Positions 1 to 64,000 of a stretch of DNA of 64,000 bases are shown here, piece by piece. The notes under the pieces are model-generated. The model did not search any database. It was not told the DNA's origin and saw nothing but the letters and a program-made list of their open reading frames with translations. The first letter of the stretch is position 1, and every line of letters starts with the position of its first letter. The stretch is from Eubacteriales bacterium (GTDB lineage: Bacteria > Bacillota > Clostridia > Christensenellales > Aristaeellaceae). Both the position numbers and the translations under genes were made by a program. Where the stretch lies: contig JAQWCW010000010.1 of assembly GCA_028705775.1 (NCBI GenBank), positions 1 to 64,000 on the forward strand, read 5' to 3'.

Positions 1-50
1 GCCATCGCCAACGCCTCTTCCTTGAATTCCTCGCTGTACTTCGTCGTCAT
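1..50 (-). CDS. Transposase OrfA, N-terminal fragment (IS3 family)
   Basis: The first 16 codons read MTTKYSEEFKEEALAM and run off the left edge. The KYSEEFKEEA pattern is the usual opening of the helix-turn-helix domain (HTH_Tnp_1) of IS3-family OrfA, which binds the element ends and is normally joined to the DDE-type OrfB by a frameshift. A GGGAGG site sits 12 bases before the ATG. With so few residues the family is likely but the subgroup cannot be given. Confidence 0.65.
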   Translation of the reverse strand, partial: MTTKYSEEFKEEALAM

Positions 51-126
51 TCTCTTACACCCTCCCGCGTTTTTTCTATTATACCATTTGGCCTTCGTGG
101 GTGTCTCGTTTTATGATAGCAGTCCA
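1..126 (-). mobile_element. End fragment of an IS3-family insertion sequence
   Basis: Read on the minus strand, this is the upstream end of an insertion sequence: a probable terminal repeat beginning TGGACTGCTATCATAAAACG near base 126, a TATAAT-like box near base 80, a GGGAGG ribosome site and the start of a transposase at base 50. The rest lies beyond the left edge. The exact outer boundary is inferred from the TGGACTG start, which resembles IS3-family ends; the other end and any target duplication cannot be seen. Confidence 0.6.
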
Positions 127-261
127 GGTTTGATATTATGGAATAACGCAACAGAGCAATGGATTTACTTCTTTGAACAACACTTCAAAATCGTTAAGCA
201 GTATGATATATACTACAGGGAATACGAACAATACAACAGAGTATTTCTTATGACGAAATAG
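127..261 (+). pseudogene. 3' remnant of an unknown AT-rich gene cut by the insertion sequence
   Basis: An open frame starting at the inferred end of the insertion sequence continues for 44 codons to a stop at 259-261. It is rich in aromatic and charged residues (for example EQHFKIVKQYDIYYREYEQ) and clearly more AT-rich than the chromosome around it. A terminator-like hairpin follows 38 bases later. This fits the tail of a transferred gene interrupted by the element. I do not recognise the family, and chance coding is possible. Confidence 0.35.
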
Positions 262-298
262 ACAATACCGATTTAACTATGACTTAGTTGAGCAGTAA

Positions 299-345
299 TA
301 AGCAAACACGCCTAAACTATTTTGAGCGGGTTTGCTTATATCTTT
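299..345 (+). terminator. Terminator-like hairpin after the remnant
   Basis: A nine-base inverted repeat, TAAGCAAAC and GTTTGCTTA, encloses about 20 bases and is followed by ATATCTTT. It would close a transcript ending with the 127-261 remnant. The T-run is weak. Confidence 0.5.
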
Positions 346-393
346 AGGAAGCACAGCATTGCTAGCGTTCTATTTCAGATTCCGTTCTTGAGC

Positions 394-426
394 ATAAAAA
401 TCCGCACCCGATAATATCGAGTGCGG
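394..426 (-). terminator. Intrinsic terminator, minus strand
   Basis: CCGCAC and GTGCGG at 402-426 pair around an AT-rich centre with further pairing (CGAT/ATCG), and on the minus strand the hairpin is followed by ATTTTTATG. It is placed to end the transcript of the small gene at 518-673. Confidence 0.65.
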
Positions 427-517
427 AAACGCCGCCGCGCCGAAATTTCAGCTAATACAATAAGCGCTATGTTTCATTCCGCTCCTTGCATCAGTCACCT
501 TCCGGCGCGTTTTTGGC

Positions 518-673
518 TCAGCAGAAAGGACATTTGCCTAGTTTACGCTTCATCTGCGATACAGCGCTGCCCATCGCCTTCCTTAAAGGTCTGCTTTGGG
601 GCATCATCATGTATCCAGCGCCAACCATAAACCCCAGTGCCGCGCCTGACAGCATTGGAAAAACTCCGCGCAT
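518..673 (-). CDS. 51-residue glycine-rich protein of unknown role
   Basis: The ATG at 673 has an AAAGGAGG site eight bases ahead, and the frame runs 51 codons to TGA. Residues 7-25 form one short hydrophobic, Gly/Ala/Met-rich segment with GxxxG-like spacing that could span or lie on a membrane; a basic stretch follows, and the protein ends in CPFC. A terminator lies about 100 bases downstream, so it appears to be a free-standing transcription unit. The layout recalls small YtxH-like proteins, but I cannot assign a family. The good ribosome site and terminator argue that it is real. Confidence 0.6.
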   Translation of the reverse strand: MRGVFPMLSGAALGFMVGAGYMMMPQSRPLRKAMGSAVSQMKRKLGKCPFC

Positions 674-814
674 GGCAATCCCCTCCTTTCAGCGATTCTG
701 AAAGCGTCAAACGCCTGAGCGTATATGTCCGCGCATTGCGCAGGACGCTCTTTTATCGCCGGCCTGAGTTAAGTATGCCCGCAGCGCGCAGGTAATATGA
801 AAAGGTTGATATTT

Positions 815-1726
815 CTATTCCGATTTAAGCCTAAGCTTATTTAAGTTTTTCTCAAACTCCGAGTCGTATGGCGCTGTAAAGCTCATTCTTTCGCCCGTTA
901 TCGGGTGCAGAAGCGAGAGCGAATAGGAATGGAGCATTAATCGGGACGCCATTTTCCGCGACGGCACATTGCCGTATATCACATCGCCGAGCACAGGATG
1001 CGAAAGCGAGGACATATGAACGCGGATTTGGTGCGTTCTGCCTGTTATCAGATGAACGTCGATTAGCGAAGCGCCCTTCAGCTCCTCGATTAGCTTCCAT
1101 TCTGTCACAGACTCCCTGCCGTCCTTATCAATCGCCATTTTCTTTCTGTCATGCTTGTCGCGGGCAATCGGCTTGTTAATCACGCCGCTCTCCTCCGCAA
1201 GCCTTCCGTAAACGACCGATATATAATGCTTTTCAATTTGCCGATTTTTGAGCATTTCGGAAAGCAGCAGATGCGTTTTATCATCCTTGGCAACGAGCAG
1301 AAGCCCGCTCGTATCCTTGTCAAGACGGTGAACAATTCCCGGACGCATTTCCCCGCCTATTCCGGACAGCCCGCCCAGATGGTACAAAAGCGCGTTTACA
1401 AGAGTATGCTCGGGATTGCCCGCGGCAGGATGAACGACCATACCGGCGGGCTTGACGACAACAGCCATATACTCGTCCTGATAAAGCACGGTAAGAGGAA
1501 TATCCTCCGCTTCCGCCCTTGCCGGCAAAGGCTCGGGAACAGCTACCGATACGCTCTGCCCTGCTTTCAGCTGAAAGCTCGGTTTTATGACAATTACTCC
1601 GTCAACCGAAACCGCGCCGCCCTCAATCAGCGCAAGCGCGCGCGAGCGGGTAAGCTCGGTTTCCTCGGCAATCGCCTTATCAAGGCGCGCCGCCGCTTGA
1701 CAAGCAAAGCTCAGCGTTTCACTCAT
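815..1726 (-). CDS. rluD: Pseudouridine synthase, RluA/RluD family
   Basis: This enzyme isomerises uridine to pseudouridine in large-subunit rRNA (the RluD targets are in helix 69). An N-terminal S4 RNA-binding domain (about residues 10-70) precedes the catalytic domain. HRLDKDTSG at about 133-141 carries the catalytic aspartate, and GRTHQIRVHM is the second family motif. The chosen ATG at 1726 lies inside the end of lspA (eight-base overlap, ATGAGTGA), giving 303 residues, normal for the family. A longer frame upstream would only add lspA-overlapping residues. The lspA-rluD pair is widely conserved in Firmicutes. Exact target uridines are not shown by the sequence. Confidence 0.9.
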   Translation of the reverse strand: MSETLSFACQAAARLDKAIAEETELTRSRALALIEGGAVSVDGVIVIKPSFQLKAGQSVSVAVPEPLPARAEAEDIPLTVLYQDEYMAVVVKPAGMVVHPAAGNPEHTLVNALLYHLGGLSGIGGEMRPGIVHRLDKDTSGLLLVAKDDKTHLLLSEMLKNRQIEKHYISVVYGRLAEESGVINKPIARDKHDRKKMAIDKDGRESVTEWKLIEELKGASLIDVHLITGRTHQIRVHMSSLSHPVLGDVIYGNVPSRKMASRLMLHSYSLSLLHPITGERMSFTAPYDSEFEKNLNKLRLKSE

Positions 1727-2183
1727 CGCGCTTCTCCCATGCCGACGGCGTGGTGAAAAGGCTAAGCCCAATAAGCACAAGCCCTATGCAAAGCGCGATA
1801 TCCGCAATATTAAAAACAGCGAATTCAACAAACAGCGGCTCAATCATATCGACAACATAGCCGTAAAAAACGCGGTCAAAAAGATTGCCGAGCGCGCCCG
1901 CGATGGAAAGCGCAAAGCCAACGCAGCTCATGGGGCTGAGTTTTACACGGCATATGAGCCATACGGCTCCCGCAAGAATTACAAGCGTTACTATCGCAAG
2001 CACAACCGTTCCGCCGCTGAGCATTCCGAACGCCATACCGGTATTCTCGGTATAGCAAATGCCGATTACACCGGGAATCAAGTCTATTCTTTGCCCTGCG
2101 GACAACGCCTGTGCAACCCAAAGCTTTACAAGCCTGTCAAGCGCGAACACAACAGCCGCTATCGGAACAATCCATTTCTTCAA
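1719..2183 (-). CDS. lspA: Lipoprotein signal peptidase LspA
   Basis: A membrane aspartic protease that removes the signal peptide of prolipoproteins after lipidation. The 154 residues contain four hydrophobic segments. The two conserved motifs are present: GNLFDR with Asp103 and FNIADIALC with Asp128, the catalytic dyad. It precedes rluD with translational overlap. It is slightly shorter than many LspA proteins but complete. Confidence 0.93.
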   Translation of the reverse strand: MKKWIVPIAAVVFALDRLVKLWVAQALSAGQRIDLIPGVIGICYTENTGMAFGMLSGGTVVLAIVTLVILAGAVWLICRVKLSPMSCVGFALSIAGALGNLFDRVFYGYVVDMIEPLFVEFAVFNIADIALCIGLVLIGLSLFTTPSAWEKRDE

Positions 2184-2220
2184 CAGTTAGTCCTCCAAAC
2201 TGTAAGCAGCAAAGTATGAA

Positions 2221-2505
2221 TCACTTCAGCTTATGCTGCACGATTTCAACAATATCCGCCAGAAAATCACCTATGACGGGCAAATTTGCAAGCGCAAGCC
2301 GCTGAATCACGATTACGATTATAGCGCCGAGAATCGTAAAGCCGACCGCGCTGCCAGCGCCTCGCGCAATACCGCTCAAGAAGCTGCGCCACAGCACCTT
2401 CCTTGGGTTACTCAGGTATTGCAGGTATTCAGGCAGGCGCATCCTCTCGCTTGCTTCTATCCAAAGCTCTATCTTTCTTTCCAGCTCGTCACGCGTCTTA
2501 ATCAT
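2221..2505 (-). CDS. DUF5665-type small membrane protein
   Basis: From the ATG at 2505 (GGGAGG seven bases ahead) the protein has 94 residues. The N-terminal half is amphipathic and charged and carries YLQYLSNPRKVLWRSFLSGIA-like residues leading into a glycine-rich hydrophobic segment, then a second short hydrophobic stretch with LPVIGDFLADIVEIV near the C terminus. This layout matches the DUF5665 family of small Firmicute membrane proteins often found beside lspA. Its function is unknown. It likely heads the lspA-rluD transcription unit, 37 bases upstream. Confidence 0.7.
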   Translation of the reverse strand: MIKTRDELERKIELWIEASERMRLPEYLQYLSNPRKVLWRSFLSGIARGAGSAVGFTILGAIIVIVIQRLALANLPVIGDFLADIVEIVQHKLK

Positions 2506-2580
2506 TATCACGCCTCCCAAAGCTAGAATTGCCGGAAAGCGGATAATGATGCGGATTAGGCGAGTCGGCGAGCCGTCGGC

Positions 2581-5500
2581 TCAGCGCTGAAACATAAAGC
2601 TTTCAAAATCGAAATTGCTTCCGGGAAGGAAAACGAAGGATACTTCTCCGCTGCCGACGAGCAAATCAATATCGAATTCACGCGTTTCCACGCCGTTTGT
2701 CCTTGTGAACTCTATAATCCGCGCCTCGGTTTTGCCGGTTTTATCGGTAAATCTTATGTGGATTGTATTCTTGTCTATCGGGCTGTTTCCGCATATCGCA
2801 ATGCGGCTCGCACCTTCACCGAAATTTATATCGACGAACGAAAGCGTGACGTTATTTCCGATTTCATTAACGCTGCCATCCGACACAGTATACTTATCGC
2901 CATAAATACTGTCCGCCTCAACCGCAGGTACTTTTGCAAACGCCCGCTCTGTTTTGGTGAAGCTGAAGCCCTTGATATGCACCCTGTCCTTGGTTTTGAA
3001 GCAGATTGTGTGCATACCCCTCAAGCGCTTCGGCAGCTTCCAGCGCTTCTCGTCATAGGTATTCCACTGCACGGTTTTCGGGTACTCGCCTATTGTCAGC
3101 AGCTCGCCGCCCTCATAGGGATTCCCGTCCCAAACTTCGATATGCGACGGCTCAAACGTAATGGTAAACACCCACAGCCCAATCTCATCCGAGCCGTAAG
3201 AGCCGAAATCAACGCGTTCAAAGCCGAACATGACTTCATCGGCGCTGGCAGGCGGTATTGATACCCCCCTGTCGTTTCCGTTCGGAAGCGGTTGGCTCGA
3301 GACGTTGTAAAGCCCTGCCGAAACAAAGCTGTACGGGTTGATTACCGCCTCGCCGAAGCCCTCGGCAGTAAAATGCATTAGCGAAATAATCTCGGGATGG
3401 CTGTAGCCGCAGTTAACGCTTGCGCGCAGATAAAACTCGCCGTCGCCAACCGCTTCAACGCGCACTTCGTTTCCGTTTGCGGCTATTTTAGCAAGGTTCG
3501 TGTCGATTCCCATTGCGGTAGCGGCGCGGAAGGAAACATCCGTATATGTGGCGTTTGCGGGGCTGATAATCGCTTTGACCGTCACTCCGTTATTATCGGG
3601 AGTAAGGCTCGATGACGAGCTTTTTACAAGCTCAATCTTCCTTACCGGCACTTCATCGGAATACGCCGACGGTTTATTCTCCTCGTCCGCCGATACTCCG
3701 TCATCCATAGAGGGGTTTTGGGCAGATAGGGTAAGCTGCGCTTCGGGAAGCCCTTGCGACGTGACGGTGAGCGTTACATCGCCGGCGCAGCCTCTGCTCA
3801 TTATCATTGCAAGCAGCTTTCCGGAAAACAGCCTTCTGGAAGTGCCTTTATAGCTATCGGTATCCGTGCTGTCGCCGTTATCAAGCCCGACAAGACGACC
3901 TGCGCCGGTTACGGATACGTTAACCCTGTTTGTCGCGTTTTCAACGGGCGCTCCCAGCGCGTCCGCCATCCTTATCGTTACGAAAATCATATCGCGCCCA
4001 TCGGCTGTCATTTCAAGCTTCGACGGCTCAAGAATTATGCTTGCAGCGTCGCCGAACGAACGCGCGCTGTCGCTTGCCCGAACAATTCCGTTTTCGTCAA
4101 GCCCTTCGGCGGTAAGCTCGCCTTTTTCATAGGGAATCGAAAAATCGGCAATTACATTGCGACCGGTAAGGTGGTCAAGCTTCTGAGTTCCGATAACCTT
4201 TCCGTCAAGGCTGAGGCGGACAGTCGGCAGGTTCGATACGACCCTTACGTCAATTATCTCGCCCTCGCTCCAATCCCAATACGGATACAGATGAACAAAC
4301 GCGTCTTTCTTCGCGTCCGTCCAAAGAGAGCGGCATACCCAGTACGCGTCCTTCTCAAATCCGGCGGTATCAATCATTCCGAAATAGCTGTTTTTCGTAT
4401 GATAAGGCGTCGGCTCGCCGATATAATCGAATCCCGTCCAAAGGAACGTTCCGAGCGAGAAGGCGGCGTCCCTGTCGTCGCAAAGGCAATCCTCAATGCT
4501 CACAGCGCCCCACGAGGTCGGGCTGTTGCCGAGGGACGAGCATTGCAAATCATCGTCGGCAAGTATCGAGTTTTTAAGCGGAAAATGATATATTCCCCTG
4601 CTCTGAACCACGGACGAGGTCTCGCTTCCGTATATGCACCAGTCCGGATGCTCCTCATGATGCTTTGCGTAGAATCTTTCGGCATAGTTATATCCGACGA
4701 TTTTGAGAATATCAGCGCAAGCCTGCGTGTTTTCCCACGGAATGTAGTTGCTGCCGAAAGTGGCAAAAGCGTTTTTCCTGTAATCATAGCGCTCCGCCAA
4801 GCCCTTAAGCTCGCTTGTCAGCGCCATTCCGCGCTCTTTATCCGAATGAGTATCATAGATTTCATTGCCAATCGACCAAAGAATGACGGAGGGATGATTC
4901 CTGCCCTGCTTAATCCAGCTTTCGGCGTCGCGCTCATGCCACTTTGGAAAAAATCTTGCATAGTCAAAGTCGGTTTTCTTCTTCTCCCACATATCTAAAA
5001 ACTCGTCCATGACAAGCATTCCAAGCTCATCGCACACGTCAAGCAAGGCGGTCGCGGGAGGGTTGTGCGAGGTTCTCAGGGCGTTTACGCCCATGGATTT
5101 GAGTATCATAATCTGCCTTGCGAGCGCCGCGCGGTTAACCGCCGAGCCAAGCGCGCCGAGGTCGTTATGCATACATACGCCGCTTAGCTTCATATGCTCG
5201 CCATTGAGGAAAAAGCCCTTCTCTGAATCAAACGCAATATCGCGAAGCCCAAAGCGGGAGCATAGCTCGTCAACGATTTCGCCGTTTTTGACAAGGCGGC
5301 AGGAAAGCGAATACAGATAGGGCTTATCAACGCTCCAAAGAATCGGATTATCAATCGTGAAGGTCTGCTCCAGCGCTCCGCTTGACGCGGCGACAGTATT
5401 ACCGTCAGCGTCATAAGCCGTTATTTCCATTGCGCGGCAATCCGGATTATTCACCTCGGCTGAAACATATACCTCAAAAGCTTCTCCCGCTTTTTTCGCG

Positions 5501-5964
5501 CTCACATATATTCCGTTATCCGTAAAATGCGTTTCGGGCAGGCGCGAAATAAACACGTCGCGGTAAATGCCCGCACCGGAATACCAGCGGCTGTTCGGGC
5601 TTTGATGCCTTACCGACACCATCAGCTCATTTTCGCCGTCATGAAGGAAATCCGTCAAGTCAACGGAAAAGCGCGTGTATCCGTACTTCCATTCAGCAAT
5701 TTGTTCGCCGTTTACGTAAACCGCGCTGTCCATATATACGCCGTCAAAGGTTATCACCGTGCGGCACGGCTTTTCAAACGGCTTTACGGCGCGCCTGTAC
5801 CAGCCGGTGCAGGTTTCATAAAGGTTATTCGTATTGTAAATCAGAAAATCATGCGGCACGTCAACCGGCGCAAAATCAGAGCCCTGCGCCGCGGCGATAT
5901 CGGAGTCAACACCAAGCTTTGCAAATTCCCATCCCGAGCAGAAAAGCTCCGTTCTGTTTTCCAT
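2581..5964 (-). CDS. Glycoside hydrolase family 2 (beta-galactosidase-like), 1127 residues
   Basis: A retaining exo-glycosidase of GH2, which removes terminal beta-linked sugars (galactose, glucuronate or mannose, depending on the member). The jelly-roll sugar-binding domain spans about 1-150, an immunoglobulin-like domain 150-245, and the TIM barrel about 250-560. The acid/base is Glu368 in SIGNEIYD and the likely nucleophile is Glu448 in YGSETS. About 550 further residues carry Ig-like (DUF4982-like) and beta-sandwich modules that may bind carbohydrate. There is no signal peptide, so it should act on imported oligosaccharides. It starts one base after the stop of the serine hydrolase at 5966, so the two are translationally coupled. 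The exact sugar cannot be read from the sequence. Confidence 0.9.
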   Translation of the reverse strand: MENRTELFCSGWEFAKLGVDSDIAAAQGSDFAPVDVPHDFLIYNTNNLYETCTGWYRRAVKPFEKPCRTVITFDGVYMDSAVYVNGEQIAEWKYGYTRFSVDLTDFLHDGENELMVSVRHQSPNSRWYSGAGIYRDVFISRLPETHFTDNGIYVSAKKAGEAFEVYVSAEVNNPDCRAMEITAYDADGNTVAASSGALEQTFTIDNPILWSVDKPYLYSLSCRLVKNGEIVDELCSRFGLRDIAFDSEKGFFLNGEHMKLSGVCMHNDLGALGSAVNRAALARQIMILKSMGVNALRTSHNPPATALLDVCDELGMLVMDEFLDMWEKKKTDFDYARFFPKWHERDAESWIKQGRNHPSVILWSIGNEIYDTHSDKERGMALTSELKGLAERYDYRKNAFATFGSNYIPWENTQACADILKIVGYNYAERFYAKHHEEHPDWCIYGSETSSVVQSRGIYHFPLKNSILADDDLQCSSLGNSPTSWGAVSIEDCLCDDRDAAFSLGTFLWTGFDYIGEPTPYHTKNSYFGMIDTAGFEKDAYWVCRSLWTDAKKDAFVHLYPYWDWSEGEIIDVRVVSNLPTVRLSLDGKVIGTQKLDHLTGRNVIADFSIPYEKGELTAEGLDENGIVRASDSARSFGDAASIILEPSKLEMTADGRDMIFVTIRMADALGAPVENATNRVNVSVTGAGRLVGLDNGDSTDTDSYKGTSRRLFSGKLLAMIMSRGCAGDVTLTVTSQGLPEAQLTLSAQNPSMDDGVSADEENKPSAYSDEVPVRKIELVKSSSSSLTPDNNGVTVKAIISPANATYTDVSFRAATAMGIDTNLAKIAANGNEVRVEAVGDGEFYLRASVNCGYSHPEIISLMHFTAEGFGEAVINPYSFVSAGLYNVSSQPLPNGNDRGVSIPPASADEVMFGFERVDFGSYGSDEIGLWVFTITFEPSHIEVWDGNPYEGGELLTIGEYPKTVQWNTYDEKRWKLPKRLRGMHTICFKTKDRVHIKGFSFTKTERAFAKVPAVEADSIYGDKYTVSDGSVNEIGNNVTLSFVDINFGEGASRIAICGNSPIDKNTIHIRFTDKTGKTEARIIEFTRTNGVETREFDIDLLVGSGEVSFVFLPGSNFDFESFMFQR

Positions 5965-5965
5965 A

Positions 5966-6955
5966 CTAAATCAATTCTCCATTCTCTGCTTTAGAAATCA
6001 AGTCCCATCCGACTTTCCACACATCATCGGCAAAATTGCTGACAGCCGTGAGCATTATGCCGCTTTTCCGCCTGAATGCGGTAAAGAAAGAAACTCCCGG
6101 GTCGCAGCCCTCAAAGCTCAGCTGAATTTCCGAGCCTATGTCATGAAGCCAAAGCCCTAAGCCGTACTTTTCATTGCCGCTCTGCGCCTGAACGCTCGTC
6201 ATTTCATCCATGAGCGCTTTGCCGATAATCTTGCCGCCGACAAGCCCCTGCCAGAAAAGCTCGACATCATGAACCGTAGTATACGCGCCGCCCGCTCCCG
6301 TGCCCTTTACGTCGACGCTGAAGATATTCGTATAGTATCCTCCGCGCTTTTCATCCGCGATATAGGCGTTTGCGCACCTTGCAGGAAGCCTGTCAAGCTC
6401 GAAATACCCTGTTGAAAGCATTCCGCATTTCTCAAAAACTGCCTCGCGCAAGTATTCGTCAAACGGCTTTTTCATCACGCTTTCGATTATCAGCCCCAAG
6501 AGAACGTATCCGGAATTGTTATACATGAATCGCTCTCCGCGTTTATAGAGCATCGGTTTGTTTATAAAAAGCGGGAGCAAATCGCGCGAGGTTCTGATTT
6601 TGTAGTTCGGATAATCCCTCCAAAGCTCGTCGTAATCCGACATAACGCTCTCGTCAAAATAGTCGGGAACGCCCGAAGTATGCGTGAGCAGCTCCCTTAC
6701 CGTTGTGTCCCCGTCAATCCTTCCGATATCAAAATCAGCAAGCGATTTCAGATTGTCGTCAAAGCTCAGTTTTCCTTCCTCGATAAGCTTCAGTATTCCC
6801 GCTGCGACAAAGGCTTTCCCTGCTGAAGCGGTCGGATAACGACGCTCAAAGCTGTTGGGGATTTCATTCGGCAGGTCGGCGTATCCGCTTTCCTGCGAGA
6901 AAAGCGTTTTCCCGTTCTTCACAAGTCGTATACAGCCCCGAAAATCCTCGTACAC
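5966..6955 (-). CDS. Serine hydrolase of the beta-lactamase/class C family
   Basis: A 329-residue member of the PF00144 family (class C beta-lactamases, D-aminopeptidases, esterases). The catalytic SxxK is Ser44-Ala-Gly-Lys47, followed by a YxN motif at Tyr145-Asn147; the third motif is represented only by a GCDPG-like loop. No signal peptide is seen, so a cytoplasmic esterase or peptidase is more likely than a lactamase. The start is a GTG at 6955 with AAAGGAG eight bases ahead. The one-base gap to the GH2 gene suggests it trims side groups such as esters from the same imported sugars; this is inference. Confidence 0.8.
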   Translation of the reverse strand: MYEDFRGCIRLVKNGKTLFSQESGYADLPNEIPNSFERRYPTASAGKAFVAAGILKLIEEGKLSFDDNLKSLADFDIGRIDGDTTVRELLTHTSGVPDYFDESVMSDYDELWRDYPNYKIRTSRDLLPLFINKPMLYKRGERFMYNNSGYVLLGLIIESVMKKPFDEYLREAVFEKCGMLSTGYFELDRLPARCANAYIADEKRGGYYTNIFSVDVKGTGAGGAYTTVHDVELFWQGLVGGKIIGKALMDEMTSVQAQSGNEKYGLGLWLHDIGSEIQLSFEGCDPGVSFFTAFRRKSGIMLTAVSNFADDVWKVGWDLISKAENGELI

Positions 6956-6984
6956 GGTAAAAGCTCCTTTGTTTTATGGTTACA

Positions 6985-7013
6985 ATTATACAGCCACAGC
7001 CTCAAAATGTACA
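6985..7013 (-). promoter_or_regulatory. Probable promoter of the serine hydrolase/GH2 pair
   Basis: On the minus strand TGTACA and TATAAT are 17 bases apart, about 30 bases before the GTG start at 6955. The -35 box is a weak match, the -10 box is perfect. Confidence 0.5.
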
Positions 7014-7015
7014 GA

Positions 7016-7042
7016 AAAAGCGCGGACTAAAATCCGCGCCTT
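7016..7042 (-). terminator. Terminator of the aminotransferase/citrate synthase-like unit
   Basis: GCGCGGA and TCCGCGC form a tight hairpin with a short loop (TTTTAG), followed on the minus strand by CTTTTTCTG. It lies just after the stop at 7064. Confidence 0.8.
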
Positions 7043-7063
7043 TATATCTATTAATTATCCGAT

Positions 7064-8461
7064 TTACTTGTGCGACTTATGAAAGAGCAGCTGATGATAC
7101 AGCTCCTCATCGGAGTGCATAACGAGTATTTCAAGCTCCTCATCGCCCATGACGGTAGTTCTGCCGTCCGTATAAAGCTCGTCAACCTTTTCCTTTACGT
7201 CGGAAACAATCTGCGCCTTTTTATCTATCGCTTCGTCGCCCTTGAGCTTAAAGTATCCGTTCATCCAATGCGCTATTCCGGCAAGCCCGCTGTGGCTGTC
7301 AACGGCAACCATGCAGGGACGATGCAGGAGCTTTTCGGTATCAAAAATATTGTAGATTTCCTCATCCTTGAGCAGACCGTCCGCATGGATTCCCGCGCGG
7401 GTAATGTTGAAATGCCTTCCGACAAACGGCTGGCGCGGCGAAATCTCAATTCCGATATGGCGCTCCATATAGTCCGCGATTTCGGTTATAACCGGCAAAT
7501 CCATTCCATCCGCAGTTCCGCGCAGGCTCGAGTACTCTATGCACATCGCCTCAAGCGGGCAGTTGCCGGTGCGCTCGCCTATGCCGAGCAGCGCGCAGTT
7601 GACGGAGGCGCAGCCATAGAGCCACGCGGTATCGGCGTTTGTAACAACCTTGTAGAAATCATTATGCCCGTGCCACTCAATCCATTCAGCGGGAACGTCC
7701 GCATAATGGCGCAGACCATAGATGATTCCCGGAACGCTTCTAGGAAGCGCTGCGCCGGGGAATGAAACGCCGTAGCCCATGGTATCGCAGGCACGGATTT
7801 TAATCGGCACTCCGCTTTCGTGGCTGAGCTTCATAAGTTCAGTTGCGAAGGGTACGACAAAGCCGTAAAAATCCGCCCTTGTGATATCTTCAAAATGGCA
7901 GCGCGGACGGATTCCGTATTCAAGCGCCGATTCGACTATCGCAAGGTATTTCTCCATCGCCTGCTTACGGGTAAGCCCCATTTTCTTAAAAATGTGATAA
8001 TCGGAGCAGGAAACGAGAATACCGGTTTCCTTGACTCCCGCGCTTTTAACAAGCTGAAAATCCTTCTCATTTGCGCGAATCCATGTGGTTATCTCAGGGA
8101 ATTTAAGCCCTAAGTCCTGACATTTCTCAAGCGCTTCCTTGTCCTTCGGGGTGTACAGGAAAAACTCGCTCTGGCGGATAATTCCCTTAGGGCCTCCGAG
8201 GCGGGACATCATCTTGTACAAATCAACAATCTGGTCGCTTGTAAACGGCGATACGCTTTGCTGACCGTCGCGGAAGGTGGTGTCGGTTATCCATATTTCC
8301 GACGGCATATTCATCGGAACATTGCGGTTATTGAACGCTACCTTAGGTATGCTTTCATAATCGTATATTTCGCGGTACAGGTTCGGCTCCTGAACATCCT
8401 GCAGGGAATACTTATACTTTGACTGTTGAAGCAAATTGCTTTTCTTATCAAATTCGAGCAT
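7064..8461 (-). CDS. Re-citrate synthase / homocitrate synthase-like enzyme
   Basis: A 465-residue member of the DRE-TIM metallolyase family (isopropylmalate, homocitrate and Re-citrate synthases), which condense acetyl-CoA with a 2-oxoacid. The signature DTTFRDGQQS is near residue 61 and the metal-binding WHGHND motif near 263. It lacks the C-terminal LeuA regulatory domain of true isopropylmalate synthases (about 510 residues). The length and the extended N terminus fit the group that includes Re-citrate synthase of Clostridium kluyveri, often mis-named in databases. It follows the aminotransferase gene by 20 bases with its own AGGAGG site. No si-type citrate synthase is in the window. Homocitrate synthase is the main alternative. 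Confidence 0.75.
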   Translation of the reverse strand: MLEFDKKSNLLQQSKYKYSLQDVQEPNLYREIYDYESIPKVAFNNRNVPMNMPSEIWITDTTFRDGQQSVSPFTSDQIVDLYKMMSRLGGPKGIIRQSEFFLYTPKDKEALEKCQDLGLKFPEITTWIRANEKDFQLVKSAGVKETGILVSCSDYHIFKKMGLTRKQAMEKYLAIVESALEYGIRPRCHFEDITRADFYGFVVPFATELMKLSHESGVPIKIRACDTMGYGVSFPGAALPRSVPGIIYGLRHYADVPAEWIEWHGHNDFYKVVTNADTAWLYGCASVNCALLGIGERTGNCPLEAMCIEYSSLRGTADGMDLPVITEIADYMERHIGIEISPRQPFVGRHFNITRAGIHADGLLKDEEIYNIFDTEKLLHRPCMVAVDSHSGLAGIAHWMNGYFKLKGDEAIDKKAQIVSDVKEKVDELYTDGRTTVMGDEELEILVMHSDEELYHQLLFHKSHK

Positions 8462-8481
8462 ATATCCTCCTATAAGGCAGC

Positions 8482-9681
8482 TTACTGAAGCGCCGAAACG
8501 AACGCGGCGATGCGCTCAAGCCCCGTCTTGATTTGCGAGCGCGATATTGCATAGCTGATACGGAAATAGTTCGGAGCTTCAAACGCTTCGCCGGGAACTA
8601 CCGCCACATGGAAGTTCTCAAGGAGCGCCGAGCAAAGTTCAACAGATGTGCTTAGCTTCTTGCCGTTATAGGATTTGCCGAGGAACTTGCTGATATTGCA
8701 CATAATGTAGAAAGCGCCTTCGGGGCGAACGCAGCGCATATCGGGAATCGCGTTTATCATGTTATACGCAAGGTCCCTGCGGGCTTCAAACTCATCGACC
8801 ATTTTCTTCATATCGTCGTCCTCGCGGGACAGCGCTTCGGTCGCCGCCTCCTGCGCAATGGAGTTTGCATTGCTGGTTGCGTGGCTTTGGTAGCTGCCCA
8901 TAGCCTTTATAACGTCCTTAGGGCCCGCTGCATAGCCGATGCGCCAGCCGGTCATCGCGTACGCCTTGCTCATTCCGTTGACAACAATAGTCTGCTTCTT
9001 GACTTCCTCGCTGATAGAGGCAATCGAAATATGTTTCTTTCCGTCATAGATAAGCTTTTCGTATATTTCATCGCTGAGAATATAAAACTGATGCTTTACC
9101 GCAAGCTCGGCAATAGCCTTCATATGCTCATAATCATAAACAACACCGTTGGGATTGCTCGGGCTTGTCAGAATAAACACCTTGGTTTTCGGCGTTATCA
9201 TCTTTTCAATATCCTCTGCGCTCGGAATAAACCCGCGCTCCTCAGAGGTTCTTATATATACCGGCACTCCGCTGCACATACGAACCATTTCGGGATAGCT
9301 GACCCAGCACGGAGATGGAATCAGAACCTCGTCGCCGGGGTCGAGCATTGCCTGAAGCGCGATATAAAGCGACTGCTTCGCGCCGTTTGAAACGATAATC
9401 TCGTCCGCTCCGTAGGAAAGCCCGTTATCACGAAGAAGCTTGTCGGCTATGGCTTTGCGGAGTTTCACAGTGCCGGAGGAAGCGGTATACTTGGTTTTGC
9501 CATGCCTGATTGCTTCAATCGCGGCATTGCAGATATATTCAGGAGTGCAGAAATCAGGCTCTCCTGCGCCAAAGCTGATTACGTCGATTCCTTTTTCACG
9601 CATTTCGTTCGATTTGCTGTTGATGGACAGCGTAACCGACGGCGTGATTGACGCGCAATGCTTTGAAATCGTAAGTGACAT
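8482..9681 (-). CDS. aspB: Aspartate aminotransferase-type PLP enzyme
   Basis: A 399-residue class I aminotransferase of the AspB (subgroup Ib) type, which interconverts aspartate/2-oxoglutarate and oxaloacetate/glutamate. GAGEPDF is near the N terminus, SNPNGVVY is the cofactor-phosphate loop, and MSKAYAMTGWRIGY contains the lysine that binds pyridoxal phosphate. It is cytoplasmic. It is the first gene of a two-gene unit with the Re-citrate synthase-like gene; it could supply oxaloacetate to it. Substrate is assigned by family resemblance only. Confidence 0.87.
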   Translation of the reverse strand: MSLTISKHCASITPSVTLSINSKSNEMREKGIDVISFGAGEPDFCTPEYICNAAIEAIRHGKTKYTASSGTVKLRKAIADKLLRDNGLSYGADEIIVSNGAKQSLYIALQAMLDPGDEVLIPSPCWVSYPEMVRMCSGVPVYIRTSEERGFIPSAEDIEKMITPKTKVFILTSPSNPNGVVYDYEHMKAIAELAVKHQFYILSDEIYEKLIYDGKKHISIASISEEVKKQTIVVNGMSKAYAMTGWRIGYAAGPKDVIKAMGSYQSHATSNANSIAQEAATEALSREDDDMKKMVDEFEARRDLAYNMINAIPDMRCVRPEGAFYIMCNISKFLGKSYNGKKLSTSVELCSALLENFHVAVVPGEAFEAPNYFRISYAISRSQIKTGLERIAAFVSALQ

Positions 9682-9760
9682 ATCGTTTCCTCCATTTCAT
9701 TTATGAGAGACGTTTAAGGCGTTCCATACGCTAATCAAGCGGCTCCATTGCCGCGTAGGT

Positions 9761-9790
9761 ATAATAGCACAATAAAGAGCATTTTTGCAA
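9761..9790 (-). promoter_or_regulatory. Probable promoter of the aspB unit
   Basis: On the minus strand TTGCAA and TATTAT are separated by 18 bases, about 80 bases before the aspB start. The remaining intergenic bases up to 9925 show nothing I can name. Confidence 0.5.
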
Positions 9791-9925
9791 GCCGTTTCAT
9801 TCATATTTTATGTTTTTGTACAGTACTTGTTCGGCTTATTTGCATTTTATTCGCCATGATAATTCACTTTGGCGGTTGGTTTGCATATTCGTCCTGCATT
9901 TTTGCTTTTTATCCTTCAAAACCGC

Positions 9926-9954
9926 TTGACAAATCTCCGTTTCGCTAATATAAT
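9926..9954 (+). promoter_or_regulatory. Promoter of the tyrosine T-box operon
   Basis: A perfect TTGACA at 9926-9931 and perfect TATAAT at 9949-9954 with the ideal 17-base spacer. Transcription would begin near 9961, exactly at the start of the T-box leader. Confidence 0.85.
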
Positions 9955-9960
9955 CCAAAC

Positions 9961-10222
9961 AACGCGATGACGGGAAGAAGTAACCCTCACCGGCGCCCGC
10001 AGAGAGCCTTTGGTTGGTGCGAAAAGGCGGCGCAGGACGGCGAAATACATCCCCGAGCACAAGCCTGAATTTTTCAAGTAGGGCAAGCCGGTGCGCCGGA
10101 TACAGCGCTGTCGTCATGATTGTGACGCTGAGGTTCGATATCGCAAGATACGGACAAACGGAAGTGGTACAGCGGATTCAAGCCGCCTTCCCCTATTATG
10201 GGAGGGCGGCTTTTTTTCACAT
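9961..10222 (+). promoter_or_regulatory. T-box riboswitch, tyrosine (UAC specifier), with terminator
   Basis: The leader shows the standard T-box order. Stem I opens with GATGACGGGAAGAAGTAA, then the AGAGAG and GGTTGGTGCGAA conserved elements. The specifier loop reads GAAATACA with UAC (tyrosine) at 10046-10048. The T-box sequence AAGTGGTACAGCGG is near 10163; its UGGU bulge can pair with the ACCA end of tRNA. A strong terminator follows at 10180-10217 (AGCCGCC/GGGCGGCT then seven T). Uncharged tRNA-Tyr should stabilise the antiterminator and switch on the aminotransferase, tyrS and yigZ. The presence of tyrS in the operon independently supports the codon reading. Confidence 0.92.
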
Positions 10223-10240
10223 TAAAGGGAGGCAGAAAGA

Positions 10241-11437
10241 ATGAAAATGGCAGAATCGGTAACCTTCGCTGAGCGCTTTAATGGAATAAGCGGCAGCGCA
10301 ATACGCGACATCTTCAAGCTTATCGCGCAGCCGAACATGATTTCCTTCGCGGGAGGCAATCCGTCAAGCCGCGCGCTTGAGGAGGACGTTATTTCCGAAT
10401 TCGCCCGCGAGGTTTTGGCAAAGGACGGCAAAGCGATTCTCCAGTACGGAGCGACCGAAGGCTACGCGCCTCTGCGCGAAAGCATAGCAGATTTCTGCAA
10501 GAGCATTCTCGGCTTCTCCTGTCAGGAAAGCGAAATTCTGCCCATCAGCGGCTCTACGCAGGCTATGGATTTGCTCTGCAAGACGCTCATCAACCCGGGA
10601 GACACAATTCTTGCCGAAAACCCAACCTTCCTCGGCAATATGCAGTGCATGAGGCTCTATCAGGCAAACATAGTTCCTGTCTCAACGGATAACGGCGGCG
10701 TAATCCTTGAGGATTTGGAAGAAAAGATTAAGAAGCACCATCCGAAGATGCTTTACATCATTCCCACCTTCCAGAACCCGACGGGAATAACCCTTGCGGC
10801 GGACAGGCGCGAAAAAATAGCCGAGCTTGCCGAAAAATACGGAGTAATCATCGCCGAGGACGACCCTTACCGCGATTTGCGATACCGCGGAACCGCCCTT
10901 CCGACGATTAAGAGCTACGACAAGGCAGGCTGGGTTATCTATCTCGGCTCCTTCTCCAAGCTCATCTCCCCCGGAATGCGCGTCGGATTCCTCGTTTCCG
11001 GTCAGCCGCTCCTGCGCAAGCTGACGGTAGGCAAGCAGTCGGCGGACGTACACACAAGCAACCTTACCGAAGCGATAATCGACGCTTACCTGCGCAGCGG
11101 CAAGCTGCCCGCGCACATCAAGGATATCTGCTCCTTCTATGGCGAGCAGATGAACGCGATGCTCAGTGAGCTGAGCAAGTTCCCTGCGGGAACTACTCAC
11201 ACCCAGCCTGATGGCGGTCTGTTCATCTGGGCGGCGCTGCCGAACGGAATCAACGCTCTTGATATGCTGAAAAAGTGTATTGAGCATCATGTTGCGTATG
11301 TTCCCGGCACTCACTTCTTCGTCGACGGCGGTCATCTGAATACTCTCAGGCTCAACTTCTCAATGAGCCCTGTTGACAAGATTCATGAGGGAATGACCGC
11401 GCTGCGCGAGGTTCTGGAAAACGAAATAGGCGGCTGA
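10241..11437 (+). CDS. PLP-dependent aminotransferase (aromatic/2-aminoadipate type) under tyrosine T-box control
   Basis: A 398-residue fold-type I aminotransferase of the LysN/MocR-like group. GAEPSS-like [10 protein letters not shown] is near the N terminus, PTFQNPTG is the active-site loop and [13 protein letters not shown] carries the PLP lysine. GGGAGG lies eight bases before the ATG at 10241. Being the first gene behind a tyrosine-sensing T-box and ahead of tyrS, it probably makes tyrosine or phenylalanine from their 2-oxoacids; the family alone would also allow 2-aminoadipate or branched-chain substrates. Confidence 0.85.
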
Positions 11438-11465
11438 AATAAACGGTATTGAAAGGAAGATGACA

Positions 11466-12692
11466 ATGGCTAACGTAATGGACACCCTTCGCGAGCGCGG
11501 ATTCCTTGCACAGATTACCTTTGAGGAGGATTTGTACAAGCTGCTCGATAAGGAACAGGTAACGTTTTATGTAGGCTTTGACCCGACGGCGGACAGCCTT
11601 CACATCGGGCATTTCATTCCGATTATGGCTATGGCGCATATGCAGCGCGCGGGTCATCGCCCAATCGCGCTTATGGGCGGCGGAACGGCAATGATTGGCG
11701 ACCCGAGCGGCAAGACCGATATGCGCCAGATGCTTACCAAGGAAACGATTGCGCACAACGTAGAGTACATTAAAAAGCAAATGAGCCGCCTTCTCGATTT
11801 TTCCGAAGGCAAGGCGATGATTGTCAACAACGCCGACTGGCTTTTAGGGCTGAACTACGTTGACTTCCTCCGCGACATAGGCGCTTACTTCTCAGTAAAC
11901 CGTATGCTTTCAGCCGAGTGCTACAAGCAGCGCCTTGAGCGCGGGCTTACCTTCCTTGAGTTCAACTATATGCTCATGCAGAGCTACGACTTCCTTGCGC
12001 TTTACAAGAATTACGGCTGCCGCCTTGAGCTTGGCGGCGACGACCAGTGGAGCAATATGCTCGGAGGCGCCGATTTGATAAGGCGCAAGGAGCAGACGGA
12101 CGCATTCTCCATGACCTGCAAGCTGCTTCTTACGCACGACGGAAAGAAGATGGGCAAAACCGTAGCGGGAGCGCTTTGGCTTGACGGCTCAAAAACCTCT
12201 CCGTTTGATTTCTACCAGTACTGGCGCAATATCGACGACCTTGACGTTGAAAAGTGCCTTGCCTTGCTCACCTTCCTTCCCATGGACGAGGTTCGCCGCT
12301 TAGGCTCATACAAGGACAGCAGAATCAACGAATCCAAGCAAGTTCTCGCCTACGAGATAACTAAGCTCATACACGGCGAGGAAGAAGCGAAAAAGGCTCA
12401 GGAGGCTGCTCTTGCGCTGTTTGCGGGCGGAGCCGACTCAGAGCATATACCCAGCTTTGAGCTTGACAGGGAGGCTTTCAAGGCTGACGCGCGGCTTACG
12501 ACAATTCTTGCGTCCAGCGGGCTTTGCTCCAGCCGCGGCGAGGCGCGTAAAATGGTTCAGCAGGGCGCAGTAACCTTGGGCGGCGAGAAGATTACCGATA
12601 TCGACAAGCTACTTGCCGAGGATGATTTCGGCGCGGACGGCGCGCTTCTGCGCAAGGGCAAAAAGAGCTATATGCGCGTTGTGCTGAAATGA
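11466..12692 (+). CDS. tyrS: Tyrosyl-tRNA synthetase
   Basis: Class I synthetase that charges tRNA-Tyr. The HIGH motif is literally HIGH (LHIGHFIP), and the KMSKS loop is KMGKT, as expected for Tyr[12 protein letters not shown]-like [10 protein letters not shown] is the tyrosine-pocket motif. The C terminus carries an S4 RNA-binding domain ([14 protein letters not shown]). The ATG at 11466 is preferred to one at 11460 because the AAGGAAG site then has normal spacing. It is the second gene of the T-box operon, 22-28 bases after the aminotransferase. Confidence 0.95.
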
Positions 12693-13333
12693 AACCCTAT
12701 ATAACGCTCAAAAAAAGCGCGCAGGATGAATTTACCGAAAAGAAAAGCAGATTTATCGGCTTTGCAGCCCCTTGCCGGACAGAGGAGGAAGCGCTCAGCT
12801 TCCTTTCCTCCGTCCGCGAGAGCAACAGGGAAGCAAGGCATATCGCTTACGCTTACATAATCGGCGATAACTTTTCCACAATGCGCTTTTCGGACGACGG
12901 AGAGCCGGGCGGTACTGCCGGAATGCCGATGCTTGAAATACTGAAAACACGTAAGATTTGCTATGCCGCAGTTGCGGTCGTAAGGTATTTCGGCGGAATT
13001 CTGCTCGGCGCGGGAGGGCTTACGCGCGCATACAGTCACGCTGCCGCTCTCGCCGTCAAAGCGTCCGGAGAGGTTATGATGACCCCCTCCGCGCGGCTTA
13101 TACTCTCATGCCCGTATCAGATGTGGGATAAGCTCCAGTATCAGCTCGCACTGCTTCCCGTGATACCCGAAAGCCCCGAATACACCTCCGAGGTCAGAAC
13201 GAGCATTATAGTGCGCGCAGACGACAGGGACAGCGTTGCAAACAGCATTGTAAATCAAACGAACGGCTCTGTTGTCCCCTCGCTTTCAGAAACCATGTAC
13301 TATAAATGGGATATTGAAAGCGTCGACGAATAG
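12689..13333 (+). CDS. yigZ: YigZ/IMPACT family protein
   Basis: A 214-residue protein with the UPF0029 (IMPACT) N-terminal domain, including [27 protein letters not shown] and [18 protein letters not shown], and a DUF1949 C-terminal domain. Bacterial members are linked to ribosome-associated functions, but the activity is not settled. Its ATG overlaps the tyrS stop (ATGA), so translation is coupled. Being under a tyrosine T-box is likely a passenger effect of the operon. Confidence 0.88.
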
Positions 13334-13370
13334 CCGCCTATCGGTTATTCTTTACTGATTTCATAATACG

Positions 13371-13430
13371 AAGCGTCCGGTTAAGCCGTCGGCAAAACTA
13401 AGCCGCCGAAAGCTTTCCGGACGCTTTATA
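13371..13430. terminator. Terminator between yigZ and sdaAA, possibly bidirectional
   Basis: AAGCGTCCGG at 13371 and CCGGACGCTT at 13417 form a ten-base stem around a loop that holds a second pairing (CGGC/GCCG). TTATATT follows on the plus strand. It separates two convergent units. Confidence 0.7.
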
Positions 13431-13505
13431 TTATGTTGTCGATATACTCAGAAAGTTCTAAGCAGGATTGCAGCATATAATACCGGAGCAACTCCCGCGC
13501 TTTGC

Positions 13506-14414
13506 TTACTCTTTGCTTTCCTTACCGTCTTTACTTTCTTTGCTGCCGAAAATCTTGTTTCTCCATTTACAGCCCGTCGGCGTAGCCGCACAGCCGCCCA
13601 AGGCTGTTTCGCGAAGGGACGATGGCATATCCTTGCCGATTTTATACATGGTATCGAGCATTTCGTCAAACGGGACGATTCCCATTGTTCCACTCAGAAC
13701 TATTTCGGCGCAGGTAAGGGCGTTGGACGCGCCCATAGCGTTGCGCATCTGGCAGGGATACTGAACAAGCCCAGCGATAGGGTCGCAGACGAGCCCAAGC
13801 AGGTTGCTTATTGATATTGCGCTTGCCGAAAGCGCCTGAGCGGGCGTTCCTCCGCACATTTCGACAACCGCCGCAGCCGTCATTGCGCTTGCCGCGCCGA
13901 TTTCAGCCTGACAACCCGCCTCTGCGCCTGCAACCGACGCATTGCGCATATAGAGATAACCTACCGCGCCCGCGCAGAGGAAGCCCTTTATAAGCTCGTC
14001 GTCGGAAAGCCCGCGCTCCTCCTGCATAGCGAAAAATACGCCCGGCATAACGCCGGACGAACCGGCGGTCGGAGCTGCCACAACGCAGCCCATAGCTGAA
14101 TTCTGCTCCATAACGCTCATTGAGTAAGCTATCGCCTTCGTAACGAGCGGTCCGCAGAGATTTTCGCCGTTTTTTAGCCTTTGGGCAAGCTTATGCCCCT
14201 CGCCGTTCATAATCCCGCCTATGCTCTTTACGGGCTTTTCAAGAGGCTCCTGATAAGATTTACGCATGACCTCAAGGGTCTTGCGCGCGAAATCCAGCAC
14301 TTCCTCGCGGTTCTGCTTTCCGCGCTCGACTTCGGCTCTGAGCATTGCCTCCGAAATACTTATGCCTTCAGCTTCGCACAGCCGAATAAGCTCTTCTCCA
14401 CTTGAAAACGCCAT
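13506..14414 (-). CDS. sdaAA: L-serine dehydratase, alpha subunit
   Basis: The iron-sulphur subunit of the two-chain L-serine dehydratase, which turns serine into pyruvate and ammonia. The 302 residues include EQNSAMG, the APTAGSSGVMPG loop and cysteines near CDPIAG and the C-terminal half that bind the [4Fe-4S] cluster. The C terminus ends in an unusual repeated, lysine-serine-rich tail (SKESKDGKESKE). It follows sdaAB by 14 bases. The oxygen-sensitive two-subunit form is typical of anaerobic Firmicutes. Confidence 0.93.
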   Translation of the reverse strand: MAFSSGEELIRLCEAEGISISEAMLRAEVERGKQNREEVLDFARKTLEVMRKSYQEPLEKPVKSIGGIMNGEGHKLAQRLKNGENLCGPLVTKAIAYSMSVMEQNSAMGCVVAAPTAGSSGVMPGVFFAMQEERGLSDDELIKGFLCAGAVGYLYMRNASVAGAEAGCQAEIGAASAMTAAAVVEMCGGTPAQALSASAISISNLLGLVCDPIAGLVQYPCQMRNAMGASNALTCAEIVLSGTMGIVPFDEMLDTMYKIGKDMPSSLRETALGGCAATPTGCKWRNKIFGSKESKDGKESKE

Positions 14415-14428
14415 ATCGTCACCCCTTA

Positions 14429-15097
14429 CTACTGAATCAGAATGGAATTAAGGATTAGCTTATTGCTTCTTATATCCTTTATGATTTCGCTTCCTATCGG
14501 CTGCTCGGACTCTATTATGGAATATGATGTTTTCCCGTCCGGCTCGGCATAGCAGCGCATACTGCTGATATTAACCGAATAATCGCTGAGTATGCCGGTA
14601 AAATAGCTGATGACTCCCGGCACGTTGCAGTGCTTCAGTATCAGGGTCGGGAATTCGCCGGTAAAGTTGACGTCCACCTCGTCAAGCCGTATTATCTTAA
14701 TCTTTCCCCCGCCAATCGAAACCGCCGTCGTTACAAGCCTGCTTTCGCCGCCGTCTGCAATAAGCTCAATCCTGACGGTATTCGGATGCGCCGTTTTTGT
14801 TTCATGGTCCTCGATAAAGCGATATTTCAGCCCGCGCTTTTCAGCAAGCTCAAACGAATCGCGGATTCGTATGTCAAACGTATCAAAGCCCATGACTCCG
14901 CCCAAAAGCGCCTTATCCGAGCCATGCCCGCGATATGTTTCGGCAAACGAGCCGTAAAGCGTGAACTTGACCTCCTCCGGCTCTTTTCCGAATATTTTGA
15001 GAGCTGTGCTTGCCATACGGCAGGCGCCCGCCGTATGCGAGCTGGACGGGCCGACCATCCACGGTCCGATAACATCAAACAAGCCAATATCAGGCAT
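14429..15097 (-). CDS. sdaAB: L-serine dehydratase, beta subunit
   Basis: The partner of SdaAA. The N-terminal GPSSSHTAGACRMA segment is diagnostic, and a C-terminal ACT domain (about 148-220) may sense serine. The ATG at 15097 has GGAGGG five bases ahead and is preferred to a TTG twelve bases upstream; it gives 222 residues. Gene order sdaAB-sdaAA is common in Clostridia. It lies 53 bases after the GH10 gene and may share its transcript. Confidence 0.93.
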   Translation of the reverse strand: MPDIGLFDVIGPWMVGPSSSHTAGACRMASTALKIFGKEPEEVKFTLYGSFAETYRGHGSDKALLGGVMGFDTFDIRIRDSFELAEKRGLKYRFIEDHETKTAHPNTVRIELIADGGESRLVTTAVSIGGGKIKIIRLDEVDVNFTGEFPTLILKHCNVPGVISYFTGILSDYSVNISSMRCYAEPDGKTSYSIIESEQPIGSEIIKDIRSNKLILNSILIQ

Positions 15098-15150
15098 AAT
15101 TCCCTCCAACGCGTTAATAGCGCGCAGTTTCCCGCAGTCTGCTTTGCGGT

Positions 15151-16383
15151 TTATCTGCCGATTTCGATGCTGATTTCGTTTTTCTCTTTTCCGGAAAGCT
15201 CAAAGCTTGCGCTGCCGCCGTCGGTTTTTGCCGTATAGCCGCCCTTGAAGCCTGAAAAATCCGCCCTTCCGTCAGCGTCAGTCATCACTTCGATATCCGT
15301 CATCCATTCGCCGCGTATAAGCTCCATCAGCTTATTATAAACGGGCTTCGGCGTATTATCGGCATGAACAACTCCCGCAGGCGCTTTCAGCCAGCCCCCG
15401 TCAACAAAATTCCATGCGGTAATAGCTTCAACAAGCGGCTGCGAGAAAAGAACCGAATACATTTCGGCGGCTTCCTTCGCCTGACGCGCCTCGCCCTCCG
15501 GAGTGGACGGCCAGCTATCAACCTTCCAGTCGTTCAAGTCTTCAATATGCGCAGGCATAATATCGCCGGAAATAAGCGTATTCTCGGTAAAGTGAATAGG
15601 AAGCCCGAAGCGGCTGAACCGCTCAAGCACCTCGCAAAGCTTTTCCTTGCCCCAGTAGCCCTGATGCTGATGGCTTTGAATACCTATTACGCTGATTGGC
15701 ACTCCCGCATCAAGCAGCGCGTCGAGTAAAACCTCATACGCCATTGAAGTGTTGAAGTCGTTTATAAGCAAAGTGGCGTTCGGGTTTGCCTCCTTAGCCG
15801 CCTTGAAAACCTCCTTGACAAGGCTTACTCTGCCGTACTGACGGCATATGCGGGTTATCGCGTTGTCGTATTTATCAAAAACGGGCATAATCACGACCTC
15901 GTTTATAACATCCCACATATCTATTATGCCCTTGAAATCGCCTACATCACGATGAATGCGCTCAATCTGCCTGCGAAGTATTTCCTCATTTGAGAATTCC
16001 ATCAGCCAGTTTGCGCAGGAGGTATGCCAGCAAAGCGGATGACCCTTTACCTCCGCTCCGCGCTCCTTCAGCCATTTGGCAGCCTTGAGCGTTTCCGGCG
16101 TAAGCGTTGGGCCGTCCTTTTCCTTCTGATACCTTGCCCAATAGAAGGGAAGCGTTCCGTAATTGAAAAGCTTCAGCCACTTATCCATCCTGTCGGTCAG
16201 AAAAGCATTCTCCTCCGCGTTCAGCCCGCCCTGCATAAGAGTAACCGTGTCAAACGCGCCGCAGCCGAAAAGAAACTTATGCGAGTTCTGCTTCAAATGA
16301 ACGCGGAGTTCCCTTATTGGGTTGCCGTTTTTATCAAGCAGCCTTACCCGCGCATCAGCCTTGCGCGCCGAAAAGTCATACAT
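15151..16383 (-). CDS. Glycoside hydrolase family 10, intracellular endo-xylanase
   Basis: Cleaves beta-1,4-xylose chains with retention. A small beta-rich N-terminal segment (about 1-35) leads into the TIM barrel. The acid/base is Glu162 in WDVINE and the nucleophile Glu267 in HFTEN; the substrate motif HPLCWH is at about 115-120. The last 45 residues form a short beta-rich tail. There is no signal peptide, so it probably trims imported xylo-oligosaccharides. A perfect 16-base palindrome lies 67 bases upstream and may be the operator. Confidence 0.92.
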   Translation of the reverse strand: MYDFSARKADARVRLLDKNGNPIRELRVHLKQNSHKFLFGCGAFDTVTLMQGGLNAEENAFLTDRMDKWLKLFNYGTLPFYWARYQKEKDGPTLTPETLKAAKWLKERGAEVKGHPLCWHTSCANWLMEFSNEEILRRQIERIHRDVGDFKGIIDMWDVINEVVIMPVFDKYDNAITRICRQYGRVSLVKEVFKAAKEANPNATLLINDFNTSMAYEVLLDALLDAGVPISVIGIQSHQHQGYWGKEKLCEVLERFSRFGLPIHFTENTLISGDIMPAHIEDLNDWKVDSWPSTPEGEARQAKEAAEMYSVLFSQPLVEAITAWNFVDGGWLKAPAGVVHADNTPKPVYNKLMELIRGEWMTDIEVMTDADGRADFSGFKGGYTAKTDGGSASFELSGKEKNEISIEIGR

Positions 16384-16450
16384 AGAAAGTACCTCCGTAA
16401 AATTGATTTGCAGATACGCCTTTAGTCGTTAAGCTCATGTTATCTTATTT

Positions 16451-16466
16451 GTGATAGTTCTATCAC
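16451..16466. promoter_or_regulatory. Perfect 16-base palindrome upstream of the GH10 gene
   Basis: GTGATAGTTCTATCAC reads the same on both strands. It is 67 bases upstream of the GH10 start, where a sugar-responsive repressor or activator could bind. A second hairpin (AGCCC/GGGCT) follows at about 16470-16491. No regulator gene is adjacent, so the partner is unknown. Confidence 0.55.
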
Positions 16467-16640
16467 GAAAGCCCGATTCCTGCCTTGGGCTTAAACGATT
16501 TATTATTCGCGCTGTTTATCGTTGCATTGATAATTCCCCATCGCCGATGCATTCGTCCGTCCTCCGGATGCCCCCGAATAAATTTTAGAAAGATGAATTA
16601 AATCTGTTGAAATTCTGCCTGAGTTTATTCAGGTTTGCTA

Positions 16641-16669
16641 TTGACAGGAGCGGAAGAATATTATATTAT
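16641..16669 (+). promoter_or_regulatory. Promoter of the amino acid ABC operon
   Basis: TTGACA at 16641-16646 and TATTAT at 16664-16669, 17 bases apart. The ATG of the binding protein follows 48 bases downstream. Nothing else I can name is in the 16492-16640 stretch. Confidence 0.75.
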
Positions 16670-16678
16670 GCTATCACG

Positions 16679-16690
16679 TTAGCGCGCTAA
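16679..16690. promoter_or_regulatory. Palindrome at the transcription start of the ABC operon
   Basis: TTAGCGCGCTAA is a perfect 12-base palindrome directly after the -10 box, overlapping the expected start of transcription. This is where a repressor would block the operon. The binding protein is not known. Confidence 0.5.
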
Positions 16691-16717
16691 AGCGCCATTA
16701 ACGAGAGGAGATTGACC

Positions 16718-17521
16718 ATGAAGAAGATTATTGCCGTTCTGCTTGCCGCAATCCTTTTGTTTTCCGTTTCCGCCGCAGCCGTTGCCGAGGACGGCTCGCT
16801 CGAGTATGTAATGAACAACGGTCGCCTGATACTCGGTCTTGACGACAGCTTCCCTCCGATGGGCTACCGCGATGAGAACAACGATATCGTCGGCTTTGAC
16901 ATTGACCTTGCAGCCGCCGTATGCGCCAAGCTCGGAATTGAGCTTGTTGTTCAGCCGATTGACTGGTCATCAAAGGAGCTTGAGCTTGACTCCAAAAACA
17001 TCGACTGCATCTGGAACGGAATGTCCATAACGCCTGCCCGTACAGAGAGCATGGCGATGACCTTCCCCTACCTCAACAATCAGATTGCCTTCTACACCCG
17101 CACAGACAGCGATATCAAATCCACAGAGGACCTTGTCGGCAAAAAGGTTGCCGTTCAAGGCGGCTCTACTGCCGATGATTTGCTTGCCAATGATTTTGCC
17201 GATGTTTCCGCTGCCTTTGCCGAAACCCTTTCATACGACGAATACCTGACCGCGCTCATGGATTTGCAGCAGGGCGGCGTCGACGCCGTTGCGATTGACG
17301 TTTGCGTTGCGGAATTCAAAATCAGCGGAATGGGCGCTGATGATATTAAGCAGGCATTCGTGCTTGCCGACGACAACTACGGAATCGGCTTCCGCAAGGA
17401 TGACATCGCCCTTCGCGATAAGATTCAGGAAGTTCTTATCGAGCTTAAGAAGGACGGAACGGTTGCAGGAATCTCCGAAAAGTGGTTCGGCTCCGACATC
17501 ACCGTTATCCCTGCCGAGTAA
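16718..17521 (+). CDS. Substrate-binding protein of a polar amino acid ABC importer
   Basis: A 267-residue family 3 (SBP_bac_3) receptor that captures an amino acid outside the cell. Residues 1-23 are a signal peptide ending AVA, followed by a two-lobed fold with GLDDSFPPMGYRDE, VGFDIDLAAAV and a C-terminal SEKWFG. No cysteine follows the signal, so unlike most Gram-positive receptors it is not a lipoprotein. The ATG at 16718 has GAGGAG ahead. Context with one permease and one ATPase gives a complete importer; cystine, glutamine or a basic amino acid are possible substrates. Confidence 0.88.
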   Translation: MKKIIAVLLAAILLFSVSAAAVAEDGSLEYVMNNGRLILGLDDSFPPMGYRDENNDIVGFDIDLAAAVCAKLGIELVVQPIDWSSKELELDSKNIDCIWNGMSITPARTESMAMTFPYLNNQIAFYTRTDSDIKSTEDLVGKKVAVQGGSTADDLLANDFADVSAAFAETLSYDEYLTALMDLQQGGVDAVAIDVCVAEFKISGMGADDIKQAFVLADDNYGIGFRKDDIALRDKIQEVLIELKKDGTVAGISEKWFGSDITVIPAE

Positions 17522-17540
17522 GCTTTCTTAGCACAAGCCC

Positions 17541-17573
17541 GAGGCCTGCCCAAACGGCACGGCCTCTTTCTTT
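17541..17573 (+). terminator. Hairpin between binding protein and permease genes
   Basis: GAGGCC at 17541 and GGCCTC at 17561 pair and are followed by TTTCTTT. It likely works as a partial terminator or an RNA stabiliser, so that more receptor than membrane protein is made. Confidence 0.6.
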
Positions 17574-17590
17574 ACGAAAGGACGCGCGCA

Positions 17591-18259
17591 ATGACTATCA
17601 AGTTTTTCAACGATTCGGAGAGGCTGGGCAGGCTTGTTTCGCTCATGCTAAGCGGCGCCGGCGTAACCCTGTCAATCTTCTTTCTCACCCTCCTATTCGC
17701 AATACCGCTCGGAATGCTTGTTGCGCAGGGGCGAATGAGCAAAAGGCTGCCCGTGCGCGCGCCTGTAAGCTTCTATATATACATAATGCGTTCAACCCCG
17801 CTGATGCTCCAGCTAATGTTCATCTACTTCCTGCTGCCGATGATTCTGCCCTTTAGAATTGACAGATTCGTTGCGGTTGTGTTCGCCTTTTCAATCAACT
17901 ATGCCGCATATTTCGCGGAAATCTTCCGCTCGGGAATCACCTCGATACCGCTTGGGCAGTACGAAGCGGCGAAGGTTCTCGGCTATACCAAAGTTCAAAC
18001 CTTTTTTCGCATCATTCTTCCGCAGGTAATCAAGCGCGTTCTTCTGCCGATGGCTAACGAGGTTATTACGCTTATCAAGGATACGGCGCTTGCATCGACA
18101 GTCGCCGTTGTCGAGCTGATGACAATAGCTAAAAAACAGGTTTCAAGCTCATCCTCGATTGAGCCGTATTTCGTGGCGATAATCATGTATCTGATTCTGA
18201 ACGGCATAGCCGAACAGCTATGCAAGTTCGCGGAAAAGAAGCTGAACTACTATCGTTAA
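17591..18259 (+). CDS. Amino acid ABC transporter permease
   Basis: A 222-residue inner-membrane subunit of the HisM/GlnP family with about five hydrophobic segments. The conserved EAA loop, which docks the ATPase, reads EAAKVLGYTKVQTFFRIILPQ within residues 137-160. It is 70 bases after the receptor gene and 10 bases before the ATPase gene. A single permease probably forms a homodimer. Confidence 0.92.
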   Translation: MTIKFFNDSERLGRLVSLMLSGAGVTLSIFFLTLLFAIPLGMLVAQGRMSKRLPVRAPVSFYIYIMRSTPLMLQLMFIYFLLPMILPFRIDRFVAVVFAFSINYAAYFAEIFRSGITSIPLGQYEAAKVLGYTKVQTFFRIILPQVIKRVLLPMANEVITLIKDTALASTVAVVELMTIAKKQVSSSSSIEPYFVAIIMYLILNGIAEQLCKFAEKKLNYYR

Positions 18260-18269
18260 GGAGCAAGCA

Positions 18270-19013
18270 ATGCTTACAGCTAAGGATATTTACAAGGGGT
18301 TTGACGGGCTTGGGGTTTTGGACGGGATTAGCATAAACATAAATAAAGGCGAGGTTGTTGCACTCATAGGTCCAAGCGGGAGCGGCAAAAGCACGCTTCT
18401 TCGCTGCATAAGCCAGCTTGAGCGCGTGGATTCGGGTACGATTACGCTCGGCGGCGACGTGCTGTGCAAAACGGAAAACGGCATTCTTAAATACTCCGAC
18501 GAGGCAACGCAGAGAAAAATAATGCTGAGGATGGGAATGGTTTTTCAGTCCTACAACCTTTTCCCGCACATGAGCGTTATTCAGAACCTGATTGACGCGC
18601 CCGTTCGCGTAAAGCGGGAAAGCAAAAAAAGCGCGACTGAGCGCGCGCTTGCCATTCTTGAAAAGGTGGGGCTTTCCGATAAAGCCGCTCAGTATCCGTA
18701 TCAGCTTTCCGGCGGTCAGCAGCAGCGCGTGGCAATCGCAAGGGCGCTGTGTATGCAGCCCGAAATACTCTGCTTTGACGAGCCGACAAGCGCGCTTGAC
18801 CCCGAGCTTACAAAGGAAGTCTTAGGCGTAATCCGCTCGCTCGCAAAGGAGCATATGACAATGCTCATCGTTACTCACGAAATGTCGTTTGCAAGAAACG
18901 TTGCAGACTATATCGTGTTTATGGAAGGCGGAAAGATTGTTGAGGAAGGAAAGCCTGAACAGCTATTCCACTCTGATAACGAAAGAACGCGGCGATTTAT
19001 CGGAGAAAGCTGA
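18270..19013 (+). CDS. Amino acid ABC transporter ATP-binding protein
   Basis: A 247-residue ATPase of the GlnQ/HisP type that powers the importer. Walker A is GPSGSGKST, the signature is LSGGQQQRVAIARAL, and Walker B is ILCFDEPTSALD, followed by the switch histidine in VTHEM. It contains a slightly longer insertion (KTENGILKYSDEATQRK) before the Q-loop than usual. It is last in the operon; a bidirectional terminator follows. Confidence 0.94.
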   Translation: MLTAKDIYKGFDGLGVLDGISININKGEVVALIGPSGSGKSTLLRCISQLERVDSGTITLGGDVLCKTENGILKYSDEATQRKIMLRMGMVFQSYNLFPHMSVIQNLIDAPVRVKRESKKSATERALAILEKVGLSDKAAQYPYQLSGGQQQRVAIARALCMQPEILCFDEPTSALDPELTKEVLGVIRSLAKEHMTMLIVTHEMSFARNVADYIVFMEGGKIVEEGKPEQLFHSDNERTRRFIGES

Positions 19014-19085
19014 GAAGCGCAGGACGCACACGCTTATCGGCATAGGCTATTATTATCAATAAACACGAAAGATACAATGCATAAG

Positions 19086-19118
19086 AAAAGACAGCCTTGG
19101 AATTCAAGACTGTCTTTT
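19086..19118. terminator. Bidirectional terminator between the ABC operon and the tRNA cluster
   Basis: AAAAGACAG and CTGTCTTTT pair, with a second inner stem CTTG/CAAG around GAATT. T-runs lie on both sides, so the structure can end both the plus-strand ABC operon and the minus-strand tRNA transcript. Confidence 0.8.
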
Positions 19119-19123
19119 CTTTG

Positions 19124-19197
19124 TGGAGCGGGTGATGGGAATCGGACCCACGTAGCCAGCTTGGAAGGCTGGAACTCTACCATTGAGCTACACCCGC
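19124..19197 (-). tRNA. tRNA-Gly (anticodon TCC)
   Basis: The cloverleaf folds with acceptor GCGGGTG/CACCCGC, anticodon loop CTTCCAA and an encoded TCCA end. It is the last gene of the seven-gene cluster. Confidence 0.95.
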
Positions 19198-19243
19198 GAA
19201 TACCGGAAACGCATTGCGTTTCCTTATCCTCTCAAGCGAGGAT

Positions 19244-19318
19244 TGGAGCGGCAGACGAGATTCGGACTCGCGACATCCACCTTGGCAAGGTGGCACTCTA
19301 CCACTGAGCTACTACCGC
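19244..19318 (-). tRNA. tRNA-Gly (anticodon GCC)
   Basis: Acceptor GCGGTAG/CTGCCGC with one G-T pair, anticodon loop TTGCCAA, encoded TCCA end. Together with the TCC isoacceptor it reads all glycine codons. Confidence 0.95.
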
Positions 19319-19327
19319 ATTGAAAAC

Positions 19328-19411
19328 TGGTGCGGGCGAAGAGATTTGAACTCATACGCCGTAAGGCACCAGATCCTAAGTCTGGCGCGTCTGCCATTCC
19401 GCCACGCCCGC
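19328..19411 (-). tRNA. tRNA-Leu (anticodon TAG)
   Basis: Acceptor GCGGGCG/CGCCCGC, anticodon loop ACTTAGGA, a long variable arm (class II) and an encoded ACCA end. Confidence 0.95.
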
Positions 19412-19438
19412 GTTTAGGCTCAGCCCGTAGGAGGAAAT

Positions 19439-19514
19439 TGGTGACCCATCGGAGATTCGAACTCCGGACACCTTGATTAAAAGTCAAGTGCTCTGCCACC
19501 TGAGCTAATGGGTC
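19439..19514 (-). tRNA. tRNA-Lys (anticodon TTT)
   Basis: Acceptor GACCCAT/ATGGGTC, anticodon loop CTTTTAA, encoded ACCA end. Confidence 0.95.
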
Positions 19515-19582
19515 ATTTGCAAGGGGCAGCGGCAAGCCCAACTCATTCCGGCTTCCGGCTACGACGGGGACAATAGACAAAA

Positions 19583-19657
19583 TGGCTGGGGTGGCAGGAC
19601 TCGAACCTACGAATGCGGGAGTCAAAGTCCCGTGCCTTACCACTTGGCTACACCCCA
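19583..19657 (-). tRNA. tRNA-Gln (anticodon TTG)
   Basis: Acceptor TGGGGTG/CACCCCA with the U1-A72 pair usual for tRNA-Gln, anticodon loop CTTTGAC, encoded GCCA end. Confidence 0.95.
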
Positions 19658-19714
19658 ATATCAGGGCGTCGGAGTGAGAAACCTCAAAGGCACGTCAAGC
19701 GATGCCGAAGAGAA

Positions 19715-19791
19715 TGGGGTGGGTGGTGGGAGTTGAACCCACGATTTCCAGAGCCACAATCTGGCGCTCTAACCACTGAACTACACCCACC
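19715..19791 (-). tRNA. tRNA-His (anticodon GTG)
   Basis: Acceptor GTGGGTG/CACCCAC, anticodon loop TTGTGGC, with the extra G-1 (base 19791) opposite C73 that is the identity mark of tRNA-His, and an encoded CCA end. Confidence 0.95.
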
Positions 19792-19795
19792 ATAA

Positions 19796-19872
<77 letters not shown>

Positions 19873-19938
19873 CCGTCCATGACCGAGGCAATCCCATCAG
19901 GTACAAGCGGCAAAACGCCTTCTTGCTGACAGGAAAGA

Positions 19939-19967
19939 ATGATACCATGCTTACTCAGATTTGTCAA
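19939..19967 (-). promoter_or_regulatory. Promoter of the tRNA cluster
   Basis: On the minus strand TTGACA and TATCAT are separated by 17 bases and lie about 67 bases before tRNA-Arg. The strong -35 box suits a stable-RNA promoter. Confidence 0.75.
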
Positions 19968-20001
19968 CAATAATTTTTAAGGAAAACATGGATTGCGCTT
20001 A

Positions 20002-20487
20002 TTATCTTATAAGCAATATATCGGCTCTGAGCCGCCCGTCATCGTCAATCTGAAGGCTTGCACAGGACGGCCAAGACGCGCTCACGGAGCCGGGATTGAG
20101 CAGCAGCACTCCGTTTTGCCAATCCTCCTTAGGCTCATGAGTATGCCCGAAAAGAGCAGCCCTTGCGTCCTGCCTGACAGCTTCCTCAAGCAGAAAATCC
20201 GGCGACAGTTTTACGCGCCGCGTGTGTCCGTGCGCCATAAGAATTTTGGCGCCGCCGATAAAGAAAGTGATTTCCTCCTTTTCGCCGGAGAAGCCGTCGC
20301 AGTTTCCCGCGACCATGAGAATCTGCGCAGAGGGGTTCAGGGACTGAATATCCGGAATCACGGCACGAAAATCGCATAAGCCGTCGCCGCAGAAGCAGTA
20401 TGCGTCGGCGCGCCCTACCGTATATATCGCGCGCCTGAGCATTGCCTCCCTGCCGTGGCTGTCCGAAAAAACGCCGAGCCGCTTCAT
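20002..20487 (-). CDS. Metallophosphoesterase, YfcE/MJ0936 (YsnB) type
   Basis: A 161-residue cytoplasmic phosphodiesterase with two metal ions. The motifs appear in order: FSDSHG, CGDG, AGNCD, HGH and GHTHEP. It overlaps the RNase PH/RdgB gene by four bases. The order gerM, rph, rdgB, phosphoesterase is the same as in Bacillus subtilis (gerM-rph-ysnA-ysnB), which supports the orthology. The natural substrate is unknown. Confidence 0.9.
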   Translation of the reverse strand: MKRLGVFSDSHGREAMLRRAIYTVGRADAYCFCGDGLCDFRAVIPDIQSLNPSAQILMVAGNCDGFSGEKEEITFFIGGAKILMAHGHTRRVKLSPDFLLEEAVRQDARAALFGHTHEPKEDWQNGVLLLNPGSVSASWPSCASLQIDDDGRLRADILLIR

Positions 20488-21797
20488 GCCTTTTCCTTCT
20501 CCAACGCTTCCATAAGCGCCTGCATCGCTTTTGCGCGATGGCTAATTTTCAGCTTTTCATCGCCCATTTCCGCAAAGGTTTTATCCTTGTACAGGAACAG
20601 CGGGTCATAGCCAAAGCCGTTGTTTCCCCTGCGCTCATTAGTAATCGTTCCCTCGCATACACCGCGCACGCAGAGCGTTTCCTTGTCAGGGCGCGCAAGC
20701 GCGATTGCGCTTACGAACCTTGCATTTCTGGGATTGGGAACGTTTTTCAGGTTTTCCAAGAGCAAATCGTTATTCTTCTCGTCCTCGCCGTGAACTCCGC
20801 AATACCGCGCCGAGTATACGCCGGGAGCGCCGCCGAGCGCGTCAACCATAAGCCCGCTGTCATCGGCGATAGATGGGCAGCCCGTGAACTTCATCAGCGC
20901 CTCCGCTTTCAGAATCGCGTTTTCCTCAAAGGTTTCCCCCGTTTCCTCAACGTCCATATCAATTCCCAAGTCCTTGATTGAAAGAACGTCATAAAGCCCC
21001 TCCAGCATACGCTTCATCTCGTACACCTTATGGCTGTTTCCGCTCATGACAATAAGGCGCTGCTTTGGCGCAATCCATTTTTCCCTCTCGCCGAGCGCTT
21101 CCCTTTGCGCCGCCATAAGCTCCTTTGCGCCCTTTTCACCGATTTCAAGAAGCCTGTCCAGCTCTTTTCTGGTATAGCTTCTGCCTTCGCCCGTTCCCTG
21201 CACCTCTATAAACTCGCCCTTATCGTTCATTACAACGTTCAGGTCTACCTGCGCCCCGCTGTCCTCGCGATAGCACAAATCGAGCATAGGCGTATCGTCG
21301 ACAACGCCCGCGCTCACCGCCGCAACCTGACCGATAATCGGCGACTGATAGAGCTTTCCCTGCGCTATCAGCTTATCTATCGCGCACACGAGCGCGCAGT
21401 AAGCGCCGGTTATGGATGCGGTGCGCGTTCCGCCGTCTGCCTCCAGCACGTCGCAGTCGATGTAAACGCACCTTTCGCCAAGCATACTCATATCGACCGC
21501 CTGCCTGAGGCTTCTGCCTATAAGCCGCTGAATTTCAACGCTTCTTCCGTCGCGCTTGTCGCCGTCCCGCTTCTTTCTTCTTCCCGTTGATGCGGGCAGC
21601 ATTGCATACTCGGCTGTAATCCAACCCTTGCCTGTGCCTTTCAGGAAAGGCGGAACGCTTTCGTCAACAGAAGCCGTGCAGATTACGCGCGTTGCGCCCG
21701 TTGACACAAGGCAGCTTCCGTCCGCCGTTCTTACAAAATCGCACTCAAGCTTATGCTTGCGCAATTCATCGTTTTCCCTGTTATCGTATCTTGCCAT
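20484..21797 (-). CDS. rph-rdgB: Fusion of RNase PH and RdgB/HAM1 dITP/XTP pyrophosphatase
   Basis: One 437-residue chain joins two enzymes usually encoded by neighbouring genes. Residues 1-245 are RNase PH, a phosphorolytic exonuclease that trims tRNA 3' ends (GRSVEIQRLIGRSLR, CDVLEADGGTRTAS). Residues 247-437 are the RdgB pyrophosphatase that removes deaminated purine triphosphates (MSGNSHKVYEMK, IADDSGLMVDALGGAPGVYSAR, NNGFGYDPLF, SHRAKAM). The junction at about 240-250 has no stop or frameshift. The 85-base space to gerM contains a terminator, so gerM may be a separate unit. Confidence 0.95.
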   Translation of the reverse strand: MARYDNRENDELRKHKLECDFVRTADGSCLVSTGATRVICTASVDESVPPFLKGTGKGWITAEYAMLPASTGRRKKRDGDKRDGRSVEIQRLIGRSLRQAVDMSMLGERCVYIDCDVLEADGGTRTASITGAYCALVCAIDKLIAQGKLYQSPIIGQVAAVSAGVVDDTPMLDLCYREDSGAQVDLNVVMNDKGEFIEVQGTGEGRSYTRKELDRLLEIGEKGAKELMAAQREALGEREKWIAPKQRLIVMSGNSHKVYEMKRMLEGLYDVLSIKDLGIDMDVEETGETFEENAILKAEALMKFTGCPSIADDSGLMVDALGGAPGVYSARYCGVHGEDEKNNDLLLENLKNVPNPRNARFVSAIALARPDKETLCVRGVCEGTITNERRGNNGFGYDPLFLYKDKTFAEMGDEKLKISHRAKAMQALMEALEKEKA

Positions 21798-21810
21798 AAT
21801 ATCCTCCGTG

Positions 21811-21835
21811 AAAACGCCGCCATAAGCGGCGGCGT
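21811..21835 (-). terminator. Terminator downstream of gerM
   Basis: CGCCGCC and GGCGGCG flank a short loop (ATAAGC), and on the minus strand GTTTTC follows. It lies between gerM and the RNase PH fusion and probably limits read-through. Confidence 0.65.
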
Positions 21836-21881
21836 GTATTTATCCATATTAAGTTTTCGATTCCGAGGCTGTGTTTTCCTG

Positions 21882-22907
21882 CTATTCTATTTCAATTACG
21901 CCCGTATAATTAGCGATGATATCATTCTCCTGATTAAGGAACGTGGCGGTGTCCTCCCTTTCGGGCGTATACTTCTGCCCGTCTATCTGGATTTCAACCT
22001 TCTTTACGTTCGGGTACTGAGTGCAGGTATACAGAATCGCCCGAAGCGCCTGCTTGCCTCCGTCGCTTTCCTTGAGCGTATCCATGAAGCCCTTCGTGAA
22101 GTTGACGGTTGCAACGCCGCCTTCAACCTTCAGCGAAATTAGCCCGCAGTCCTTTGAATATGGGTTTTGAAGCCCGCTGTCCTTCTTGGGCCCCTTTATA
22201 AGCTCAAGCACCGCGGTTTCTATATCATCCTTGCCGTAAACGGCTCTCGTAACCGGAACGAGCATTCGTCCGCTGGTAGAAGGATAGAAAACCGTAACTG
22301 CGTTTACGCTGTTTTCAGAAAACACGTCGGACGTTTCAGCGTTGACCATACCGCCGGTCAGCTTTCCGCTCACCTTCGTTCCGTTAGGCAGAAGGGCGCG
22401 CTTCTGCCCGTCAAACAAAAGCTCGACATCCTTAACCGTATCAAATGCGCAGAGCGTCTCAACAACGGCGGACACCATGAGCGATTCGCTTTCCGCATCA
22501 GCAGCGCTGAGCGCCTCCTTGCTCATATCTACCCGCGCATGACCGTTTGCTATGTCAACCTCGAACTGCGTGCCTGTCGGAACCACCGTCAGCAGCCCCA
22601 GCTTTGCCGCTGCCAAATCATTTGCGCTTGATTTTACCATCAGCGAAAGCGTCGCCTTTGCTATTCCTTCTGTTTTGGGTATCGAGCGCGTTACCGGCAC
22701 AAGATACCCGTCTCCGTCCCGATAATACACAACAGTTTCCTGCGTTTCACCGAGATTTGCCGAAACGCTCTCCGTTTCAGTATACGGGACGGACACCTGC
22801 TCCTGCCCCTCGTCTACGACGCCGCTGCGAACAGCGAGTACGACCACCAGCACCGCCGCGCAGAGTATCAGCAGCCGCTCCGCATCTGCCCTGCTAAACT
22901 TTTTCAC
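21882..22907 (-). CDS. gerM: GerMN-domain protein (GerM-like)
   Basis: A membrane-anchored protein with two GerMN domains, the module of Bacillus GerM, needed for spore formation and germination. The preferred start is GTG at 22907 with a GGGGG-type site, giving 341 residues; a longer frame upstream reads poorly. Residues about 12-30 form one hydrophobic segment without a lipobox. The first domain begins near VVYYRDGDGYLVPVTR and the second near VTVFYPSTSGRMLVPVTR, so they look like an internal duplication. Gene order with rph matches B. subtilis. Confidence 0.87.
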   Translation of the reverse strand: MKKFSRADAERLLILCAAVLVVVLAVRSGVVDEGQEQVSVPYTETESVSANLGETQETVVYYRDGDGYLVPVTRSIPKTEGIAKATLSLMVKSSANDLAAAKLGLLTVVPTGTQFEVDIANGHARVDMSKEALSAADAESESLMVSAVVETLCAFDTVKDVELLFDGQKRALLPNGTKVSGKLTGGMVNAETSDVFSENSVNAVTVFYPSTSGRMLVPVTRAVYGKDDIETAVLELIKGPKKDSGLQNPYSKDCGLISLKVEGGVATVNFTKGFMDTLKESDGGKQALRAILYTCTQYPNVKKVEIQIDGQKYTPEREDTATFLNQENDIIANYTGVIEIE

Positions 22908-23052
22908 GTTTCCCCCGCCTTTCCCGGAAGCACCGGCTTCCTGTCGGTTCCGCATACGCGGATATTCAAGCGCTCTATGCGCTGCGATAAGAAACGATAT
23001 GCCGGTAAAAACGCGTATATGCAGACAAACGCGGGACAACAGGCTGCGAATA

Positions 23053-23061
23053 TGCTATAAT
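23053..23061 (+). promoter_or_regulatory. Extended -10 promoter element of rqcH
   Basis: TGCTATAAT (extended -10) lies 36 bases before the rqcH start; a weak GGACAA is 16 bases upstream of the TATAAT. Confidence 0.5.
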
Positions 23062-23096
23062 CTACTGATAATCGGTATATTTAAGGAGATGCGCTT

Positions 23097-24836
23097 ATGC
23101 CGCTCGACGGACTTACTCTCGGATTTGTGATACACAGCCTTGATAAAGAGCTGGCAGGAGCCAGAATAGATAAGGTTACTCAGCCGGAAAACGACGCGCT
23201 GGTGCTTTTATGCCGCGCAGGCAGCAAAAACCTCAAGCTTCTTTTGTGCGCAGACCCGTCGCAGGCGCGGCTTCATATTACGGACGAAAGCTATCTCAAT
23301 CCCGCTTCGCCGCCCATGTTCTGTATGCTGATGCGCAAGCGGCTTTCCGGCGGAAGAATAATTTCTGTAACGCAGATGGGAAACGACAGAGCCGCCATAA
23401 TCGAAATTGAAGCGCTTGACGAGCTTGGCGAAAAAAAGCGGCTTCGGCTCGTGCTTGAAATCATGGGCAGATGCAGCAACCTAATCTGTATTGACGAAAG
23501 CGACAAAATCATCGACTGCCTGAGGCACGTTACGGGCGATATGAACAGGGTGCGCGAGGTGCTGCCCGGGCTTAAATACCAATGCCCTCCGCCGCAGGAC
23601 AAGCTCAGCTTTGCGGAGGCGGACGCAAGCGCGCTTCTCGGCAAGCTGGAAAGCCAGTCGGGAAGGCTTGATAAAGCTATCCTTTCGGCTATACAAGGAA
23701 TTTCGCCCATCGCCGCGCGCGAGCTTTCGATGCGCGTTACCGGAATGGAAAACGCGCAGACAGCGGATTTAGATTTAAGCGTCGCGTCAAAGAAGCTTGC
23801 AGCCCTGCTCGAAGGCATTTTCAGCAGGAATCCTCCGCAGCTTTTGAGCGGGCCTGCCGGAGAGCCGCTCGATGTATTTCCTTTTCAATACATCTCATAC
23901 GATGTTGCCTCTCAGCACCCCGAAGCCACAATCAGCGAGGCGCTCGACCATTTTTACCGCCGACGCGATAAAATGTCCAGAATACGGCAGAAAAGCCAGA
24001 GCCTCAGTCATATACTGAAAAACAACCTTGAGCGCTGCCGCAAAAAACTCCAGCTTCAGGAGGAGGCGCTCATGGGCGCGGCAAGAATGGACGAATACAA
24101 GCTCAAGGGCGAGCTGCTGACGGCAAACCTGTCAAAGTTCAAGCGCGGCGATAAGGAAGTAACCGTTGAAAACTACTACGACGATATGAAGCCGCTGCCG
24201 ATACAGCTTGATATAAAGCAGACGCCCAATCAAAACGCGCAGAGATACTATAAGCTCTATCAAAAAGCCCGCTCCGCAAAGGAAACAGCGCGCGAGCAGA
24301 AGGATAAAACCGTTCGCGAGCTTAATTTTCTTGAGGAAGCGGCGCTTGATTTGGAAAACTGCGAGGATGAATCCGACCTTATGGAGGTTCGTCAGGAGCT
24401 TGTAAAGGGCGGCTACGTCAAGGAACAGAGCAAGAAAAACACAACGCGCCAGTTGCCGCAGAGCAAGCCATATTCCTTCGTTTCATCTGACGGGATAAGC
24501 ATTTCCGTCGGCAAAAACAGCCTGCAGAACGACAGGCTCACAATTTCGGCAAAGAGCGACGAAACATGGCTGCACGCAAAGAATATGCCAGGAAGCCACG
24601 TTATCGTGCATACGGAGGACGATTTTCCCGAAAGCACGCTCAAAGAAGCGGCTCTGCTTGCCGCATGGTATTCAAAGGGGCAGAATTCCGAAAACGTGCC
24701 TGTGGATTTCACAAAGCGAAGGCATATAAAAAAGCCCGGCGGAGCGCCCGCGGGCTTTGTAATCTACACGCACCAGAAAACGCTGTACATAACGGCGCGC
24801 AGGAGCGATATTGACGCGATAAAGGCTAAGGAATAA
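23097..24836 (+). CDS. rqcH: RqcH/NFACT ribosome quality control factor
   Basis: Binds stalled 50S subunits with peptidyl-tRNA and adds C-terminal alanine tails that mark the peptide for degradation. The 579 residues show NFACT-N (about 1-210), helix-hairpin-helix and long coiled coils (about 290-430), and NFACT-R at the C terminus (SSDGISISVGKN, TWLHAKNMPGSHVIV, KRRHIKKPGGAPAGFVIY). AAGGAG precedes the ATG. Its partner RqcP is at 58467. In older annotation this family is called fibronectin-binding protein. The last 11 bases overlap the convergent GNAT gene. Confidence 0.95.
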   Translation: MPLDGLTLGFVIHSLDKELAGARIDKVTQPENDALVLLCRAGSKNLKLLLCADPSQARLHITDESYLNPASPPMFCMLMRKRLSGGRIISVTQMGNDRAAIIEIEALDELGEKKRLRLVLEIMGRCSNLICIDESDKIIDCLRHVTGDMNRVREVLPGLKYQCPPPQDKLSFAEADASALLGKLESQSGRLDKAILSAIQGISPIAARELSMRVTGMENAQTADLDLSVASKKLAALLEGIFSRNPPQLLSGPAGEPLDVFPFQYISYDVASQHPEATISEALDHFYRRRDKMSRIRQKSQSLSHILKNNLERCRKKLQLQEEALMGAARMDEYKLKGELLTANLSKFKRGDKEVTVENYYDDMKPLPIQLDIKQTPNQNAQRYYKLYQKARSAKETAREQKDKTVRELNFLEEAALDLENCEDESDLMEVRQELVKGGYVKEQSKKNTTRQLPQSKPYSFVSSDGISISVGKNSLQNDRLTISAKSDETWLHAKNMPGSHVIVHTEDDFPESTLKEAALLAAWYSKGQNSENVPVDFTKRRHIKKPGGAPAGFVIYTHQKTLYITARRSDIDAIKAKE

Positions 24837-25245
24837 GCGCAAGCATACTGCCGAGCCTTTCGGTAAAGCCAAGAGCGCGGTACATTTCCTCGTCGCATTT
24901 AGAAGCGCCGACTATGACGGAGCCAAGCGGCTCCGACTTAACAGCGAAATCGACAAGCCGATTTGCTATTCCCGTATGGCGGCGCTCCGGAAGGATATAG
25001 AAATCCTCAAACACAGCCATATCGGAAAAGCAGAAGGTTGAGTAGCATTTTACCAAGGAGCAGCAGCCGACGAGCTTTCCCTCCGCTTTTGCCCCGAAAA
25101 ACGTGATGCATTTCCGTCGCATCGCGTTTTTCAGATTCTCAAAATCCGCGTCGCTCGGCATATCCTCGTGTATTTCGGCTTTATAGCGGCTAAGCAGCTT
25201 GCAAAGCTTGTCAAAATCGTCCAGCTCAAGCCTTGTGATTATCAT
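24826..25245 (-). CDS. GNAT-family N-acetyltransferase
   Basis: A 139-residue single-domain acetyltransferase. The core motif reads DFYILPERRHTGIANRLVDFA (residues about 83-103), equivalent to the acetyl-CoA loop Q/RxxGxG/A, here RHTGIA. The C-terminal YRALGFTER is typical. It converges on rqcH with an 11-base overlap, and it follows the pyrimidine-nucleoside phosphorylase gene after 19 bases, so the two are probably co-transcribed. The acceptor is unknown. Confidence 0.82.
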   Translation of the reverse strand: MIITRLELDDFDKLCKLLSRYKAEIHEDMPSDADFENLKNAMRRKCITFFGAKAEGKLVGCCSLVKCYSTFCFSDMAVFEDFYILPERRHTGIANRLVDFAVKSEPLGSVIVGASKCDEEMYRALGFTERLGSMLALIP

Positions 25246-25264
25246 ATGCAGTTCTCGCCTTCCG

Positions 25265-26602
25265 TTACTTCACGCCGTCAACAAAATGCGTTCCGTTTTC
25301 GTCAATAATCGCATGAATAAGCACAGGCATCTGCGGCTTTTCATCGGCAATTTCGATAGCTGCCGTCATGCTTTCAGCCGCGATTTCGGCTTTATCCTCC
25401 GACGACGAATATATCCTTGCAATTACGTCCCCTGCCTTGACATAATCGCCTATCCGCTTTTCAAGCACGAAGCCCGCGGAGTAATCTATGCTGTCCTCCT
25501 TGCGCATACGCCCTGCGCCGAGCTGAACCGACGCCATTCCGAGCGCAGCCGCGTCCATATGCGCGATGTATCCGCTTCTCCTTGCGCAAAGCGTCAGAGC
25601 GCACTTTGCCTGCGGCAGTTTTGAAACATCATCGCAGACGGACGAATCGCCGCCCTGCGCGCTTATCATATCCTTCAGCTTGCGGATTCCGGCCCCGTTT
25701 TCAATGCGCTCAAGCAGCATTTTGCGGGCTTCATCGTCATTTTCGGCAAGCCCGCCGAGGGAAAGCATACGCGAGCCGAGCGAAAGGCTTACCGAAAGCA
25801 AATCGCCCTTCGTTCTTCCTGAAAGCAGGTCGATAGCCTCCTTGACTTCAAGCGAGTTGCCGACGTGCGTTCCGAGCGGCTGCGCCATGTCGGTTATGAA
25901 GGCGGTCATCCTGACGCCCGCGTCAATACCGATTCGCACCATCATTTCCGCCAGCTTGATTGCCTCCGGAACGGTTTTCATAATCGCGCCGCTTCCCGCC
26001 TTTACGTCAAGCACGATTACCTTTGCGCGGCTCGCGAGCTTTTTGCTCATAATGCTGGAGGCTATAAGCGGAAGCGAATCGACAGTAGAGGTTACGTCCC
26101 TGAGCGCATAAAGAGTTTTATCTGCGGGAACCATTTCTTTTGACTGCCCGACGACGGCGCAGCCAATCTTTTTCACCTGAGAGAGCATTTCCGCCTCGGT
26201 CATCTCAACGCGCATATCGGGTATGCTCTCCATCTTATCGACAGTTCCGCCGGTATGCCCAAGCCCCCTGCCTGAATACTTCATCACATAGCCTCCGCAG
26301 GCGGCTACAAGCGGAACAAGCACAAGCGTTGTGGTATCGCCGACGCCGCCTGTGGAGTGCTTATCCATCACAACGCCCTTTATTGACGAAGCGTCCATTT
26401 CCTTTCCGCTTGCCGCCATAAGAAGGGTCAAATCGACTGTTTCCCTGCGCGACATTCCGCAAAGGCGGATTGCCATCAAAAGCGCGGAAAGCTGATAATC
26501 AGGAACAGAATGCTCCGCCGCGCCCCTGACAAGCTCCGCGATTTCCTCACGGCTGAGTTCAAGCCCGTTCTTCTTATGTTCAATGATTTCGACAAAATTC
26601 AT
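25265..26602 (-). CDS. pdp: Pyrimidine-nucleoside phosphorylase
   Basis: Splits uridine, thymidine or deoxyuridine with phosphate to a base and (deoxy)ribose-1-phosphate. The 445 residues show KHSTGGVGD for phosphate, the family signature SGRGLGHTGGTVDKMESIP near 110-130, and the C-terminal PYNP domain. The ATG at 26602 has GGAGG eight bases ahead; a TTG nine bases upstream is less likely. Length and the broad-specificity signature favour pdp over E. coli-type deoA. Confidence 0.93.
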   Translation of the reverse strand: MNFVEIIEHKKNGLELSREEIAELVRGAAEHSVPDYQLSALLMAIRLCGMSRRETVDLTLLMAASGKEMDASSIKGVVMDKHSTGGVGDTTTLVLVPLVAACGGYVMKYSGRGLGHTGGTVDKMESIPDMRVEMTEAEMLSQVKKIGCAVVGQSKEMVPADKTLYALRDVTSTVDSLPLIASSIMSKKLASRAKVIVLDVKAGSGAIMKTVPEAIKLAEMMVRIGIDAGVRMTAFITDMAQPLGTHVGNSLEVKEAIDLLSGRTKGDLLSVSLSLGSRMLSLGGLAENDDEARKMLLERIENGAGIRKLKDMISAQGGDSSVCDDVSKLPQAKCALTLCARRSGYIAHMDAAALGMASVQLGAGRMRKEDSIDYSAGFVLEKRIGDYVKAGDVIARIYSSSEDKAEIAAESMTAAIEIADEKPQMPVLIHAIIDENGTHFVDGVK

Positions 26603-26705
26603 AATTTTCAACCTCCGAATACACGATTAATTCTACGGAATACAAATGGATTCCTGCCGACGAATGCTGACGATAATCAAATATAACAAATGCGGTTTAT
26701 GCTCC

Positions 26706-26734
26706 TTGAACGCTTGGTATTAATGTGCTATTAT
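26706..26734 (+). promoter_or_regulatory. Promoter of nadE
   Basis: TTGAAC and TATTAT are separated by 17 bases, 67 bases before the nadE ATG. Confidence 0.65.
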
Positions 26735-26800
26735 TTAAGTAAATCATGCGGTAAAACGGCTTTAAGCCTACACTCCGCAGTCAAAGGCGGGCTTTATTTG

Positions 26801-28720
26801 ATGAAAAACGGAATTCTGCGCGTCGCCTCCATAAGTCCTGTTATGCATCTGTGCGATTGCGAAAAGAACGCAACCGAATTAATATCTGCGCTCAGGGCGC
26901 TTCCCGAAGGAACTGAGCTTGCGGTTACTCCTGAAATGAGCCTGTGCGGCTACACGCTCGGCGATTTGTTCCTTCAGCCCACAATGCTCAGCGCGGCGCG
27001 AAACGCGCTTAAAACGCTTCTTGACGCCGATATACCGGTAACCTACGCCGTCGGGCTTCCCCTTGAGGAGCGCGGAAGGCTTTACAACTGCGCCGCAATA
27101 ATCCACGGAAAGGAGCTTCTCGGCGTTGTTCCGAAAACTTTTCTTCCCGACGGCGGCGAGTTTTACGAAATGCGCTGGTTTACCTCCGGCTCGTTTGCTC
27201 CGGACACGATATCCGTTTTCGGAAAGGACGTTCCGTTTGGCAACAACCTGATTTTCGGCTGCAACGGCTACCGCTTTTCGATTGAAATATGCGAGGATTT
27301 GTGGGCGCCGATTCCCCCGTCCTCATATCTCGCTCCCGCAGGGGCGGACGTAATACTGAACCTTTCCGCAAGCAACGAGCTTGTCGCAAAGCACAAATAC
27401 CGCCGCGAGCTGCTTGCGCAGCAGAGCGGAAGGCTGATATGCGGATATGTTTATTCGGGCGCGGGCTTTGGCGAAAGCACGACGGATTTGGTTTTCTCGG
27501 GCTATACGGGAGTTTTTGAAAACGGAAGCTGCCTTGCCGAAAGCGAGCGCTTTTCTTACAGCGGCTCAAGCGCGATAGCCGATATTGACGTTCAGAAGCT
27601 CCGCTTTCAGCGCCTGAAAACAGGCAGCTATCATCAGCAGACGCTTTCTTCCGTGCGCGGCGTACCATTTTGCGCAGAGGCGAGCGAGTTTACAGGCGCT
27701 TATATGCGCGATATATCCCCCCTGCCATTTGTCCCCGACGGGCTTGAGCAGGAAAAGCGCTGTGAGGAAATAAGCTCAATCCAGATGATGGGGCTTGTCA
27801 CACGGCTTCGCGCGGCGCATGTTGAAAAAATGGTCATCGGCGTTTCCGGCGGGCTTGACTCTACGCTCTGCCTGCTTATTGCCGCGCGCACCTGCGACAT
27901 TATGGGGCTTGCGCGAACCTCAATTCACGCAATTACAATGCCCGGCTTCGGCACAGGCGGGCGAACATTGCAAAACAGCAGAGCGCTTATGAGCGCCCTT
28001 AACGTAACCCAGCTTGAAATACCGATAGCCAAAGCCGTGACGCAGCACTTTGCCGACATAGGACAAAGCCCCGACGACCACAGCGTTGCATACGAAAACT
28101 GTCAGGCGCGCGAGCGCACGCAGATTCTGATGGACTACGGCAACCGTATCGGCGGCTTTGTACTCGGAACGGGCGATTTGAGCGAGGGCGCGCTCGGCTG
28201 GTCAACCTACAACGGCGACCATATGAGTATGTACAACGTAAACTGCTCAGTGCCGAAAACCTTGATTAAGCACATGGTGCGCTATTTAGGCGCGCACGTG
28301 TTTTCAGAGGATGTGCGGAGTATTCTGGCGGACATTCTCGATACGCCGATTTCGCCGGAGCTGCTTCCCGTATCGGAGGGCGAGCTTTCGCAGAAAACAG
28401 AGGACATTCTGGGCGACTACGCGCTGCATGACTTCTTCCTTTACCACATGATGCAGTCAGGCTCAGGCCCGATACGTCTCTTTGAATTTGCCGTGCAGGC
28501 GTTCGGCAGCGCATATACCGAGGAAGCGATACTAAAGGCGCTTTCAACCTTCACCTACAGGTTCTTTACCCAGCAGTTCAAGCGCTCATGCGTTCCCGAC
28601 GGGCCCAAGGTCGGCTCGGTAAGCCTTTCCCCGCGCGGCGACTGGCGAATGCCGAGCGACGCGTCGCGTGCCGAATGGCAAAAGGAGCTTGATAAGCTTA
28701 CGCAGGAAAGGGAGGGTTAA
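26801..28720 (+). CDS. nadE: Glutamine-dependent NAD synthetase
   Basis: Makes NAD from deamido-NAD, ATP and glutamine. The glutaminase (nitrilase-type) domain spans about 1-280, with the triad residues in TPEMSLCGY, VPKTFLP and EICEDLW. The synthetase domain starts near 300, with the ATP loop GVSGGLDSTL. The ATG at 26801 is chosen because homologous sequence begins there (KNGILRVASISP); a longer frame upstream overlaps the promoter. The 639-residue length fits the two-domain form. It is followed after two bases by a secreted protein gene. Confidence 0.94.
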   Translation: MKNGILRVASISPVMHLCDCEKNATELISALRALPEGTELAVTPEMSLCGYTLGDLFLQPTMLSAARNALKTLLDADIPVTYAVGLPLEERGRLYNCAAIIHGKELLGVVPKTFLPDGGEFYEMRWFTSGSFAPDTISVFGKDVPFGNNLIFGCNGYRFSIEICEDLWAPIPPSSYLAPAGADVILNLSASNELVAKHKYRRELLAQQSGRLICGYVYSGAGFGESTTDLVFSGYTGVFENGSCLAESERFSYSGSSAIADIDVQKLRFQRLKTGSYHQQTLSSVRGVPFCAEASEFTGAYMRDISPLPFVPDGLEQEKRCEEISSIQMMGLVTRLRAAHVEKMVIGVSGGLDSTLCLLIAARTCDIMGLARTSIHAITMPGFGTGGRTLQNSRALMSALNVTQLEIPIAKAVTQHFADIGQSPDDHSVAYENCQARERTQILMDYGNRIGGFVLGTGDLSEGALGWSTYNGDHMSMYNVNCSVPKTLIKHMVRYLGAHVFSEDVRSILADILDTPISPELLPVSEGELSQKTEDILGDYALHDFFLYHMMQSGSGPIRLFEFAVQAFGSAYTEEAILKALSTFTYRFFTQQFKRSCVPDGPKVGSVSLSPRGDWRMPSDASRAEWQKELDKLTQEREG

Positions 28721-28722
28721 CG

Positions 28723-30174
28723 ATGCTGAAAAAACTGCTTTCGCTTTTAATCGCCTTTACGCTTCTTATGGCTATTGCGCCATCCGCATCCGGTGAGACC
28801 GCAAAGCTGTCTATGTCGCTCGTTCAGCCAAGCCTTAACGAGTCAACAATAGCCGTCGGTCGTGATTTTTACGTTATTATAAGGCTCAGCGGAACTGCTG
28901 CCGAAAACAGCGCCGAGGTGACACTTGAAAAGGACGGCAAGGTTTTCAGGAGCGTCAGGGCGGGGCTTGCGAACGATTACAATATGGACTATGAGCTTCT
29001 GACTTCAAACGGAGCGGATAGTCATGGCTTTATCATGCCTGAGCTTTTGTACAACAAGGATGAGCCGGAGAGTTTTTCATACGCATGGAATAAGTGCTGG
29101 CAGCACGACGGGTATATATGCGCCCTCATTTCCGGCGGGAAATACGGCGGGCATATAGAAAAACAAAACGAGGACGGAACGCCCTTTGAGGAGCTTACGG
29201 AAGGCGAATACAGCATTACCGCGAGCGTTAAGGACGCAAGCGGAAACACGGTCAAAGAGAGCTGGAAAATAACGCTCGGCACGGTCGGGCATAAGGTTCT
29301 CTCCCGCTTTTCCCCTGCCGAACACCTCTACAACGTGCAGGGCGACGCCGAATCAAACGGCTGGCGCGTTTATATCGACGCGTTTGCAGGCTACTGGTCG
29401 CCTTCATCGCTCTTTCTCGGTCAGCAGGACAATTCCTATTTTTCGGAAATAAAGCCCGAATGGCAGTATGCGGACGGGCTTGAATACTCGACAGGTACAA
29501 TCCATATGTATCTTTACAATATTTCCTCCACCTCAACCTCCGAAACGGTTGAAAACGGAATTTTGCAGGCAACCGGCGCATACCGAGACCAGCGGGTGCT
29601 GATGTACCGCTACGATTATGGCGAGCCTGTGCTTACCTATATCGAGGAGGACGGCAGCACAAGAACTATGCAGGGCGGCTTCGAGCCTGTCGGGAATCCG
29701 GAGAAGCTGGTTTTTTACAGAGCGGAAATAACGGACAGCTCCTGCGAGGACAATATAACAAGCCTTTACGAGCCGGAAATGAAGGACGTTGACCTTTCGC
29801 TTACGGACGGAATCAACGTAAATGTCGGTCAGTGGGTTACTCTCGTAGGGCTTACGCCTCCCTTTCAGAACGAGGAAAAGGACATAGTAACGCTTGACGA
29901 CAACAGCCATAAGGCGATGAACAGAGCGGCGACTGTAGCCTATGTATTCACGCTTGACGGAAACGCCGTGCTTACCGCTACGCGCTCAATCGGGCTTACG
30001 CGCGCGCTTGCCCCCGATTGGAATTCGACATCAATCTACGAGTTTTCGCATTCCTTTGAAGTTACCGCGGATATGCTCGGAAAGCTCGTTGTTTCCGTTC
30101 AGGTTTACGATACCTACGGGCAGCCGGTTGAAGGCGCAGAATCGGTATTCAGGATGAACGTTACAAACGAATAA
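28723..30174 (+). CDS. Secreted protein of unknown function
   Basis: A 483-residue protein with an N-terminal signal peptide (residues 1-24, ending ASG or nearby). The rest is predicted beta-rich: a first Ig-like portion (about 30-190, with EGEYSITASVKDASGNTV), a central portion rich in Tyr, Trp and Asp (WRVYIDAFAGYWSPSS) and a C-terminal Ig-like part (about 385-483). No catalytic motif is visible. It starts two bases after nadE and is probably co-transcribed. It may be a cell-surface or matrix protein; I cannot place it in a named family. Confidence 0.75.
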   Translation: MLKKLLSLLIAFTLLMAIAPSASGETAKLSMSLVQPSLNESTIAVGRDFYVIIRLSGTAAENSAEVTLEKDGKVFRSVRAGLANDYNMDYELLTSNGADSHGFIMPELLYNKDEPESFSYAWNKCWQHDGYICALISGGKYGGHIEKQNEDGTPFEELTEGEYSITASVKDASGNTVKESWKITLGTVGHKVLSRFSPAEHLYNVQGDAESNGWRVYIDAFAGYWSPSSLFLGQQDNSYFSEIKPEWQYADGLEYSTGTIHMYLYNISSTSTSETVENGILQATGAYRDQRVLMYRYDYGEPVLTYIEEDGSTRTMQGGFEPVGNPEKLVFYRAEITDSSCEDNITSLYEPEMKDVDLSLTDGINVNVGQWVTLVGLTPPFQNEEKDIVTLDDNSHKAMNRAATVAYVFTLDGNAVLTATRSIGLTRALAPDWNSTSIYEFSHSFEVTADMLGKLVVSVQVYDTYGQPVEGAESVFRMNVTNE

Positions 30175-30184
30175 CCTCAAGCAT

Positions 30185-30224
30185 AAAATCCGCCGCCCCG
30201 AAAAACGGAGCGGCGGATTTTGTT
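30185..30224. terminator. Bidirectional terminator between the secreted protein and GH31 genes
   Basis: AAAATCCGCCGC and GCGGCGGATTTT form a twelve-base stem with further inner pairing. Both strands have T-runs, so it can end both convergent transcripts. Confidence 0.85.
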
Positions 30225-30238
30225 TATGCGAGTTTTTA

Positions 30239-32545
30239 TTACAGATTTATCGTGACGGAGCTTCCGTTTGCGGCAAAACGGCAGCCGAGCTTTTCATCCG
30301 CACCGCCGATTAATCCGTAAACGCCCCTTACAAGCACGCTCCAAGCGCCTTTGCCGCTCATTTCAGCCGTGATTGTATTGCCGTTTCTTGTAACAACGGC
30401 CTTTCTTGAAAGCTTGCCGTTTACATCGGGAATCTCAACCGTGTGAGATGCGCCGTCCGCAATATCAAACAGTTCAAGCGTTACGTTATCGCCGTAATCG
30501 TAGTCCGGCAGACTGTCGTTACTGCCAACGGGCAGAACCGTATCGGACGGGACAAAGAGAGGCAGGGAGAAGTAATCATACTTTTCCTTGTACCACCTGC
30601 CGCCCTCGCGCTTTTCGCCGGAGAGAAGATGGGTAAAGCTTACCCCGTAAGGCAGATAATACTCCGTTTCGCCGTCCTTGCTGAAAACCGGCGCTACGAG
30701 CAGCTTATCGCCCAGCATATACTGCCTGTCAAGCATAAGCGTCGTATTATCCTCGGGGTAAGCAAGCATCATCGGGCGAAGCACGGGACGCCCCTTTTCG
30801 TGGCTCTCGACCGCCTTTGCAAAGATGTAAGGCATAAGGCGGCACTTGAGGTTAACGAAGTGCTTGAGCACCTCGGACGCCTCCTCGTCATACGCCCACG
30901 GAACACGGTATGACATTGAGCCATGCAGACGGCTATGGCTGCAAAGCAGACCAAAGGCGCACCAGCGCTTATAAATATCAGCCGGCGAGGTATTCTCAAA
31001 GCCGCCGATATCATGGCTCCAGAAGCCGAAGCCGCAGAGCGAGAGGGAGAGACCTCCGCGCAGGGTTTCAGCCATGGAAGGATAAGTCGAGTTGCAGTCG
31101 CCGCCCCAATGCACGGGATACTGCTGCCCGCCCGCCGTAGCAGAGCGCGCAAAGAGAACCGCGCCGCCCTTGCCGTAGCGCTTCTCAAGCACCTCAAATA
31201 CGGTTTTGTTATAAAGCTCCGTATAGTAATTATGCATCGCCATCGGCTCGGCGCCGCTGAAGAAGGTCACGTCCTCATAGGGTATCCGCTCGCCGAAATC
31301 GGTTTTGAAGCAGTCAACGCCCATGTCAAGAAGCGCCTCAAGCTTTTTCTGATACCACTTGCAAGCCGAAGGGTTGGTGAAATCAACTATCGCCTGACCC
31401 GCCTGCCAACGGTCCCACTGCCATACGGAGCCGTCTTTATTCTTGATGAAGTAGCCGTTCTTTTTGCCTTCCTCGAACATATAGCTCTTTTGCGCGATAT
31501 ATGGGTTAATCCAGAGGCAAATCTTCAGTCCGCGCTCCTTATAGCGCTTAATCATTCCCTCGGGGTCGGTGGTCACGGCTGAATCCCACTTGAAATCGCA
31601 CCATGTGAACTCGCGCATCCAGAAGCAGTCAAAGTGGAAAACGCGCAGAGGGATATTCCTGTCCGCCATTCCCTGAATAAACGAAGTCGCCGTCTGCTCG
31701 TTATAATCGGTTGTAAAACTGGTTGAAAGCCAAAGCCCGAACGACCATGCGGGAGGAAGCGCAGGGCGGCCGGTAAGCGCGGTATAGCGCTCGATTATTT
31801 CCATCGGCGTTTTGCCGTAGATTACATAATACTCAAGCCTTTCTCCCTCAACGGAAAACTGCACGCGCTCGACCTTTTCGCTCGCGATTTCAAAGCTGAC
31901 AGGGTCAGGATGGGAAACGAAAACTCCGTAGCCGCGATTTGTAATGTAAAAGGGTATGTTTTTATACGAAATCTCGGACGCGGTTCCGCCGTCCTCATTC
32001 CATGTATCGACGGTCTGACCGTTCTTTACAAACGGAGTGAAGCGCTCGCCGAGACCGTACACATACTCGCCGATATCCATATCCAAGGATTCTACCATGT
32101 AACGCTTTTTGTTTTCCGTATCAGTTATATGTGCAAGCGCGTGCCAGCCGCTTTTGGTAAGCTGCTTCCCCCCTGCGCTGAAGGAAAGGGAATAATCGCC
32201 GCTTGCGCGGGAAATCGACGCGGAAAGCTCGCCGCTTGTGAATACAGCAGTATCGCTTCCGATGTGGGTTTTGGTTTCGGGCTTCAAATCATTGATTTCA
32301 AACGCAGCGCCCTTTTCGTTCGCTCCGTCGTGATGAACGGCGCTTACCCTGACTACGTTTTCCATTGGCGATGAAAGCGATACGGTTATCATACCGAAGT
32401 CCAGCGTATCGCCCCTCGTAACAATCTTTTTTCCGGCGACATAAGCGGTCATAACGCCGCCGTCAGCCGTTACATCGCGCGTATCGGTAGCAAAGATGGG
32501 CTTCATACCGTCGCGCATCAGCCAATATCCGTTTGTGAACTTCAT
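30239..32545 (-). CDS. yicI: Alpha-xylosidase, glycoside hydrolase family 31 (YicI type)
   Basis: Releases alpha-linked xylose from xyloglucan fragments such as isoprimeverose. From the ATG at 32545 (AGGAGG six bases ahead) it has 768 residues. Nucleophile Asp416 lies in KTDFGE and the acid/base Asp483 in HWGGDC, at almost the same positions as in E. coli YicI, whose domain order is kept (N-terminal beta domain, TIM barrel, C-terminal beta domains). WSHDIGGF follows. It has no signal peptide. Alpha-glucosidase activity cannot be excluded, but the YicI-like numbering favours xylosidase. Confidence 0.9.
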   Translation of the reverse strand: MKFTNGYWLMRDGMKPIFATDTRDVTADGGVMTAYVAGKKIVTRGDTLDFGMITVSLSSPMENVVRVSAVHHDGANEKGAAFEINDLKPETKTHIGSDTAVFTSGELSASISRASGDYSLSFSAGGKQLTKSGWHALAHITDTENKKRYMVESLDMDIGEYVYGLGERFTPFVKNGQTVDTWNEDGGTASEISYKNIPFYITNRGYGVFVSHPDPVSFEIASEKVERVQFSVEGERLEYYVIYGKTPMEIIERYTALTGRPALPPAWSFGLWLSTSFTTDYNEQTATSFIQGMADRNIPLRVFHFDCFWMREFTWCDFKWDSAVTTDPEGMIKRYKERGLKICLWINPYIAQKSYMFEEGKKNGYFIKNKDGSVWQWDRWQAGQAIVDFTNPSACKWYQKKLEALLDMGVDCFKTDFGERIPYEDVTFFSGAEPMAMHNYYTELYNKTVFEVLEKRYGKGGAVLFARSATAGGQQYPVHWGGDCNSTYPSMAETLRGGLSLSLCGFGFWSHDIGGFENTSPADIYKRWCAFGLLCSHSRLHGSMSYRVPWAYDEEASEVLKHFVNLKCRLMPYIFAKAVESHEKGRPVLRPMMLAYPEDNTTLMLDRQYMLGDKLLVAPVFSKDGETEYYLPYGVSFTHLLSGEKREGGRWYKEKYDYFSLPLFVPSDTVLPVGSNDSLPDYDYGDNVTLELFDIADGASHTVEIPDVNGKLSRKAVVTRNGNTITAEMSGKGAWSVLVRGVYGLIGGADEKLGCRFAANGSSVTINL

Positions 32546-32618
32546 GGAATACCTCCTGCGATGTGCAGCAATTTTTCTCCCCGAAAGGTCTTTACACTTT
32601 CGAGCCTTGATTGACTTT

Positions 32619-32647
32619 ATTCTATACTTTAACTTATTTATCGTCAA
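32619..32647 (-). promoter_or_regulatory. Promoter of the GH31 gene
   Basis: On the minus strand TTGACG and TAGAAT are separated by 17 bases, about 75 bases before the start codon. Confidence 0.65.
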
Positions 32648-32739
32648 GCATAAAGTAAAAACGCGCGCTGTAAACCAATTGACTTTTATACCTCCGAGTG
32701 ATAGTTTATAGCAGTAAACAAGGCATTGGAGGAATCGAA

Positions 32740-33351
32740 ATGAGCGAGCTTTACAAAACAATCGGTCAGAAGCTTATTGATAACGGATTTTCCGTCGAGT
32801 ATTTTGAAAACGGCGAGGACGCAAAGCGCTATCTGCTGAGCAATATTTCGCAGAGCGAGCAGGTCGGAATCGGCGGCTCAACAAGCGTTAAAACGATTGG
32901 AATCGCGGACGCGCTGCGCGAGCGCGGCAACGACGTAGTATGGCACTGGCCCGGCTATGAGCGTCCGCTCCGCGAGCAGCTTGACACGGACGTATATCTG
33001 CTTTCGGCAAACGCGATTACCAAGCAGGGCTGGATAGTCAATATTGACGGCGTCGGCAACCGCGTTGCCGCGAGCATTTTCCCCAAAGGACGCGTATACT
33101 TTGTAGTGGGCGCAAACAAGCTCTGCGACGGCGGCTACGAGCAGGCTGTGGCTATGATTAAGCGCGACACCTGCCCGATGAACGCAAAGCGCAGGAACGC
33201 CTCTACCCCGTGCGCAAAAGGCGGCAAGTGCAGCGAGGAAAAATGCACCGTTCCCGAATGTATGTGCAACATATACGTCGCGCTTCATCATCCCCCGCGC
33301 GGCAAGCAGATGACCGTGCTTCTTGTAAACGAACATCTTGGGTATAAATAA
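32740..33351 (+). CDS. LUD-domain protein (LutC/YkgG-like)
   Basis: A 203-residue member of the LUD (DUF162) superfamily. It shows VGIGGSTSVKTIGIADALRE, NAITKQGWIVNIDGVGNRV and VVGANKLC, all conserved in the family. The C-terminal part has seven cysteines (CPMNAK...CAKGGKC...CTVPECMC), which may hold a metal or Fe-S cluster. Relatives take part in lactate oxidation (LutC) but many stand-alone clostridial members have no proven role. The ATG at 32740 has GGAGGA ahead. It is a free-standing gene here. Confidence 0.85.
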   Translation: MSELYKTIGQKLIDNGFSVEYFENGEDAKRYLLSNISQSEQVGIGGSTSVKTIGIADALRERGNDVVWHWPGYERPLREQLDTDVYLLSANAITKQGWIVNIDGVGNRVAASIFPKGRVYFVVGANKLCDGGYEQAVAMIKRDTCPMNAKRRNASTPCAKGGKCSEEKCTVPECMCNIYVALHHPPRGKQMTVLLVNEHLGYK

Positions 33352-33360
33352 GCATTCCGT

Positions 33361-33389
33361 TTGCAATAATTAAAGCATTCATGTATAAT
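33361..33389 (+). promoter_or_regulatory. Promoter of the darA-holB-ricT operon
   Basis: TTGCAA and TATAAT are separated by 17 bases, 72 bases before the darA start. Confidence 0.75.
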
Positions 33390-33460
33390 ACAGATGAATG
33401 ATTTGTGTGTTATCCAAACGGTAATACTCTCAGTAATAAATCAGGCGGAGGAGGGACAGC

Positions 33461-33796
33461 ATGAAGCTTATCATTGCCATAGTGCAGGACGAGGACGCTT
33501 CCAGACTGATAACAAAGCTGATGAACGACGGTTTCGGCGTAACCAAGCTTGCCACGACAGGCGGCTTTCTTCGCGCGGGAAACACCACGCTGCTCTTGGG
33601 CGTTGAGGACGACAGGCTTTCTGCCGCTATGAGCGTAATCGAAAAGGTATGCAAGAGCCGCAAACAGGTCGCCACATCGCCGACTCCCCTTACGACGGGC
33701 GGCGCAAACGGTATGTATACGCCTTACCCCATCGAGGTTATGGTCGGCGGCGCTACCGTGTTCATTATGACCGTTGACCAGTTTGTAAAGATGTAA
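33461..33796 (+). CDS. darA: Cyclic di-AMP receptor protein DarA/PstA
   Basis: A 111-residue PII-like protein that binds the second messenger cyclic di-AMP. It contains MKLIIAIVQDEDASRL at the start, TKLATTGGFLRAGNTTLL, and the C-terminal VGGATVFIMTVDQF, all family-conserved and partly ligand-contacting. GGAGGG lies ahead of the ATG. It is two bases upstream of holB; darA (yaaQ), holB and ricT (yaaT) are neighbours in B. subtilis too, though the yaaR gene between them is absent here. Confidence 0.93.
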   Translation: MKLIIAIVQDEDASRLITKLMNDGFGVTKLATTGGFLRAGNTTLLLGVEDDRLSAAMSVIEKVCKSRKQVATSPTPLTTGGANGMYTPYPIEVMVGGATVFIMTVDQFVKM

Positions 33797-33797
33797 A

Positions 33798-34826
33798 ATG
33801 CCGCAAAAGCAGAAATCGGCTCCCGAAATAAGGCTCAGCCCAATTGATTTTACCTCGCAGGGCGAAAGCGTGCAAAGGCTTATCCGCAGTTTTGCGGTTA
33901 AGAATATTGTGCACGCTTATCTTTTGACCGGCGACGCGGGTCTTGGCAAAAAATCGCTTGCAAGGCTGCTTGCCCAGTCGCTTTTCTGCGAAAACAGCGA
34001 TAAAGCTCCTTGCGGAGAATGCGGTGAGTGCGCGCGAATTCTCGCCGGAACGCACCCAGACTATTTTGAGCTTGTGCCGACAAAAACAAAACAGCTTTCC
34101 GTAGAGGATGTGCGCAATTTTCAGGAGAAGATAGCCGTTAAATCATATGAGGGCGGCTGGCGCGCAATCATCATTCCAAACGGAGATTCGATGACCCCGC
34201 AGGCGCAGAACGCGCTTTTGAAAACGCTCGAAAATCCGCCGGAGAAAAACGTTTTCATCGTGTGCGCGTGCCGCTCATCCTCGCTGCTGCCGACGGTGCT
34301 TTCGCGCCTTCGCTCCATCGCGCTTCTGCCCTATCCACTTGCCGCTTTCGTGTCGCAGCTTTCCCGCCGCTCAATCGGCGAACGGGAAGCAAAGAAGGTT
34401 TACGCGGTAAGCGGAGGCAGCATAGGAACGGCGATTGCAATGCTTTCGGATTCTGACTATATGCCGCTCCGCGACCAGATTTCTCTTTCAATACCCAAGC
34501 TTTCTTCCGCGCGCGATATAGCCTCGCTCTCCCTTGCCCTCAAGGAAAGGAAAAACGACAGCGACATTATTTTCTCGCTTATCGAGCAAACGATAAGAAC
34601 CCCTCTGCTTGCCCAGTCCGGCTCAAGCGACGCGCGCGAGCTGATGCTCGATTACCCGCTCGACTGGCAAAAGGCAGCGCGGGAAGAAAGAGAAAGCAGC
34701 TTTGTAAAAATGCTTGAGGCGGTTATGGAGGCAAGGAAGCAAAGCGTCAGCAACGTGACCTTTCAGGCTGTTTTGGAAAGCCTATTCTATATAATATCGG
34801 AGGAACACAATTCATGGCAAAGGTAA
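33798..34826 (+). CDS. holB: DNA polymerase III subunit delta'
   Basis: A clamp-loader AAA+ subunit that helps place the sliding clamp on DNA. GDAGLGKKSLA is the Walker A-like loop; the four zinc-binding cysteines are in CENSDKAPCGECGEC; SRLR at the sensor region and NALLKTLENPP are typical of delta'. The 342 residues are normal. Its 3' end overlaps ricT by 13 bases, which implies coupled translation. Confidence 0.92.
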   Translation: MPQKQKSAPEIRLSPIDFTSQGESVQRLIRSFAVKNIVHAYLLTGDAGLGKKSLARLLAQSLFCENSDKAPCGECGECARILAGTHPDYFELVPTKTKQLSVEDVRNFQEKIAVKSYEGGWRAIIIPNGDSMTPQAQNALLKTLENPPEKNVFIVCACRSSSLLPTVLSRLRSIALLPYPLAAFVSQLSRRSIGEREAKKVYAVSGGSIGTAIAMLSDSDYMPLRDQISLSIPKLSSARDIASLSLALKERKNDSDIIFSLIEQTIRTPLLAQSGSSDARELMLDYPLDWQKAAREERESSFVKMLEAVMEARKQSVSNVTFQAVLESLFYIISEEHNSWQR

Positions 34827-35932
34827 TAGGCGTCAGGTTCAAGAACGCCGGAAAACTTTATTATTTTGACCCGGGTCAGCTTTGGCCAACGGCGGGCGAC
34901 GCGGTTATTGTTGAAACCGCGCGCGGCGTTGAGTACGGCGAGGTAATAACCGGCGTACGCGAGGTTGACGACGACAAGATTATCGCTCCCCTCAAAACCG
35001 TAATGCGCATAGCAACCGCGCAGGACAAGCTTCACGCCGCCGAAAACGAGGAAAAGCAGGATTCGGCTTTCCTGCTATGCCAGAAAAAGATTGAAGAACA
35101 CGGGCTTGAAATGAAGCTTGTAGGCGTGCAGTACACCTTCGACAACGCTAAAATCCTTTTCTATTTTACCGCCAACGGGCGAATTGATTTCAGGGCGCTT
35201 GTAAAGGATTTGGCTTCCACCTTCAAATCCCGAATCGAGCTTAGGCAGATTGGAGTGCGCGACGAGGCAAAGCTGCTCGGCGGCTTAGGCCCGTGCGGCC
35301 GCCCCATCTGCTGCGGCTCTTTCCTCGGCGATTTCCAGCCCGTTTCCATAAAGATGGCGAAAGAACAGAACATTTCGCTCAACCCGACAAAGATAAGCGG
35401 CGTATGCGGCAGGCTTATGTGCTGCCTCAAGTTTGAGCAAGACCAGTATGAAAGCATACGCAAGTCCATGCCGAAAATAGGCAAGGACGTTATAACCCCC
35501 GACGGGCGCGGAACTGTAACCTCCCTTGACATTCTCAAGGAGCTTGTACTTGTGCGCGTATCAAGGGGCGATTCCTACGAATACAAGCAGTACCCCGCCG
35601 CGGATGTTCAGCGCCTTACTCCCCCGCAGCCACAAAAGCAGGAGGTTATAAAAGAGCCTGTAAGGCAGCCCGCGCCGCCTGCAGAAGCCGCGCCGGAAAA
35701 GCCCGCGCAGCAGGTTGAAAAGCCGCGCGAGGAGCCTAAAGCGAGCGGAAAGCGACCCTTCTTCGTGCCGATTAAGTACGACGAGAACGGCGAGCCAATC
35801 ATCGAAACCGATGACGATACAGCCGAAATCATTGACGAAAGCATAAGCTCCGTTGTTGACGACGATGTAATCGACATTATATCGAGCGTTGACGAGCTTG
35901 AGCTTTATCAGGGCGACGACGACACAATTTAA
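34814..35932 (+). CDS. ricT: RicT (YaaT), PSP1-domain protein
   Basis: A 372-residue member of the PSP1 family. In B. subtilis RicT works with RicA and RicF and two [4Fe-4S] clusters to help RNase Y process mRNA and to influence sporulation. CGRPICCGSFL and CGVCGRLMCCLKFEQ-like cysteine pairs are present. The C-terminal 100 residues are a low-complexity, Pro/Glu-rich and then acidic extension (QQVEKPREEPKA), longer than in Bacillus. AGGAGG lies ahead of the ATG. Confidence 0.92.
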   Translation: MAKVIGVRFKNAGKLYYFDPGQLWPTAGDAVIVETARGVEYGEVITGVREVDDDKIIAPLKTVMRIATAQDKLHAAENEEKQDSAFLLCQKKIEEHGLEMKLVGVQYTFDNAKILFYFTANGRIDFRALVKDLASTFKSRIELRQIGVRDEAKLLGGLGPCGRPICCGSFLGDFQPVSIKMAKEQNISLNPTKISGVCGRLMCCLKFEQDQYESIRKSMPKIGKDVITPDGRGTVTSLDILKELVLVRVSRGDSYEYKQYPAADVQRLTPPQPQKQEVIKEPVRQPAPPAEAAPEKPAQQVEKPREEPKASGKRPFFVPIKYDENGEPIIETDDDTAEIIDESISSVVDDDVIDIISSVDELELYQGDDDTI

Positions 35933-35943
35933 TCATGTTTGAT

Positions 35944-35972
35944 TTGCAATTAATAATAAAGCATGATATGAT
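35944..35972 (+). promoter_or_regulatory. Promoter of the ferredoxin gene
   Basis: TTGCAA and TATGAT with a 17-base spacer, 66 bases before the ferredoxin ATG. Confidence 0.7.
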
Positions 35973-36037
35973 GTAAGCGATGTAAACATCGGCTTCAGCC
36001 GCTAGGTTACACAGATTATAATGGGAGGTGAAAACAC

Positions 36038-36208
36038 ATGGCATACAAGATTTCGGATGATTGCATCTCCTGCGGAGCTTGCGAGGCCGAATGCCCTGTG
36101 AGCGCCATTTCTGAAGGCGACGGCAAATATGAAATCGACGCTGACAAGTGCATCGAGTGCGGCGCTTGCGCCGGTATCTGCCCTGTCGGAGCGCCCCAGC
36201 AGGCGTAA
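36038..36208 (+). CDS. 2x[4Fe-4S] ferredoxin
   Basis: A 56-residue clostridial-type ferredoxin, an electron carrier for pyruvate:ferredoxin oxidoreductase, hydrogenase and related enzymes. Two CxxCxxCxxxCP clusters are seen: CISCGACEAECP (residues 9-20) and CIECGACAGICP (38-49). GGGAGG is eight bases ahead of the ATG. It has its own promoter and terminator, so it is a single-gene unit. This gene marks an anaerobic metabolism. Confidence 0.96.
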   Translation: MAYKISDDCISCGACEAECPVSAISEGDGKYEIDADKCIECGACAGICPVGAPQQA

Positions 36209-36223
36209 TAATTTCCGTAAAAA

Positions 36224-36261
36224 GAAGGAGCGGTTCGCTTACGCGAGTTCCGCTCCTTTTT
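36224..36261 (+). terminator. Ferredoxin terminator
   Basis: AAGGAGCGG and CCGCTCCTT pair with a 16-base loop, followed by TTTTT. Confidence 0.85.
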
Positions 36262-36363
36262 AGTGCAAAAATGTCTTTATCCTTATCATAAACAGGGCGG
36301 GCGCGGAAGCGTATTGCCGCCCCGCGTCCGCCTATTAATTGTTTTCAGGTATTCTGCCGACCG

Positions 36364-37485
36364 TTACTCGCCGTCAACTCCGGCAATATCGTCGATATAG
36401 TAGGTAAGTCTCAGAATCAGAGCGCCCTCAAAATCGTCGCGCGCGTTAATCGTAAGCTCAACTATCGAGGATTCGCTGTTCATTGCTACCGCGAAATGCG
36501 CATCGGTAAAACCTGCCGCACCCGCAGAGGTAACAAGCCTTGTGAATTCTTCCTCTGAAAGGGATTTGAGATACGCGATATCGGCATTGTAGGCTTCGTC
36601 CGCCTCTTTTGCATCGAGCGCGTAATTATACACTACGAGAGAAGCGGGATTCTCCTTAAACGCCTTAATGAAGGCTTCGGAGAGCGGTATTCCGTTATCA
36701 TTGTTTATTTCATCCAGCGTAAGCACCTCGCCCGTTGAGGCAGAAAAGGTCATTTCGCAAATAATAAAATCATTCGGATAATCGGCAGCGGGAACAACCT
36801 TCCACATCGCGGACAAAGCGCCGAATGCGCCTGCCGTCGTATAGTATTCGCAGGACGGGTAATCAATTGCGGCAATGTTTTCGGCAAAGCTCTTGATATT
36901 CTCGTTCGCTTCATTGGAAGCGGCGGTATCCCTAAGCATTATGACGGGATAAGGCACAGGCACAGCGCCTTCGGTTTCGATGGCATTCATGGCAAGAATG
37001 CCGAATCCCGAATTCATGTTATCGCAGAGATACTCAAGAAGATACGAGAATTCTTCAAGCTCCTCGGCTTTTTCGGTATAAAGGCTGTAAGATATTGCGT
37101 TTGCCTCGTCATACCAGATTGCAAGCGCCTCAGCTCCGTTATTGTTGCTGACATAAATCTTGTAATCGGAATTTCTCAGCTCAAAGTCATCGTTGTCCTC
37201 AGCGCTGTTTTCAAAGGTAATGTACACTCCGGAAATGTCCTCAAGCGCCGGAGACGCTTTTGCGCGCAGGGTATATGCGCCGTCGTAGTATTCAAAATCA
37301 GCGCAGGCAATTTCATCGGAAATCGACGAGTAGCGGACGTTAACGGTATCACTGAGCAGCGGCAGCAGCGCAGGCAGCTCGGAGTAATCGGTAACCTCCT
37401 TTACGGGATTCGGCAGAGCGTAGGCAACAGAGGACAGCGATACTGCCATCAACAGTATCAGAAGCAACGCGAGCAGCTTTTTCAT
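36364..37485 (-). CDS. Secreted protein of unknown function
   Basis: From the ATG at 37485 (AAGGAG nine bases ahead) the protein has 373 residues with a clear signal peptide (about 1-23, cleavage near AYA). The mature part is acidic, rich in Ala, Asn, Glu and Asp, without cysteine clusters or catalytic motifs, and has two broad alpha/beta portions. No family is recognised. It is 12 bases after the gene at 37498, so both may be one transcript. Confidence 0.7.
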   Translation of the reverse strand: MKKLLALLLILLMAVSLSSVAYALPNPVKEVTDYSELPALLPLLSDTVNVRYSSISDEIACADFEYYDGAYTLRAKASPALEDISGVYITFENSAEDNDDFELRNSDYKIYVSNNNGAEALAIWYDEANAISYSLYTEKAEELEEFSYLLEYLCDNMNSGFGILAMNAIETEGAVPVPYPVIMLRDTAASNEANENIKSFAENIAAIDYPSCEYYTTAGAFGALSAMWKVVPAADYPNDFIICEMTFSASTGEVLTLDEINNDNGIPLSEAFIKAFKENPASLVVYNYALDAKEADEAYNADIAYLKSLSEEEFTRLVTSAGAAGFTDAHFAVAMNSESSIVELTINARDDFEGALILRLTYYIDDIAGVDGE

Positions 37486-37497
37486 TTGTTTCACTCC

Positions 37498-37962
37498 TTA
37501 ACTTTCTCCGCGCTTATGCGCGGCAATTTCTTTTTCGAGTATTCGGCACGTGGCGGCGACAACGGCAACGCAGGGTCTTTTCATGTAGTATTCCTTCGTT
37601 CGCTCGCACGGCTCGCAGCCGAGCTTTTCATCGGCTATAAGCCCGAGAATCTCGCGGCACTCAAGCGCCCCTGTTTCCGTTACGAATTCATCCCGCAGTT
37701 TCTGCACAAGCGCATAGGTTTCGCCGCGCTTTGCTATATCCGGACTGACATTTCCGGTTATAAAGCCGCAGACTGCCGCTATTGCGCAGAAAGCGCCGCA
37801 GGTAAGCCGCATTCTTCCGATTCCTGCGCCAAGCCCGCCGCCGAGCATAAGCGCCTGCTCCTCGGTAAGCCCTGCCACATCGCGGAACGCGCAAAGCACG
37901 CTCTGCGCGCAGCTGAAGCCGCGCATGAAATAATTACATCCCTCGGTTTCACGTTCTGTCAT
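37498..37962 (-). CDS. C_GCAxxG_C_C family redox-type protein
   Basis: A small protein with the signature FSCAQSVLCAF...GGGLGAGIGRMRLTCGAFCA and further cysteines (CREILG, CEPCERT), which defines the C_GCAxxG_C_C family; members are thought to bind an Fe-S cluster or take part in redox chemistry but none has a firm role in this setting. The ATG at 37962 gives 154 residues; a TTG at 37995 overlapping the upstream gene would give 165. Ribosome site is poor, so the start is uncertain. Confidence 0.8.
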   Translation of the reverse strand: MTERETEGCNYFMRGFSCAQSVLCAFRDVAGLTEEQALMLGGGLGAGIGRMRLTCGAFCAIAAVCGFITGNVSPDIAKRGETYALVQKLRDEFVTETGALECREILGLIADEKLGCEPCERTKEYYMKRPCVAVVAATCRILEKEIAAHKRGES

Positions 37963-37981
37963 CGCAGTTCTGCAATTCCCC

Positions 37982-38605
37982 TTACTGTTTCTCAAGCGCT
38001 ATATAGTTTTCTATAAGCGTCGCGGCGTTGTCATAGCCAAGCCTTGAGGTATCGAGCATTACATCGTAATTGCGGAAATCTCCCCAGCGCTGAGTTGTAA
38101 AATAGTTATAATAGCTCTCGCGCTGCTTATCAATCTGCATTACCTGCTTTTCGGCGTTATCCGCCTTATGCCCGTACAGCTCAACCGCGCGCTTTGCCCT
38201 GTCCTCTATCGGCGCGTACAGGAACAATTTCAGCACGTTCTTTCTCTGCCTGAGAATGTAGTCCGCGCACCTGCCGACGATTACGCATCCGCCCTGACTT
38301 GCAATGCGCTCAATCGTTTCAAACTGTGCAAGGAAGATGCGCTGATTGAGCGGCAGCTCAGCGCCGTAAACGCTGCTCATTCCGACCATCCGCGAGCCCA
38401 TCACAAGGCTGTAAAGGAAGCTGTTAGTCGCCTTTTCGTCGTGCTTTTCAAGGAATTCCTTGCAGATTCCGCTTTCCTTTGCGGATATCTCAAGCAGCTC
38501 CTTATCATAATACGGAATATCCAGCTTTTCAGCTATGCGTTTGCCGATTTCGCGGCCGCCGCTGCCGTATTGACGTCCGATGGTGATTACCGTTGAGTTT
38601 TTCAT
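37982..38605 (-). CDS. Cytidylate kinase-like protein
   Basis: A 207-residue member of the cytidylate kinase-like family (PF13189). The N-terminal ITIGRQYGSGGREIGKRIA is the nucleotide-binding P-loop, with a later VIVGRCADYIL and a lid-like region. It differs from housekeeping Cmk in length and in the IGRQYGSGG form. Its true substrate is not known. AGGAGG lies ahead of the ATG. Confidence 0.85.
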   Translation of the reverse strand: MKNSTVITIGRQYGSGGREIGKRIAEKLDIPYYDKELLEISAKESGICKEFLEKHDEKATNSFLYSLVMGSRMVGMSSVYGAELPLNQRIFLAQFETIERIASQGGCVIVGRCADYILRQRKNVLKLFLYAPIEDRAKRAVELYGHKADNAEKQVMQIDKQRESYYNYFTTQRWGDFRNYDVMLDTSRLGYDNAATLIENYIALEKQ

Positions 38606-38831
38606 ATCAAGCCACCTCCTTAATCGGATAAGGAAACAATCTGATTATCTTTGTTAATATTATATACTATCTTTCCGAAAAAAGAAAGCGAGTGCGGTCA
38701 ATATGAAAATTTAAAGCTTTCCTGCCCGAAATTATATACGAACGCAGAGAGAAACAATCTCAAAAACGGACGCGGAAGCCAAAATGAAAGATAAAGGCGT
38801 TTTCAGTCGTATTTATATTGGCAAGAGTATG

Positions 38832-38840
38832 TGGTATAAT
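38832..38840 (+). promoter_or_regulatory. Extended -10 promoter of the zinc-ribbon membrane protein gene
   Basis: TGGTATAAT is an extended -10 element 40 bases before the ATG. No good -35 box is seen, as is usual for this promoter type. The rest of the 38606-38880 gap shows nothing else I can name. Confidence 0.55.
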
Positions 38841-38880
38841 GGTTTATGGCGCAAAATACAAAGCTTTCGGAGGATTTGCG

Positions 38881-40740
38881 ATGAAGTGTCCCAACTGCGG
38901 CTACTGGAACAGAGATACCTTCCCGCGCTGCTATAAGTGCGGTCAGCCTCTCCCGCAGAAAATGGATTATGAAAAAGGCGTTAAGCCGGAATGGGCAAGC
39001 AAGATAACCGGCGGAAACGACATTCGGGTAGCAATAGACGAGGACGGCAACCCCATCAGCGTGTCGGACGAGCGGGACGAGCTTGCCAACGAGATGGAGA
39101 ACCTTTCCCTGCGCAAAAGTCAGGGCGAAACATATCAGCGCCGCCTGCGCGAGGTTGCGACCAAGCGCGGCTTTGCGCCCTCCGCTATGCCGGTTGAAAC
39201 CCTTGACCGCACAAGCACGGGCAAGAATATATTCGATAAAATACCGCAGAGCGGGAGAACAGAGCCTCTGCCCTACGACGGAACAGGCGCGGAGGATTCG
39301 GAAAAGCGTCCCCCATCGCCCGGCGAAGCCGTGCCTGTAAGACGAATTTACCAGACGGATACGGTTGAGCCGCCGCAAATCTACGACGGCTATGTGCGCG
39401 AATCAGCGCAGGACAGCAAGCAGTACCGCGACATGGAGATGGACTCCAAGCGCTTTTCACAGAACAGCTCGCAATACAGCCAGTACAATCCCAAGGTACA
39501 CGGGTGGTTTTTCCACAGGTTCCTCCGCGCGCTGCTTATAATCCTCATTGCCGCGATTGTATGCCTCGGCGTTTATGTCGTATATATCAATTTCTTTGCG
39601 GGCAGCGCGGACAACAGCCGCATTGTCGAAATCAACGAGGGCGTAATGAACGGCGAACCATCGCATATTATAAGAATCCCCGTTGACCAAGGCGCGCAGG
39701 TTTACATACGCGAAATGCAGAAGAGCTATATCGAAGCGGGAGGATACATCCGCATCGAAATTCCAGACTACACATGGTACGAGGAGCTTGAAAAAGTCGA
39801 TTTTGATACGATGGACGTTACCATAACCCCCTTCCTCAAAAAAGGCGCGGGCGAGCAGATAGCGATGGACAAAATCAACTACACAATATCCATCCCGCCG
39901 ACCACCATTGAAATGGTAACGCCCGGAGTCAGCACGCTTGAGGTTTCCGTTGCGATGTACGCAATAACCGCGAACATGGCTGAAAACACAAAGGTATGGG
40001 TCAACGGCGTTGACTGCTCGGATATGCTCAACCAGACGACCGGTTTGTTCACCTACAACGCTACAATCCAGCCTATCGGCGATAATGTGTTTGACATAAT
40101 CGCCCGCGCGCCGCACGGACGCGAAACCGAAACAACAGTGACTATTTACCGCGCCGTGCAGGAGATACCGCTCGACCTTGCCGTGCAGCTCTCAACCGTC
40201 AGCAATTTTGAGCAGATGACAATATCGGGAACGACGCTTCCCGGCGCGACAGTAACCGTCGAAAGTCCCTATATGTCGCTTGACACCAAGAATACTCCTC
40301 TTGACGGAACGTTCAGCTTCAAGGCCGTGTTCAGCAAATACGGCAACAACGATATCGTAATCCGCGCCACCTATCCGGAGCGTAAGGACAGCGTGCTTAC
40401 ATACACGGTTTACTATGTTGCGGGCATTGATAAATACAGTAAATCCGCGTGGCCGCTTACGACCAACGCGGAGTATAAAGACCTTATGTCGAACATAACA
40501 ACCCGCGCAAAGCGAAGCACGGTTTACGTTCTCAAGGGAACGATTACGCAGATTATAAGCAAATCGCCGCAGATGGCGCTTATGGACGTGGGAACAGCCG
40601 ACAACCCGATTATAGTAATGGTTGAAAACGAAACCAAAACCAACTGGGAAGTGGGCACATACTACCGCCTTTACGCCGACGTAATGGGAATGTACGGCGA
40701 ATACCCGATGCTCTGCGTTAGATATACCTACAAGAATTAA
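38881..40740 (+). CDS. Zinc-ribbon membrane protein with large extracellular beta domains
   Basis: A 619-residue protein of unknown role. It begins with a CPNCGYW...CYKCG zinc ribbon (residues 3-20), followed by a long polar, disordered cytoplasmic part, one membrane segment at about residues 219-240, and an outside part of about 380 residues. The outside part has two or three Ig-like units (TTLPGATVTVESPYMSLD is bacterial-Ig-like) and a C-terminal OB-like region. The start ATG has GGAGG ahead. It is probably a sensor or envelope assembly protein. It converges with gerW, overlapping its 3' end by four bases. Confidence 0.8.
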   Translation: MKCPNCGYWNRDTFPRCYKCGQPLPQKMDYEKGVKPEWASKITGGNDIRVAIDEDGNPISVSDERDELANEMENLSLRKSQGETYQRRLREVATKRGFAPSAMPVETLDRTSTGKNIFDKIPQSGRTEPLPYDGTGAEDSEKRPPSPGEAVPVRRIYQTDTVEPPQIYDGYVRESAQDSKQYRDMEMDSKRFSQNSSQYSQYNPKVHGWFFHRFLRALLIILIAAIVCLGVYVVYINFFAGSADNSRIVEINEGVMNGEPSHIIRIPVDQGAQVYIREMQKSYIEAGGYIRIEIPDYTWYEELEKVDFDTMDVTITPFLKKGAGEQIAMDKINYTISIPPTTIEMVTPGVSTLEVSVAMYAITANMAENTKVWVNGVDCSDMLNQTTGLFTYNATIQPIGDNVFDIIARAPHGRETETTVTIYRAVQEIPLDLAVQLSTVSNFEQMTISGTTLPGATVTVESPYMSLDTKNTPLDGTFSFKAVFSKYGNNDIVIRATYPERKDSVLTYTVYYVAGIDKYSKSAWPLTTNAEYKDLMSNITTRAKRSTVYVLKGTITQIISKSPQMALMDVGTADNPIIVMVENETKTNWEVGTYYRLYADVMGMYGEYPMLCVRYTYKN

Positions 40741-41252
40741 GTTTCAGGAACGCTTTTGGCAGTATAATTCACAAGCTGAGCCGAGCCGGGCTGTATGCCG
40801 CTTGGCTCAGATGTGTTTTCAAGCCCGCGGTTTGATTCCTTCCTGCCGCTTTTTCCGTCCTTCGGCTTCTTGCACATATCCTTGAATTCGCCGATGAGCT
40901 GAGGAATAAGCTCAAGCATTCTGTCAACGCTCGTATTCGGCTGCGCGCAAAGCATTTTAACCTGATTTTCGGAGCATACCAGAAAGCAGACGGGCTGAAC
41001 GGAAACGCCTGCGCCGCTTCCGCCGGCAAACGGCGCTTCGCCATCTTCATCGTTTCTGATAACAATCTTTTTCTGGTTGGAAAGCGAATATTCGCCGCCT
41101 CCGGCAAGATAGCCGAAGGTTACCTTGCTGACGGGAATAATCGTCGTTCCGTCCATTGCGGTAACGGGGTCGCCGACAACCGTGTTCACGTCCACCATAT
41201 CGCGTATGTTTTCCATCGTCACCTGCATTATTGAGCCAATCTTATCCTCCAT
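40737..41252 (-). CDS. gerW: GerW (YtfJ) spore protein
   Basis: A 171-residue member of the GerW family of sporulation/germination proteins. It shows the family pattern TVVGDPVTAMDGTTIIPVSKVTFGYLAGGGEY and a glycine-rich AGGSGAGVSVQPVCFLV. The ATG at 41252 has GGAGGA ahead and overlaps the end of the DUF2953 gene (ATGGAGGATAA), as in other Firmicutes, where ytfI and ytfJ are neighbours. In Bacillus it is needed for L-alanine germination. Confidence 0.93.
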   Translation of the reverse strand: MEDKIGSIMQVTMENIRDMVDVNTVVGDPVTAMDGTTIIPVSKVTFGYLAGGGEYSLSNQKKIVIRNDEDGEAPFAGGSGAGVSVQPVCFLVCSENQVKMLCAQPNTSVDRMLELIPQLIGEFKDMCKKPKDGKSGRKESNRGLENTSEPSGIQPGSAQLVNYTAKSVPET

Positions 41253-41734
41253 TGCCAATCCTCCTTCCGAGTCTTACGAGCATAAGGGAAACCCATGCTA
41301 CAAAAAGTCTGCCCAAAGTGAATGAAAACATACAGCGGACATATACGCCCGGAGGGAGCAGCTCGCGGACGACAAGGCTGAGCGTTACGCCGCGCGGAAT
41401 GAACGCGGAGGCTGCCGATAAATACGCCGCCAAATCAGGGCGAAGCGAGACAACCGATATTTCCGCGTTTACGTCAAGCTTGATTCCGCTGAACAGATAA
41501 AGCCTGCGCACCTTTGTAAGCACGGGGCGCTTCCTCTTTTTTTGCTTTTCGCTTTGGTCTTTCGGCTATAAGCCTTATCAAATCCGCCCATATTTCAGCA
41601 AATTTCAGCGAGAACACATAAATCGTAACCCTGAGCGGAGCGCAGAGCGGGCTTTTGAGTGCAAAAAAGCCGTCAATCCGAAGGGTGAGCGGCAGGGACA
41701 GAATTATGAGCAAAATAAAAAGTGCCGGAAGCAT
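41242..41734 (-). pseudogene. DUF2953 (YtfI-like) gene split by a frameshift
   Basis: The product is read in two frames. The first, from ATG 41734, gives MLPALFILLIILSLPLTLRI and the N-terminal half and stops at 41474. The second resumes in the +1 frame with RRLYLFSGIKLDVNAE and runs to 41242, giving the C-terminal half, which aligns with what is expected of this gerW-linked family. The change falls at a run of seven A on the coding strand near 41540. A one-base indel, a sequence error, or transcript slippage would explain it. An intact copy would have about 160 residues. Confidence 0.75.
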
Positions 41735-41781
41735 AAAATTACCTCCCGACACATTATCGCCACACTTTAGAGAAATTATGC

Positions 41782-42657
41782 CTATTCCTGCGCATCGGAG
41801 GAGCGGAGCATATGCGTTGAAGCATACTGCTTCGGGCTGACTCCCACCTCCCGCGAAAAGGTTCTGATAAAATGCGAATAATCCCCGAATCCGCACTTTT
41901 CGCAGGTGTCGCGCACGTTCGCGCCCTCGCAGAGCAGGCGCTTGGCAAGCGATATTCTGCGTGTGACAATATATCTTTGAAGGGTTGTTCCCGTTTCCTC
42001 GTGAAAGGTGCGGCTTAGATAGCCTTTGGAGAGGAAAAACGCCCCCGCAACATTTTCAAGCGAAAGCTCGCCCGTAATTCCCTGATTCACATAGGCGAGA
42101 ACCTTTGAAATCATTTCGCTTAGCTGCGGCGCGCTTGCCGCGGCGATTGGCGTTTCCTGATACAGCCTGAGAATCGTTACGATAAGCTCAGTCATCAGCG
42201 CGTTTTCCATTACGTCAGCGCCGAAATTCTCCTCGCCCGCCATAGCGTGCAGCAAGCCCTGAACGCGCAGAAGCGTCTGGCGCGAAAGGCTGCGCCGGTG
42301 CTCAAAGCCTTCGGGACGGAGATAGAAGGATGAGCGCAAATCTGTTTTCGCCGTGCAGAGCGACATCAGATAATCCGGATGAAGGCATAAAATATAGCGC
42401 TCAAAGCTCTCGCCCTCCTCCTGTATAGGCTGATGGGCTTCAAAAGGGTTTATGAGAAAAACGTCCCCCGCGCGCATTTCATACTGCCTGTCCGAAATAT
42501 ACATACTTCTTCCGCCCGAAAGGCAGATGAATATTTCAAGGGTGTCATGCATATGCAGTCCGCGCGGCTTTTCATCGCGGCTCAGGTACGCAACGGCAAA
42601 GCGCTTGCCGCTTTCGCACTCCGCGTCGGCTTCATGGCACGAGGCATAAATAAGCAT
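41782..42657 (-). CDS. AraC-family transcription regulator
   Basis: A 291-residue regulator with an N-terminal cupin for ligand sensing and a C-terminal double helix-turn-helix (LSLENVAGAFFLSKGYLSRTF and VRDTCEKCGFGDYSHFIRTFSR). The ATG at 42657 has AGGAGGG ahead. It is divergent from kduI and kduD across 154 bases; it probably controls them in response to a uronate. Confidence 0.88.
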   Translation of the reverse strand: MLIYASCHEADAECESGKRFAVAYLSRDEKPRGLHMHDTLEIFICLSGGRSMYISDRQYEMRAGDVFLINPFEAHQPIQEEGESFERYILCLHPDYLMSLCTAKTDLRSSFYLRPEGFEHRRSLSRQTLLRVQGLLHAMAGEENFGADVMENALMTELIVTILRLYQETPIAAASAPQLSEMISKVLAYVNQGITGELSLENVAGAFFLSKGYLSRTFHEETGTTLQRYIVTRRISLAKRLLCEGANVRDTCEKCGFGDYSHFIRTFSREVGVSPKQYASTHMLRSSDAQE

Positions 42658-42750
42658 ATTTTCATCCCTCCTGCACCAATAATAACATTTAAGAGCATAT
42701 AACGCAAACAATTAGTCCCGAAAAGCAAAGAAATTGCGTTTTCGATATGC

Positions 42751-42756
42751 TATACT
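42751..42756 (+). promoter_or_regulatory. Probable -10 element of kduI
   Basis: TGCTATACT gives an extended -10 element 55 bases ahead of the kduI ATG. The -35 region is poor, in keeping with an activator-dependent promoter of the AraC type. Confidence 0.4.
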
Positions 42757-42810
42757 CCTACTATCAAGAGGGTTGCATTGACTGACCCGATTATGTTAAG
42801 GAGGCGTATT

Positions 42811-43647
42811 ATGGAGCTTAACATCAGATATCCGTCAAATCCCGTTGACGCGATGACTTACACCACCGAGGAACTGCGCGAGGAATACCTTATTGAGAAG
42901 GTTTTTGAGAAGGATAAGGTGCTGCTCACCTACAGCCATTTTGACAGAATCATCGCGGGCGGAATAATGCCCGTTGACAAAACGCTTGAGCTTGAGGGCG
43001 GCAAAGAGATTGCCGCAGACTACTTCCTTGAGCGCAGAGAGCTTGGCATAATCAACATCGGCGGCGAAGGAATCGTAAACGTAGACGGCACGGAGTACAA
43101 AATGGCTTCCCGCGACGGTCTGTATGTCGGAATGGGCGCTAAAAAGGTCAGCTTCTCCGCTGTGGACAAGAAGAATCCCCCGCTTTTCTACATCAACAGC
43201 GCGACCGCGCACAAGACCTACCCCAACCGCCATATCACCATAGCGGACGCGAATCCCCGCCCGCTCGGAAGCGTTGAAACCTGCAACAAGCGCACAATCT
43301 ACCAGTATCTGCACCCTGCCGTAATGCAGACCTGCCAGCTATGCATGGGGCTTACTCACCTTGAGCCGGGCAGCAACTGGAACACAATGCCCTCGCACAC
43401 GCATGAGCGCCGCATGGAGGTTTATCTCTACTTCGATATTCCGGAAAACAACGTGGTGTTCCATATGATGGGTCAGCCGCAGGAAACAAGGCATATCGTC
43501 ATGCTGAACCATCAGGCTGTGATTTCGCCCTCGTGGAGCATTCACTCCGGCGTCGGCACGAGCAATTACACCTTCATATGGGGCATGGTCGGCGAGAATC
43601 AGGAATTCGACGATATGGACAACATCAAGACGACTGATTTGCGATAA
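42811..43647 (+). CDS. kduI: 5-dehydro-4-deoxy-D-glucuronate isomerase
   Basis: Converts 4-deoxy-L-threo-5-hexosulose uronate to 3-deoxy-D-glycero-2,5-hexodiulosonate in pectin breakdown. The 278 residues are a cupin with [14 protein letters not shown] as the metal-binding motif (His-His-Glu), plus [15 protein letters not shown] near the end. The ATG at 42811 has AAGGAGG ahead. It is the first gene of a two-gene operon with kduD. Confidence 0.95.
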
Positions 43648-43665
43648 TTGAAAGGAGCATAACAA

Positions 43666-44457
43666 ATGGCTGTATCATACATCAACAAGGACGAATTCAG
43701 CATGGATATGTTTTCCCTCAAGGGAAAGGTAGCCATAGTTACCGGCTCAAGCACGGGGCTTGGTCAGGGCTTCTCGCTCGCAATGGCAAAGGCCGGCGCT
43801 TCCGTTATGGGCGTCGATTATGTTGAAAGCCCCGAAACCAAGGAAATGATTGAAGCCTGCGGCGGCAAGTTTGAATACATGGTCGAAAACCTGATGTCAA
43901 TCGAGCCTGTCGACAGGATTATCAAAACGACCGTTGAAAAGTTCGGTCAGCTTGACATTCTGGTAAACAACGCCGGAATCATCCGCCGCGAGGATTCGAT
44001 TGATTTCTCGGAAAAGAACTGGGACGATGTAATGAACATCAACATCAAAACCGTGTTCTTCTTCTCTCAGGCGGCGGCGCGCCAGTTCATCAAGCAGGGG
44101 CATGGCGGAAAGATTATTTCCGTGGCGTCAATGCTCAGCTTCCAAGGCGGAATCCGCGTTCCCAGCTATACTGCCGCAAAATCCGCCGTCAAGGGAATCA
44201 CGATGACTATGGCGAACGAGTGGGCTAAGTACGGAATCAACGTAAACGCAATCGCTCCCGGCTATATGGCAACCAACAACACCGCCGCTATAAGGGCGGA
44301 CGGCGAGCGCTCCGAAGCGATTCTTGAGCGCATTCCTGCCGGACGTTGGGGCAAGCCCGCCGACATAACCGGCCCTGCCGTGTTCCTCGCCAGTGAAGCC
44401 GCAAGCTACATCAACGGCTACACGCTTGCCGTTGACGGCGGCTGGCTCGCAAGATAA
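43666..44457 (+). CDS. kduD: 2-dehydro-3-deoxy-D-gluconate 5-dehydrogenase
   Basis: Reduces the KduI product to 2-dehydro-3-deoxy-gluconate. It is a 263-residue SDR enzyme: the nucleotide loop is TGSSTGLGQG, catalytic Ser in VASMLS and YTAAK for the active Tyr and Lys. AAGGAG precedes the ATG, 18 bases after kduI. The order kduI-kduD is classical. Confidence 0.95.
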   Translation: MAVSYINKDEFSMDMFSLKGKVAIVTGSSTGLGQGFSLAMAKAGASVMGVDYVESPETKEMIEACGGKFEYMVENLMSIEPVDRIIKTTVEKFGQLDILVNNAGIIRREDSIDFSEKNWDDVMNINIKTVFFFSQAAARQFIKQGHGGKIISVASMLSFQGGIRVPSYTAAKSAVKGITMTMANEWAKYGINVNAIAPGYMATNNTAAIRADGERSEAILERIPAGRWGKPADITGPAVFLASEAASYINGYTLAVDGGWLAR

Positions 44458-44502
44458 AACCGCAATACAGGAAGCATAAACGCTTTCTGCGATATACAAG
44501 TT

Positions 44503-44537
44503 CAGCCCGCCGAGAGAAATTTCGGCGGGCTGTTTTA
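44503..44537 (+). terminator. Terminator of the kduI-kduD operon
   Basis: AGCCCGCCGA and TCGGCGGGCT form a ten-base stem with a short loop, followed by GTTTTAT. Confidence 0.85.
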
Positions 44538-44637
44538 TCGCGTAATATAACTAATCGGCGGAATCCATTGCGGTTTTCAAGCTTTGCGAATATGCCGTTT
44601 TTTCAGCACGCTTTAGCGCTTAAGAAATGCAATCGGC

Positions 44638-46053
44638 TTATTCTGCCTTCGGGAAATTGTTCTTGATATAGGTGAACACCTTATTTGCAATCGGCGCGGC
44701 GACTGTGCTTCCTCCGGCGGTAGAATCCTCAACGATAACGGCGATTGCATAGGGATAATCATCTGAGTCTATATAGCCGACGAACCATGCGTGTTCCTTC
44801 TTATGCACATCGTCATACTGCGCAGTTCCGGTTTTTCCGCAGACGGTAAGCCCGCTTACAGCGGCGTTTCTGCCTGAGCCGGAGGTTACTGTCTGGCGCA
44901 TATATCTTGCGAGTATGGACGCCTCGGATTCAGTCATAACGGTTTTATATGCCTGCTGCTCATAAGAAAGCCGCTGAACGCCCGCAGGCGATGAAACGCC
45001 GCGCAGGATTCTCGGCTCCATCATAACGCCGCCGTTTGCAACGGAAGCGGCAACCATGCACATATGCAGCGGCGTAGTAAGCACTCTGCCCTGCCCGACT
45101 CCGCTCCATGCAAGCTCGTCCGCGTCGCCGTTTACCGGATAAGAACCGTCGCTGACGACTAAATCGCGGAAAAGGAAGGTGTCGTTGAACCCGAAGCCCT
45201 CCGCGGTTTTGCCCATAGCCGGAAAGCCAAGCCTTTCGGCAAGATAGGCAAAGGTGTTATTGCAGCTTACGGCAAACGCATAGCCCATCGTTATTGCGCC
45301 GTGCTTTTCATTGCTAGCGTCGGTTACGGTTGTTCTGTTGATATGGAATTCGCCCGTGCAGTTGAAGGTTTCTGTCTGCACTCCTGGAAGATACCTCAGC
45401 GCCGCAGCGCCGGTTATTATCTTGAAGGTGCTTCCCGGCGGGTACAAGCCCTTCGTTACGCGATTGTAAAGCGGCGCGTCAACGCTCGTTTTATCGCTTT
45501 CGGTTATATTCATAGGGTCAAAGTTGGGGAACGACGAAAGCGCGGCTACGGCTCCCGTTTTATAGTTCATCACAACGACAGCGCCGTTTTTGCCCTGCGG
45601 GAAATAGCTCTGTATCGCCGTGCAGAGCTTTGAATCCACGGTTAGCGTAACGTCGTCGCCCTTGCTCTGGTCGCCTGAAAACAAATTCTGAACCCTTTCC
45701 CAAAACGTGGTGTCAAAGCCCAGAAGATAGTTCGACATGAAGCTTTCAACGCCGTTTGCAACCATTCCGGTTTCCTCGCCAAGCAGATGAACAACCGCCT
45801 TGCGCGAGCTTAAATCCTGTTGATACTGGCGCTTTCCGTTTTCGTCCGTCCATGCGAGCTTAACGCCCGAAGCGTCGAACACGCTGCCCTCGACAACCTT
45901 GGACTTCTGCGATTTCACGCGCGGGTTATGCGAGTAGGCGAACCAGCGGCTTCCGTAGGTGTTTATCGAGTAGCCCGAATATATTGCGAGCGCCGAAAAC
46001 ATAACGAGCATAAGGCAGGCGAGAATACGCATGAAAAATCTGTACTGCTTCAC
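44638..46053 (-). CDS. Class B penicillin-binding protein (PbpA/FtsI type)
   Basis: A 471-residue transpeptidase that crosslinks peptidoglycan. It has one N-terminal membrane anchor (about residues 7-27), a short linker domain, and the catalytic domain with STFK (SxxK), SCN (SxN) and KTGTAQ (KTG). It overlaps the FtsW/RodA gene by four bases, so the pair is a glycan polymerase/transpeptidase unit. The short linker is typical of clostridial PbpA partners of RodA. Confidence 0.92.
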   Translation of the reverse strand: MKQYRFFMRILACLMLVMFSALAIYSGYSINTYGSRWFAYSHNPRVKSQKSKVVEGSVFDASGVKLAWTDENGKRQYQQDLSSRKAVVHLLGEETGMVANGVESFMSNYLLGFDTTFWERVQNLFSGDQSKGDDVTLTVDSKLCTAIQSYFPQGKNGAVVVMNYKTGAVAALSSFPNFDPMNITESDKTSVDAPLYNRVTKGLYPPGSTFKIITGAAALRYLPGVQTETFNCTGEFHINRTTVTDASNEKHGAITMGYAFAVSCNNTFAYLAERLGFPAMGKTAEGFGFNDTFLFRDLVVSDGSYPVNGDADELAWSGVGQGRVLTTPLHMCMVAASVANGGVMMEPRILRGVSSPAGVQRLSYEQQAYKTVMTESEASILARYMRQTVTSGSGRNAAVSGLTVCGKTGTAQYDDVHKKEHAWFVGYIDSDDYPYAIAVIVEDSTAGGSTVAAPIANKVFTYIKNNFPKAE

Positions 46054-47378
46054 AGCGACACCTCCCCTGCCGAGGAAACATAGCTTTCCTCGCGGATTAA
46101 GGCGTCCTTATTCTTGCTTGCCACGCCCTGAAGCAAGCCCATAATGCCCATCGACGCGAGCATCGAAGTTCCTCCGTAGCTGACAAACGGCATTGTTACG
46201 CCCGTAAGCGGAATCAGCTTGATTACGCCGCCGATTATGATAAACGCCTGAACGGAGAGAATGATTGTTGCGCCCATTGCAAGAAGGGAATCAAACTGAT
46301 TTCTCGCGTCCATAGCCGCTGATACTCCGCGAAGCATGATGAAAACATAAACGAGAATTACGCCGAAGCCGAACAGCATTCCGAACTGCTCACAGATTAC
46401 GGCGAAAATGAAATCCGTATAGTAAATCGGGATTGATTTCGGCGAGCCCAAGCCGACGCCCATGCCGAAAAGCCCGCCTGATGCGATTGCAACAAGGGAA
46501 TGGATTATCTGATAGCCCGCATCATAATCCGACCACGGATTAAGCCACAGGGCAACGCGCTTTTTAACGTGCGCAAACATCGTATAGCCCAGATACGCCG
46601 CTCCCGCGCCTCCGCCAAGCCCGACGAGCGAAACCGGAAGATTGCCCGTTGACGCATAGTAAAGCAGGAGCGCGGTTATATAGTAAAGCAAAGCCGTACC
46701 AAGATCCTTTTGCAGCATAAGCACAGCGAGCGCGATTAAGCAGAAAAGCATCCACGAGAAGAATTTTCTGCGCGACATATAGTACGCAAGCAGGATAAGC
46801 AGCGGAATCTTCACCAATTCGCTTGGCTGAAGGGATGTTCCGCCGATATAAATCCAGTTCTTCGCGCCGTTCTGCTCAGTTCCCAGCACAAGCGGAGTTG
46901 CGAGCAGCAGAAGCGCTATCGGGAATACGATGAACGAAAGCGTCCGCCAATGCTTGACGATGCGCACAAGATATATGCACAGCGCCATAACGCCTATGCC
47001 TATACCGTAATACATACACTGCCTGAGCCCCTTATCGGGCGCGGTTGAATACAGCACGAACACGCCCAAGGCGCAAAGGAAGTTGGTAAGCGAAAGCAGC
47101 ACAGGGTCAGTCGGCAAAAGCTTGCCGAGAACGACCGTGCCTATGAAAATCATAATCGGGACAATAAGGCAAAGCGCGAACGAGAATAAATCGAGAGCCG
47201 GCTTGACAGCGGAAGGGTCGCCTGCCGCTTTTAGCGCGTCATACGCCTCCTGCGCGTTTATCTGCTTCTTTAGCGCAATCAGGAAAAAGGCGATGAAAAA
47301 CATGAGCATCATAACGCGAACCGGAATGTTGCTCATCGCTTTTGCGCGGGACGCCTGCGAGCGCGTTTTTTTCTTCAT
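46050..47378 (-). CDS. FtsW/RodA/SpoVE-family glycan polymerase
   Basis: A SEDS protein with about ten membrane segments that polymerises lipid II into glycan strands. GTSLQPSELVKIPLLI, KDLGTALLYYITALLLYY and the C-terminal VTMPFVSYGGTSMLAS are SEDS signatures; the conserved Asp is in LQKDLGTA. It overlaps the FHA gene (47375) and the PBP gene (46053) by four bases each, one operon. I cannot decide between RodA and FtsW. Confidence 0.92.
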   Translation of the reverse strand: MKKKTRSQASRAKAMSNIPVRVMMLMFFIAFFLIALKKQINAQEAYDALKAAGDPSAVKPALDLFSFALCLIVPIMIFIGTVVLGKLLPTDPVLLSLTNFLCALGVFVLYSTAPDKGLRQCMYYGIGIGVMALCIYLVRIVKHWRTLSFIVFPIALLLLATPLVLGTEQNGAKNWIYIGGTSLQPSELVKIPLLILLAYYMSRRKFFSWMLFCLIALAVLMLQKDLGTALLYYITALLLYYASTGNLPVSLVGLGGGAGAAYLGYTMFAHVKKRVALWLNPWSDYDAGYQIIHSLVAIASGGLFGMGVGLGSPKSIPIYYTDFIFAVICEQFGMLFGFGVILVYVFIMLRGVSAAMDARNQFDSLLAMGATIILSVQAFIIIGGVIKLIPLTGVTMPFVSYGGTSMLASMGIMGLLQGVASKNKDALIREESYVSSAGEVSL

Positions 47379-48331
47379 TCCTGCCTCCTTCTGCGGCGCA
47401 GAGGCTGAGCTTCGTCTGTTTCCTCATCCTGCGGCGGCACATATATGGGCTTTGGCTGAGGCCGTGTGTACTGAGGCGCGCCCGAGTCGTTCCATGTGGC
47501 GAAAATCTCGGCTTCCGTCTCATCGTCCTCCTGCGGGTATTCCTCCGAATAATCATCGGAATACATTTGACTGACGGGCGGAACGTTTTCATACGGCTGC
47601 GGCTGCATAGGCTGAGGAATCGGAGCATAGTTATAAGCGCCGTCCCCCTGCATGAACGGCGGCTCAGTATTTACGCCGTAAAGGGGCGGAATATGGGTAA
47701 GCGTGCGATAGGATTCATCCTGCGAAAGCCTGCCGTATGGGTAAATATCTGGCGAAGGATACTGCGCCGCGACAGCGGTTTCGTCTTCTCCGTCATCATC
47801 ATCGTCAGCAGAAGCGTATACATCGGGCAGGGGTCTGAACGGGCTTGCGGCGGCGACATCGGGAACGTCAGCAGATTTCAAAAACGCCGCCTGAAACAAG
47901 CCTGCGCCGATTTTTATGATACTGCCGTGAAGAATATATGAGCCTTTTCTATCGACAATTATTTCGTCATCAAGCTCAAAAGAGTTTCTGCCGATTGGTC
48001 TGCACCAGAGTCCGCTGCCTTCCTCAAAGCGATAAAAAATATGCTTCGCCTTGACATCGGGAAGCGGAACGCAAACGTCGCAGATTCTAGCAGCGCCGAT
48101 GAAGCCCTCCGGCGGTATCGGAATCAAATCGCCGCGCGCAAATACGCCCGCCCCCTCCAGTACTACAAGCTGCCCGACCGTTCCCACATGGGGCGCCGTT
48201 TTCCGCGCTCTTTTCGTTGCGGAGTTTTCGCGGCGAAGGTTGAACCAGCTTGATATGAGAAACAGCGCCAGCAGCGCGACAAAAACATATCTTGCGCCGT
48301 ATGCCAGTACGCTGTACAGTTCGCTCGTCAT
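47375..48331 (-). CDS. FHA-domain membrane protein
   Basis: A 318-residue protein with one N-terminal membrane segment (about 10-28), an FHA domain (about 50-150, GFIGAARICDVCVPLPDVKAKHIFYRF, which reads phosphothreonine-like partners), and a long disordered tail rich in Pro, Tyr, Asp and Glu ending in RRRRRQE. Coupled to FtsW/RodA and class B PBP by overlap, it may link Ser/Thr kinase signals to wall synthesis, by analogy with Actinobacterial and clostridial FHA-RodA-PBP clusters. Confidence 0.87.
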   Translation of the reverse strand: MTSELYSVLAYGARYVFVALLALFLISSWFNLRRENSATKRARKTAPHVGTVGQLVVLEGAGVFARGDLIPIPPEGFIGAARICDVCVPLPDVKAKHIFYRFEEGSGLWCRPIGRNSFELDDEIIVDRKGSYILHGSIIKIGAGLFQAAFLKSADVPDVAAASPFRPLPDVYASADDDDDGEDETAVAAQYPSPDIYPYGRLSQDESYRTLTHIPPLYGVNTEPPFMQGDGAYNYAPIPQPMQPQPYENVPPVSQMYSDDYSEEYPQEDDETEAEIFATWNDSGAPQYTRPQPKPIYVPPQDEETDEAQPLRRRRRQE

Positions 48332-48483
48332 AGCTTCTCCTTAGTGAGTAAATAATAATGTTTATCAAAGTATCAGACGCTTTTTCAGCGCGTATTCATC
48401 CATTGACTGCAATAAGCAAACACTATTTTTGCCGTTTTTGCTCAAGCTGAGTATACCATAGCGCGGGATGTAAAAAAAGAGGT

Positions 48484-48512
48484 TTGCGCGTTAATTCGGC
48501 GTATGATATACT
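48484..48512 (+). promoter_or_regulatory. Promoter of the AI-2E family transporter gene
   Basis: TTGCGC and TATACT separated by 17 bases, 27 bases before the GTG start. Confidence 0.6.
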
Positions 48513-48538
48513 TATAAAAACCGAAGGGAGGCGAATAT

Positions 48539-49753
48539 GTGGAAGGATTCCTTGCGGCGGTAAGGCGGGTCAACGTCAAGTGCAACGACCTTCTCCGTAA
48601 AGCCGGTCTTGTTGCGCTTGTTATGATAGCGGCGCTCGTTATTATCCGTTTGCTGCCACTCTGCCTGCCGTTTGTTTTCGCGCTCGTATTTTCCGCGATT
48701 ATATCCCCCGCCGTCAAGCTGATGCGCAGGGGACTTGAAAAAATCCATATCAAGGGCAACACGCTGCCGACAATAATCGCAATGCTCGTAATATTCGGGC
48801 TTTTGTTTTGGGGGCTTTCATTCCTCCTTTTTCAGCTCGTAAGAGAGCTTGGAATGCTCGCGCAGAATTTCACCTCCAACATCGGGGTTTATTCGGAGTG
48901 GATATCCGTAAAGGCGCAGGAGCTTGCGACAAAGCTCGGAACAATGGTTCCTGCCAACTGGATCAGCCTTGTAAACAACGCGATAAGCGAATTCGGCAAA
49001 ACTATTGTTTCAATCGCGTCATCTACCGCAAAGCTCGTAGCCGGAGGCGCTTGGACTACGGCAATGAGCGTTCCGAGCATACTGCTCTTTCTGGTGCTGA
49101 TGCTTATGGCAACCTTCTATATGACGAGCGACAGGGAGAAAATTTTCGCTTTCTTCAACGGAATACTTCCGACGCGGTTCGTACAGAAAAGCAAGGTTCT
49201 CAAAACCGGAGTTTTTCACGCGCTTTTCGGGCAGATGAAGGCGCAGGCGTGCGTTTCGGTTCTGGTAACGTTCGTTGTGACAATCGGCCTACTGCTGGAG
49301 GGAATTCCGTATTGGCTGCTGCTCGGGCTTGTTTTGGGAATCCTGGATATTCTGCCGATTGTCGGAATGGGGCTTGTTTTGATTCCGTGGAGCGTAATCG
49401 GCTTTGTGAGCGGCGACATTCAAACCGGAATCGGAATGCTGCTGCTCTACTTTGCCGACGTTATGACAAGGCAGATTGCGGAGCCGCGATTGGTCGGCGC
49501 GCAGCTGGGTCTGCACCCGCTTGCGACAATGATGAGTATGTACGCCGGATATATCGGCTTCGGCAGCTTTATCGGTATGCTTTTAGGGCCTATTCTGCTC
49601 AATATCATGAAGGTGGTTGTTGAGCTTTCCCCTGTTCCCGATGACGTAAGGCTTGACAGGGAGGCGCGTGGAATAATCGAAAAGCCGAAGGTTGTGAGCA
49701 AAGAGCCTGCGTACAAACGCTTTATGAAGCGAAGGCGAAAGAGAAAAGAATAA
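48539..49753 (+). CDS. AI-2E family (YtvI-like) transporter
   Basis: A 404-residue membrane protein of the AI-2E (PF01594) family with about eight hydrophobic segments. It contains VLGILDILPIVGMGLVLIPW and GAQLGLHPLATMMSMY, both conserved. The start is GTG with GGGAGG seven bases ahead; an ATG two bases earlier runs into a stop. Bacillus YtvI-like members are linked to sporulation, but the substrate is not known. The C terminus is strongly basic. Confidence 0.88.
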   Translation: MEGFLAAVRRVNVKCNDLLRKAGLVALVMIAALVIIRLLPLCLPFVFALVFSAIISPAVKLMRRGLEKIHIKGNTLPTIIAMLVIFGLLFWGLSFLLFQLVRELGMLAQNFTSNIGVYSEWISVKAQELATKLGTMVPANWISLVNNAISEFGKTIVSIASSTAKLVAGGAWTTAMSVPSILLFLVLMLMATFYMTSDREKIFAFFNGILPTRFVQKSKVLKTGVFHALFGQMKAQACVSVLVTFVVTIGLLLEGIPYWLLLGLVLGILDILPIVGMGLVLIPWSVIGFVSGDIQTGIGMLLLYFADVMTRQIAEPRLVGAQLGLHPLATMMSMYAGYIGFGSFIGMLLGPILLNIMKVVVELSPVPDDVRLDREARGIIEKPKVVSKEPAYKRFMKRRRKRKE

Positions 49754-49762
49754 GCTTATCGG

Positions 49763-49797
49763 CGCTCCTCCGCATCTGCGCGGCGGAGCGTTTGTTT
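49763..49797 (+). terminator. Terminator after the AI-2E family gene
   Basis: CGCTCCTCCGC and GCGGCGGAGCG pair, followed by TTTGTTTT. Confidence 0.7.
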
Positions 49798-49838
49798 TAC
49801 GCCTCTCTTGGGTATACTACCTTCGGAGGCTGAGATAT

Positions 49839-52286
49839 ATGGACGGCAAAAAGACTCCTGAAAAGGACAAGCAGAAAAAAGGAAAACGGAAAAGAAGCGC
49901 GCTTCGCGTTATAATCATTGCCTTGCTCGCGGCGCTCGTTTTTGCCGCCGCCGGCTTTATTTTCGTATGGTTCTATTTCGATATCCCCGCCTTTCAGAAG
50001 CTTGACGTGAGCAAGATAACGAAAATGGCGCAGACCGGCGCGCTGAAAGCGAGCGACGGAAGCGTAATAACCGCCCTTAAAAGCACGGAGGACAGAACCG
50101 TTATCGGGCTTGAAAGCGTTCCGGAAAAGGTCAGAGCCGCCTTCCTCGCGGCTGAGGATTTGCGATTCTACAAGCATAACGGAATCGACCCAATCCGAAT
50201 TTTCGGGGCTGTAATCGCGAACCTGAAAAGCCAGAGCTTTTCGGAGGGCGCTTCGACGATAACCCAGCAGCTTATTAAGCTGAGCCATCTTTCAAGCGAG
50301 AAAACGCTTGCAAGAAAGCTTGAGGAAGCGATTTTGGCGCTTGAGCTTGAAAGGAATTACTCCAAGAACGATATACTCGCGATGTATCTCAATTTTGTCT
50401 ATTTCGGAAGCGGGGCATACGGAATAGAGGCTGCCTCGCGCACATACTTCTCAAAATCCGCAAGCGAGCTGAGCATTCTTGAGGGCGCTTCGCTCGCCGC
50501 GATTCTCAAGGCGTCCTCCCTCTATAATCCCCTGAGCAATCCGGAAAGCAATCAGAAAAGGCGCGAGTACATACTAGATACGATGCTCGAAAACGAGATG
50601 ATAACGCAGGAAGAATACGACGAGGCAAAAAGCACCGAATTTGCGCTTCACATGGAGAAAACGCCGCCCGCGAAATACGGATGGTTCACGGACGCGGCGC
50701 TTGAGGAGGCGGAAAGCATTCTCGGCGTTTCGCCGGAGGGTTTGCTAACCGGCGGCTACACAGTCGAAACCACGCTGCGCACGGATTTGCAGGACGCAGC
50801 CGACGCGGCGTTTGCACAGGAAGGAATGTTTCCCGCAAGCGCCTCGGACGGAACGCCCGTTCAGGGCGCAATCGCGAGCGTCGACGTATCCTCCGGCGCG
50901 GTTATGTGCATGGTCGGCGGGCGCGAATACACGGTAAGACGCGGGCTTAACAGGGCGACGCAGATGAGAAGGCAGCCGGGAAGCGCGCTGAAACCGCTTG
51001 CAGTGTACACGCCTGCAATCGAACACTACGGCTATACCACGGCGAGCGTTATCGTTGACGAGCCGACAAGCTTCGGCAGCTATTCGCCGCGCAATTCCGG
51101 CAATCAGTATTATGGTCCCGTTACGATAAGAACAGCGCTCGCGAACAGCCTGAATGTTCCCGCCGTCAAGGTCATGTCCGAAATCGGGGTTGAGGCGGGG
51201 CGTAATTATCTCGAAAAGGTCGGAATTGAGCTGAGCAATCGGGACAGCAACCTTTCGCTTGCCTTAGGCTCGATGACCTACGGCGTTTCACCCGTTCAGC
51301 TTGCCGCTGCCTACGCGCCGTTTGCAAACGGCGGAACATATTTTGAGCCATACACAATCGAGCGGATTCTTGACGGCGACGGCAGGGTGCTGTATCAGCA
51401 TATTCCTTCGGGAACGCGGGTTATAAGCCGACAGACAGCCTATCTGATGACCTCCCTGCTCAGCAGCGTCACCTCGTCCGGCACGGGCAGCAGGCTTTCC
51501 GGTCTTTCAAGCACGGCGGGAAAGACGGGAACGGTCAACATTTCCGGCGGCGGGAACAGGGATATCTGGATGTCAGTATACAATCCCAAGGCGTCAACGG
51601 CGGTATGGATGGGCTTTGATGTGACCGACGTCAGCCACAAGCTTTCATCCAGAATTTCAGGCGGCGACAACACGGCAAAGCTTGCGCTGAATTATCTCAA
51701 AACGGCTTACAAGGATGTACCCGTCGGCAAGTTCAGCGTTCCGGACGGAATCATATCGCTTGAAATTGATAAAAAATGCATTGAGTGGCGCTATCAGGCA
51801 ATGCTCGCAAGCAGCCTTACTCCAAACGATTACCGCCTGCGGGAATATTTCACGGCGCAGAACCACCCGACTGAGGAAAGCGACATATGGCTTCCTCCGC
51901 AAAGACCCGTTATTTCGGTAACGCATAACTCGGACGGAAAGCCCGTGCTTGCAATTCAGCCCGCGTCAGCGTGCATTTTGAGAATTCAGCGCGACAGCGC
52001 AGGCGAAAGCATAATTCTATCCGAGCTTTGGGGAGGCGCGGGGGAAACGCTGTACTACTCGGACGAGAGCGCGGCTGTCGGAATAGAATATACCTACCGC
52101 GTGATTCCCCTGCACGGGGAGCTTATGCAAAACGGAATAACGCTTGCCGGAGAGCAGGCATATCTGGTAACAGAGGCAAAGAGAATTGAAAGCAGCATAT
52201 GGGATGATATATGGGGCGGAATTTTCGGCAAAAAAAATGAGCCGGAGCAATACGCTCCGGCAGAAAATACGAGAAGCTGGTTTTAA
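49839..52286 (+). CDS. Class A penicillin-binding protein (PBP1A type)
   Basis: An 815-residue bifunctional wall enzyme. A basic cytoplasmic N terminus and one membrane segment (about 25-47) come first. The GT51 glycosyltransferase has EDLRFYKHNGID and EGASTITQQLIKL. The transpeptidase has SALK (SxxK), SLN (SxN) and AGKTGTVN (KTG). The C-terminal 150 residues include a fibronectin type III-like portion. It is convergent with the methyltransferase gene, overlapping by four bases. Confidence 0.95.
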   Translation: MDGKKTPEKDKQKKGKRKRSALRVIIIALLAALVFAAAGFIFVWFYFDIPAFQKLDVSKITKMAQTGALKASDGSVITALKSTEDRTVIGLESVPEKVRAAFLAAEDLRFYKHNGIDPIRIFGAVIANLKSQSFSEGASTITQQLIKLSHLSSEKTLARKLEEAILALELERNYSKNDILAMYLNFVYFGSGAYGIEAASRTYFSKSASELSILEGASLAAILKASSLYNPLSNPESNQKRREYILDTMLENEMITQEEYDEAKSTEFALHMEKTPPAKYGWFTDAALEEAESILGVSPEGLLTGGYTVETTLRTDLQDAADAAFAQEGMFPASASDGTPVQGAIASVDVSSGAVMCMVGGREYTVRRGLNRATQMRRQPGSALKPLAVYTPAIEHYGYTTASVIVDEPTSFGSYSPRNSGNQYYGPVTIRTALANSLNVPAVKVMSEIGVEAGRNYLEKVGIELSNRDSNLSLALGSMTYGVSPVQLAAAYAPFANGGTYFEPYTIERILDGDGRVLYQHIPSGTRVISRQTAYLMTSLLSSVTSSGTGSRLSGLSSTAGKTGTVNISGGGNRDIWMSVYNPKASTAVWMGFDVTDVSHKLSSRISGGDNTAKLALNYLKTAYKDVPVGKFSVPDGIISLEIDKKCIEWRYQAMLASSLTPNDYRLREYFTAQNHPTEESDIWLPPQRPVISVTHNSDGKPVLAIQPASACILRIQRDSAGESIILSELWGGAGETLYYSDESAAVGIEYTYRVIPLHGELMQNGITLAGEQAYLVTEAKRIESSIWDDIWGGIFGKKNEPEQYAPAENTRSWF

Positions 52287-52858
52287 GGCTGCCTCTGGAT
52301 AAGCACGCACTCAGGCGCGGAATCCCCCGCGTTTACAAAGGTGTGCCAAAGCACATTGTATTCCTGCGGTCTGAGCGCTGAAAAGAAACCTTTCAACATT
52401 TCTCTTTCCGCCGCGCCCTCGCTGTGCCCCGGATATATGCACACGGACAGCACGCCAAGCGGCATGAGAAGCGAGAGCGCCGCCTTGATAGCGGGCAAAG
52501 TCGTTTCACGCAGGGTGGTTACAGACTTATCGCCGCCGGGCAGCCAGCCGAGATTGAAAAGCACAAGCTTAACCGGCTCATGCACGTACGAAAGCATATT
52601 CTGATGCCCCGTAAGCAGAAGCTCGGCGCGGGAAAGCATTCCTGCCTCCGAAAGACGCGCGCGCGTGTTTTCAACCGCCTGCGGCTGCACGTCAAAGGCG
52701 TAAACCTTGCCGTTTTCCCCAACAAGCGAGCAGAGCGTAAGCGTGTCATGACCGTTGCCCATTGTTGCGTCAACGCATATGTCGCCGCTTTCGACGACCT
52801 TTTCCATTGTTTCCATCGCGATGAATCGCGCGGAGCGAAGCTCAAACTGACTGCTCAT
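52283..52858 (-). CDS. mnmM: Class I SAM-dependent methyltransferase, YtqB/MnmM family
   Basis: A 191-residue Rossmann methyltransferase with DATMGNGHDT as the SAM loop and FNLGWLPGGDKSV as the catalytic-like motif of the YtqB family. In B. subtilis YtqB (MnmM) adds the last methyl group in mnm5s2U of the tRNA wobble base. The chosen ATG at 52858 overlaps the stop of the pseudouridine synthase gene (ATGA); the longer frame upstream lies in that gene. Confidence 0.85.
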   Translation of the reverse strand: MSSQFELRSARFIAMETMEKVVESGDICVDATMGNGHDTLTLCSLVGENGKVYAFDVQPQAVENTRARLSEAGMLSRAELLLTGHQNMLSYVHEPVKLVLFNLGWLPGGDKSVTTLRETTLPAIKAALSLLMPLGVLSVCIYPGHSEGAAEREMLKGFFSALRPQEYNVLWHTFVNAGDSAPECVLIQRQP

Positions 52859-53559
52859 AGCTCCTGAAGCTTCCTTACCTCGTCCTCGGTCAGCCTGCGC
52901 CATTTTCCGCGCGGAAGGTCGCCAAGCTCCAGAGGCCCGAACTGAACGCGGCGGAGAGCAAGCACCTGATGACCTACCGCCTCGCACATACGCCTGACCT
53001 GACGATAGCGCCCCTCATGAATCGTAACGAGCAGCATTGTTGCAAACGCTTCCTCTTTCACAATGCGAACCTTTGCGGGAGCGGTCTTGTTGCCGTCAAG
53101 CAGAATGCCGCCGCGCATTGTGAAAACCTCCTGCGGAGTCACCTTGCCGGATACGCGCGCGAGGTAAACCTTGTTTACCTCACTGCTCGGATGAAGCATT
53201 TTTTCGGTAAGCTCTCCGTCGTTGGTAAGCAAAAGCAGACCCTCGGAATCATAGTCAAGCCTTCCGACGGGATAAAGGCGCGCGGGATAATCGCGGAAAT
53301 GGTCAAGCACGCAGCTTCTGCCCTCCGGGTCAGAAACCGTTGTCACCTCTCCCGCAGGCTTATGATACAGCACATAATGCTTTTCTAACACGGGCGTAAT
53401 CACTTCGCCGCGAACCCTGACGACGTCGCCGTCGTTTACCTGAAGCCCCATCTCGCGCACTGTCTGCCCGTTGAGCTGCACAAGCCCGTCCGCAATCATT
53501 TTTTCGGCTGTTCTGCGGCTCGCGACTCCGCTCAGTGCCATGTATTTCTGTAATCTCAT
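52855..53559 (-). CDS. rRNA pseudouridine synthase, RsuA/RluB family
   Basis: A 234-residue protein with an N-terminal S4 domain (LQKYMALSGVASRRTAEKMI) and a catalytic domain with GRLDYDSEGLLLLTNDG, which contains the catalytic Asp. HEGRYRQVRRMCEAVGH is the second family motif. It follows the GNAT gene after three bases and overlaps mnmM, so it is the middle of an RNA-modification operon. In Gram-positives this type is usually RluB. Confidence 0.92.
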   Translation of the reverse strand: MRLQKYMALSGVASRRTAEKMIADGLVQLNGQTVREMGLQVNDGDVVRVRGEVITPVLEKHYVLYHKPAGEVTTVSDPEGRSCVLDHFRDYPARLYPVGRLDYDSEGLLLLTNDGELTEKMLHPSSEVNKVYLARVSGKVTPQEVFTMRGGILLDGNKTAPAKVRIVKEEAFATMLLVTIHEGRYRQVRRMCEAVGHQVLALRRVQFGPLELGDLPRGKWRRLTEDEVRKLQEL

Positions 53560-53562
53560 TTA

Positions 53563-54129
53563 TCAGACGCTCCTTCTTGAATTAACCCTGTAAAAGAACA
53601 ACGCGGTTTCGCGCAGCGCGGCGGGGCGCTGCTGCTGGTCGGAAAACGCGGAGTAAAGCATATTATCAACGCCGCCGAGCACAAACCCGCACTTTTCATA
53701 AAACTGGCAGGCGGTTGCATTGACATCCTGGGTCTCAAGCATAAGCCCGTATTGACCTGTGCGCATCGCCCAATCCTGCGCCGCCGACAAAAGCGCCCTG
53801 CCTATCCCCAGCCGCCTGTGCCTTGCGTCAACGGCAAGCTCATGCACAAAGGCGTAGCCGTTCCAGTGCTTGCCTACAACCACCTGACCTGCCGGCTTGC
53901 CGTCCACAAAGGCGAAAAATCCGGCATGGTCTGGCGAGAGAATGAATGATTCAGTAACTTGGTCGTCCACCGGATCATCACGCCAATAGGCTTTGCCCGC
54001 GCTTCTGTATTGCAGCCTGAAGCCCTGAGAGGCTATTGAAACAACGGCAATTTCGGAAATGAACTGACGCCTGTCAATGAGTCCTAAGCTACCGATATTC
54101 TGCGCAGTCATTGGCTCTATTGCCGTCAT
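53563..54129 (-). CDS. GNAT-family acetyltransferase
   Basis: A 188-residue acetyltransferase. The acetyl-CoA loop is ELAVDARHRRLGIGRALLSAA and the C terminus has FYEKCGFVLGG. The ATG at 54129 has AAGGAGGG eight bases ahead; a longer frame starting upstream is basic, low in complexity and not family-like. It is the first gene of the unit with the pseudouridine synthase and mnmM. Acceptor unknown, antibiotic-acetyltransferase-like members exist. Confidence 0.85.
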   Translation of the reverse strand: MTAIEPMTAQNIGSLGLIDRRQFISEIAVVSIASQGFRLQYRSAGKAYWRDDPVDDQVTESFILSPDHAGFFAFVDGKPAGQVVVGKHWNGYAFVHELAVDARHRRLGIGRALLSAAQDWAMRTGQYGLMLETQDVNATACQFYEKCGFVLGGVDNMLYSAFSDQQQRPAALRETALFFYRVNSRRSV

Positions 54130-54199
54130 AATCGCGCCCTCCTTATGTATAAAATATCTGTTTATCCTTCGACGTTTTCTTTTTCTTCTCTTGCGCTTT

Positions 54200-55360
54200 T
54201 CAGCGATTAACGCAAGGAATGCGATAAGCGCCGATGGCAAGCCAGCGAGCAATAATACCGTCAAGGGCGGCGCGAAAGGTTCTTTCCGCAACCGACTCCT
54301 CCGCGATTATCGGAACTCTCGCAACGATTCTGCCGTTCATCTCAAGAGAAACCATACCGACGCTCTGACCCTGATAAATCGGCGCGGGAAAGCTGGGCGG
54401 CAAGTCAATCAGCACCGACGGATAGTCCTCGCCGTCAAGAAGCGGATAGGCAAGCCTTCCGCCCGCTATAACGGAAAGCGAATCGCTGACCCCGTTTTCG
54501 ACGCTTACGCTTCTGATTTCCTCGCCTTCTGAAATGAACTCAGCCATTTCCGTTTTGAGAAACACCGAATCGAGCAGGGACTGCGCGTCGCTGAACCAGT
54601 CAGGACAATTCAGAACCACGCCGATTAGCGAAAGCCCCTCCCGCTCTGCCGAGAAAACAAGGCATCTGCCCGCCGCCTTAGTGTAGCCGGTTTTGATTCC
54701 GGTTGCGCCGGAATAGCCGGCGAGCAGCTTGTTTTTATTGATGAGAATTCGCTCGTACTCCCTGCCGTGCCACGGAATCCTGCCGCGCCGCGTTCCGACA
54801 ATTTCGCGGAAAACCTCGCTTTTCATCGCCTCGCGCGCAATCATTGCAAGGTCGTAGGCACTCGTGTAATGGCCGTCCTTGGGCAGCCCGTGCGGTGTGA
54901 GAAAGCAGGTGTTTGAAAGCCCCAGCTCTGCGGCGCGCGCGTTCATCATTTCCGCAAAGCCGTCCACGCTTCCCCCTATATGCTCGGCTATCGCAACAGC
55001 CGCGTCGTTTCCCGAGGCAAGCATAAGCCCGTAAAGCATTTCGCGCATTGTTAGGGATTCGCCAATCGAAAGATATATGCTTGTGCCCGGCACTCCGCTT
55101 GCGTTTTTGGACGCGGTAACAGTCTCGTCAAGAGAGGAATTCTCCAAAGCGACAAGCGCCGTCATTACCTTCGTGGTGCTTGCCATAGGGCGGCGCGCGC
55201 TCATGTTCTGCTCATAAAGCACCCTGCCGGTTGTTTCCTCGATGATTACGGCAGACGCGTACGAGCCAATAACGGGCAGCGCTTCCTCGGCATACACACA
55301 TTTAGCATTATACAACAGAAAAAGCAAAGATAAAAGCCCTGCAAGGCATTTGACCTTCAT
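54200..55360 (-). CDS. dacF: D-alanyl-D-alanine carboxypeptidase (DacF/PBP5 type)
   Basis: A 386-residue enzyme with a signal peptide (about 1-24) that removes the terminal D-alanine from peptidoglycan stems. Motifs are STTK (SxxK), SGN and KTG in GIKTGYT, followed by a C-terminal PBP5-associated domain. The last residues lack an obvious amphipathic anchor. Spore-related DacF or DacB is possible; context does not decide. Confidence 0.92.
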   Translation of the reverse strand: MKVKCLAGLLSLLFLLYNAKCVYAEEALPVIGSYASAVIIEETTGRVLYEQNMSARRPMASTTKVMTALVALENSSLDETVTASKNASGVPGTSIYLSIGESLTMREMLYGLMLASGNDAAVAIAEHIGGSVDGFAEMMNARAAELGLSNTCFLTPHGLPKDGHYTSAYDLAMIAREAMKSEVFREIVGTRRGRIPWHGREYERILINKNKLLAGYSGATGIKTGYTKAAGRCLVFSAEREGLSLIGVVLNCPDWFSDAQSLLDSVFLKTEMAEFISEGEEIRSVSVENGVSDSLSVIAGGRLAYPLLDGEDYPSVLIDLPPSFPAPIYQGQSVGMVSLEMNGRIVARVPIIAEESVAERTFRAALDGIIARWLAIGAYRIPCVNR

Positions 55361-55443
55361 TGCGCGTCACCTCAAAGAAACAGATTTTCAAGGCTATTTT
55401 ACGCCGCGCGTTTTCATTGTATTCTGAAATAATCGGGCGCAGG

Positions 55444-55472
55444 AAAAAAGCCGCCCCAATCGGAGCGGCTTT
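55444..55472 (-). terminator. Terminator of the LCP gene
   Basis: AAAGCCGC and GCGGCTTT pair around a 10-base loop; on the minus strand CTTTTTTCCT follows. Confidence 0.85.
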
Positions 55473-55487
55473 CTGAAATACAGATAA

Positions 55488-56456
55488 TCAATCAAAGTTT
55501 ATATCCTTGTAGGCAATGGAGGGATCCTCCGGAACGATGGTCGGGTCCTTGATATACGCCTGAAGCGCCTTTGCATTCTTGCCGAAGTTGACGTCAAGAA
55601 TCGCCATGTTTGCGTAGGTTGCGTTCTTCCACGTTCCGTCTATCGGAATCCGTACCTCCTGAACAAGCGAGGAGCGCATTTTATAAAGGCGCATTGCCGC
55701 TTCGTACAGCTCTATTACCGACATATTGGTGCTGAGGTTCGGCGCAATCCTGTCAACAAGGCTCATAGCCTCATCGCTCGTCATATCCTTTGCGTTTTTC
55801 AGAATCGTTTTCAGAACCGTGCGCTGGCGCTGAGTGCGCTGGAACTCGCCGCCGCTGATTTTGCGAATGCGCATATACTGGAGCGCCGTAAAGCCGCTTA
55901 CCATGAACGTTCCCGCCGAGGGAATTTCCTGAATAACAATCTTGTCAAAGCCCCTGTCCTTGAAATACTGCGCTTCCGCCTTTGTTGCGGTAACTTCGAC
56001 TCCGCCTAAAATGTCAACGACGTTGATAACCTGGTCAAAATCTACGCTTACCCATTTGTCAACCTTTATTCCGAAATGCTCCGAAAGGGTTTCCATATAG
56101 GCGTCAAGATTATACTCGCCCGTTTTTTTGTTGAACGAGCCGAAATCGCGGGCAACGCCGTTAATTCTACCCTTATTACCGTTCGGGCGCACAATCAGCG
56201 CATCGCGCATAAGGCTTGTGAGCAGAATCCTGTCGTTCTTCGTGTCGAGCGTTACGATAATCGTAACATCCGTCTGCGGTATCGTCTGCCCCGCCTTGAG
56301 CTGTTTATCAAGGCCGAGAAGAACATAGTGGTATACCCCTTCCGGAGTATCCATTATTTCAACCTCGCCGGACTCGTAAGGAGTCTTTGTGGCGAGCGCC
56401 GTAAGCGGCAGAACGCAGAGCATCAGCGAAAGAACAATACCAATCAGCTTTTTCAC
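55488..56456 (-). CDS. LCP (LytR-CpsA-Psr) family protein
   Basis: A 322-residue membrane-linked enzyme that transfers teichoic acid or capsule polymers to peptidoglycan. An N-terminal signal anchor (1-22) is followed by the LCP domain, with TDVTIIVTLDTKNDRILLTSLMRD and the Arg-rich ISGGEFQRTQRQRTVL, which contacts the lipid phosphate. It stands alone between its own promoter and terminator. Confidence 0.92.
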   Translation of the reverse strand: MKKLIGIVLSLMLCVLPLTALATKTPYESGEVEIMDTPEGVYHYVLLGLDKQLKAGQTIPQTDVTIIVTLDTKNDRILLTSLMRDALIVRPNGNKGRINGVARDFGSFNKKTGEYNLDAYMETLSEHFGIKVDKWVSVDFDQVINVVDILGGVEVTATKAEAQYFKDRGFDKIVIQEIPSAGTFMVSGFTALQYMRIRKISGGEFQRTQRQRTVLKTILKNAKDMTSDEAMSLVDRIAPNLSTNMSVIELYEAAMRLYKMRSSLVQEVRIPIDGTWKNATYANMAILDVNFGKNAKALQAYIKDPTIVPEDPSIAYKDINFD

Positions 56457-56493
56457 AGGTTCTTCCTCGTTTCATGTGTATTTAGGCAAACCT

Positions 56494-56522
56494 ATTATAT
56501 CAGCAATCCGAATCCTTTGCAA
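56494..56522 (-). promoter_or_regulatory. Promoter of the LCP gene
   Basis: On the minus strand TTGCAA and TATAAT separated by 17 bases, 38 bases before the ATG. Confidence 0.75.
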
Positions 56523-56618
56523 CGCGAAAGGCGGAGCGCCGACGCATCTTAGCAATGACAAATACTAAACGCGCAACGGCGGCGTTTTGTTGCAGCCGCC
56601 GATATAACCATATACGAT

Positions 56619-56647
56619 TTGCCGAAAATAATTCTATGTGCTAGAAT
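56619..56647 (+). promoter_or_regulatory. Promoter of gph
   Basis: TTGCCG and TAGAAT with a 17-base spacer, 23 bases before the gph ATG, so the leader is very short. Confidence 0.6.
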
Positions 56648-56669
56648 TCTGTTTCGGAGGGATGTCAAA

Positions 56670-57326
56670 ATGTTTGAAGCGGTTGTTTTTGACCTTGACG
56701 GGACGCTGCTGAATACCCTTGACGATATAGCGGACAGCGTTAATTTTGCCCTTAATGCTTACGGGTTTCCGGAACACCTCCATGAGGAATACAAATACTT
56801 CGTAGGCAACGGCGTTGATAAGCTGATTGAGCGCGCCTTAGGCGAAAACAACAGCCCTTGCAGCTTTACAAAGGTCAAAGCGGAGTATTTAAGGCATTAT
56901 GACAGCAACAGGAACAACCTGACCAAGCCCTACGACGGGATTGAGGAAGCCCTTTCCGCAATGGAAGGGCGCGGAATCAAGCTGCTTGTGCTGTCCAACA
57001 AGCCTGAGCATGACACTTCCGCGATGATACCGAGGCATTTTCCGAGCATACATTTTTCGCTGATACGCGGCGGAAGGGACGGCGTTCCGGTAAAGCCGAA
57101 CCCGCAGGCTGTAAACGAAATGCTTTCGGAGCTTTCTCTGGGCAGACAGAGGGTTCTGTACGTCGGGGACAGCGGAGTTGATATGGAAACTGCAAAAAAC
57201 GCCGAGCTTAAAAGCTGCGGCGTTATATGGGGATTCAGAACGGAAAAGGAGCTTCGCGAATGCGGCGCCTGCCATATTGCACGCAATCCGCAGGAGCTGC
57301 TCAAATTTGCGCTTGAGGAAAGCTGA
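56670..57326 (+). CDS. gph: HAD-family phosphatase, phosphoglycolate phosphatase type
   Basis: A 218-residue HAD hydrolase. [12 protein letters not shown] holds the catalytic Asp, VLSNKP is motif II, and [15 protein letters not shown] is motif IV. The start ATG 56670 has GGAGGG nine bases ahead. It converges on ispDF with a 26-base overlap of coding ends. Phosphoglycolate is the usual substrate of such genes, but other small phosphates are possible. Confidence 0.87.
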
Positions 57327-58470
57327 TTAGGGCAACGGCGCTTGCGGATATTCCCAAGCCTTCGCCCTCAAAGCCAAGCCCCTCCGTCGTTGTCGCCTTT
57401 ACGTTTACAGCGCCTGTATCAATACCGAGATGCGCGGCGATATTCCCGCGCATTTCATCTATATATTTCATAAGCTTAGGCTTCTGCGCAACTATCGTTA
57501 TGTCCGCGTTTTCAACGCTCGCTCCATGCGCGCGTAGAATTTTCACGGTTTCATCAAGCAGCAGAAGGGAGGATATGCCCTTATAGCGCTCGTCGCTGTC
57601 AGGGAAATGCCTTCCGATGTCATGCTCGCCTGCCGCGCCTAGAAGCGCGTCCATAAGCGCATGAAGCGCTACGTCCGCGTCGCTGTGACCCAAAAGACCC
57701 TTCTCGCAGGGAATATCAACGCCGCAAAGAATAAGCTTGCGCCCGGGGACGAGCTTATGCACGTCGAAGCCATGCCCGACGCGGGTTTTAACCGGCAAGA
57801 ATGCTTCCATAAGCCCTATATCCTCCCGTGTGGTTAGCTTTATATTGCGCCTGTCGCCCTCTACAAGCCTTGCCTTTACGCCCGTTTTTTCAATCAGCGC
57901 CGCATCGTCCGTCGTGTCGCTCATATCTGCGGCGTAGGCTTTCATGATTAAAGGATAAGAAAAGCTCTGCGGGGTCTGTATAACAAAAACGCCGCTTCTG
58001 TCAAGCGTTTCGGTTACGTCGCAGTTTTCGTCCGCCCGCTTGATTGTATCAACGCACTTAACGGCGCAGATGCCGCTTCCGTATTCTTTCGCCGCTTCAA
58101 GGCTTCTTTCCACTATCGCGGGAGTTGCAAGCGGACGCGCTCCGTCATGTATAATCACATATTCCGTATCCGGAAGGACTGCCGAAAGACCGTTTTCCAC
58201 CGATTTGCGGCGTGTGTTTCCGCCGATAACCAGCTTTACCGAATTCATCGGGATTACGGCGCTCAGCTGCATTTTCAGCTCGCTTTCGTCCTCCCTGCGG
58301 CAAACGACAATCATTTCGCGCGAAAATGGCATGAGCAAAAGAGCCGAGCGCTGCGCGCAGCTAAGCCTCCTTATCGGGAGCAAAACCTTGTTGACGCTAA
58401 GCCCCATGCGCAATCCGCTACCGCCGCAGACGATAATTGCGGCGGTTTTTTGTTTAAGAGGCGCGTTCAT
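57301..58470 (-). CDS. ispDF: Bifunctional IspD/IspF enzyme
   Basis: Two steps of the methylerythritol phosphate isoprenoid route in one 389-residue chain. Residues about 1-225 are IspD (CDP-ME synthase; [23 protein letters not shown]). About 230-389 are IspF (MECDP synthase; [36 protein letters not shown]). The fusion is known in several bacteria, including some Clostridia. It overlaps rqcP by four bases. Confidence 0.95.
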
Positions 58471-58739
58471 CCGCGCTCCTTAATCGTTTCCGCGTCCTCC
58501 TCAAGAACGCGGTACATACTGTCTGCGTTCTGCTTAGTCGCGTGTTCGTTTATAGAAACGATTTCATAGCGGCCATAATGGTCGCCGAAACGGATTTCGA
58601 GCTTATCGCCTTCCTTGACCTCAGCGCCCGGCTTCGCCTGCCTGCCGTTTAGCGAAACGCGCCCGCCAGAGCAGGCTTCGTTTGCCACAGTGCGCCTTTT
58701 GATAATCCTCGAAACCTTCAGGTATTTGTCAAGCCTCAT
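58467..58739 (-). CDS. rqcP: RqcP (YabO), S4-domain ribosome quality control factor
   Basis: A 90-residue RNA-binding protein that works with RqcH on stalled 50S subunits to add alanine tails. The S4 domain is [19 protein letters not shown]. The ATG at 58739 has GGAGG ahead, four codons later than a TTG alternative. In Bacillus it also lies downstream of spoVT, spoVB-like and mazG genes, as here. Confidence 0.9.
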
Positions 58740-58756
58740 AATATCCTCCAAAATAA

Positions 58757-58788
58757 AAAGGGTCTATACCGCAAGGTATAGACCCTTT
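58757..58788 (-). terminator. Terminator after hup, with GCAA tetraloop
   Basis: A perfect 14-base stem, AAAGGGTCTATACC and its complement, closed by a four-base loop, with TTTTTATTTT on the minus strand. It sits between hup and rqcP, so rqcP depends on read-through or its own promoter. Confidence 0.92.
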
Positions 58789-58800
58789 GCATACAACAGC

Positions 58801-59076
58801 TTAGCCGTTGACAAGCTCCTTAAGAGCCTTGCCGGCCTTGAAAACAGGAGCCTTGGAAGCGGCAATCTGAATTTCCTCGCCGGTGCGGGGATTGCGGGCC
58901 TTGCGAGCGGGACGGGACTTGGTCTCAAAAGAGCCAAAGCCAACCAGCAGCACCTTGTCGTCAGCCTTAAGCGCGTCGCTGATGACGGAAACGGTCGCGT
59001 TCAGCGCCGCCTCGGCATCCTTCTTGGTAAGTCCGGTCTTCGCCGCGATGGCGGCGCTCAGTTCAGTCTTGTTCAT
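58801..59076 (-). CDS. hup: HU-type DNA-binding protein
   Basis: A 91-residue nucleoid protein that bends DNA as a dimer. Signature: VGFGSFETKSRPARKARNPRTGEEI-like residues, within 46-70, and MNKTELSAAIAAKTGLTKKD at the N terminus. The ATG at 59076 has AGGAGG ahead. It is strongly terminated and so produced in excess over the next gene. Confidence 0.96.
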   Translation of the reverse strand: MNKTELSAAIAAKTGLTKKDAEAALNATVSVISDALKADDKVLLVGFGSFETKSRPARKARNPRTGEEIQIAASKAPVFKAGKALKELVNG

Positions 59077-59281
59077 TCTCAGTAGAACCTCCTTATCGTT
59101 TTTGGCTTTATGCGCTCCGTATTCTCGAAGCGGCGATTCTTCCGCTTGCCCAGAGCAATCAAAACAGCTTTGGGCTAATGACAAAATCCGCAATCGGATT
59201 ATCTGCCAACTCGGAAGAAATCAACAATGTTTATCGGGCAGCAGATGAAATACCGCAGTTACATTAATTCTGTAACAAACA

Positions 59282-60724
59282 CTAATGTATCGCGGAATCA
59301 CTATCAGCCTTTACCCTTACCCAGTATACATCCATTTCCGTTAAAGTCAAGCATTCCAGCGATTTTCCATCGCTTAAAATCAATTTTTCCATGCTTTCAA
59401 AACGGCGGACAAACTTATCAACGGCACTTTTAAGCACAATTTCGGGCGAAAGCGACGAAAGCCGCACAACATTTACGACGGAAAGCAGCAAATCGCCCAG
59501 CTCCTCGGCAGGATCTCTGCCCGCTTTCAGCTCCTCCAGCACCTCGTTTGCTTCCTCGTGAACCTTCTCCAGCGCTTCTTCGGGCTTCTGCCAGTCAAAG
59601 CCGACCTTGCGCGCCTTATCCTGAACCTTTTCCGCTCTCATCAGCGCGGGGAAGGAGGCGGGAATATCGCGCATCGCTTCGGCTACGCTCGAAAGCCCCT
59701 TTTCGGCGCGCTTTACATTCTCCCAGTTCAGGTTCACGGCATCGGCGCTTTCAAGCTTGCGCGAGCCGAAAATATGCTCGTGGCGGCGAATCATTTTTTT
59801 GCACTCGGAGGTAGCGACGTCTTTAATATCGAACTCCCCATGCTTTTCGGCAAGGCAGGCGTGGAAAACCACCTGAAGCAGAACGTCGCCCAGCTCGTCG
59901 CACATTTTGTCGGTATCGCCCGAATCTATCGCGTCAACCGTTTCATAGGCTTCTTCAATCAGATACTTCCTGAGGCTTTCGTGGGTCTGCTCCCTGTCCC
60001 AAGGGCAGCCGTTCTCGCCAAGCAGGATTCCGAGAATTCCGCAAAGGTCGGAAACCGTATATCCCTCGCGCTTATCAAGCGAAGCGGCGGGAACATAAAC
60101 GGACGATGTATGGTCGTATTCCTTGCGCCTGTCCAGCTCGGCAAGCTCGATTTCGCTCATCCTCTGTCCGCGCTCATAATAGATTTTTTGCTCGGGCGCA
60201 AAAATACGCGAAAGCTTGAGCTTCACATCGCCCGCAAGTATCCGCGAGTTTATTTCGGTTATTACGATTGGCATGTCCGGCTGAAGCATATTTTCGGAAA
60301 ACGAATTTGCGGAAACAGAAAGCACGCCGGCCATAGTTTCAGCTCCGTGCGACAGCGCGCGCGCTTCAACCGCGGACGCTTCCGAAACGCCCGGAAGTAT
60401 GCTCAGCTTTATGCTTTCTCCCGCCCTCTTTGCAAGACGCTTGACGCCCTCGTCGCGTGACGCGTCAAAAACGGCGTAGCAAAGCGGCGCAGCGGCAATA
60501 AGGCGCTCCGCGATTCTATCGGCAAGCGTATCGAAATCCTCCGCCGCATCGTACAAATCATCCATCGTAGAAAAGCCTACGCCTTCGCGCTTGAGCAGCT
60601 CCGCAGCCGGCATTCTGTCGCTTAATATGAACACCCTTCGCGCGCTTTTGATTGCAGAAAGGGCGCGGACGGTAATATCCTCCGGATGCCCGCAACCAAG
60701 CGAAACAACGGTTATATCAGTCAT
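59282..60724 (-). CDS. mazG: MazG with N-terminal SAM-methylase-like domain (YabN)
   Basis: A 480-residue YabN-type fusion. Residues 1-210 are a tetrapyrrole methylase-like domain (VVSLGCGHPEDITVRAL; catalytic role unknown) and 225-480 are the MazG nucleoside triphosphate pyrophosphohydrolase, with two MazG repeats; first metal motif EEAYETVDAI...DELGD and second EEANEVLEEL...EELGD. It starts at ATG 60724, overlapping the flippase stop by eight bases. It clears damaged or alarmone-type nucleotides. Confidence 0.92.
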   Translation of the reverse strand: MTDITVVSLGCGHPEDITVRALSAIKSARRVFILSDRMPAAELLKREGVGFSTMDDLYDAAEDFDTLADRIAERLIAAAPLCYAVFDASRDEGVKRLAKRAGESIKLSILPGVSEASAVEARALSHGAETMAGVLSVSANSFSENMLQPDMPIVITEINSRILAGDVKLKLSRIFAPEQKIYYERGQRMSEIELAELDRRKEYDHTSSVYVPAASLDKREGYTVSDLCGILGILLGENGCPWDREQTHESLRKYLIEEAYETVDAIDSGDTDKMCDELGDVLLQVVFHACLAEKHGEFDIKDVATSECKKMIRRHEHIFGSRKLESADAVNLNWENVKRAEKGLSSVAEAMRDIPASFPALMRAEKVQDKARKVGFDWQKPEEALEKVHEEANEVLEELKAGRDPAEELGDLLLSVVNVVRLSSLSPEIVLKSAVDKFVRRFESMEKLILSDGKSLECLTLTEMDVYWVRVKADSDSAIH

Positions 60725-62342
60725 CGCTTTCATCCTCCGCACGTTTGTAAATACGCAATTTCAGCATAAGCTTTTCAAGCTTCCGTCCTGCGGGAAGCAG
60801 ATGCACCTCGGAGCGCGGCATCGCTCCCGTAACAATTATAGCCGCGAGATAAACGACAACCGCAAGAATGATTAGCAGGATAGTCGCTATCGTTCCCGTT
60901 CCGATTAGCTTCATTCCGCCGTAGAGCGCCGCGCCCATTATGAGCGTTGCAAGAATCGGCTTGACGATAAGCGCAATGAAATCAAACTTTGTTTTGGTAT
61001 ACTTCATGCAGAAATAGATGTTCGGAACCATGCTGACCGTATAGCAGGCGACGGACGAGAGCGGCGCGCCGAAAATATTGATGTCAGGATTGACGACGAG
61101 GAAATAGTTAAGGGTAATCTTTACGACAACGCCCGCAATAAGCGTATACATCGGGATATACTGGCGGCCCAAGCCCTGAAGTATGCTGCTTGTTGCCTGA
61201 ACTGTTGTAAACAGCACTATTGTAATCGCGCTGATGTGAAGCAGATTCGCCGCTGCAATCTGCTCGCCGAAGGAATATGCGCCGTAGAGCATTTCGATAA
61301 TCGGCTGAGCGAGCATTCCAAGGCCCAAGCCGCACGGAAATCCGACAAGGAAGGCAAACCGAAGCCCCGTATTGGTATTCCTGCGCAAAGTGCGCCTGTC
61401 GCCCCTTGCGCTCGCGGCGGAAATTGCGGGAACAAGAGTCAGGCTGATTGCGATTGAAAGCGCGGTAGGGACATTGATAAGCGGTATTACGATTCCCGAA
61501 TACAAGCCGTACAGATTGCGGGAATACGGAAGGTCAAAGCCGGCGGTCAGCAGGCGGTTGACTATCATCGCCGCGTCAATCTGACCCGCAAAGGGTACTA
61601 TGCAGGCGGAAAGAGTAATCGGGATTGCGATTATAACAAGCTTTTTGATTATCTTGCCCGTGGCTTCGGAAGGAGTATTCTCCGCCTGCTCAAGCCGCGA
61701 AAACTCGGGCATTGAGCGGCGCTTGACAAACATCATATAAAGAAGGGCAATTCCCTCGACGATTGACGTGCCGAGAAGCGCGCCCGCCGCGCCGTAAGCG
61801 ATTCCCTTGCTTGCGCCGAGAGCCGCAAGCGGCAGCGCGACAAAAACCTTGCCAAGCTGCTCGATAACCTGAGAATATGCCGTCGGGCCCATCTTCTGCC
61901 TGCCCTGAAGAAAGCCCCTGTATGCGCTCATCGTGCAAACCATCCAGAGCGAGGGAGCTATCGCGATATATCCAAGGCGGGTTTCAGGGTCGGCAACCAT
62001 TGCGGAAAGGAGCGAGGAGCCGAATATCATAATAAGCATCGAAAGAACGCCAAGCGCCGTCAAAAGGCGCGAAGCAATTCGGAAGGTTCTGAGCGCTCCC
62101 GCAGGGTCCTTCCTTGCTATATGCTCGCTCACAAGGCGCGAAACCGCAACGGGTATTCCCGCCGACGATATCTGCAAAAGCAGAGTATACGTCGGGAAAA
62201 CAAGCTGATATGTGCCGATTCCCTCGCCGCCGATAATATTGCTCAGCGGTATACGGAAAAAGATTCCTATCAGCTTCGCGATTATGCCCATTACGCTCAG
62301 TATGGTTACGCCGCCGATTATACTTTTCTGAGTCTTTGTCAT
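60717..62342 (-). CDS. spoVB: SpoVB/MurJ-like lipid-linked oligosaccharide flippase
   Basis: A 541-residue MATE-superfamily membrane protein with about 14 segments. It shows ARLIGIFFRIPLSNIIGGEGIGTYQLVFP-type N-terminal sequence (residues 19-47) and later GLGRQYIPMYTLIAGVVVK. SpoVB is needed for spore cortex; the B. subtilis paralogue YabM sits in the same neighbourhood. The ATG at 62342 with GAGGGAG ahead is chosen. Confidence 0.88.
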   Translation of the reverse strand: MTKTQKSIIGGVTILSVMGIIAKLIGIFFRIPLSNIIGGEGIGTYQLVFPTYTLLLQISSAGIPVAVSRLVSEHIARKDPAGALRTFRIASRLLTALGVLSMLIMIFGSSLLSAMVADPETRLGYIAIAPSLWMVCTMSAYRGFLQGRQKMGPTAYSQVIEQLGKVFVALPLAALGASKGIAYGAAGALLGTSIVEGIALLYMMFVKRRSMPEFSRLEQAENTPSEATGKIIKKLVIIAIPITLSACIVPFAGQIDAAMIVNRLLTAGFDLPYSRNLYGLYSGIVIPLINVPTALSIAISLTLVPAISAASARGDRRTLRRNTNTGLRFAFLVGFPCGLGLGMLAQPIIEMLYGAYSFGEQIAAANLLHISAITIVLFTTVQATSSILQGLGRQYIPMYTLIAGVVVKITLNYFLVVNPDINIFGAPLSSVACYTVSMVPNIYFCMKYTKTKFDFIALIVKPILATLIMGAALYGGMKLIGTGTIATILLIILAVVVYLAAIIVTGAMPRSEVHLLPAGRKLEKLMLKLRIYKRAEDESDD

Positions 62343-62440
62343 ATGCTCCCTCAACAGCACGGCAGATTATATGCTTTCAGGCAGTAAGGCGCAGTTTTCC
62401 GGCTCAAGCGCCCTTTAGCGGCTTATTACACTAACAAGGA

Positions 62441-62464
62441 GAGCTTTTGCAATCGCAAAAGCTC
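62441..62464. other. Perfect 10-base hairpin in the spoVT-spoVB space
   Basis: GAGCTTTTGC, loop AATC, GCAAAAGCTC. No T-run follows on the minus strand, so it looks less like a terminator than an RNA processing or stability element within the spoVT-spoVB transcript. The rest of 62343-62536 shows nothing else I can name. Confidence 0.55.
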
Positions 62465-62523
62465 CCTCTCGCCCTTTTGCATACAAGGGTGATTATAATG
62501 CATTTCCCGAAAAATGAAAAGCG

Positions 62524-62536
62524 TTATTGCTCCATT
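62524..62536. repeat. 13-base direct repeat, outer copy of the spoVT 3' end
   Basis: TTATTGCTCCATT, identical to bases 62746-62758. On the minus strand it reads AATGGAGCAATAA, the last codons and stop of spoVT. Confidence 0.85.
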
Positions 62537-62745
62537 CGGTGTTGAGCTATGCCGAAGGACTGAACCATAGTTCCATTTTTACCCGTTTTAACCCCACCGA
62601 CTTTTCGTTTTCAACACCCCTGCTCGCTCAAAAGCCGTCTATCGCTAGGAGACAAGCAAAACGGCGAGGGAGTTTACTCGGAGGTAAATGACCGAGCTGT
62701 TTTGCGATGGCGACACCGCGAGAGGCGGGTTTTCAGCGAGCAGGT
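62537..62745 (-). mobile_element. 209-base double-hairpin insertion between copies of the spoVT 3' end
   Basis: The segment between the 13-base direct repeats is filled by two abutting inverted-repeat structures: GGTGTTGA (62538)/TCAACACC (62611) with inner CTATG/CATAG, and CCTGCTCGCT (62619)/AGCGAGCAGG (62735) with inner GCAAAAC/GTTTTGC and CTCGG/CCGAG. No reading frame of note. It follows the spoVT stop at once. The simplest reading is a non-coding mobile element (MITE-like or an att-flanked remnant) that duplicated its target and thereby kept spoVT intact. As RNA it would be a long folded 3' region of spoVT mRNA. Confidence 0.65.
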
Positions 62746-62758
62746 TTATTGCTCCATT
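62746..62758. repeat. 13-base direct repeat, inner copy within spoVT
   Basis: The matching copy of bases 62524-62536; it encodes the end of SpoVT (Met-Glu-Gln-stop). Confidence 0.85.
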
Positions 62759-63300
62759 TGGCGAGCCACTATCCCCGCCGCAGTTTCCGCAACCTTGATT
62801 TCCGTATCGCCCATTTTAATTCCGTTTTCCTTGCTGAGCAGGACAACCGCGCCGATTGGCTCGCCGTCCGCGATGATGGGCGTAATGACCTGCGCGGTAT
62901 AGCCGTTCGCATCGTCGTCCTGCGTTACCGTTACAGCCTTGCCCCCGCCGCTTTTGTTAATCGCAATCGTCTGCCTTCCCGCAATCGCGCTTTCCATTTC
63001 GCGGCTTATCGGCTTATCAAACAAATCCTTTTTCGTGCTTCCGCTTGCGGCGACAACCTGGTCTCTGTCCGTTATGCAGGCAATATGCCCCATTGCGCGA
63101 AACAGCGACTCGGTATAATCCTTCGCAAACGGAGTCATTTCCCCTATCGGCGAATACTTCTTGAGTATTACCTCGCCGTCGCGGTCTGTGTAAATCTCCA
63201 GCGGGTCGCCCTCGCGTATGCGCAGAGTGCGCCTGATTTCCTTCGGAATTACCACGCGCCCAAGCTCGTCTATCCGCCTAACTATACCCGTTGCCCTCAT
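62746..63300 (-). CDS. spoVT: Stage V sporulation protein T
   Basis: A 184-residue transcription factor for late forespore genes. Residues 1-50 form an AbrB-type swapped-hairpin DNA-binding domain (ATGIVRRIDELGRVVIPKEI), and about 60-184 a GAF-like sensor. The ATG at 63300 has AGGAGC eight bases ahead. It heads the block spoVT, spoVB-like, mazG, hup, rqcP, as in Bacillus. Its last four codons are duplicated downstream by an inserted element. Confidence 0.95.
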   Translation of the reverse strand: MRATGIVRRIDELGRVVIPKEIRRTLRIREGDPLEIYTDRDGEVILKKYSPIGEMTPFAKDYTESLFRAMGHIACITDRDQVVAASGSTKKDLFDKPISREMESAIAGRQTIAINKSGGGKAVTVTQDDDANGYTAQVITPIIADGEPIGAVVLLSKENGIKMGDTEIKVAETAAGIVARQMEQ

Positions 63301-63446
63301 AAAATCGCTCCTTGCATTTTGGATTTTCGTGCAATGCAAGTGTTTGTAAACGCAGGCGAATTATGCAACGGCGCAGGCAGGTGTATTCTGCCATATTTCG
63401 CGTTTCCTGCCTTTGAGTCTCATCCGAAAAAAATTTTGAAAACATC

Positions 63447-63477
63447 TTGACTTAGAGTTAACTCCAGATTGTATAAT
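63447..63477 (+). promoter_or_regulatory. MerR-type promoter with 19-base spacer and palindrome
   Basis: TTGACT at 63447 and TATAAT at 63472 are 19 bases apart, and a perfect palindrome, GAGTTAACTC (63455-63464), lies between them. Long spacers with a central dyad are the mark of promoters activated by MerR-family regulators. Only a 12-codon frame (63487-63525, start MKIKTIPLRH) follows before a structured region, so its original target appears to be missing. Confidence 0.7.
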
Positions 63478-63571
63478 GAAGGTGCGATGAAGATAAAAAC
63501 TATACCCCTACGGCATAAACGGTAAATTGTACGGTTTCTGTATTACATCGGCGACACCTCCTTTCAGGCAT

Positions 63572-63605
63572 AAAATAAGGCAAATCGTGTTTTTCACGAC
63601 TTGCC
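63572..63605. terminator. Hairpin before the accessory gene
   Basis: GGCAAATCGTG and its near-complement CACGACTTGCC pair around a TTTTT loop. It lacks a clear T-run on the plus strand and could stop transcription from the MerR-type promoter or isolate the accessory gene. Confidence 0.4.
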
Positions 63606-63623
63606 CGAAAACGATGAAATTTG

Positions 63624-63652
63624 TTGCAAATTTACAAAAAGTGTGGTATACT
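63624..63652 (+). promoter_or_regulatory. Promoter of the accessory gene
   Basis: TTGCAA at 63624 and TATACT at 63647 with a 17-base spacer, 112 bases before the ATG at 63764. Confidence 0.7.
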
Positions 63653-63763
63653 AATAATTGATTTATGGCGGTTTTGCGGGCGGCATAATCTAATAGAACG
63701 TCATGAATGAATAATTCCGGAATAACATGAGTTTAAAATAAGAACGGATTAGGAAATGAAAAT

Positions 63764-64000
63764 ATGTCGAATCAGTTTTTAACAAACTACACAGAAACCA
63801 CATTTTTAGATAAGATCAAGGATAATTTGCGTCATTGTAAGTCCTTCGATTTTTCAGTCAGCTTTATCAAAAAGGCTGGCTTGGTTTTTCTGTATAAAGA
63901 TATTGAGGCAGCAGTAGAGCGCGGCTGCAAAGGGCGTATAATCACTTCTACATATCAGAATTTCACCGATATAGAATCGCTCAAATCTTTCTATTCCCTT
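63764..64000 (+). CDS. N-terminal part of a PLD-domain/DEAD-type helicase (DUF3427-like), partial
   Basis: The 79 codons seen read on into the window edge. FDFSVSFIKKAGLVFLYKDI and RGCKGRIITSTYQNFTD match what I know of the phospholipase D-like N-terminal domain of large superfamily II helicases with a C-terminal DUF3427, which occur in restriction or defence islands. AGGAAATGAAAAT lies ahead of the ATG. AT content and codon use differ clearly from the spoVT block, which suggests recent transfer. The helicase and C-terminal domains are beyond the window, so the call rests on the N terminus. Confidence 0.6.
   Translation, partial: MSNQFLTNYTETTFLDKIKDNLRHCKSFDFSVSFIKKAGLVFLYKDIEAAVERGCKGRIITSTYQNFTDIESLKSFYSL

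Follow-up and report, generated by a model that had tools for sequence, protein, structure and literature searches.

The window, as the whole stretch of DNA analysed here is called, comprises the first 64,000 nucleotides of a contig (G000:C30:1-64000) that reaches position 91547, past the window end. At its right edge the spoVT gene, identified on the opposite strand by TIGR02851 (255.8 bits against a cut-off of 235.9), is the left neighbour of a forward-strand reading frame (63764..64000) that stays open for 79 codons up to the edge, and GC content drops from about 0.52 to 0.37 at 63500-64000. The initial annotation had remarked on this change in base composition after spoVT, which was confirmed together with the identity of spoVT, and had taken the frame for the start of a longer gene; extension along the contig gave a protein of 639 aa, followed by a Nudix hydrolase gene (Table 1). 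The promoter with which the gene had been credited comes down to unproven promoter-like matches upstream, the region holding 4 such sites versus 1.6 +/- 1.3 in shuffles. A terminator-like hairpin with 12 pairs and a T-rich tail lies on the minus strand at window 63578-63606, between spoVT and the new gene and within the acquired segment.

Table 1. Features at the right edge of the window and on the contig beyond it (position p of region L002 is contig position 63000+p)
Feature	Position	Strand	Remarks
Acquired AT-rich segment, left part	63495..64000	.	Segment continues to contig 66986 (L002:495-3986)
Promoter-like matches, candidate	63624..63658	+	63631-63658 (10/12) and 63624-63652 (9/12), upstream of the SauUSI-family gene
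SauUSI-family gene	contig 63764-65683 (L002:764-2683)	+	639 aa; the window has the first 79 codons
Nudix hydrolase gene (P0002)	contig 65693-66076 (L002:2693-3076)	+	127 aa; starts nine bases past the SauUSI-family gene
Small gene, apparently frameshifted	L002:3200-3681 (contig 66200-66681), approximate		41-aa and 96-aa frames
Truncated FMN reductase gene	L002:3914-4357		5' part lost at the right end of the acquired segment
DUF362 gene	beyond the FMN reductase gene		At host GC

Three Pfam domains were found above cut-off in the 639-aa protein, PLDc_2 (43-162), ResIII (198-346) and DUF3427 (453-631), upholding the earlier suggestion of a DUF3427 helicase with a PLD-like N terminus; Pfam also finds DEAD. 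A Pfam search with the 79 visible codons alone had returned Det1 and UPF0223, both sub-threshold and set aside as chance matches. PADLOC assigned the protein to mREase_IV, methyl-directed type IV, at 8.6e-74, and its PDB match was SauUSI of Staphylococcus aureus (7clg; residues 6-468, E 3.7e-73). The PLD nuclease has H106, K108 and GSSN, and the H, K, G and N of HxK...GSxN are invariant in 90/90 relatives; the acidic residue of H(X)K(X)4E, a Cys in the window copy, varies across the family. RecA1 retains AGSGKT, DECHH and TATPER, corresponding to motifs I, II and III. By its sequence features the window gene is thus a member of the SauUSI family of modification-dependent (type IV) restriction genes, a known kind of defence gene and not the new system that had been proposed. 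With SauUSI it shares the PLD nuclease, the SF2 RecA1 and an SRA-fold C-terminal domain; it differs in that motifs V and VI of RecA2 and the greater part of the coupler are missing, and in having a Nudix gene directly behind it. SauUSI, in the available text of the source, is described as m5C-dependent, cutting m5C and hm5C DNA (PMC3874153), and activation of its nuclease as requiring ATP hydrolysis (PMC7913695).

The AT-rich segment is about 3.5 kb long with a GC of 0.385, against 0.52 for the window; host GC resumes to its right, and the contig has host GC on both sides. Because the segment is short and host GC returns beyond it, there is no large defence island at this site, and what stands of the initial annotation in this respect is the defence-like AT-rich acquisition. 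Those pieces of the segment's small gene that were searched matched no family. A pair of related repeats with 'CCGTTTCACGCTTATAC' flanks this gene, at about L002:3108-3161 and 3702-3757, and the present start codon of the FMN reductase gene lies inside the foreign DNA.

When genome contigs were scanned with the 639-aa protein, a MAG contig of an uncultured Clostridia bacterium (CALMXN010000138.1; L034) was 100% identical in the best segment, with a match 837 bp longer. The entire segment (L002:495-3986) aligns with L034:674-5002 at 99.84-99.88% identity, in two blastn pieces separated by one 837-bp gap, and the apparent frameshift of the small gene is present in both; the flanks of the shared stretch differ on both sides, and the left flank in L034 has a GC of 0.379. 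The shared stretch breaks off within the final bases of a reading frame that extends further in L034, and whose end in the right flank we take to be that of pyruvate phosphate dikinase. Since the window's segment has only the last bases of this frame, the comparison points to transfer from an L034-like donor to the window's host. As judged from this comparison, the 3.5-kb AT-rich segment is horizontally acquired. A plasmid search with window 63495-64000 gave no match. An empty site was sought in the DUF362 loci of relatives: in the nine of ten that were not the window's own, no FMN reductase gene was present and the uninterrupted arrangement was not found.

The window protein corresponds exactly to a 454-residue prefix and a 185-residue suffix of the 918-aa L034 protein, with 100% identity; 279 residues (837 bp) are absent in frame, and there is no other amino-acid change. 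The junction lies after residue 454 (contig 65125/65126) and shows a 2-bp overlap with the intact sequence. The missing residues hold what we take, by motif assignment, to be the stretches of helicase motifs V and VI in the second RecA domain, and Helicase_C (Pfam) is found in the intact L034 protein and not in the window protein. Most of the helical coupler also falls in the missing part, by the SauUSI domain limits as given in the accessible portion of PMC7913695. A full-length protein with no helicase motifs was the outcome that the initial annotation had named as speaking against it; the protein goes halfway there, having kept motifs I, II and III and lost V and VI, and the complete series I-VI over two RecA domains that defines the SF2 ATPase is lacking. 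Because the stretches of motifs V and VI are absent, the window copy is filed, from its sequence, as a deletion derivative and not as a working SauUSI-type member. It is very probably inactive, since V, VI and most of the coupler are lost and SauUSI needs ATP hydrolysis: the nuclease, RecA1 and SRA parts are kept, and ATP hydrolysis and coupling should fail.

We therefore consider it highly likely that the window gene is a SauUSI-family gene acquired horizontally and recently, very probably inactivated by an 837-bp in-frame deletion, beside an intact Nudix partner. An assembly or library artefact, with the resident gene intact, would be conceivable in that both genomes are assemblies and the remainder of the 3.5-kb segment hardly differs from the intact copy. 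Assemblers require overlaps of tens of bases; the junction shares just 2 bp, the two outer joins of the segment have no long common word, and the segment sits inside a 91.5-kb contig with host GC on either side, all of which makes an artefact improbable. That the shortened protein works as an ATP-independent m5C-binding PLD nuclease or a dominant-negative regulator, as its open frame, the lack of any other amino-acid change and the retained nuclease and SRA parts might suggest, is very hard to credit when RecA2 is cut mid-domain, no other short form turned up, the remaining unbroken PLD and DUF3427 frames among those listed run to at least 921 residues, and the SauUSI nuclease is activated by ATP hydrolysis, according to the available text of PMC7913695.

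Selection for loss of the enzyme by a host m5C methylase was also considered and dropped, the methylase-like gene of the window's genome being split and the other MAG (that of L034, 1.6 Mb) yielding no C5-methylase, with one genome on each side. The split C5-cytosine methylase-like gene is at L260 (G000:C34:9000-16000), 1986-4099, minus strand, divided between two frames and lying among genes that read as phage-like from their frames. The survival of an intact Nudix gene beside a dead enzyme is uninformative, the deletion being too recent.

The C-terminal 246 residues of the intact L034 protein were modelled together with 31 relatives (A3), giving a pLDDT of 87.6. The model superposed on SauUSI 680-953 with Z 17.3 (2.8 A, 211 residues) and on the methyl-binding SRA domains of SUVH5 and SUVH6 with Z about 10; its SRA part (model 101-241) is entirely retained in the window copy. 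From these matches the window lineage is predicted to keep an SRA fold at its C terminus, despite an identity of near 20% with more distant C termini.

The initial annotation had advised a look at the neighbours for nucleases, methylases or toxins, and the neighbour that matters turned out to be the adjoining Nudix gene. P0002 matched NUDIX_4 at 1.3e-21 and has, at residues 35-56, a Nudix box (consensus GX5EX7REUXEEXGU) in which Ser replaces the last Gly. Against the NudG-type model it scored 98.5 bits (cut-off 156) and against the MutT-type model 81.4 bits, both below cut-off. E. coli NudG (Orf135), a 5-methyl-dCTP/CTP pyrophosphohydrolase, is of the same Nudix_4-type family (2rrk, E 5.6e-18). 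Its specificity residues are, as we assign them, Glu33, Arg72, Arg77 and Asp118; Glu33 and Asp118 are kept in most partners, whereas Arg72 and Arg77 are not, and P0002 itself falls under the cut-off of the NudG model. Asp118 was considered as a sign of 5-methyl-dCTP specificity (67/70 versus E. coli MutT) and rejected: it occurs in 55/56 partners, with one gap, but also in 24/24 non-partner Nudix proteins, and is no signature of pairing because the non-partners have it too. A preference of P0002 for 5-modified dCTP is accordingly a prediction, with the model score, the loss of Arg72 and Arg77 and the Asp118 count weighing against certainty. P0002 also matches the PADLOC candidate PDC-S07 (Nudix) at 1.3e-42, as do the partners at L171, L062 and L053 at 2.4e-46 to 3.8e-50; PADLOC lists this Nudix apart from a restriction enzyme, whereas here it has a type IV partner in several phyla. 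The window's genome carries a second Nudix gene (L261:4638-5027, G000:C37), 51% identical to P0002, and no SauUSI-family helicase was found near it.

Pairing was scored where a Nudix gene lay at most 250 bp from a SauUSI-like gene. Among 55 related loci found with the window protein as bait (set A, L034-L088), 40 had an adjacent Nudix gene, placed downstream on the same strand in 20, downstream and convergent in 13 and upstream on the same strand in 7; of the 15 without, L044, L050, L051 and L087 run into a contig end, and L085 and L088 have no PLD and no DUF3427 by the model used. Set B used DUF3427 as its sole criterion: of 398 genomes searched in the phylum 48 matched, and regions from 46 of the 47 other genomes were taken, leaving out G361 (below cut-off) and a second match in G368; three of the 46 were without helicase by the model used and were excluded. 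A Nudix gene was adjacent in 20 of the remaining 43 loci, in three gene orders (8, 6 and 6), and absent in 23. Pairing was concentrated in the 16 best DUF3427 matches (13/16), against 7/30 for the other regions, which are lower-scoring and mostly of the longer class (Fisher p 0.0004). Elsewhere in the flanks of sets A and B, 325 kb contained 2 Nudix genes and 342 kb contained 3; Poisson figures, which presuppose an even background, are rough. Compared like for like with default flanks, a Nudix gene was present at 12/30 DUF3427 loci and at 1/30 McrBC loci, where it belonged to an adjoining DUF3427 gene (L187 and L157, both G481:C61); HsdR loci gave 0/30, a weaker control in that the flanks were about 1.5 kb and started inside the gene. 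On plasmids, where 22 matches were obtained, the Nudix gene was adjacent in 4 of the 8 loci examined (L171, L172, L174 and L175).

In a tree of 90 enzymes from Bacillota, Spirochaetota, Bacteroidota, Fusobacteriota and Methanobacteriota, those with Nudix must have switched gene order 13 times or more, a figure that is approximate since the tree was built with FastTree and has long branches; L165 and L131 were omitted because they duplicate L035 and L083. The partner Nudix proteins' own tree needed 7 label changes. Because the pair has been kept through repeated rearrangement, we regard the functional link between the SauUSI-like enzyme and the Nudix protein as demonstrated at the level of gene order. 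The SauUSI-MutT pairing is on record for Streptococcus in a figure legend (PMC7641849), and in S. suis PDC-S07 and RM type IV were co-localised within 20 genes in 23/23 occurrences (PMC12813430); in the available text these neighbourhoods are reported for the authors' own group, with no function proposed. The literature searched, which misses most subscription papers, yielded no mechanism for the pairing; the SauUSI structure paper does not use the word 'nudix' in its main text.

A second kind of pyrophosphatase accompanies the enzyme in two Lactobacillaceae plasmid loci, the only two with direct adjacency, in which the enzyme gene lies between the Nudix gene and a MazG-like gene. The MazG-like partner at L175, a predicted all-alpha NTP-PPase, is related to dCTP pyrophosphatase 1 (RS21-C6; structures 2a3q/6sqw, E 6.3e-12), from which it differs in its setting, adjoining the enzyme in these two plasmid loci only, together with Nudix. 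PDB titles for dCTP pyrophosphatase 1 include complexes with dm5CTP (2oig) and 5-Me-dCMP (6sqw), and the accessible text of PMC7162842 describes it as binding dCTP and its modified derivatives with high affinity. The pairing of intact relatives with nucleotide pyrophosphatases is well supported.

By analogy with SauUSI, for which others have shown this scheme, intact relatives should recognise incoming DNA by 5-methyl- or 5-hydroxymethyl-cytosine bound to the C-terminal SRA domain; their SF2 motor would move along it at the expense of ATP, and cleavage would fall to the PLD domain as a dimer. The simplest link would be for the Nudix protein to destroy 5-methyl-dCTP and/or 5-hydroxymethyl-dCTP of salvage or phage origin; the host would thereby avoid building modified cytosine into its own DNA, where the restriction enzyme would otherwise cut. 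Where restriction enzymes come with a methyltransferase, how the host protects itself is evident; we know of no counterpart in type IV enzymes, for which the safety of the host is usually explained by saying that it lacks the methylase. If the proposal were correct, linked clearance of modified dNTPs would mean that the host protects itself through its nucleotide pool. We put forward this role, a nucleotide-pool guard against self-cutting, tentatively and at well below even odds. Taken alone, the window gene belongs to a known restriction family and is very probably dead; the pairing would be what matters.

The Nudix protein might instead be a generic house-cleaning hydrolase of oxidised nucleotides, linked to the enzyme for reasons unrelated to modified cytosine, such as less mutation or nucleotide supply after DNA shredding. 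The closeness of the MutT-type and NudG-type scores is in keeping with this, as is the fact that Asp118 is not special to partners; yet the pairing survives at least 13 changes of gene order, is absent from the McrBC and HsdR controls, and has unrelated pyrophosphatases replacing or joining the Nudix protein, one kind of them related to dCTP pyrophosphatase 1. We consider a house-cleaning role possible but doubtful. A weapon against phage nucleotide pools, directed at modified dNTPs such as the 5-hydroxymethyl-dCTP of T-even-like phages and acting jointly with the restriction enzyme on one class of phages rather than protecting the host, would agree with the listing of this Nudix family in PADLOC as the defence candidate PDC-S07, and with a review's suggestion, in the available part of PMC12707154, that defence systems might sense when the CTP pool is turned into 5hmdCTP. 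Degrading hydroxymethyl-dCTP would, however, deplete the mark on which the restriction enzyme itself depends, and we judge such a role rather unlikely.

Another small protein, here called KLVRD, was seen at L039, whose enzyme is 81% identical to the window protein and has no Nudix gene; the KLVRD gene lies 137 bp downstream. Among 17 regions selected by us (set C, L243-L259; G286:C256 was left out and G107 is L168), the KLVRD protein was encoded directly beside a 750-800-aa SF2 helicase lacking both PLD and DUF3427 in 12, and again in L168 (L168:1201-3830). The KLVRD gene overlaps or touches the start of the SF2 helicase gene. In gene arrangement, KLVRD and this helicase look like a separate two-gene unit; the KLVRD protein of L168 had no match in PADLOC. 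Among related enzymes without DUF3427, KLVRD was adjacent in 7/14 rows with PLD and 13/25 without, some rows being fragments or near-duplicates. The KLVRD model (pLDDT 94.2) was closest to iMazG (Z 7.8), followed by HisE, MazG and DCTPP1 at about 6-7, none reaching 8; Foldseek with the model gave no significant match, and hhalign of the KLVRD family to the MazG partners returned a probability of 45%. Its predicted fold thus resembles those of MazG, HisE and DCTPP1 most, below the level of certainty.

Extending the pool-guard proposal, PLD/SF2 modification-dependent enzymes might in general have a dedicated guard, drawn from at least two unrelated folds (Nudix or all-alpha MazG/DCTPP1-like), which would destroy the modified dNTP matching the base that the enzyme targets, with the target domain predicting the type; this we offer as speculation. 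The assignment of types within it, Nudix for enzymes with SRA/DUF3427 and the all-alpha KLVRD protein for related enzymes without DUF3427, is likewise a conjecture that we would not rate as probable.

Further gene arrangements were recorded in the course of these comparisons. On a contig from a viral collection (IMGVR_UViG_3300024268_002993; L275:2175-7700), genes for GmrSD_N, a SauUSI-like enzyme, a YgjP-like metallopeptidase and a Nudix protein stand in a row. At L055:8341-11099, L083:8343-11098 and L132:3166-5953, two PLD-SF2 enzymes are encoded in tandem; the one of SauUSI type has a Nudix gene, and the other, without DUF3427, has the KLVRD protein.
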